This document shows positions 1-22,152 of a stretch of DNA of 22,152 nucleotides, piece after piece. The notes below the pieces were generated by a model. That model saw only the letters and a list, made by a program, of their open reading frames with translations, was not told the origin of the DNA and searched no databases. A program made the position numbers and the translations under genes. Positions within the stretch are counted from its first letter, which is position 1. Each line of letters starts with the position of its first letter. The stretch lies in the IMG/VR virus record IMGVR_UViG_3300028388_002695, positions 9,975-32,126 of that record; one strand, written 5' to 3'. This DNA is from a virus.

Positions 1-11
1 CTCCCCAAACT

Positions 12-29
12 TGTAAAGAGGACTTTACA
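12..29 (+). promoter_or_regulatory. RBS hairpin of the PEP-CTERM gene
   Basis: TGTAAAG (12-18) and CTTTACA (23-29) form a perfect 7-bp stem. The four-base loop AGGA (19-22) is the Shine-Dalgarno core for the ATG at 31, eight bases downstream. Such a stem could limit or tune ribosome access. Whether it is regulatory is inference; the pairing itself is seen directly. Confidence 0.6.
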
Positions 30-30
30 C

Positions 31-705
31 ATGACCAACGTTCGTAGGCTCACTATGGGCGTCATCGGCGTCGGACTCATCGGCATCAGTTTCGCCCTGA
101 TGCCCACAGCCTACAGTGCTCTTGTGGTTACCGTGGTGGATCTGAATGACCTCTCCACCGAGACCTTCAACGATGGCGGCACCGGCGTCGTCAGCATCAC
201 CACCGGCACGTCCAGCATCTTTGACACGTACTGGCAGATTTCCGGTGTGATCAGCATCACCAACGAAGGCTTGGAGATCGCTGATGGTGCTGCGCTGCTG
301 GGCACCAGCTCCTTCACGCTCAACACGCTGGAAATTGGCGCCAACGTGGGCGTGGTTGTCCGGGCGGACTACGACCTCGGCATCACGGGTCCGGGCACTG
401 TCACGTCTCAGGCCAACGTCGCCACGCTGACGGACGCCACTGTGACCTTCAGCACCGGCTTCAACGACGTGATCCTGGACTCCTTCACGTTCACCAGCAC
501 GTCTCAGAACTACCTGGAGTCCTTCGCCGTGGACCTGACCAGCCCGTTCGTGCTGAACCAGGAGTTCGTCTTTGCCGCCAGCTCTGTCGGTGCGGACGTG
601 GGCTTCGACGTGTCCACCGGCGCCGTTCCTGAGCCTGGTATCCTGGCCATGCTGGGCCTCGGTCTGATCGGTATGGGGGGTGTGCAGAAGCTGCGCAAGC
701 AGTAA
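31..705 (+). CDS. PEP-CTERM sorting-signal protein
   Basis: A 224-residue exported protein. Residues 1-30 form a signal peptide: basic start, a hydrophobic core around GVGLIGISFALM, and a plausible cleavage site after TAYSA. The body is rich in Thr, Ser, Val and Asp, fits a beta-rich secreted domain, and has no catalytic motif that I recognise. The C-terminus shows the tripartite PEP-CTERM signal: VPEPG near residue 200, a hydrophobic glycine-rich helix, then the basic tail KLRKQ. In known systems this signal is cut by exosortase/EpsH in Gram-negative bacteria that make exopolysaccharide. No exosortase is visible here, so host processing is inferred. The gene starts at ATG 31 behind a strong AGGA site. 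Finding this signal on a phage-like element is unusual. The signal call is firm; the role is unknown. Confidence 0.85.
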   Translation: MTNVRRLTMGVIGVGLIGISFALMPTAYSALVVTVVDLNDLSTETFNDGGTGVVSITTGTSSIFDTYWQISGVISITNEGLEIADGAALLGTSSFTLNTLEIGANVGVVVRADYDLGITGPGTVTSQANVATLTDATVTFSTGFNDVILDSFTFTSTSQNYLESFAVDLTSPFVLNQEFVFAASSVGADVGFDVSTGAVPEPGILAMLGLGLIGMGGVQKLRKQ

Positions 706-750
706 AGCGCATGGGGCTCCAGCCATCTGTTGCGGGAGCAACCCAGCAAA

Positions 751-801
751 GCGACACCTGCTGAAGTGGTGTGACTGCTGTGAGAGCGCAGCACTAATCA
801 A
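751..801 (+). repeat. 51-bp direct repeat, copy 1
   Basis: This stretch matches 1006-1056 at 48 of 51 positions. It ends 17 bases before the ATG of the 40-residue ORF at 819. One reading frame gives RHLLKWCDCCESAALIN, but I see no ATG in that frame. Bases 777-780 (GCTG) can pair with 789-792 (CAGC). Confidence 0.85.
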
Positions 802-818
802 CCCGGAGAATCAACCCA

Positions 819-941
819 ATGACCAAATACTTTGATTTCCTGATGGCTCTTGTGCTGCTGGCACTGGTGTTCGGCACCACGGCTTTGATGCCTACTGATG
901 CGGAAGCGTCCTACAGCTTTGGTGCCCCGCGACTGATGTAA
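819..941 (+). CDS. small exported peptide, 40 aa
   Basis: ATG 819 to TAA 939-941 encodes 40 residues. The N-terminal 30 are a convincing signal peptide: MTKYFDF, a hydrophobic core ALVLLALVFG, and a cleavage-type site DAEA|S. The predicted mature part is only about ten residues (SYSFGAPRLM). A CGGAG ribosome site lies at about 804-808. The stretch TALMPTDAEAS resembles FALMPTAYSA in the upstream PEP-CTERM protein, so this may be a truncated relative or a decayed copy of that gene. It is too short to assign a family. Coding status rests on the signal peptide and ribosome site alone. Confidence 0.5.
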   Translation: MTKYFDFLMALVLLALVFGTTALMPTDAEASYSFGAPRLM

Positions 942-948
942 GTGAGGT

Positions 949-970
949 AGCCCCCAGCACTAGCTGGGCT
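949..970 (+). terminator. hairpin after the 40-aa ORF
   Basis: AGCCC (949-953) pairs with GGGCT (966-970), and AGC (956-958) with GCT (963-965), leaving a CC bulge and the loop ACTA. It begins 8 bases after the stop codon at 941. There is no T-run behind it, so if it ends transcription it is not a classic intrinsic terminator. Confidence 0.3.
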
Positions 971-1003
971 TCACGGCCCGGCGAATACGTTAGCCTGGGC
1001 GCT

Positions 1004-1078
1004 ATGCGACACCTGCTGAAGTGGTGTGACTGCCGTGAGAGCGCGGCTCTAATCAATGCGAGCCCAGCCGCTTGGTAG
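1004..1078 (+). CDS. possible 24-aa Cys-containing microprotein
   Basis: ATG 1004 to TAG 1076-1078 encodes MRHLLKWCDCRESAALIN followed by ASPAAW. The frame lies over the second copy of the 51-bp repeat. Two of the three differences between the copies are synonymous alanine changes in this frame (GCA to GCG, GCA to GCT) and the third is Cys to Arg, which hints at coding constraint. No good ribosome site is seen, and copy 1 lacks an ATG in this frame. An RNA element is the alternative reading. Low confidence. Confidence 0.3.
   Translation: MRHLLKWCDCRESAALINASPAAW
1006..1056 (+). repeat. 51-bp direct repeat, copy 2
   Basis: Second copy of 751-801, 255 bases downstream, with three substitutions. 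T779 becomes C1034 and its possible pairing partner A790 becomes G1045, which keeps a four-base stem around the loop TGAGAGCG. The third change is A793 to T1048. The copy ends 49 bases before the ATG at 1106. Confidence 0.85.
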
Positions 1079-1094
1079 CGGAGACTACACCAAG
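1071..1094 (+). promoter_or_regulatory. leader hairpin before the 1106 gene
   Basis: CTTGG (1071-1075) pairs with CCAAG (1090-1094) and TAG (1076-1078) with CTA (1085-1087), around the loop CGGAGA and a CA bulge. It lies 11 bases upstream of ATG 1106, so it would be in that gene's leader. A regulatory role is inference. Confidence 0.35.
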
Positions 1095-1105
1095 AGAAAC
1101 CAACA

Positions 1106-1357
1106 ATGACGCAATCAGAACCGCACCGAGTCAGTTCTAAGGGATACCGTTACACTGTAATGGATGGCAGGGCAGACCATGACATAGACGCTGCTTCTAT
1201 TTTAGAGTTTCTCAATGAAGTAAACGGAGAAAGAGCTTTCAAGTATTTCAAACAACATTATCGAGGCACTGATGCTGTATTTGTGTGTTTTGAGACGCGC
1301 CCACCTAAGCACTTAATAAATCCGAAAGTTATTAAGTCAATAGACGAGCTTCCTTAA
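1106..1357 (+). CDS. hypothetical protein, 83 aa
   Basis: An 83-residue protein of no family that I recognise. It is polar and mixed alpha/beta in character, with many aromatic residues in the middle and a basic, proline-containing end. There is no signal peptide or membrane segment. ATG 1106 has a purine-rich AAGAGAA about 8 bases upstream. Composition is clearly more AT-rich than the PEP-CTERM gene before it, which suggests separate acquisition. The next gene starts one base after its TAA, so the two are probably co-transcribed and form the head of the operon leading to the variable-repeat genes. Confidence 0.7.
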   Translation: MTQSEPHRVSSKGYRYTVMDGRADHDIDAASILEFLNEVNGERAFKYFKQHYRGTDAVFVCFETRPPKHLINPKVIKSIDELP

Positions 1358-1358
1358 A

Positions 1359-1604
1359 ATGAACACATCAAACATCCACTGCTGGGATTGCGGCAGATAT
1401 CCTGCACCGCATGAATCTGTAGACCGCTACCTTCGTGGGTCTTCTATTATGCTTTGTACTGAGTGCAGTAAAAAAGAACATGAACGAGAGCTGAAAGCGG
1501 CATTGCGCTCTATCAAACAATATAAAAAAACTCTCCAATATCACTTTGATAGATACCACAAGCATGAAAAGGCTCTAAAACACTTAAACACCAACTCATT
1601 CTAA
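1359..1604 (+). CDS. small zinc-ribbon-like protein
   Basis: An 81-residue protein with two CxxC knuckles, C8/C11 (CWDC) and C33/C36 (CTEC), as in zinc-ribbon folds. A lysine- and histidine-rich helical tail follows (KKTLQYHFDRYHKHEK), suggesting nucleic-acid or protein contact. Small proteins of this design are common in phage accessory regions, but I cannot name a family. It starts one base after the preceding stop codon. Zinc binding is inferred from the cysteine spacing only. The low GC content matches the 1106 gene. Confidence 0.75.
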   Translation: MNTSNIHCWDCGRYPAPHESVDRYLRGSSIMLCTECSKKEHERELKAALRSIKQYKKTLQYHFDRYHKHEKALKHLNTNSF

Positions 1605-1690
1605 GCTGACCGAAGATTACGAGGAAAGTGAAATGAACGTGGGTGGTACATCGCCACCCCAACAGAAACCACTCAAAACGAGAGATAATC

Positions 1691-2146
1691 ATGAACGCCC
1701 AAGACATCCGCGAACAGATTGCCAACCTTCAAGCACAGCTTAAAGCGCTGGAAGCCGTTCCTGAAACCGTCCAGATCCCAAATAGGGACTACGAAGTGGG
1801 CAAGACCCACGTGACGGTAGCGCAGTACCGCGTTTTCTGTGAGGACACTGAACGGGAGATGCCCAAACAGCCCGATCCTCACCGTGAGGACAATCCAGTC
1901 GTGAATGTCACCTGGTATGACGCACAGGACTACTGCGCGTGGCTGAGCGAGCAGACGGGCGAGCACTGGGACCTGCTCAGTGATGATGAGTATGAGTACT
2001 GCTGTGCAGACCACAAAGAAGGCAATCCAGATATTGCCGTCTACGATCAGACTCACATTGCTCCCGTTGCCTCTAAGGAACCGAATAAATTCGGCCTGTA
2101 CGACATGCTGGGTACTGCCTGGCAGTGGCTCCGGAGCAGCGCATGA
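1691..2146 (+). CDS. FGE/C-type-lectin-like scaffold, C-terminus missing
   Basis: A 151-residue protein starting at ATG 1691 (AGAG just upstream). Residues 1-20 form a short helix or coil. The rest resembles the N-terminal part of formylglycine-generating-enzyme (FGE-sulfatase) domains: YEVGKTHVTVAQYRVFC, then VVNVTWYDAQDYCAWL, then WDLLSDDEYEYCC, then FGLYDMLGTAWQWL. In the family the last motif leads directly into R-x-LRGGSW...GFRV. Here the frame instead stops (TGA 2144-2146), and that missing segment begins in the overlapping ORF at 2143 (ATGA). FGE-type domains with a diversified C-terminus are known targets of diversity-generating retroelements and act as ligand-binding proteins, not enzymes. 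A one-base indel that broke an originally single gene is the alternative to a genuine split. Confidence 0.75.
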   Translation: MNAQDIREQIANLQAQLKALEAVPETVQIPNRDYEVGKTHVTVAQYRVFCEDTEREMPKQPDPHREDNPVVNVTWYDAQDYCAWLSEQTGEHWDLLSDDEYEYCCADHKEGNPDIAVYDQTHIAPVASKEPNKFGLYDMLGTAWQWLRSSA

Positions 2147-2415
2147 ATAGGGCACTGCAAGGTGGCTCCTGGAACGCCAGCCCCAAAGACCTCCACGCCG
2201 CCAACCGCGACTGGGCCCAGCCGGACAACCGCTACTACGTCGTCGGTTTTCGAGTCATGAAAAAGTTAAAGGGCGCACATCGCGTCCTGCGCGGCGGCTC
2301 CTGGAGCCTCAGCGGGCGCGCCCTGCGCGCCGCCAACCGCGACAGGATCCAACCGGACCTCCGCTTCAACTTCGTCGGTTTCCGTGTGCTAAAAAGAATA
2401 CAAAATGAAAGTTAA
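2143..2415 (+). CDS. two-unit variable-repeat protein B
   Basis: A 90-residue ORF whose ATG overlaps the stop of the scaffold gene (ATGA), so translation is probably coupled. It holds two copies of the FGE/C-lectin terminal segment. Unit 1 is residues 5-38 (LQGGSW to VGFRV); unit 2 is residues 48-82 (VLRGGSW to VGFRV); both have 24 codons between Trp and the Gly of GFRV. The codons just before GGT are TAC-TAC-GTC-GTC in unit 1 and TTC-AAC-TTC-GTC in unit 2, the NNC pattern expected of retroelement-mutagenised AAC codons. A GTG at 2125 would give a longer start, but ATG 2143 fits the coupling. A receptor-binding role is inferred. Confidence 0.8.
   Translation: MNRALQGGSWNASPKDLHAANRDWAQPDNRYYVVGFRVMKKLKGAHRVLRGGSWSLSGRALRAANRDRIQPDLRFNFVGFRVLKRIQNES
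2155..2256 (+). repeat. variable-repeat unit B1
   Basis: Core LQGGSW to GFRV. Counting codons after the invariant Trp, positions 2, 6, 11, 15, 19 and 21-24 are GCC, GAC, AAC, GCC, AAC, TAC, TAC, GTC, GTC: all NNC. Confidence 0.8.
2284..2388 (+). repeat. variable-repeat unit B2
   Basis: Core VLRGGSW to GFRV. Positions 2, 6, 11, 15, 19 and 21-24 after Trp are CTC, GCC, AAC, ATC, CTC, TTC, AAC, TTC, GTC. Invariant CGC codons stand at positions 8, 12 and 20. Confidence 0.85.
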
Positions 2416-2677
2416 CCATTATGGTATTCGCGGTGGTGCCTGGGGCCTCAATCAGTACGTCGCGTGCTCAACCTTTTGCGGCAGGCTCAACCCAAACCAA
2501 AAATACGTCAACTTCGGTTTTCGTGTGATGAGAAAAGAGAACTATATGCGGCGCGTCCTACGGGGCGGCTCCTGGTTGAGCCCCCCCATGTACCTTCGCG
2601 TTGCCTACCGCAGCAGGGTCCGTCCGGACGACCGCATCAACAACGCCGGTTTCCGTGTGTTGAAACGGCTCTCTTAA
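2405..2677 (+). CDS. two-unit variable-repeat protein C
   Basis: A 90-residue ORF overlapping the end of protein B by 11 bases (AAAATGAAA junction). It starts MKVNHYGIRGGAW. Unit 1 (residues 8-41) is more diverged, but its last four variable codons are still NNC (TAC-GTC-AAC-TTC). Unit 2 (residues 51-85, VLRGGSW to GFRV) is close to the consensus, with ATC-AAC-AAC-GCC before GGT. An in-frame ATG at residue 48 directly precedes unit 2 and could allow that unit to be made alone. There is no signal peptide. Like its neighbours it lacks the FGE scaffold, so it is either an exchangeable cassette, a partner chain for the scaffold, or a remnant. Confidence 0.75.
   Translation: MKVNHYGIRGGAWGLNQYVACSTFCGRLNPNQKYVNFGFRVMRKENYMRRVLRGGSWLSPPMYLRVAYRSRVRPDDRINNAGFRVLKRLS
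2426..2527 (+). repeat. variable-repeat unit C1 (diverged)
   Basis: Core IRGGAW to GFRV with 24 codons between Trp and Gly. The framework is partly changed (RGGAW, no R-x-x-N-R), but positions 21-24 remain TAC, GTC, AAC, TTC. Confidence 0.65.
2555..2659 (+). repeat. variable-repeat unit C2
   Basis: Core VLRGGSW to GFRV. Positions 2, 6, 11, 15, 19 and 21-24 after Trp are AGC, TAC, TAC, GTC, GAC, ATC, AAC, AAC, GCC. Confidence 0.85.
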
Positions 2678-2722
2678 AGGGATATGTGAACAACAATGTC
2701 CTTAACATCTAAGAGAACTAAC

Positions 2723-2995
2723 ATGAAATACAAAGCTATGCGAGGTGGGGCTTATGGGTGCATACCAGGTTTTCTCTCCTCTGCCCTTAGAGATAAATTA
2801 GAACCATCTAACTCTTATTCCATCACGGGTTTTCGTGTGTTGAAGAGGTTAAACACGCAAACCCGTGTGCTGCGCGGCGGCTCCTGGATGGCCAATCGGA
2901 ACCTCATGCGCGCGGTCAACCGCTTAAACGACTCTCCGCCCCACCGCTTCGACATCTACGGTTTTCGGGTGTTGAGGGTAAAAAATGAAAACTGA
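2723..2995 (+). CDS. two-unit variable-repeat protein D
   Basis: The start at ATG 2723 ([11 protein letters not shown]) matches the MK-x-RGGAW starts of proteins C and E and gives the same 90-residue length; an upstream ATG at 2696 is less likely. Unit 1 (residues 6-39) keeps the 24-codon length and GFRV end but has lost most NNC codons (TAT-TCC-ATC-ACG before GGT) and is AT-rich, so it looks old or no longer diversified. Unit 2 (residues 49-83) is consensus-like with TTC-GAC-ATC-TAC before GGT. A 45-base gap separates it from protein C. It overlaps protein E by 11 bases. Function as in the neighbouring units is inferred. Confidence 0.75.
2738..2839 (+). repeat. variable-repeat unit D1 (degenerate)
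   Basis: Core MRGGAY to GFRV with 24 intervening codons. Trp is replaced by Tyr and third positions are no longer mainly C. It is recognisable by length and ends only. Confidence 0.55.
2867..2971 (+). repeat. variable-repeat unit D2
   Basis: Core VLRGGSW to GFRV. Positions 2, 6, 11, 15, 19 and 21-24 after Trp are GCC, CTC, AAC, GAC, CAC, TTC, GAC, ATC, TAC. Confidence 0.85.
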
Positions 2996-3263
2996 ATTTT
3001 ATGTGGTTCGTGGCGATGGCTGGTACACCTATCCAAGAATCGTACGTTCAACCTTCCGCAGTTTGTTTCTCCCTAATGGCACAGGCAACACTCTTGGCTT
3101 TCGTGTGATGAAGAGGTCAAAAAATACTTACCCTGTGCTGCGCGGCGGCGCCTGGTACCTCCATCAGTATCATGTCAACGTGCGCTCGGCCCTCCGCAGC
3201 AGGAACTACCGGAACTACCGGGTCGACCTCATCGGTTTTCGTGTAATGAAGGTAACAGTATGA
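2985..3263 (+). CDS. two-unit variable-repeat protein E
   Basis: A 92-residue ORF overlapping protein D by 11 bases. Unit 1 (residues 8-41, VRGDGW to GFRV) is diverged, with few NNC codons. Unit 2 (residues 51-87) is consensus-like but two codons longer than all other units (26 codons between Trp and Gly); the extra codons fall near the start of the variable segment. GTC-GAC-CTC-ATC precede GGT. It ends MKVTV, and its TGA overlaps the ATG of the next gene (ATGA), tying the array to the downstream phage genes in one operon. Ligand or receptor binding is inferred from the fold. Confidence 0.75.
3006..3107 (+). repeat. variable-repeat unit E1 (degenerate)
   Basis: Core VRGDGW to GFRV with 24 intervening codons. 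The framework and the NNC pattern are both eroded (GGC-AAC-ACT-CTT at positions 21-24). Confidence 0.55.
3135..3245 (+). repeat. variable-repeat unit E2 (2 codons longer)
   Basis: Core VLRGGAW to GFRV. After allowing two extra codons near the start, the positions matching 11, 15, 19 and 21-24 of the other units are CTC, AAC, TAC, GTC, GAC, CTC, ATC: all NNC. Confidence 0.8.
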
Positions 3264-3451
3264 CTGAGCAATTCGTAGCCAGCGAATGGTACAAGTGGGA
3301 CGGTGGTGAGATGCCCGTACCCGAGGGTACCATGGTCGAAGTCGTTCACCGCGGCGACAAATGCTACATGTGTCAAGCTGGGCGCACCTATGCTGAAGAT
3401 TGGACGCACGACGACACCGACTCCGACATCATCGCTTACAGGATTATGTGA
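3260..3451 (+). CDS. small conserved phage-type protein
   Basis: A 63-residue protein starting at an ATG that overlaps the stop of variable-repeat protein E (ATGA). The pattern WYKWDGGEMPVPEGTMVEV, a charged turn, W-T-H and a final DIIAYRIM is typical of short phage proteins of the form W-x-GG-x-x-PVP...DIIAYR. I recognise the architecture from phage genomes but not a function. There is no signal peptide or membrane segment. Tight coupling makes co-expression with the variable-repeat array likely. Confidence 0.75.
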   Translation: MTEQFVASEWYKWDGGEMPVPEGTMVEVVHRGDKCYMCQAGRTYAEDWTHDDTDSDIIAYRIM

Positions 3452-3453
3452 CC

Positions 3454-3891
3454 ATGAAACGACGTAACCTTCTCGCCAGTGGCATCCTCATTGCCACCCT
3501 TCCAGACGGTGCTGCTCTGGCCGCCGCCAGCAGCGCTCAGTGTCTTGTCGCGGACTCGCAGCGACAGTTTGATCCTGCGGTATTGCGAGACCCGCTGGCA
3601 CCTTGGGAGCCTGCTGACGATGCCTTGCGCGTGACTGGAAAAGTCTACGAGTGGGGTAACAGACTGGTCTATAACTTAGGCGGACCTGGCAACTATTACT
3701 CAGACGGCTCCGACGCCCCGCGCATCCCTCCGGGCGTGGAAGGGAAGCCCGTTGATCTGCTAGTCTACTTTGGCGCCAATGATGACTGGACACAGGTAGC
3801 AAGGATCGGACCCTACCCATTGGTCCAGCCCGCAGATGGCTTCCAGGGTATTTCACCTTCTTGTATGGTCAGCGTGAGTACAAAGCCATGA
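3454..3891 (+). CDS. exported hypothetical protein, 145 aa
   Basis: Starts at ATG 3454, two bases after the previous stop. The N-terminus MKRRNLLASGILIATLP followed by an alanine-rich stretch (AALAAASS) is a probable signal peptide. The rest has no motif that I recognise; it is rich in Pro, Gly, Asp and aromatic residues, suggesting a beta-rich exported domain. One cysteine (C30) lies close to the likely cleavage site, but the residues before it are not a good lipobox. The TGA overlaps the ATG of the next gene (ATGA). Confidence 0.65.
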   Translation: MKRRNLLASGILIATLPDGAALAAASSAQCLVADSQRQFDPAVLRDPLAPWEPADDALRVTGKVYEWGNRLVYNLGGPGNYYSDGSDAPRIPPGVEGKPVDLLVYFGANDDWTQVARIGPYPLVQPADGFQGISPSCMVSVSTKP

Positions 3892-4411
3892 GCATCAAAT
3901 GGGAGATTGTTTCTGACCCTGTGCGTGATGACACAATACATATCATTAGTTCACGCCTAACCCATTCTCTTACTGAAAACTGCCCTTGCAAACCTGAAAT
4001 CTATGAAAACGAACTCATTCGCATTGTGGATCATAAGCAGTTGCCTGCTGGCAACGTCTCTAAATACAAGCGCGTCGTTAATCAACTTCAAAGTGGTCCC
4101 AGGTCAAAATTGGAGTTGAACAATTCGGCTACGCTAGTAGTGGCGCGGGGCGGATTTATGCAGAATCGGTATCCGGCCTTCCAAGCAATGAGTTACCGTT
4201 AACTGCAAAACTGGCAACAATCCAATTTAAAGCACTAGCCTCAGGGCTGGCTGTGATTGGATTTCTTTCTACTTCAGGAGGGGATTTGACTGCGGTGCCC
4301 ACAACAGGTGTCGGCACTGTCATTCGTACACAAGTCTCTGCACCTATCACGATAGTTTTGATAGGCGCGGGTTTAAGCGTATTGGTCAACTTAAAAAGGT
4401 TTCAACGATGA
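3888..4411 (+). pseudogene. two-helix membrane protein gene with apparent frameshift
   Basis: The ATG at 3888 overlaps the upstream stop. Its frame (MSIKWEIVSDPVRDDTIHII...) runs to a stop at 4202, but the last 30 or so residues look out of frame. From 4082 the -1 frame is open to TGA 4409-4411 and reads as a natural protein: KWSQVKIGVEQFGYASSGAG, a first hydrophobic helix ASGLAVIGFLS, a second ITIVLIGAGLSVLV, then KRFQR. That frame has no start codon of its own, and its stop overlaps the ATG of the next gene (ATGA), as expected for the true end. The gene is therefore probably one reading frame of about 174 residues carrying a one-base deletion between 4082 and 4202. I see no canonical slippery heptamer there. 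A small membrane protein is likely; the holin-like position is only suggestive. Confidence 0.55.
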
Positions 4412-4563
4412 CTGAAGAGACTTTAGAAGAACGTGTAGAAAGCCTTGAGCGTGAAGTGTTCGAGCAAGAAGATCTTGCATCTTCCGGCGCCAGCCCGAAC
4501 ACAAGCATCATGTATTCTAACGGCAATCCGTTGGACGAGAATCAGCCGCCTGAAAATCCGTAA
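4408..4563 (+). CDS. microprotein with SPNTS-MYSNG motif (copy 1)
   Basis: A 51-residue acidic protein. The N-terminal part (TLEERVESLEREVFEQED) has heptad spacing typical of a short coiled coil. It is followed by SPNTSIMYSNG and a proline-rich end. It is plainly related to the microprotein at 20021-20188 on the other strand (ERVE-x-LE-x-x-VF, SPNTS-x-MYSNG). The ATG overlaps the preceding stop (ATGA). In both places it sits beside small membrane proteins, which points to a shared role, perhaps in lysis or as a membrane-associated adaptor; this is inference. Confidence 0.8.
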   Translation: MTEETLEERVESLEREVFEQEDLASSGASPNTSIMYSNGNPLDENQPPENP

Positions 4564-4575
4564 GCATGCGACACA

Positions 4576-4650
4576 GCCCGTAAAGCACAACGGTCGTGCA
4601 GCCGACTCATAATCGGTAGGTTGCAGGTTCGAATCCTGCTGCGGGCACCA
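4576..4650 (+). tRNA. tRNA-Met (CAU)
   Basis: A 75-base cloverleaf. The acceptor is GCCCGTA with TGCGGGC (one G-U pair), the D stem GCAC/GTGC, and the anticodon stem GCCGA/TCGGT around the loop CTCATAA (anticodon CAT). The T arm is GCAGG-TTCGAAT-CCTGC, and ACCA is encoded at the 3' end. Position 1-72 is a G-C pair and the anticodon stem lacks the GGG/CCC triplet, so it is not an initiator tRNA. It is elongator Met, or Ile2 if the C is lysidinylated. It lies where the two opposing gene blocks meet. Confidence 0.93.
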
Positions 4651-4681
4651 TCTATTACAAGATAGGAGTACCTAATTTGAC

Positions 4682-5131
4682 TCACACCGTGAATTCACGC
4701 ACGTCTACTTCGTCACCGGCCGGCAACGGGTTCACAAAGCGCAATGTCGTGCCGGTGACAAAGTAATCGCGGGGGTCGTTAACTTCCGATCCATTCAACA
4801 CTACCTCCACAGCAGCAGGGTTCACCGGCGCGGCCGTTAAAGTGAAATCTGTCTGCCCCGCGGTCGCAATAAAAGATTGCGTCGTAATCCCCCCAATGCT
4901 TAAAGCGTTGAGCCTAGCAAGCGCCTCAGCCAGTGTTGTGTGCGCCGGGCCGCCTGGCAGTACACACAGCTTACCTACTGGCCCTGTAACTACGCAGCGC
5001 AAATGCTGCATATAGATAGGAAACTCTTGAATGAGCGCATCGGCGTCTTTTTTTGCGACACTGAGTTTCTTATTAAGATCTGCCGCAGTATCGCAGACCT
5101 GTTTGACGCAATCAATAACAGCCATGGTCAA
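4682..5131 (-). CDS. tail appendage protein, paralogue 1
   Basis: A 149-residue protein, last gene of the - strand tail operon. Residues 1-40 are helical with a coiled-coil look. The C-terminal part (FTLTAAPVNPAAVEVVLNG, then DPRDYFVTGTTLRFVNPLP, then GDEVDVREF) is a small beta domain seen in many phage fibre proteins (VxLNG...DYxVxGxTLxF...GDxVxV). The same domain ends the neighbouring protein at 5128-5550. It starts at ATG 5131, which overlaps that gene's stop (ATGA). A role as a small fibre or tip decoration is likely. Confidence 0.75.
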   Translation of the reverse strand: MTMAVIDCVKQVCDTAADLNKKLSVAKKDADALIQEFPIYMQHLRCVVTGPVGKLCVLPGGPAHTTLAEALARLNALSIGGITTQSFIATAGQTDFTLTAAPVNPAAVEVVLNGSEVNDPRDYFVTGTTLRFVNPLPAGDEVDVREFTV

Positions 5132-5550
5132 GCTCCGTAGCTTTTAAGAATGACATGGTCACGCAACTCTAGTCCTTCCACAAAAGTAAGCGTCGTGCCA
5201 GCGATTGAATAATCTCGCGGCGAACTCAGCTTAGCGCCATTCAGCACCACTTTCGCTTTGCTAGGAGCTTGTGGCAGCGTTAATGTCGTGATGCCATTTT
5301 GCGCTTGGTTATACCACTCCCACCGCCCGAACCCGGTATCCAGTGGTGACTGCAACCGTTGTAACACTTCTTCAAGAACTGGGACTTCTGGTGTGGTGCT
5401 TGACAACGTGATAAACGCACCCGGAGGAGTTTTATTGAAATCTCGAATAGGTTTATTGAAAACTCGCCAAAACTCAAGATACGCCTGCTGATATTTTGGC
5501 AAAGTTGACTCAATATCAGCAATAATTTGTCCACAGCAAGGTTCAGCCAT
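5128..5550 (-). CDS. tail appendage protein, paralogue 2
   Basis: A 140-residue protein; ATG 5550 (MAEPCCGQII) is preferred over GTG 5559. A helical N-terminal half is followed by a terminal beta domain (AKVVLNG, SSPRDYSIAGTTLTFVEGL, RDHVILKSYG) that matches the end of the 4682-5131 protein. The gene overlaps its upstream neighbour by 8 bases and the downstream one by 4. It is probably a virion tail-tip or fibre component. The duplication could supply alternate binding modules or a hetero-oligomer. Confidence 0.75.
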   Translation of the reverse strand: MAEPCCGQIIADIESTLPKYQQAYLEFWRVFNKPIRDFNKTPPGAFITLSSTTPEVPVLEEVLQRLQSPLDTGFGRWEWYNQAQNGITTLTLPQAPSKAKVVLNGAKLSSPRDYSIAGTTLTFVEGLELRDHVILKSYGA

Positions 5551-6106
5551 TTGGAGCACCCCATACAGTCTTTGACCCCAATGCCGCGGAAAATGCAGAC
5601 CAATCGGCTTCTACCTGTACGAAAGATTTCTGCAAACACGCTCTCATTTCGTCACATAGCAAATTGAACATGCACTCTGGATCAAGGTCATATTGTTCGG
5701 CTTGTACGTTAACTTCCCACAAGTCCTTTTGCAACAGGTCAACTTGATAGTTCCCGATATATCTGATGGGGTGATCAACAGGAAACCACATCGGTAACTG
5801 ACCAGTCACCATTGGCAAAAAATGCCAGTTGTAACCGTACTTCTGCGCAAAGCCTTCCCAAACGTTAAGCTGCCCTGTAGTCAGCACCCAGCTTAGGTCA
5901 TAGCGCCGAGGCTGATCGGTGTAAAGCCGCCGTTGTCGCGCTTTACCTGTCGCGACAGTGGTACGCAGCACCCCCATATCAGCTTCATAGTTGAAAGCGT
6001 CAATGCTTGGGGTCGGCACGCAGTAATCAATTGTGCTGACTTTGCCACCGAAACAAGGGTCGCCTTCAATGATTTTAGTGCAGCCCGCGCAGTCTTTATC
6101 ATTCAT
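5543..6106 (-). CDS. tail protein downstream of J
   Basis: A 187-residue protein starting at ATG 6106, which overlaps the stop of the J-like gene (ATGA). It has an unusual N-terminal cysteine cluster (CAGC, then two more Cys by residue 30) and a Trp/Tyr-rich middle with the motifs YDLSWVLTTGQLNVWEGF and MVTGQLPMWFPVDHP. The C-terminal 50 residues carry further cysteines. I cannot name the family. Its place directly after the tail hub suggests a tip component. Confidence 0.7.
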   Translation of the reverse strand: MNDKDCAGCTKIIEGDPCFGGKVSTIDYCVPTPSIDAFNYEADMGVLRTTVATGKARQRRLYTDQPRRYDLSWVLTTGQLNVWEGFAQKYGYNWHFLPMVTGQLPMWFPVDHPIRYIGNYQVDLLQKDLWEVNVQAEQYDLDPECMFNLLCDEMRACLQKSFVQVEADWSAFSAALGSKTVWGAPNG

Positions 6107-8256
6107 GTATACACCCTCGCATCGTATTCAAATGCCACTATAGAACTGCGGTACGGACCATTATGCTCCACTTCTGATACAACGCATAGCACAGGCTGCC
6201 CGTACAACGGAGTGATTTCGATAGTGTCTCCCGGCTCCAGCACCAGCGCATCTAACTCTGATTCAAACGACCAAATAAAACGATTATATTGTTCTTCTTG
6301 CCAAATACGTTTAGCGCGTGCTTGGGCGATGTTTGGGTCGATACACCCAAGTAATTTCACTTCCCGCGGACGTACAGAATTATTAGGATAAAGCTCATAT
6401 GCAGGGAGGTGCGTTTGAAAATCCCTGTATTCAACTTCTATTCCATCTTCTTCTGACCTGTTGCCCAAAGCGTAACGACGCACTAAAGAACCATCAACGA
6501 TTAGTCCGGCGCCAGCCGTACCTTCTTTAAAGCGCATTCTAGGCGTCACCGAAGGGTCGCCAGATTTTATTCTAATCTGGCGTCCTATTGGCAGTATTTG
6601 GCCTGCTACACATTGTACGACAGTCGTCAAAGCTTCCCAGACATTTGTATCAAAATCAAACGACGCATCAAAGGTGCCTGTTAACGTGCCATCCAATTCT
6701 GCAACCGGGCGTGCCGCACCGTAGTGCGGATTCATATAAATGTCTCGAAACGCATCGATCGCATTTCTTGTAGGAACCCCGTGCAGCCTGCGATTTACTT
6801 GCACGGAGACTCGGTTTAGTACATCGGGGCTCAAGCCTTGCGTTGCTTTTACTTTCAACGCTAACAGCGATACATCCCCATAACCAGGCTGTCCGTAATC
6901 AGAGTAATCAAATGCTTTTAGTTGCGTCCACCAAACGTCGTCCCCAACACGGCCTCCTTTATCACTCTTCACACTGAGATTAGTAACCTCAGTTCTATAA
7001 CGATTCTCGGGAACAGCGATACTATGCGTAAGACGTTTAGGCGTTACTGTTGCATCTGTTACTGTTATGGTTTCAGTATGTGCGTATCCTCCAGCAACCA
7101 CATTACCTGAAGAATCAATTTCTTCAATCTTAAATCGAAGAGTTGAATTTCGTTTGCTTAAAGATCCGTCATCTTCAGTAAAATACAAACCCTGTCTATA
7201 TACTAAATCATAAGCAATTAAAGATGTTACATCTTGTTCTCCGCAGACATTAATCCAAAACGTGTTAATGGGTAATAAATAAAACCCGCGCAACTGCGTC
7301 CCAATCGGATGCGGACCTACAGGGTCAGCGGGGTCTGGGTTAACATTAAATCGATCCCCATTAACGTTCGTTATAGTATATGTTTTTCCATCATCAGCTT
7401 GTATATCGGTACCAACTTGTAAAGCTTCAAAACTGGTTAGTCCTTTTATCTCAGTCGGAGCAGATACTTCAAACAACAGCTCTTGATACGAATGCTCAAG
7501 CTGTAAGTCAGTGACTTCTTCTGATGTGTGGCAATTTTCCTGCAATCCAAATGCCGCTTCAATTTCTCCAATTGTTTGATTGTGTTGACTAGACCAAAAG
7601 AATTGATGTGTTACGATTCCTGGTGCAAGGGTTCTCGCGGGGGTGTTACCGAATATGATGTCGCCAAACTCGTATTCACCTTGCCCTAAGCAGAAGAGCA
7701 TATAAACGTATTGTTCATTATTTTCATACAGACTATAAGGATACGCCGCATAGTCTGGCGTTATACGCAGGTTCCCGTAATGCACAGGAATAACGTCACC
7801 GAGCCGCGTTTGATTGGTAGGCAAAGCCAGATTATAGACAGACTCAGCTTTTGGCTTAGCAAGACTAGCAGGGCTTTGTGGTGTCGCTAACTTCCCCGGC
7901 TTAGGCGCGAGTAGGTAACTGACCGCGGTAAGCGCCAGTCCAACAGCAAGCGAAGACAGCACCGCTGAAGATGCGACCGCTGAAGCAATAGCCCCGATTG
8001 CTGCGACAATAGCGCCAAAAATGCCGGGTGTTACCAGCAACACTACCTCGTCACGCGGACCGAGGCGGCGGTCGTAATCTTCAACAGGCAAATACTCGCG
8101 GTTCAAAAACGTGCGGTGCGTGCCTGGAAATCCGTCGGGATATTCTCTATTCAGAAACCCGCTTTCACCATCATTCGAGCAATACGGACCTACCCACTCG
8201 TATTCAACACGGTCGTGTGGATTCAGGGGATTGCTAAGAACAATGATGCGTGCCAT
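6103..8256 (-). CDS. J-like tail tip / host specificity protein
   Basis: A 717-residue protein, shorter than lambda gpJ (about 1130). The N-terminal 75 residues are an extra domain with an internal FLNREY repeat. Next comes a long hydrophobic stretch (about 77-118, IFGAIVAAIGAIASAVASS) ending YLLAPKPGK, typical of J-like proteins. The hub-like body begins ALPTNQTRLGDVIPVHYGNLRI and includes the YVYMLFCLGQGEYE and DIIFGNTPA motifs characteristic of the phage tail-tip J family. It forms the central baseplate hub of a siphovirus tail; receptor-binding regions lie C-terminal. The gene follows the NlpC/P60 gene, the conserved lambda K-(I)-J order. The lower GC here than in the tape measure and head-closure genes suggests a different history. 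Confidence 0.9.
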   Translation of the reverse strand: MARIIVLSNPLNPHDRVEYEWVGPYCSNDGESGFLNREYPDGFPGTHRTFLNREYLPVEDYDRRLGPRDEVVLLVTPGIFGAIVAAIGAIASAVASSAVLSSLAVGLALTAVSYLLAPKPGKLATPQSPASLAKPKAESVYNLALPTNQTRLGDVIPVHYGNLRITPDYAAYPYSLYENNEQYVYMLFCLGQGEYEFGDIIFGNTPARTLAPGIVTHQFFWSSQHNQTIGEIEAAFGLQENCHTSEEVTDLQLEHSYQELLFEVSAPTEIKGLTSFEALQVGTDIQADDGKTYTITNVNGDRFNVNPDPADPVGPHPIGTQLRGFYLLPINTFWINVCGEQDVTSLIAYDLVYRQGLYFTEDDGSLSKRNSTLRFKIEEIDSSGNVVAGGYAHTETITVTDATVTPKRLTHSIAVPENRYRTEVTNLSVKSDKGGRVGDDVWWTQLKAFDYSDYGQPGYGDVSLLALKVKATQGLSPDVLNRVSVQVNRRLHGVPTRNAIDAFRDIYMNPHYGAARPVAELDGTLTGTFDASFDFDTNVWEALTTVVQCVAGQILPIGRQIRIKSGDPSVTPRMRFKEGTAGAGLIVDGSLVRRYALGNRSEEDGIEVEYRDFQTHLPAYELYPNNSVRPREVKLLGCIDPNIAQARAKRIWQEEQYNRFIWSFESELDALVLEPGDTIEITPLYGQPVLCVVSEVEHNGPYRSSIVAFEYDARVYT

Positions 8257-8265
8257 AATACTTGC

Positions 8266-8655
8266 TCAATGCCTGCTCAGGGGCTGAGTACCTGAGACTC
8301 CGCGCCATCTGTATGCCTGCTTTGATCGCAAGCCCAATGCAACGAGTTGTCGCCACGTTACCAGCATGACGCCACCGGACCCGCGTGAACAGTGCAGCAT
8401 GTCACCCTGTGGCGTTACAACCGGGCATACATGAGTCCAGCGGCGCGTGCCGCCCATCATCACAACGTCCCCCTCCTGCAAGTCTGAAACGGGCTTCCAG
8501 GCTGAAAGGTTATCTTCTATCGCAAGCTGGCTGCCCCAATTCAACTCTATGCCGTATCTCCGCAGCACTTCTTGCGTCAGCCCGAAGCAATCATATGCAG
8601 CAGGCCCGCGCCCGCCGTATTGAAATGGCAAACCGATAAGATCGTCGATGATCAT
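8266..8655 (-). CDS. NlpC/P60 tail peptidase (gpK-like)
   Basis: A 129-residue NlpC/P60 cysteine peptidase domain. The catalytic Cys is in YDCFGL (about residue 22), the catalytic His probably in MLHCSRG or THVCPV, and the core PFQYGGRGPAAYDCFGL is typical. In lambda-type tails this protein sits at the tail tip and trims peptidoglycan during DNA entry or assembly. The start ATG 8655 overlaps the upstream stop codon (ATGA). It is immediately upstream of the J-like gene, the usual order. Confidence 0.9.
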   Translation of the reverse strand: MIIDDLIGLPFQYGGRGPAAYDCFGLTQEVLRRYGIELNWGSQLAIEDNLSAWKPVSDLQEGDVVMMGGTRRWTHVCPVVTPQGDMLHCSRGSGGVMLVTWRQLVALGLRSKQAYRWRGVSGTQPLSRH

Positions 8656-9143
8656 CGCCGCACCAATGCCGGAAACATATCCCCACGATACAACTGCCGT
8701 GGAAACCGTTGATTAAAAATGTCTGACCGAGTGGCGGTCCCTCTGAACACTTCACGGGTCAGTTCTATGTCGCTAAGATGTAAATGAAACGGCGGGTCAA
8801 ACTGCGGTGCTAAGTCGCCTTCAATATACTGCGTGAACTCGCAGACAATCGGCTGCTCTGGCTGCTGTTTGATTTTATCCAACGCCTCATACATCTCTTC
8901 ACCAATGTTGCAGATGACTACCTGCAAGTCTTGCTGCCCTTCGCCGTCCAGCGTCGGCAGCGTCACTTCAAACGGGATTGGTACAAACGTGCGTGTTCCG
9001 CCGTTAAATGTGCCCCTCTGTGGTGACTGTGCATTGGTCAGATACGACGTGCCCGCAGCGGGGTGTGAGATGATAAGCGCATCCCAGAAGTCCACATCTA
9101 CTTCAGACGTGTAGCGGGCTTGCATTGCTGCTGAGAGTGTCAT
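8652..9143 (-). CDS. DUF1833-like minor tail protein
   Basis: A 163-residue protein starting at ATG 9143 (MTLSAAMQARYTSEVDVDFW); an upstream extension through the GGCNN repeat is clearly non-coding in character. The signature ALIISHPAAGTSYLTNAQ followed by FVPIPFEVTLPTLDGEG and LQVVICNIGEE fits DUF1833 tail proteins that replace lambda gpL/gpM-type tip proteins. GGAAAG lies about 12 bases before the start. It is separated from the tape measure gene by a terminator-like hairpin and the GGCNN array, so it may have its own transcription start. Confidence 0.8.
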   Translation of the reverse strand: MTLSAAMQARYTSEVDVDFWDALIISHPAAGTSYLTNAQSPQRGTFNGGTRTFVPIPFEVTLPTLDGEGQQDLQVVICNIGEEMYEALDKIKQQPEQPIVCEFTQYIEGDLAPQFDPPFHLHLSDIELTREVFRGTATRSDIFNQRFPRQLYRGDMFPALVRR

Positions 9144-9163
9144 ATTATATGCTTTCCTGTCCG

Positions 9164-9233
9164 GGCATGGCTTGGCGGGGCTAGGCGCGGCTGGGCTAGG
9201 CAAGACGCGGCCGGGCGCGGCGTGGCGCGGCGC
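9164..9233. repeat. 14-unit degenerate pentanucleotide array GGCNN
   Basis: Reading + strand from 9164, 14 consecutive five-base units share GGC and vary in the last two bases: AT, TT, GG, TA, GC, TG, TA, AA, GC, CG, GC, GT, GC, GC. One unit is GAC instead of GGC. The array is followed directly by the hairpin at 9237-9271. It lies between the tape measure gene and the DUF1833 gene. A five-base period rules out ordinary in-frame codon repetition. Confidence 0.9.
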
Positions 9234-9236
9234 GGG

Positions 9237-9271
9237 AAAACCCTCAACGAGTTTATCTTGTTGGGGGTTTT
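9237..9271. terminator. bidirectional terminator hairpin after tape measure gene
   Basis: AAAACCCTCAAC (9237-9248) pairs with GTTGGGGGTTTT (9260-9271) with one G-T wobble and an 11-base loop. It lies just past the tape measure stop (9277, - strand). TTTT ends each arm on either strand, with a longer T-rich tract on the + side. It is probably an intrinsic terminator or attenuator within the tail operon. Confidence 0.75.
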
Positions 9272-9276
9272 CATTT

Positions 9277-12129
9277 TTAACGCCCCCGCCGAACATTTGG
9301 ATACGCCTGGCCAAAACTGCGAGAAAGAGAATTACCTCCCCTTGCAATCATTTCGGTAACTTCGCCAATCACAACGTCAACGATCTCACGATCCCCGAGC
9401 TGGCGCCTGCGCTGGCTGACTGGCTCGCCGCTGTAGTTGTTGATGTTCACTGTCGTACCGCCACCCTGCACGCCGAGGTCTCCGCTAGGCATGCGCCGCA
9501 AAGGCAGAATCGCCTCGGGGCCCGCTTCACCGAGAACCCCGCCCCGAGCATACCGCTTCAGCGGACCGGGGTCTGGCGTCTGGAAGAAGGTCGGCTGCGT
9601 GTAGACGCCTTGCGGCAACGCCAGTCGGTTGAATGCCGCGCCTTGTGCGAAGAGCCCGCCAAGAAGCTCTCCCAGACCTCCGCCACCCGCGAGACCGCCC
9701 AAAGCGTTGGTGAGCGCATTGCGCAGGAACAGCTTAGCTAGGTCCGCGGCCAGCTCGCGCAGGGCATCCCGCAGCCGGACGGTACCGTCCACCGCAGAGT
9801 CGATCCAGGAGCCGAAGGCGTCCTTCACCTGAGTGCCTGCCTGCTCGGCCACCTCCTGCATCGGGTTCTTGAGTTCGCCGAGGGCGTCCTGAAGCTGCTG
9901 GAGCCGTTCGGCATACTGCTGGGTCGTGATCAGTCCTGCATCGAGCTGTTGGTTCAGGAGCCGCTGCCCCTCGCGCATCTTGTCGGTGAACTCCGTGGTC
10001 TGCTCGAACTGCGCCATGAACTCGCCCCAGGCACGGGCGCTCTCGCGGACCGCTTCTTCCTGCTCCTTCTGCGCACGGGTCAGCTTCTCCTGCGCAGCCG
10101 TCACCGGTGCCAACGCCTGACGGACGTTAGCGAAGTATTCCTGCTGCGTGATATCCCCCGCTTTATAGAAAGCCGTCAGACGATCAACTTCCTCCAGATA
10201 CTTTTGAAGCTCCGACTTGGCGTTATCACGGATCTGCTGAATCGTGCGCTCACGTTCTTCTTGCGCTCTAGCTGCTTCTTCTTGCGATCTTTGAAGGTTT
10301 TCGTATGTAGCTTCTAGTTCAAACGTCTCTTTACCCAGCGCGTTCATCAACGCGAGTTGATCTTTCCAGATGCGGTTACCATACTGCCGCCCTGTCAATC
10401 CATTATTCGGTCCAATAGTCTGATCAATACCTCCCGTATTGACCGCCCCCGACCCGAGGAAATACCGCGCATAAGCCTCTACGGTATCCCCACTTGCCTC
10501 TTTTAACTTCTCGGCAATATAAAGCGCCGACGCTTTAATATTCTCCTGCCACCCGTCAATGCCTGTCCGGATCAGTTTCAAGTCCAGGTTATATTTGTTG
10601 GCAAGATATTTAGCAGTACCTTCAATAATTTGCCCCGGCCCTCTCGCAGAAGACTTGGGATTTGCAAACTGTGTGAAACCCCCCGTCTCCAGCTTCATCT
10701 TTGCGATCAAGCCTTCTACAGAAACCCCTGCTTGCTGAGCAGCTTGAGCAATAGACGGTAAAAACTTACGAAGATTAGCAGCGCCTGTTTGAGACAAATT
10801 CAAGACTTGCGATATCTTCTTCGCCATTTCATCCAGATTAGCAAGATACGCATCCGCAGAAGCCCCTCCCATATCAAACTGAGGCATTGTGAATTTAACG
10901 AAGGCTTCCGAAAAACCTTCCATCTGCTGTCGCAGTCGTACAACCTCAGCTATGGTGTCTTTTGTTGCATTATCCAGCAATATTGAAAGCGTAATCGCCC
11001 TGGTACGCCGGAGTTCTTCAAGCTTTCTCTGAATTCTCGCAATCTCGGCATCTATGATGTCAGCATTCGCTTCTGTACGCTTTCCAAATCTGTCAAATAC
11101 CCCTGCAATTTCTGTTTGAGCTTGAGCAATACCGACTGAAGCTTGTTCAAAAGCGCGCTGAACATCTTGAATCGGTAACGTTTGAATATCGGCTAGTGAA
11201 GTCGCCGCATTGATAGTGCTTCTATTCAAAGTCGAAGCTGACGCTTCCAGAACGCCTTTGAAAAAGTCAGACACCCCGAAGCGACGATCTACAGAAGCGA
11301 TTGCATTGGTCCAAGCGTTCTCAAATCGCTTCGCAGCAAACGACAGTAGATCGGGGAGCTTTTCAAAATCTTCTTCCAGGTTCTTAAAGACTTTGTCAAA
11401 GGCACGCAGCATTACGTCCGTGGTCAGCTTGCCTTCCGAACCCAACTCCTTAGTCGTCTTCGTCGTTTTCAGAATCGACTGAACGGCCCGCTCCAGTTGC
11501 AACCCAAGCTGACCGGCGTTCTCGTTCAAGGACCGCAACTCGTCGCCTGCGAGCTGCCCCGAGCCCAATGCCTGTGCAAGCTGTATAGTGACAATCTGCG
11601 CCCGGCGGGCATCCGTGCCGAACACCCGCATCGACTTGGTCAGGTTTTCGGTAAACTTCGCGACCTTAGAAAAAGGCACCCCAACGCGCTCAAAAGCGGG
11701 CGCCAACAAGGCAACGTTGTCCGCCGCCTCTTCCAGCGTCAGACCGAGTTCATCAGCAAGCTGCGCAGCCTGGGCAAGATTCGTCGCGCCCCCCGACCCG
11801 CCGAGCCGGCTCAGGCGCGTGTTCATCAGGGTCAACTGCTCGTTCGCTTTGGCGACGCTGATACCGAAATCAACAACACTGCGCCCCATCCAGAACAATT
11901 GCTGCCCCAGATAAAACAGACCGAGCCCCTTCAGGATTCGGCTGAACTTCGCAATCTTAGCTTCGGCTTGGTTAAAGCCGTCTGCCATACGTTTGGTGTT
12001 CTTCTGGATCGCAGCCGTATTGCGCGCCGTAGTCTTCGTTGCGGCGTCAATATCCTTCAGAGTCTTGATGAGCCCTTTAGCGTCGCCCTTGATTTCGATA
12101 AGGCGAGTGACTTTCTGTTGTCGAGCCAT
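9277..12129 (-). CDS. tail tape measure protein with SLT domain
   Basis: A 950-residue tape measure protein that sets tail length. The N-terminal 1-60 is coiled-coil, followed by the conserved tape-measure domain (about 90-290: LAQAAQLADELGLTLEEA, QLAQALGSGQLAGDELRSL, LGLQLERA). Residues about 455-595 form a soluble lytic transglycosylase/lysozyme-like domain, with the probable catalytic Glu near 481 in MKLETGG and the SARGPGQI motif. Residues 600-770 are charged coiled coil. The C-terminus has FARGGVLGEAGPEAILPL and GGGTTVNINNY, the hallmark lambda-type tape-measure end. The muralytic domain would help the tail cross the cell wall. It starts 6 bases after the upstream gene. Confidence 0.96.
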   Translation of the reverse strand: MARQQKVTRLIEIKGDAKGLIKTLKDIDAATKTTARNTAAIQKNTKRMADGFNQAEAKIAKFSRILKGLGLFYLGQQLFWMGRSVVDFGISVAKANEQLTLMNTRLSRLGGSGGATNLAQAAQLADELGLTLEEAADNVALLAPAFERVGVPFSKVAKFTENLTKSMRVFGTDARRAQIVTIQLAQALGSGQLAGDELRSLNENAGQLGLQLERAVQSILKTTKTTKELGSEGKLTTDVMLRAFDKVFKNLEEDFEKLPDLLSFAAKRFENAWTNAIASVDRRFGVSDFFKGVLEASASTLNRSTINAATSLADIQTLPIQDVQRAFEQASVGIAQAQTEIAGVFDRFGKRTEANADIIDAEIARIQRKLEELRRTRAITLSILLDNATKDTIAEVVRLRQQMEGFSEAFVKFTMPQFDMGGASADAYLANLDEMAKKISQVLNLSQTGAANLRKFLPSIAQAAQQAGVSVEGLIAKMKLETGGFTQFANPKSSARGPGQIIEGTAKYLANKYNLDLKLIRTGIDGWQENIKASALYIAEKLKEASGDTVEAYARYFLGSGAVNTGGIDQTIGPNNGLTGRQYGNRIWKDQLALMNALGKETFELEATYENLQRSQEEAARAQEERERTIQQIRDNAKSELQKYLEEVDRLTAFYKAGDITQQEYFANVRQALAPVTAAQEKLTRAQKEQEEAVRESARAWGEFMAQFEQTTEFTDKMREGQRLLNQQLDAGLITTQQYAERLQQLQDALGELKNPMQEVAEQAGTQVKDAFGSWIDSAVDGTVRLRDALRELAADLAKLFLRNALTNALGGLAGGGGLGELLGGLFAQGAAFNRLALPQGVYTQPTFFQTPDPGPLKRYARGGVLGEAGPEAILPLRRMPSGDLGVQGGGTTVNINNYSGEPVSQRRRQLGDREIVDVVIGEVTEMIARGGNSLSRSFGQAYPNVRRGR

Positions 12130-12134
12130 CTAAC

Positions 12135-12992
12135 TCACCATACCCGTTTGCGACGATTGCGACGATGCCGGGCTTTCATGCGCCCGGTCTTACCACCCAT
12201 GCTGTTCAACGGACCGACCCAGATCACCGGGACCGCGTACCGGATCGGCCGGCGATGTCCGTAGTCCTGCTTGCCCAGAATAACCCCGAACGGGGTGCGC
12301 TGCCCGAGGGCGTAGCCCCGGCTCTCCCAATATGCCTCGCGCTTCTGAGGCAGGCTGGAGCCCGCGAGATAGGAGAAGCGCGCATCGAAGTTCTCGGCGC
12401 GCGACATGCGCTCTACCTCCATCCACATCTTCCGAAACGGCTGGGGCCAGCCGGGGTTCTCCATGGTCGCGGCATGCGGCGCGACGTTGGTGATACCGAT
12501 GATGGTGTAGGTGCCCTCAGGCGGGATCGTCTGGTACGCGGTTGAACCGATAACGAAGCGGAAGCTCTGTCGGTACCGATACGGGTGGCTCTTCGGCGGC
12601 GGCAACGGGGCTGTGGAGCGACTGGGCGGCGCCACCGTGCGCAGCATGCGCATGATCTTCTCGGCAACCGGGCGGATGTCCTCCACCCCCTCGCCGGCTT
12701 CTCCCGCCTCCCAGAAGCGCGCCACGGTGGCGAAGGGCATGTCCTGCACCAGAGCGCGTAGGCGCCCCCTGGGGACGCTGGCGTAGCGCCGGGTGCCCAC
12801 CTGCCCCTTGAACTCCTCGGGCACCTGCAAGTTCGGGTCCGCCTCGATGTACTGGATCTCCTGGTCCATGATGACGCGCTGCTCCTCCTCCAGCACGCCA
12901 TAGGCCCCGCGCTCGTCGCCGAAGAGGGCGTTCTGGAACGCCTGCGCGGAAGCAAAGTCCCGGTCCGAGAGAACGCGGTAAGGACCAGCCAT
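12135..12992 (-). CDS. hypothetical protein between G-T and tape measure
   Basis: A 285-residue protein whose ATG shares a base with the stop of the T frame (TGATG). It starts MAGPYRVLSDRDFASAQAFQ, has a charged central part, a proline-rich linker near residue 125 (STAPLPPPKSHP), and a very basic C-terminus (RMKARHRRNRRKRVW) that could bind nucleic acid or a negatively charged partner. I do not recognise the family. Its place between the tail chaperones and the tape measure suggests a tail assembly or minor tail role. Confidence 0.75.
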   Translation of the reverse strand: MAGPYRVLSDRDFASAQAFQNALFGDERGAYGVLEEEQRVIMDQEIQYIEADPNLQVPEEFKGQVGTRRYASVPRGRLRALVQDMPFATVARFWEAGEAGEGVEDIRPVAEKIMRMLRTVAPPSRSTAPLPPPKSHPYRYRQSFRFVIGSTAYQTIPPEGTYTIIGITNVAPHAATMENPGWPQPFRKMWMEVERMSRAENFDARFSYLAGSSLPQKREAYWESRGYALGQRTPFGVILGKQDYGHRRPIRYAVPVIWVGPLNSMGGKTGRMKARHRRNRRKRVW

Positions 12993-13461
12993 CAGACCGC
13001 GCCAAACGCCCTGCCGAAGTCCTCACCTTCCTTGTCCATAGCAATCTCCTCTCCACGCTCGGCTGCCGCCTTACGCTCCAAGAAGACCATCCATTTACGA
13101 TACTCGCGCACACCCATGTTGGCGGTCAGTTGCTCCACGGTCATCTTGAGTTCCCGGGCGAGGTAGAACAAGAACTCTTCCTCGCCCGTCAGTCGTTTCC
13201 CTCTTCGTCCGCTTCAAATCCGATAAGCTTATTCATCTGGGTCAGAAGCGGCATAGTCACACTCGGACCCCACTCCCCGATCTCATCCGCCGTGAACTGT
13301 TGGCCGTCCACGCGCAGCATAAGCGCCAACTGCTTCACCGCCATGAGCGGGTCATCTTCGTCGCGCTGAAGGGTAAAGATCTCTTTGGTGCTCGGCTCGT
13401 AGAGTTCCACGACCTGGCCGAGTTCGGGCAGGGTGGCAGTGACGACTTTGCGAGTAATCAT
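12992..13461 (-). CDS. G-T frameshift fusion tail chaperone
   Basis: The -1 frame after the slippery heptamer at 13195-13201 stays open to TGA 12992-12994, adding 67 residues (RLTGEEEFLFYLARELKMTV...DFGRAFGAV) to the first 89 residues of the G protein, 156 in all. The added part begins like gpT/DUF4035 tail proteins (E-x-x-x-Y-L-A-x-E-L-x-M-T-V). In lambda the equivalent G-T fusion, made at a few percent of the G level, recruits the major tail protein to the tape measure. It has no start codon at its head, which supports expression only by frameshift. Confidence 0.85.
13189..13461 (-). CDS. tail assembly chaperone G
   Basis: A 90-residue protein, acidic at the end (FEADEEGND). Residues 1-40 contain VVELYEPSTKEIFTLQRDED and the rest is helical. 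Its position after the major tail protein, its size, and the slippery sequence at its 3' end identify it as the G-type chaperone that coats the tape measure before tail tube assembly. The start ATG 13461 lies behind a terminator-like hairpin. It is present in the cell during assembly but not in the virion. Confidence 0.85.
   Translation of the reverse strand: MITRKVVTATLPELGQVVELYEPSTKEIFTLQRDEDDPLMAVKQLALMLRVDGQQFTADEIGEWGPSVTMPLLTQMNKLIGFEADEEGND
13195..13201 (-). promoter_or_regulatory. -1 frameshift slippery site GGGAAAC
   Basis: On the - strand the in-frame reading is gaG GGA AAC gac TGA, a canonical X-XXY-YYZ heptamer immediately before the G stop codon. Shifting back one base leads into CGA CTG ACG, the T frame. 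Lambda uses GGGAAAG at the same point. Confidence 0.9.
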
Positions 13462-13485
13462 GGGTTATATTCTCGTTTTGCTGTT

Positions 13486-13518
13486 AAAAGAGCCCGTCGG
13501 TACGTCTACCGGGGGCTC
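13486..13518 (-). terminator. intrinsic terminator/attenuator after major tail protein
   Basis: On the - strand GAGCCC pairs with GGGCTC, and CGGTA with TACCG inside it, closing on a GACG loop and followed by TTTT. It lies between the major tail protein (stop 13550) and the G chaperone. It probably lowers transcription into the chaperone and tape measure genes, which are needed in smaller amounts. Confidence 0.8.
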
Positions 13519-13549
13519 GCTCATGGTTGAGCGCAACCGCGCTTCAGAT

Positions 13550-14545
13550 TCAGGCAATCACGGCAGTAAGCGACACGATATTGCCGCCGCCAGCCTCAGT
13601 TACAGTCACCACGCTGCCCACCGCTACCGCATTCAGGGTGTCCGTGGTGCTGGCGTCCTGCTTACCGTTCAGCTCGGCAGCAACCGCAGCGGCAACGGCA
13701 TCGGCGGTCATACCATTCGTGATGCTGACCGGGGTCAGACCGGTTATAGCGCCAGTCGGACCAGTCGCTGTGAGGGTAACCGTCGCGGCGGCGTCGGACG
13801 GTCCACCGCTGAAGGTGACCGTCGCCGTTGCGGTACCGGTACCGGCAACCGCAGCACTGATCGGCAGGTAGGTGATGCAGCTCGCGCAATCGCGCCAGAA
13901 CGGACCGGACTTGACCGTCCCGCCGGAAGTGAAGCTGATGCCCGCGTTCAGCTCAAAGGCTTCGCTGAAGCTGGACACGTCCACGGTCTGAAGGACGTAA
14001 GCCGGTGGTGTGGTCGGTTTCTTGATGACCAGGACACGCGGGTTTCCGTCCTTCAACGCTTCCATCATTTCAGCAAAACCCGCTTCACATCCATCGCTGA
14101 AACCAGCGACCGAATAGGTAGCAGGCTGCGGCGAACCGGAAGCAGACTCGGTGCCACAGAACGTCGTGAGATCAATGGTCTCCGCCTGCGGCTGATCATA
14201 GCTATAGCTGGTCAAGCACCACTTCGCCATGTTCTGGCCTGTGCCCGCCATCTTGTAAGTTTTCGCGGTACCGGCAGTCGCTGGAGCCGCCTCCGCGCTG
14301 GTATCCGAGCACTGAAGCTCAAAGGTCGTACCAGTCACATTCGTGATGGTCCACATTTGGTCATCAAGCGACGTGAAGCCGGTGCTTTCAATGAGCACCA
14401 CGTCGCCATCAGCATAGTTGCCAATGGTAGCCGGAGTCACGACTGCCGGTGCGGCATTGGTGACGCTGGTCAGTACATCCGCCGGCGCGGGCTTGGAAGC
14501 TTGGGACAGGTAAATCTCCAGTCCCCTTGTGCTGGTCTTTGCCAT
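13550..14545 (-). CDS. major tail tube protein with added C-terminal domain
   Basis: A 331-residue protein. The first 225 or so residues (MAKTSTRGLEIYLSQASKPAP, then TYSVAGFSDGCEAGFAEMMEAL, then NPRVLVIKK) have the order and size of a siphovirus tail tube protein. It lies directly after the tail terminator and before the G chaperone, the expected slot. A Cys pair (CASC) marks the junction to a C-terminal domain of about 100 residues rich in Ala, Thr, Val and Gly (VAGTGTATATVTFSGG onwards). Such Ig-like or carbohydrate-binding-like extensions decorate the outside of the tail in several phages; the fold is inferred from composition. Confidence 0.85.
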   Translation of the reverse strand: MAKTSTRGLEIYLSQASKPAPADVLTSVTNAAPAVVTPATIGNYADGDVVLIESTGFTSLDDQMWTITNVTGTTFELQCSDTSAEAAPATAGTAKTYKMAGTGQNMAKWCLTSYSYDQPQAETIDLTTFCGTESASGSPQPATYSVAGFSDGCEAGFAEMMEALKDGNPRVLVIKKPTTPPAYVLQTVDVSSFSEAFELNAGISFTSGGTVKSGPFWRDCASCITYLPISAAVAGTGTATATVTFSGGPSDAAATVTLTATGPTGAITGLTPVSITNGMTADAVAAAVAAELNGKQDASTTDTLNAVAVGSVVTVTEAGGGNIVSLTAVIA

Positions 14546-14548
14546 TGG

Positions 14549-14908
14549 TTAAGTCCTCAACGTGTAGGAACTGGAAATGCGGTAAACGCGCATAGCCGGA
14601 TCGTAGTCTTCGAATGAAGATTCTAACGGAGCATTGAACGCTTTGAATACCGCTGTCATTTGCCGGCTCAGTTCACGAGCACCGGCGTAAGTATGGTGGA
14701 TGCAATCCACCAGATAAGCATCTGCGAGATCGGTGTCGGCCGCGCAGAAATCTTCAATGTTTGAGTCACCGAACAGCTCACGGCTGAAGATGACGTAAGG
14801 CGTCTGCACCGGGTGCTGGTCATCCGCCTGCGGTGCGTGAAGCCGCCACACTGGAGTTGGTGCCACCTGCGCGGACATTGCGGCGTACAATGCGCTCTCC
14901 CCGTTCAT
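14549..14908 (-). CDS. tail terminator (DUF3168-like)
   Basis: A 119-residue protein in the gpU/DUF3168 position. The N-terminal helix (ALYAAMSAQVAPTPVWRLHAP), the PYVIFSRELFGD strand and the C-terminal strands (MRVYRISSSYTLRT) fit the family, which caps the growing tail tube and joins it to the head. The start overlaps the head closure stop (ATGA). The major tail protein follows 3 bases later. Confidence 0.85.
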   Translation of the reverse strand: MNGESALYAAMSAQVAPTPVWRLHAPQADDQHPVQTPYVIFSRELFGDSNIEDFCAADTDLADAYLVDCIHHTYAGARELSRQMTAVFKAFNAPLESSFEDYDPAMRVYRISSSYTLRT

Positions 14909-15240
14909 GAGTGGCTGCTCCCCGCCTTGGCGGTTATCGTCACCATGTCTCGGTTGTGGCTTTCCAGCACCGCGCGCAAATCATACTCCGCCCCGGTGTC
15001 CATATCCACTGCCCGGAACGTCCCATCAAGGTGGAAGCCTGGCCAACGCCGCATGGTGATTCTAAACGTTTCTTCACCAACGTCTCTTTCCGCGGCAAAC
15101 ATCTCGCGCGCACTGACCGAGTCAATGCTAGCGTTGGTCTCAATCTCTGTAGACCAAGTTTTCGTAGGCGCACCAAACTGGTCAACAGACTGGGTCTGTT
15201 GCTCAATGCGCACGCGATGTCTGAGACGGCCGGCTTTCAC
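14905..15240 (-). CDS. head closure / head-tail joining protein
   Basis: A 111-residue protein beginning MKAGRLRHRVRIEQQT, the typical start of the phage head-tail joining family (SPP1 gp16 / HK97 gp7 type), with the expected beta-rich body (FRITMRRWPG, YDLRAVLESHNRDMVTITA). The start is GTG 15240, sharing one base with the TAG of the tail-spike gene; there is no in-frame ATG nearby. The protein seals the connector after DNA packaging and provides the tail attachment surface. Confidence 0.9.
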   Translation of the reverse strand: MKAGRLRHRVRIEQQTQSVDQFGAPTKTWSTEIETNASIDSVSAREMFAAERDVGEETFRITMRRWPGFHLDGTFRAVDMDTGAEYDLRAVLESHNRDMVTITAKAGSSHS

Positions 15241-17606
15241 TATGGTGTGCCCCCTGCCACATAAATCTCAGCACGCACCAATCCCACAGGCCCAGCAACG
15301 TCATTGACGTGTGTGCCTATGCGTTTAATCATAATCATGGTGTTTTTCAACAACAAATTCTTGTCTGCTGCTATTTGAGCACCAGAAACTTTGTACTGAC
15401 CTACTTCAAGCTTCTGAATTTTGTTATTGGCTGCTAAAACGGGCTCCCAATAATGCTGCGCTGTATAAGAACTCGGAACATCCGGTTCTCCGTATGTGGG
15501 TGACGAAATCGTTATTTGAAAGGTCGCCTTACCACCAGCCCCCGAAGGGTCTACTAAATATAGTGTCAACCACATCACCGCAGGAAAATCACTTTCCTCT
15601 GCGGTAAACGTGGTAGATACAAATTCGCCGGCACTAGTTCCGGGAAATACAACACCCTGCTGATCCACATACGGCAACTTTTTGTCGTTATTCGCACCGT
15701 CCCAGCTCATGAAATCTTTTGGCGTCAAAATGTGTTTTTCCACACTAGGGAAAAACCCGTTGTTATGTAATCGAGACTGAGGTAACGCACTCCACACTGT
15801 AGTTCCCGCATTGGCAGAGAACGCCGTTGTTGAGGTCCACCGACCAATCCACGGGTTTCCGTTTTCATCGACAATACGAATACTGTTGTTTTCTACCCTA
15901 ATAAAGGGGGATTCCGAAATACCAGAGAAATTACAATCAAAGTTGGCACCATTCTCTGTTGTGTCATACTCGACATCAATGCAGCAGTTGGTAAGTTCAA
16001 ACAGCGGCTCAGACGTTATTGTTCTTCTATACGCATCGGTGCCGCCCCATTGTGCCTTAAATAATGATGCGCGCCCCATCTTTCCGATCCAAGAACAATT
16101 CCGGTACATCGTCCGCTCGCCGTGACTGCCAGTTGAACCACCCCCACGCAATGCGTTACCACTGAAGTGGCAGCGTTCAAAAAGATATCGTCCACCGTAA
16201 GTCGCCCGCCATCCGGGGATAGCGTCATCCAATACACCTTCCGCTTGTCGTGTTGCCCGATTATTGTAAACAAACTTGCAATCATAAAACTCTGCCGTAG
16301 AGCTTTCTCCACCCTGCATCAACTGCTGGTGAAAACTCCATTTCGGGTCTTCAGCGGGAAGCTTGTCGATTTGCGTAGCTTGAACCCGTTCAAAACGCCA
16401 GTCTGCGGTACGTTGATCCAGTGTCCATACAGGCAGTGTAGATATAACTGAAATATCACGCCAAATAATGTATCGCCCACCAATACTACCTTGCCAATGA
16501 CCATTCTGAAACTCTGCCACCATATTTTCAACAGTGACATTAAAAGCGTGATGAATATTGAAAGCTTTGTATCCCTGTGCGTTGAATCTCGTAGTTGATT
16601 CTGGCTTTGGGATTGTCAAGTTCTTGATAACAACGTTCTCTAAAACAGAGCCTTCGTTGTACCTACTGATGCCTGAACGAACGTTCGGATTAGAATCGTT
16701 ATAAAAGTGCTTTGTGGACGGGTACCGCATCTTTACCACATTTCCATCGACTTTTTGCACGACGTTCATTTCACCGCGCCCTTGATCCGTTTTTGTCGTC
16801 GTTGCTTGGTACGGCGCAAAAATCATTACCCAATCGCCAGGCTGGAACTGGCTTGCAACGGAAACCGTAAAATCTACCGTTCCTGGTATGTAGTCATAAA
16901 CTGCATTAAATTCCTCAAATAGTTCATTTTGATACCGGTTACGGTCAGTATCGGGATGAAACCCCCACAATTCATATGAGGGGTCAACCGGATTCATTAC
17001 ATTTCCGAATACATCTTCCGGATTATCCGACAAACACCCGCCGTCACCGTTATGCACAAACAACCCCGCAGTACCATTAGACGGATTCACAGTGTCCGGG
17101 ATTGCAATCTCGCAATTAATCAAATCAATCTCAAGATTGGACGCCAACACCACACCATACGCCGCTAGCTTGCGGCGCTTGGCAAACGTAACCCGGCGTA
17201 GCCCTAGCTCCCAAGCGCGCTTGTTCGCCATAGTGAACGCGCCTGAGCAATCCACCGGCCAGTCCTGCACACCCCACCAATCCACCAGCACCGTGTCACC
17301 CTCAATCACGCGCTTCCAGCGTCCAGGCCCCACGTGACCGGTAGGCAACACAACCGTACCCGGAACAGGTGCAGTCTTGCGATACGTTGGGTACTTCGGG
17401 TTGTAAGCGGTCTCCATATCCTCGTCTTCCGTGCTGGCCGCATCCCACCGCCATAAGCCCCCCCCGTTATCGCCAGCAGCCAACGCCCCGAGCGTCTGAA
17501 CAAACAAAGGCGTCGTTTCCAAATTCGCTGCGCGTAGTTCAACCGGCGTATCAAACGAAGCAATACCGGACCGGGCGATAGTGGCGAGATTACGGGCGTA
17601 AGACAT
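15240..17606 (-). CDS. large tail-spike / beta-helix appendage
   Basis: A 788-residue protein starting at ATG 17606 (MSYARNLATIARSG) behind GAGGAG. A short N-terminal virion-attachment-like segment is followed by a domain typical of spike heads (GDNGGGLWRWDA, WGVQDWPVDCSGAFTMANKRA). The middle has recurrent short strands and Asn/Asp-rich turns, consistent with a right-handed beta-helix of the pectate-lyase type that binds or cleaves surface polysaccharide. The C-terminal 120 residues form a separate beta domain. No catalytic residues can be assigned by eye. It is placed between the gp6-like connector and the head closure gene, which is unusual, and its AT-rich stretches differ from the GC-rich genes that follow. 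Confidence 0.8.
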   Translation of the reverse strand: MSYARNLATIARSGIASFDTPVELRAANLETTPLFVQTLGALAAGDNGGGLWRWDAASTEDEDMETAYNPKYPTYRKTAPVPGTVVLPTGHVGPGRWKRVIEGDTVLVDWWGVQDWPVDCSGAFTMANKRAWELGLRRVTFAKRRKLAAYGVVLASNLEIDLINCEIAIPDTVNPSNGTAGLFVHNGDGGCLSDNPEDVFGNVMNPVDPSYELWGFHPDTDRNRYQNELFEEFNAVYDYIPGTVDFTVSVASQFQPGDWVMIFAPYQATTTKTDQGRGEMNVVQKVDGNVVKMRYPSTKHFYNDSNPNVRSGISRYNEGSVLENVVIKNLTIPKPESTTRFNAQGYKAFNIHHAFNVTVENMVAEFQNGHWQGSIGGRYIIWRDISVISTLPVWTLDQRTADWRFERVQATQIDKLPAEDPKWSFHQQLMQGGESSTAEFYDCKFVYNNRATRQAEGVLDDAIPGWRATYGGRYLFERCHFSGNALRGGGSTGSHGERTMYRNCSWIGKMGRASLFKAQWGGTDAYRRTITSEPLFELTNCCIDVEYDTTENGANFDCNFSGISESPFIRVENNSIRIVDENGNPWIGRWTSTTAFSANAGTTVWSALPQSRLHNNGFFPSVEKHILTPKDFMSWDGANNDKKLPYVDQQGVVFPGTSAGEFVSTTFTAEESDFPAVMWLTLYLVDPSGAGGKATFQITISSPTYGEPDVPSSYTAQHYWEPVLAANNKIQKLEVGQYKVSGAQIAADKNLLLKNTMIMIKRIGTHVNDVAGPVGLVRAEIYVAGGTP

Positions 17607-17686
17607 TGTGTTGCTCCTCAGGTCCACGGCTACGTCCCAACTACCAAGCGGCTGGGCTCGCGTTGTTAAACTAGTGCTTTCGCAAA

Positions 17687-18214
17687 CTAGCAAGAAGGGC
17701 GCCAAAGGCCACTCAGCAAGCGCCGGGACATATCGGGCAGTTCGTTCATTGAGCCGAATTGCAACGACTCACGGTTTTCATACAAGGTGCCGGTCAGCAT
17801 CAAGATAGCGTTGACTACGGCAGGTGGAATTTGAATGATGTCACTGTAACCGGCTTCGATCAGGTATTTGTGGCCGTGTCCGTGATAGCGGTCAGGGAGA
17901 AACGCTGTATTCTCATACATCGTCACTGCGACTGGCGTTTGATTGCCGGCGGCATCGACAGACATGAGATTACGCAACGGGGTTTTCGGCACCTCGATTG
18001 GGTACCGTTGACCGTAGCAATAAGTCGGTTCCCAACTGAATGACGCCGGATTGATGGTGAGATTGGTGACTGACTCTACCTCACCGATCGCGCGGCCGAT
18101 AGCACCTTTGATGTAGTCGTCATCACGATCAAATTCCACACGCACATGCTCCTTAGTCGCAGGAAGCAACTGATGCGGCAGAATATCAAAATCAATCGTA
18201 ACGAGAGATAACAT
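17687..18214 (-). CDS. head-tail connector (gp6-like)
   Basis: A 175-residue protein of the HK97 gp6/SPP1 gp15 adaptor type. The signature is an N-terminal helical part with VEFDRDDDYIKGAIGRAIGEVESVTN, a central strand region ending SWEPTYCYGQRYPIEVPKTPL, and a C-terminal helix (IPPAVVNAILMLTGTLYENRES) leading to a terminal SGLWRP-like tail. It forms the ring below the portal. The ribosome site is weak; AATAGG-C-CCTATT, an inverted repeat with one central base, lies immediately upstream of the ATG and might be an operator. Confidence 0.85.
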   Translation of the reverse strand: MLSLVTIDFDILPHQLLPATKEHVRVEFDRDDDYIKGAIGRAIGEVESVTNLTINPASFSWEPTYCYGQRYPIEVPKTPLRNLMSVDAAGNQTPVAVTMYENTAFLPDRYHGHGHKYLIEAGYSDIIQIPPAVVNAILMLTGTLYENRESLQFGSMNELPDMSRRLLSGLWRPSC

Positions 18215-18232
18215 TAATAGGGCCTATTTTCT

Positions 18233-18499
18233 TTACAAATCGTCTGGATTAATGAGGTTAGCGCTAACATCCACCCAATTTCCATTTACCATCAAATAAG
18301 GTTTGCCATCTGCGGGGGGTAAAGAGCCTCCTGGAGCGCTAACGCTGTTAATCGGCACCCACGCGCCACCTTCCGCAATATACCAGGAATTCTCTGTAGT
18401 GTTAAGCCAAACCGCATCCTCAACATCAGGCGATGGAGCTACGGGGCCACTGACAATGCGCGGGTACGTTGAGCCGCCTCGGTCAAAAAGCGTAGTCAT
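18233..18499 (-). CDS. small virion-type protein, 88 aa
   Basis: An 88-residue protein, beta-rich, with aromatic residues in repeated strands (VWLNTTENSWYIAEGGAWVPI and KPYLMVNGNWVDV). The pattern WLNT...WYI..GGAWV occurs in short fibre-associated and decoration proteins, but I cannot assign a family. The start overlaps the upstream HTH gene (ATGA). A structural role is inferred from its place between lysis and connector genes. Confidence 0.65.
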   Translation of the reverse strand: MTTLFDRGGSTYPRIVSGPVAPSPDVEDAVWLNTTENSWYIAEGGAWVPINSVSAPGGSLPPADGKPYLMVNGNWVDVSANLINPDDL

Positions 18500-18750
18500 C
18501 TCTTACTGCCCCATCTGAGTATTGCTGTGTGGTGCACACCAAGCACTTTCGCTAATCTGAGCTTTGGTACGCCGAGTTCTATTGCTGCCAACGTCAACAC
18601 CTTTGCAGAGAACGACACTTTTTCTTGCCTTTTCCATTCTACCTGCAAAGTCTGCGCTAACGTTTGTACGTGCCTGTAACTGATACCTAGCTGTGCTGCT
18701 GCCTCGCGTTGAGACAGTCCTTTGGCGGCTGCTTGCTCAAGCTCATCCAT
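18496..18750 (-). CDS. helix-turn-helix DNA-binding protein
   Basis: ATG 18750 (MDELEQAAAKGLSQREAAAQL) is chosen; a longer start at 18867 would read through the 13-bp inverted repeat and into the endolysin gene. At 84 residues it contains two helix-turn-helix-like segments: GLSQREAAAQLGISYRHVQTL (residues 10-30) and LGVPKLRLAKVLGVHHTAILRW (about 58-80). DNA binding is likely. A regulator or a packaging accessory protein both fit. The inverted repeat starting 20 bases upstream of the ATG is a candidate site for self-regulation. Confidence 0.7.
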   Translation of the reverse strand: MDELEQAAAKGLSQREAAAQLGISYRHVQTLAQTLQVEWKRQEKVSFSAKVLTLAAIELGVPKLRLAKVLGVHHTAILRWGSKR

Positions 18751-18769
18751 AAGCTTGAAGTTGTCAAAA

Positions 18770-18826
18770 TGCCCTTTTGCTCCCAAGGTTCCGCAACCCG
18801 CTGTTAAAAAATTGAGCAAAAGGGCA
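18770..18826. repeat. 13-bp perfect inverted repeat near HTH gene
   Basis: TGCCCTTTTGCTC (18770-18782) and GAGCAAAAGGGCA (18814-18826) are exact inverse complements with a 31-base spacer. They lie between the endolysin stop and the HTH gene start. There is no T-run directly after the stem on the - strand and the loop is long, so a regulator-binding site is as likely as a terminator. Confidence 0.75.
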
Positions 18827-18833
18827 GAAATCG

Positions 18834-19562
18834 TCAGTCGCCCATCACGTCCAACAGAGCGGGCCAAGTCTTTGCACCAACAATTCCGTCAGCAACAAGG
18901 CCTTCTGCCGCCTGAAACTCCTGTACCGCAGCCTGTGTCCTTGGGCCAAAAAACCCGTCAACAACCACACTGTCAGAATTGATTTGCGTTGTCACAAGGA
19001 CCTGAACTAAACAGACGTGTGAATGTTCGTCGCCCAATCCAAGCTGCGCAAGATCAACCGCCACGTCGACCATAGGGATGCTTGACGGCGGCGGCCTGTT
19101 TCCGGTATGCCTAGTCATCTTACCATCGCGGTCGAGCCCAAGCACCTTGTAAGCGTCGAACACAGGGCAGGCTTTCGCTACCACATCATTATGCTCGCGG
19201 AACCTCAAGCCACCGTGGGCCCGATCAATTTCTGAGCAAACACGACGCAAAGTATCGAACTGCCCTTCGTTAAAGTCCGAGGAATCAAGGCCGTTGAGAC
19301 AAATCCCGATGCTACCGCGATTGTAGCCGCTGGCGTGCGCGCCCATGGCCGAGAGGTCGCGTCCATGCCACGGCTCCCCAGACCTATCAATGTAGATGTG
19401 GTAGCCGCACCCGGACCAACCTCGCTCTTGGTGCATCCCATGGATATCGTTAACCGTTATGTTTGGGTCGCTTGAAGCGTCGCAGTGGATGAACACTGTA
19501 TCAATGTGCCGGGCAGGCTTAACATAGCCGTTATAAGGCTTACCAAGATTCTCAAAACTCAT
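18834..19562 (-). CDS. endolysin: N-acetylmuramoyl-L-alanine amidase
   Basis: A 242-residue endolysin. Residues 18-150 form a T7-lysozyme/amidase_2 domain that cuts the amide bond between MurNAc and L-Ala. The zinc ligands are H26 (FIHCDAS), H124 and C132, with Y54 and K130 as catalytic partners, in the same order and spacing as T7 H17/Y46/H122/K128/C130. The middle part (about 150-205) is a linker. The C-terminal 40 residues (VDGFFGPRTQAAVQEFQ, VADGIVGAKTW) form a PG_binding_1 domain. No signal peptide is seen, so it needs a holin, and candidates lie just upstream. Its ATG overlaps the end of the 19552-19776 frame by 11 bases. Confidence 0.93.
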   Translation of the reverse strand: MSFENLGKPYNGYVKPARHIDTVFIHCDASSDPNITVNDIHGMHQERGWSGCGYHIYIDRSGEPWHGRDLSAMGAHASGYNRGSIGICLNGLDSSDFNEGQFDTLRRVCSEIDRAHGGLRFREHNDVVAKACPVFDAYKVLGLDRDGKMTRHTGNRPPPSSIPMVDVAVDLAQLGLGDEHSHVCLVQVLVTTQINSDSVVVDGFFGPRTQAAVQEFQAAEGLVADGIVGAKTWPALLDVMGD

Positions 19563-19776
19563 GTTGGCTCCGTGGTGGTGTTGTGGGCCTATTCATTTGG
19601 CCTGCCCGCCGATAAATCCTGCCAAAGCACCCAACAAGACCATGAGTACGTCTCGCCACAGCGATAACTCCTCTAGTGTTGCTGTTTGGCGCTCGCCCGT
19701 CAAAAATTGGCACAACTGATCCTGGTACCATCATGACCAAGACAGTCAGTGCCAAAATCAAAGCGCAGTCTTTCAT
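19552..19776 (-). CDS. small membrane ORF of the lysis group
   Basis: A 74-residue frame whose ATG overlaps the holin candidate stop (ATGA) and whose stop overlaps the endolysin start by 11 bases. The N-terminus MKDCALILALTVLVMMVPG is a membrane helix or signal. From about residue 20 the sequence looks unnatural, whereas the +1 frame over the same stretch gives a convincing second membrane protein (see 19593-19703). It is either a nested pair comparable in layout to spanins, or one gene with a one-base indel. Confidence 0.45.
   Translation of the reverse strand: MKDCALILALTVLVMMVPGSVVPIFDGRAPNSNTRGVIAVARRTHGLVGCFGRIYRRAGQMNRPTTPPRSQHEF
19593..19703 (-). CDS. embedded membrane ORF, 36 aa
   Basis: Lies in the +1 frame inside 19552-19776. 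From TTG 19703 it reads MTGERQTATLEELSLWRDVL followed by a membrane helix MVLLGALAGFIGG and ends QAK. The amphipathic first half plus helix looks like a real holin-type or antiholin peptide. The frame is open upstream to a stop at about 19733 and reads WYQDQLCQFL there, so it could also be the true C-terminal half of the MKDCAL gene after a frameshift. It lacks an ATG and a clear ribosome site. Confidence 0.4.
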   Translation of the reverse strand: MTGERQTATLEELSLWRDVLMVLLGALAGFIGGQAK

Positions 19777-20024
19777 GCATTTGGTGGTTTACCAATAGGT
19801 TGGCTGGCCTTGACACGGCCGCGCACCGACAGCGCGCCACCGATGGCGCTGATACCGCTGGTCAACGCGGTGATAGCAATGCTGAGAGTATCGGCATTCA
19901 GCCCGCCCCCGCCGGCCATCTCCGCGGCCACAGTGGCAAGGCCGGCAAGCCCGGAGCCGATGGCCGCAATACCGCCCCAGATGGTCTGCGAGCGATACCA
20001 GGGCTTCGGTGTGAAAGAAGTCAT
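19773..20024 (-). CDS. holin candidate (two membrane helices)
   Basis: An 83-residue protein. ATG 20024 overlaps the stop of the microprotein gene (ATGA); GTG 20030 is a less likely start. There are two glycine/alanine-rich membrane helices (IWGGIAAIGSGLAGLATVAA and IAITALTSGISAIGGALSV), a short polar loop, and the basic tail GRVKASQPIG. The opening PWYRSQTIWGG is often seen in phage holins. The genome context (directly before the endolysin) supports a role in timed membrane permeabilisation. Confidence 0.75.
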   Translation of the reverse strand: MTSFTPKPWYRSQTIWGGIAAIGSGLAGLATVAAEMAGGGGLNADTLSIAITALTSGISAIGGALSVRGRVKASQPIGKPPNA

Positions 20025-20188
20025 GAACACTCCTCGCTGTCTCTGTGAGGCTCCCCTTGGTCGAGCGGGGGATAGCCGTTGCTGTACATGCTGCTGGTGT
20101 TAGGCGACTCACCGCTGCCGAGGTCTTCCTTGTCCTTGAACACCGCCTCTTCCAGCCGCTCAACTCGTTCTTTCAGTGTTTCGCTCAT
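20021..20188 (-). CDS. microprotein with SPNTS-MYSNG motif (copy 2)
   Basis: A 55-residue acidic protein encoded on the - strand: a short coiled coil (TLKERVERLEEAVFKDKEDL) followed by SPNTSSMYSNG and a charged tail. It is related to the + strand microprotein at 4408-4563. The ATG overlaps the stop of the membrane coiled-coil gene and its own TGA overlaps the holin candidate ATG (both ATGA), so it is embedded in the lysis-like operon. Function unknown; it could bridge the coiled-coil and holin proteins. Confidence 0.85.
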   Translation of the reverse strand: MSETLKERVERLEEAVFKDKEDLGSGESPNTSSMYSNGYPPLDQGEPHRDSEECS

Positions 20189-20610
20189 TGGGCCTTCTCC
20201 AGTTGCTGGATGCGCTCTTCTAAGGCGCGACCTTGAGTTCCGGTAAAGGGGTCTGGTCGTTTTTCAGGGATTGACTCAAGCGCGATAATTCGGTTTCGAT
20301 TCTCGACAGCGACATCAACTGCTGCGTCGTATCGCTGTATATATTCGTCCCCTCGCTTAATGTGGTTGCGTAGATCCGCAACAGTTTCTGCCGAAAGTCT
20401 TGTTGTGTATTCGAGGGCGTCGTGTAGCTGCTCGGATTGACGTTCCAATCGAGCAATTCTGCGCTCGTAGTCTGCCATAGCGGCGGATACACTAGCGTCA
20501 GACTCGACAGAAGTAACATAAAACCCAAACGCGCCGACCGTGAAAGCCACGGTGATCGCGGATACAACGGTGGTAATTGGGAATACGAATTGTTTAGCTT
20601 TTTCATTCAC
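20185..20610 (-). CDS. membrane-anchored coiled-coil protein
   Basis: A 141-residue protein starting at GTG 20610, which overlaps the stop of a short upstream ORF. One N-terminal membrane helix (residues 9-34, VFPITTVVSAITVAFTVGAFGFYV) is followed by about 100 residues of charged helix with heptad character (YERRIARLERQSEQLHDALEY, EERIQQLEKAQ). This resembles i-spanins (Rz) or phage membrane-tethered coiled coils. The position just before the holin and endolysin supports an envelope-disruption role, but an outer-membrane partner is not proven. Confidence 0.7.
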   Translation of the reverse strand: MNEKAKQFVFPITTVVSAITVAFTVGAFGFYVTSVESDASVSAAMADYERRIARLERQSEQLHDALEYTTRLSAETVADLRNHIKRGDEYIQRYDAAVDVAVENRNRIIALESIPEKRPDPFTGTQGRALEERIQQLEKAQ

Positions 20611-20681
20611 TTTGGCTCAGACTCGTCTACTTTCAGTGTAGCTCGTCCTAGAGCCAGCGATATGGCAGTAAACCCTAACAT
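20607..20681 (-). CDS. possible short membrane peptide, 24 aa
   Basis: ATG 20681 to TGA 20607 encodes MLGFTAISLALGRATLKVDE plus SEPK. The stop overlaps the GTG start of the coiled-coil gene (GTGA). Just upstream another frame reads TLILVVVFLVGAVGAPC and stops at 20675, and before it a third frame begins MPRRAVT. Together they look like one small membrane protein broken by indels. Low confidence. Confidence 0.3.
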   Translation of the reverse strand: MLGFTAISLALGRATLKVDESEPK

Positions 20682-20792
20682 GGTGCCCCGACAGCGCCTA
20701 CCAAGAACACCACCACGAGAATCAAGGTGTTACGGCACGCCGGGGCATTGATCGGGACCGCCCGTCCCTGGGTCTGCCTTCAGGGCGCGAGG

Positions 20793-21353
20793 TTACTTCT
20801 TAACCGTCGCGCTGCCCGCCGGCCCGTAGCCGCTGTCCGTGACATTCGTCTCAGCCATGTCCAGCGGCGGGTTCTGTTCGATTTCGTTCAGAAGCTGCTC
20901 GATGACCCCGATGTTATTCAGAGCCCGCGCTTCGTCAAACGGGAACAACGACCCGGCCAGAGCCGCAGACTCAGACAGAGCCAGTTCCGCGCAGAACGTC
21001 ATCCAGGCTTCGGCCAGAGCCTGAGCATCTTCGTTGATCGGAATTTCCGCCCCCGACTTGTTGGTGGTGAAGAAGTTGTACGGAACGCTCATGTCAATAG
21101 GGTACTGCGTCGGATGCGACCGAGGCAGATCCGGAACAGGTTTGTCCGCCAGCCGCTGAACAGCCAGCTTCGCCCGGTCGATGTACGAACGCATGCGAAC
21201 GATAGCGTGAGAGCCAAGGCCGGAGCTGAGCGCCGCAGACTGCTCCTGAGAGATAGTGGCCCCGAATTCGTACGCCTTCTTGACCAGGCTACGCAGTTCA
21301 GAGTTGCGGTTGTGGTAGACCCGGAAAAGGTCTTCAAAGACGGGTTCAGACAT
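20793..21353 (-). CDS. hypothetical phage protein, 186 aa
   Basis: A 186-residue, mostly helical, soluble protein with GAGGAAA about 7 bases upstream of ATG 21353. It opens MSEPVFEDLFRVYHNRNSEL; the centre contains PIDMSVPYNFFTTNKSG, and the C-terminus is flexible (TDSGYGPAGSATVKK). It has no signal peptide or cysteine pattern. I do not recognise the family. The codon pattern is regular, so it is a real gene, perhaps a virion or assembly protein judging by the neighbours. A 182-base stretch with only broken small frames follows it. Confidence 0.75.
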   Translation of the reverse strand: MSEPVFEDLFRVYHNRNSELRSLVKKAYEFGATISQEQSAALSSGLGSHAIVRMRSYIDRAKLAVQRLADKPVPDLPRSHPTQYPIDMSVPYNFFTTNKSGAEIPINEDAQALAEAWMTFCAELALSESAALAGSLFPFDEARALNNIGVIEQLLNEIEQNPPLDMAETNVTDSGYGPAGSATVKK

Positions 21354-21370
21354 AGCGAATTTCCTCTAGG

Positions 21371-21841
21371 TTACTGGCCAAGCCACACAGCTTGGGACTC
21401 GTTGACACTTTCCCACACTTTACCCCACTCCTCCTCAGTCCGCGGAGAAGCATTCTTGCAGGACCCCTCGGCGCCGCCGCTGTCAAGCGCCCACCAAGCA
21501 AGCCCACCGACACCAAGGGCCGCAACAGCGGCTCCTCCGGTTCCTGCGCCTGCGATCAACCCCCACCCCCACCCAGAAAGTGCGCCCCACTGAGTGCCAT
21601 ACCAAGTCAGAACTGTTTTGCAGTACTTTGGCTCTTGGTTTTTAGCCGTCTGGTAGGCGTAAAGCTTTAGTGGGATTGTGAACCATCCAAGTGGGTTTAG
21701 TTCGACAACCTGAGGTAGCATGCTGGCAGCTACCGTAGTTCCCATATCTCCTACCATAGTCACTTCGTCGGCATACTCTTTCATAGAAGCGCAGCCGGTA
21801 AGTGCTATAACAAGAATCGTGGTGATGATTAGGTGTTTCAT
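21371..21841 (-). CDS. lipoprotein with glycine-rich hydrophobic segment
   Basis: A 156-residue protein with a clear lipoprotein signal peptide: MKHLIITTILVIALTGC, lipobox LTGC with Cys 17 as the acylation site. A strongly hydrophobic Gly/Ala/Trp-rich stretch (about residues 90-122, WGWGLIAGAGTGGAAVAAL) might insert in a membrane, followed by a charged end. It is an outer-membrane candidate: a superinfection-exclusion-type lipoprotein or part of the envelope-lysis set are possible readings. The ATG overlaps the stop of the preceding gene (TAATG). Confidence 0.75.
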   Translation of the reverse strand: MKHLIITTILVIALTGCASMKEYADEVTMVGDMGTTVAASMLPQVVELNPLGWFTIPLKLYAYQTAKNQEPKYCKTVLTWYGTQWGALSGWGWGLIAGAGTGGAAVAALGVGGLAWWALDSGGAEGSCKNASPRTEEEWGKVWESVNESQAVWLGQ

Positions 21842-22152
21842 TAAAGCGCCTGTATTTCCGCCAGTTGTGTTTGCGTCGGCCTAACCGTCAGGATCAACAC
21901 GTCTGACAACCTAGACCCGACATCTATTTCGCCACTATCATCAAATCGCTCAAAACCTACAAAGCTGTTTGGTACGCTCTGTGACAAATTGTAAGCAAAC
22001 TCTGGTGCAACAGAGCCAACATTAGTTCCGTTTATATAGTAGTCCCTGTTGTCTGTGCCTGTAGCAAAAATTGCGTACTGGTTTGATCCCACAGAAAATA
22101 CAGCCGCAGCCGGTTGGCTGTCTGAACTGTGATGATTGGCATTACCGTCATA
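21841..22152 (-). CDS. LamG-like appendage protein, 5' end outside window
   Basis: The frame is open to the right edge of the window, so only the C-terminal 103 residues are seen. The pattern QYAIFATGTDNRDYYINGTNVGSV, then NSFVGFERFDDSGEIDVGSRLSDVLIL, ending T-x-x-Q-x-A-E-I, is typical of the last strands of laminin-G/concanavalin-like domains in phage fibres, where an aspartate-rich turn shapes a carbohydrate site. A GTG at 22092 is an internal codon, not a likely start. It is probably part of a tail fibre or a decoration protein. Confidence 0.65.
   Translation of the reverse strand, partial: YDGNANHHSSDSQPAAAVFSVGSNQYAIFATGTDNRDYYINGTNVGSVAPEFAYNLSQSVPNSFVGFERFDDSGEIDVGSRLSDVLILTVRPTQTQLAEIQAL

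Follow-up and report, generated by a model that had tools for sequence, protein, structure and literature searches.

When the AAC codons of a template repeat (TR) are mutagenised at adenine by a diversity-generating retroelement (DGR), a footprint of NNC codons is left in the variable repeat (VR) of the target gene. To our knowledge, the DGR target proteins known so far are single chains. Among those of the FGE type, TvpA of Treponema denticola (PDB 2y3c) is one chain with one VR, and TaqVP of Thermus aquaticus, which has the FGE subtype of the C-lectin fold and lacks the FGE catalytic triad, is likewise a single chain with one VR as its C-terminal segment (PMC6328139). The phage locus described here shares with them the FGE subtype and the C-terminal type of VR, whereas its scaffold and VR lie in separate genes and the VR occurs eight times. 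Multiple VRs, tandem VR-bearing C-lectin domains, remote targets and activity in trans are known for cellular DGRs (PMC6642488, PMC10907252, PMC7517822), and for phage BPP-1 an IMH and a hairpin next to the VR have been described (PMC3240598). According to its authors, a large DGR survey (PMC8144416) would miss targets remote from the reverse transcriptase (RT), and targets below 300 nt were at first set aside in it; VR-only loci would therefore easily have been missed. The open-access literature searched contained no description of minigenes that encode only VRs and accompany a split scaffold, nor of diversifying VR arrays in phages lacking an RT.

The window, that is, the whole stretch of 22,152 nucleotides that was analysed, comprises bases 9975–32126 of the 32,126-base IMG/VR virus record IMGVR_UViG_3300028388_002695, and an N gap of 27 bases ends directly before its start. 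Coordinates given below for this phage are those of the window. On its minus strand, the record carries an endolysin gene and a tail module of siphovirus-like type; replication-type genes occupy the plus strand, which is also the strand of the VR array. Neither end repeats nor a capsid or terminase gene were recognised in the record, which is probably a genome fragment. No relatives of its J-like tail protein were found in the viral contigs searched.

Several other features were observed around the array. A PEP-CTERM surface-protein gene is located at 31–705; in the L038 phage, whose FGE gene is, among the fused ones, the closest to ORF A (the gene preceding the array), a gene with a PEP-CTERM-like end (8716–9438) directly adjoins this fused FGE gene. 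A 56-bp leader occurs twice, at 746–801 and 1001–1056, with 91% identity between the copies. Two hairpins were predicted in each copy, the second showing a U-A to C-G exchange (TGCTG..CAGCA and TGCCG..CGGCT); the folding was no better than that of shuffled sequences, no Rfam family matched the leader and no further copy was found elsewhere in the record. Downstream of the array, the product of a frame at approximately 3454–3891, for which no Pfam match was obtained, begins with a likely signal peptide (MKRRNLLASGILIATLPDGAALAAA), and a tRNA-Met gene (anticodon CAT, 4576–4650) separates the array region from the convergent tail genes.

The eight RGGxW...GFRV units of the original prediction were confirmed, two in each of the plus-strand ORFs B, C, D and E. 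The start of ORF B (2143–2415) overlaps the stop of ORF A (ATGA) in another frame, with an SD-like GGAG upstream, and this ORF contains units B1 (2158–2256) and B2 (2290–2388). ORF C (2405–2677), which overlaps the end of ORF B, contains C1 (2429–2527) and C2 (2561–2659), while ORF D (2723–2995, with an alternative start possible at 2696) contains D1 (2741–2839) and D2 (2873–2971). ORF E (2985–3263) overlaps the end of ORF D and contains E1 (3009–3107) and E2 (3141–3245). The nearly constant core of 24 codons proposed for the units fits the part that follows the Trp, the constant length from RGG to GFRV being 33 codons, with the exception of E2 (35 codons). The start-to-start spacing of units is exactly 132 nt inside all four ORFs and 136–180 nt between ORFs. 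All four ORFs are intact and encode VR segments only; SD-like sites precede ORFs B, D and E and the gene after E, while that of ORF C is only weak. When ORF B alone was modelled with AlphaFold2, a pLDDT of 42 was obtained, which lends no support to a two-unit ORF as a protein that folds confidently by itself, although this failed fold is weak evidence because only five sequences were used in the input.

The identification of the units as DGR-type variable repeats was borne out by their footprint, their family and their comparison with independent TRs. In B1, B2, C2, D2 and E2, the eight codons listed by the original prediction (positions 6, 11, 15, 19 and 21–24 after the Trp) have the form NNC in every case, two E2 codons being omitted. 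At 15 canonical variable columns, chosen from known FGE-type template repeats and thus independent of the array units, C-ending codons number 13 in B1, 14 in B2, 12 in C1 (P=9e-5), 12 in C2, 11 in D2 and 13 in E2 (two codons omitted for alignment), as compared with 4.5 expected from the C3 usage of the phage (0.30); the binomial P for B1, B2, C2, D2 and E2 ranges from 6.7e-4 to 5.1e-7. The description of C1, D1 and E1 as older, decayed units holds for D1 (4/15), which has lost the footprint and kept the framework, and for E1 (8/15), which has mostly lost it, but not for C1, in which it is kept. Pairwise differences among the five units are not spread evenly over codon positions, amounting to 0.73/0.59/0.23 at positions 1/2/3 of the variable columns as opposed to 0.13/0.18/0.33 at framework columns, where the order is reversed. 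The framework codons, which had been regarded as fixed, vary widely at their third positions.

A similar picture emerged when the units were compared with TRs from other genomes. Relative to the best of these, an outside TR from a Phycisphaerales MAG (L044), the five units mismatch at 57–68% of the adenines and at 16–27% of the other positions. Differences are therefore concentrated at template adenines and at first and second bases, except in D1 and, for the most part, E1, the templates used for this comparison being foreign ones. As the record contains no TR, no agreement with a cognate template at the non-A bases was observed. In D1, mismatch to the outside TR reaches 0.73 at third bases and 0.26 at non-A first and second bases. 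The framework columns of C1, D1 and E1 differ by 0.56 at third bases versus 0.24/0.31 at first and second bases, as under protein-level constraint. These patterns make adenine mutagenesis the likely source of the variable codons, after which the framework has drifted, unless the units were derived from several templates. Since framework codons vary among the window units, recent copying from one template is unlikely, and recent diversification of this array from a single template is unsupported. The last homing events in the window phage would thus not have been recent, with D1 and E1 apparently drifting as ordinary framework-constrained sequence.

The original prediction, correct as to the eight units, omitted ORF A, which belongs to the same locus, and hence the separation of the VRs from their scaffold. 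ORF A (1691–2146, plus strand) encodes an FGE-sulfatase/C-lectin-fold scaffold chain with an N-terminal helix, as judged by a Pfam match to FGE-sulfatase (E=6.3e-23), an AlphaFold2 model with a pLDDT of 87, Foldseek matches to PvdO and human FGE, and a match to PHROG 18508 whose best stretch spans positions 42–133 of 266. ORF B matches positions 220–263 of the same 266-position family, and the two ORFs thus cover complementary stretches of it. ORF A ends with GTAWQWLRSSA, at the point where related proteins go on into RVLRGGSW. The correspondence extends to TvpA, as ORF A matches its GLYDM-GNVWEW region and the profile of the array units, for which the TvpA VR is the best solved match, aligns exactly at that VR. 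Both halves of an FGE-type target are therefore recognised, in separate ORFs rather than as one chain with a C-terminal VR.

A split locus like that of the window was found in record G002 from another metagenome (locus L003). There, an N-part ORF (7526–7996) ends in GHIWEWCQDEHN and is overlapped by a two-unit ORF starting at 7983, its two VR units being 44 codons apart. Five genes are collinear between the window phage and G002, with identities of 29% for the exonuclease, 50% for VRR-NUC, 40% for the helicase, 32% for the N-part and 40% for the VR ORF; G002 has a 126-bp end repeat and phage structural genes. The split of VR from scaffold is conserved in this distant collinear relative. VR-only ORFs accompanied by VR-less N-parts were also found in L002, L006, L007 and L018, the two genes being non-adjacent in L007, while in L004/L005 the units precede the N-part in what can be read as a single long frame. 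The split is not the rule among viral FGE genes, most of which carry a single fused VR in the survey. When closer relatives of L003 and L018 were sought, the scans recovered no loci other than these two.

In some relatives, the units bear marks of recent diversification. L004 and L005 are loci of two related phages with near-identical sequence next to the array: their first unit is identical, and they differ at 2/54 positions in the linker and 7/585 downstream, whereas the two tandem VR units lying between these stretches show 19 differing codons, the third base being kept in all of them. This is the pattern that recent DGR homing would leave, and it bears out the view that arrays of such units diversify in related phages. 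The record containing L004 (G003) is that of a tailed phage with terminase, portal, tape measure and primase genes. The seven units of L018 differ by 0.57/0.50/0.02 at codon positions 1/2/3, and the unit pairs of L006 and L007 show no third-base changes at variable columns; as the variable columns of these three loci were picked from the units themselves, the third-base figure is informative and the high first- and second-base values are not. The cultured Microcystis phages Ma-LMM01, MaMV-DC and MaMV-CH01 carry an ordinary fused FGE gene, in which differences by codon position are 0.44–0.48/0.32–0.48/0.12–0.20 in the VR core and 0.06–0.12/0.06–0.07/0.11–0.21 in the N-part. In cultured Microcystis phages, the FGE-like gene is annotated as a kinase (L065, 4980–5720; L172 and L173, 2980–3717).

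With a probability of roughly one half, the locus is a split DGR target, the variable modules of which have been detached from their scaffold and are diversified by a DGR that acts in trans and is not carried by the phage. ORF A would make the constant FGE/C-lectin scaffold lacking the C-terminal variable segment, and each of the small separate chains made by ORFs B–E would contain this segment twice. The variable codons would have arisen when a DGR template repeat was copied with mutagenesis at its adenines, as indicated by the footprint. The mutagenising DGR would most likely belong to the host or to a co-infecting element, because the circularly assembled relatives contain neither RT nor TR. 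The loose B–E chains would probably attach to the A scaffold or complete it, one constant chain thereby pairing with several variable chains. A wider proposal, offered tentatively, is that RT-less phages may maintain a two-chain hypervariable binder, consisting of a constant C-lectin scaffold and interchangeable hypervariable chains, and borrow the DGR of the host in trans.

The alternative that survives best, although it is fairly unlikely, regards the locus as the relic of a broken DGR target, in which A lost its VR by frameshift and B–E are functionless duplicated leftovers of the VR. The disappearance of the NNC footprint from D1 and E1 and the drift of the framework are consistent with decay, and in T. 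denticola truncated target genes of 58–136 aa were set aside as suspicious (PMC4891356). However, a relic would not be expected to keep the same split in a relative as distant as G002, nor to have all its ORFs intact, most of them with SD-like sites, and a framework that in C1, D1 and E1 differs mainly at third bases; moreover, VR-only units elsewhere have been recently diversified.

The absence of RT and TR from the window, as originally reported, extends to the whole 32,126-base record, in which no RVT_1 match and no tblastn match with three DGR RTs were obtained, and in which the best matches to a TR were the units themselves, with no AAC-rich stretch. The original prediction took such an absence, genome-wide, to count against a DGR; as the record is a fragment, this argument is not strictly applicable, and the circular relatives also contain neither element yet carry clean footprints. 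Records G002, G003 (L004), G006 (L007) and G017 (L018) have end repeats of 126–225 bp, as in circularly assembled genomes, and were taken as complete on this basis; no RT match and no N-rich template unit was found in any of them. Given their clean footprints, the absence points to activity in trans and not against a DGR origin. RVT_1 was matched in only 3 of the 83 viral records surveyed, which comprise the present record, 37 found mainly by a VR query and 45 found by an N-part query; fragments among them may miss an RT by chance, but circularly assembled and cultured genomes would not, and the cultured Microcystis phage genomes likewise gave no RVT_1 match. Units of the circularly assembled relatives have diversified in genomes that carry neither RT nor TR; for the window phage, the genome of which is incomplete, diversification in trans may apply as well. 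It is unlikely, and somewhat more so than a relic, that the array is the normal target set of a complete phage-borne DGR whose RT and TR are located in the portion of the genome absent from the record. The record is indeed a 32-kb fragment lacking end repeats and recognisable capsid and terminase genes, but the circularly assembled G002 has the orthologous split locus with no RT or TR, and the low frequency of RT among the viral records also argues against such an arrangement.

Searches for the source of the templates extended beyond these records. No match was obtained when cultured phages and plasmids were searched with the VR and with TR peptides, or when viral contigs were searched with restrictive DNA patterns of TR and framework; in genome contigs, these patterns returned one TR, that of L044 (1175–1266, RGGSWNNNPRNLRSANRNRNTPTNRNNNNGFRL). 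Since this TR lies on a short gapped contig, the Phycisphaerales MAG is not proposed as the host. Planctomycetota genomes contain TRs with a similar framework, most of them with an RT in the same 3-kb stretch, which indicates that cellular DGRs with such templates exist and not that one of these organisms is the host. No host and no matching TR were found for the window phage.

With regard to function, the array shares its strand with the replication genes, and in G000, G002 and G003 it faces the structural genes on the other strand; therefore, an intracellular or accessory binding role, for instance against host defences, may be slightly favoured over tail receptor-binding. The same position on the replication-gene strand would suit a decoy, in which free VR chains copied from host DGR targets disturb host C-lectin sensors (proposed antigen sensors of multicellular bacteria), and an association with anti-phage systems has been described for the C-lectin targets of cellular DGRs (PMC10907252). 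This possibility is nevertheless improbable, as the phage keeps its own scaffold chain A, which would be needless for a pure decoy, and no host sensor was identified.

The array is not unique, contrary to what had been supposed, as arrays of 3–7 units were found in L002, L004/L005, L015, L018, L079/L117, L087 and L116. In L087, two neighbouring VR units, at 5618 and 5762, are identical, and arrays are rearranged between the related contigs L079, L116 and L117 (approximately 4400–6700), which suggests that arrays may grow and shuffle by tandem duplication and recombination. Such rearrangements would also be expected of a store of silent VR donors recombining into an expressed VR-bearing gene, a very improbable explanation given that B–E look translated and that neither the window record nor G002 yielded a fused VR-bearing FGE gene that could act as recipient.

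If the reading as a split target is true, the separation of the scaffold from several loose variable chains would offer combinatorial binding diversity to a small phage genome, in an arrangement loosely like the constant and variable chains of immune receptors, and a mutating enzyme of the host would also serve its parasite. Such use in trans is directly testable in the cultured RT-less Microcystis phages with DGR-like VR differences. Their FGE-like genes (Ma-LMM01 MAP_037 and relatives, PHROG 18508) are homologous to ORF A and show DGR-like differences in the VR core in genomes without an RT; unlike ORF A, they are fused to one VR and a further C-terminal segment. The DGRs of Thiohalocapsa PB-PSB1 (PMC10907252) also act in trans on their targets, in which C-lectin domains with VRs are arranged in tandem, but they are cellular, with complete C-lectin domains in one large protein and RT and TR elsewhere in the same genome. 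The remote variable proteins of cyanobacteria (PMC7517822) are similarly far from any RT, although they are encoded by whole C-lectin genes in cellular genomes and not by VR-only phage minigenes. Finally, in BPP-1 and other phage DGRs, as in the present locus, a phage binding site of the C-lectin type is diversified specifically at adenines; in these systems RT and TR are carried by the phage and the targets are tail or receptor-binding proteins, whereas here neither element was found and the array and the tail genes lie on different strands.
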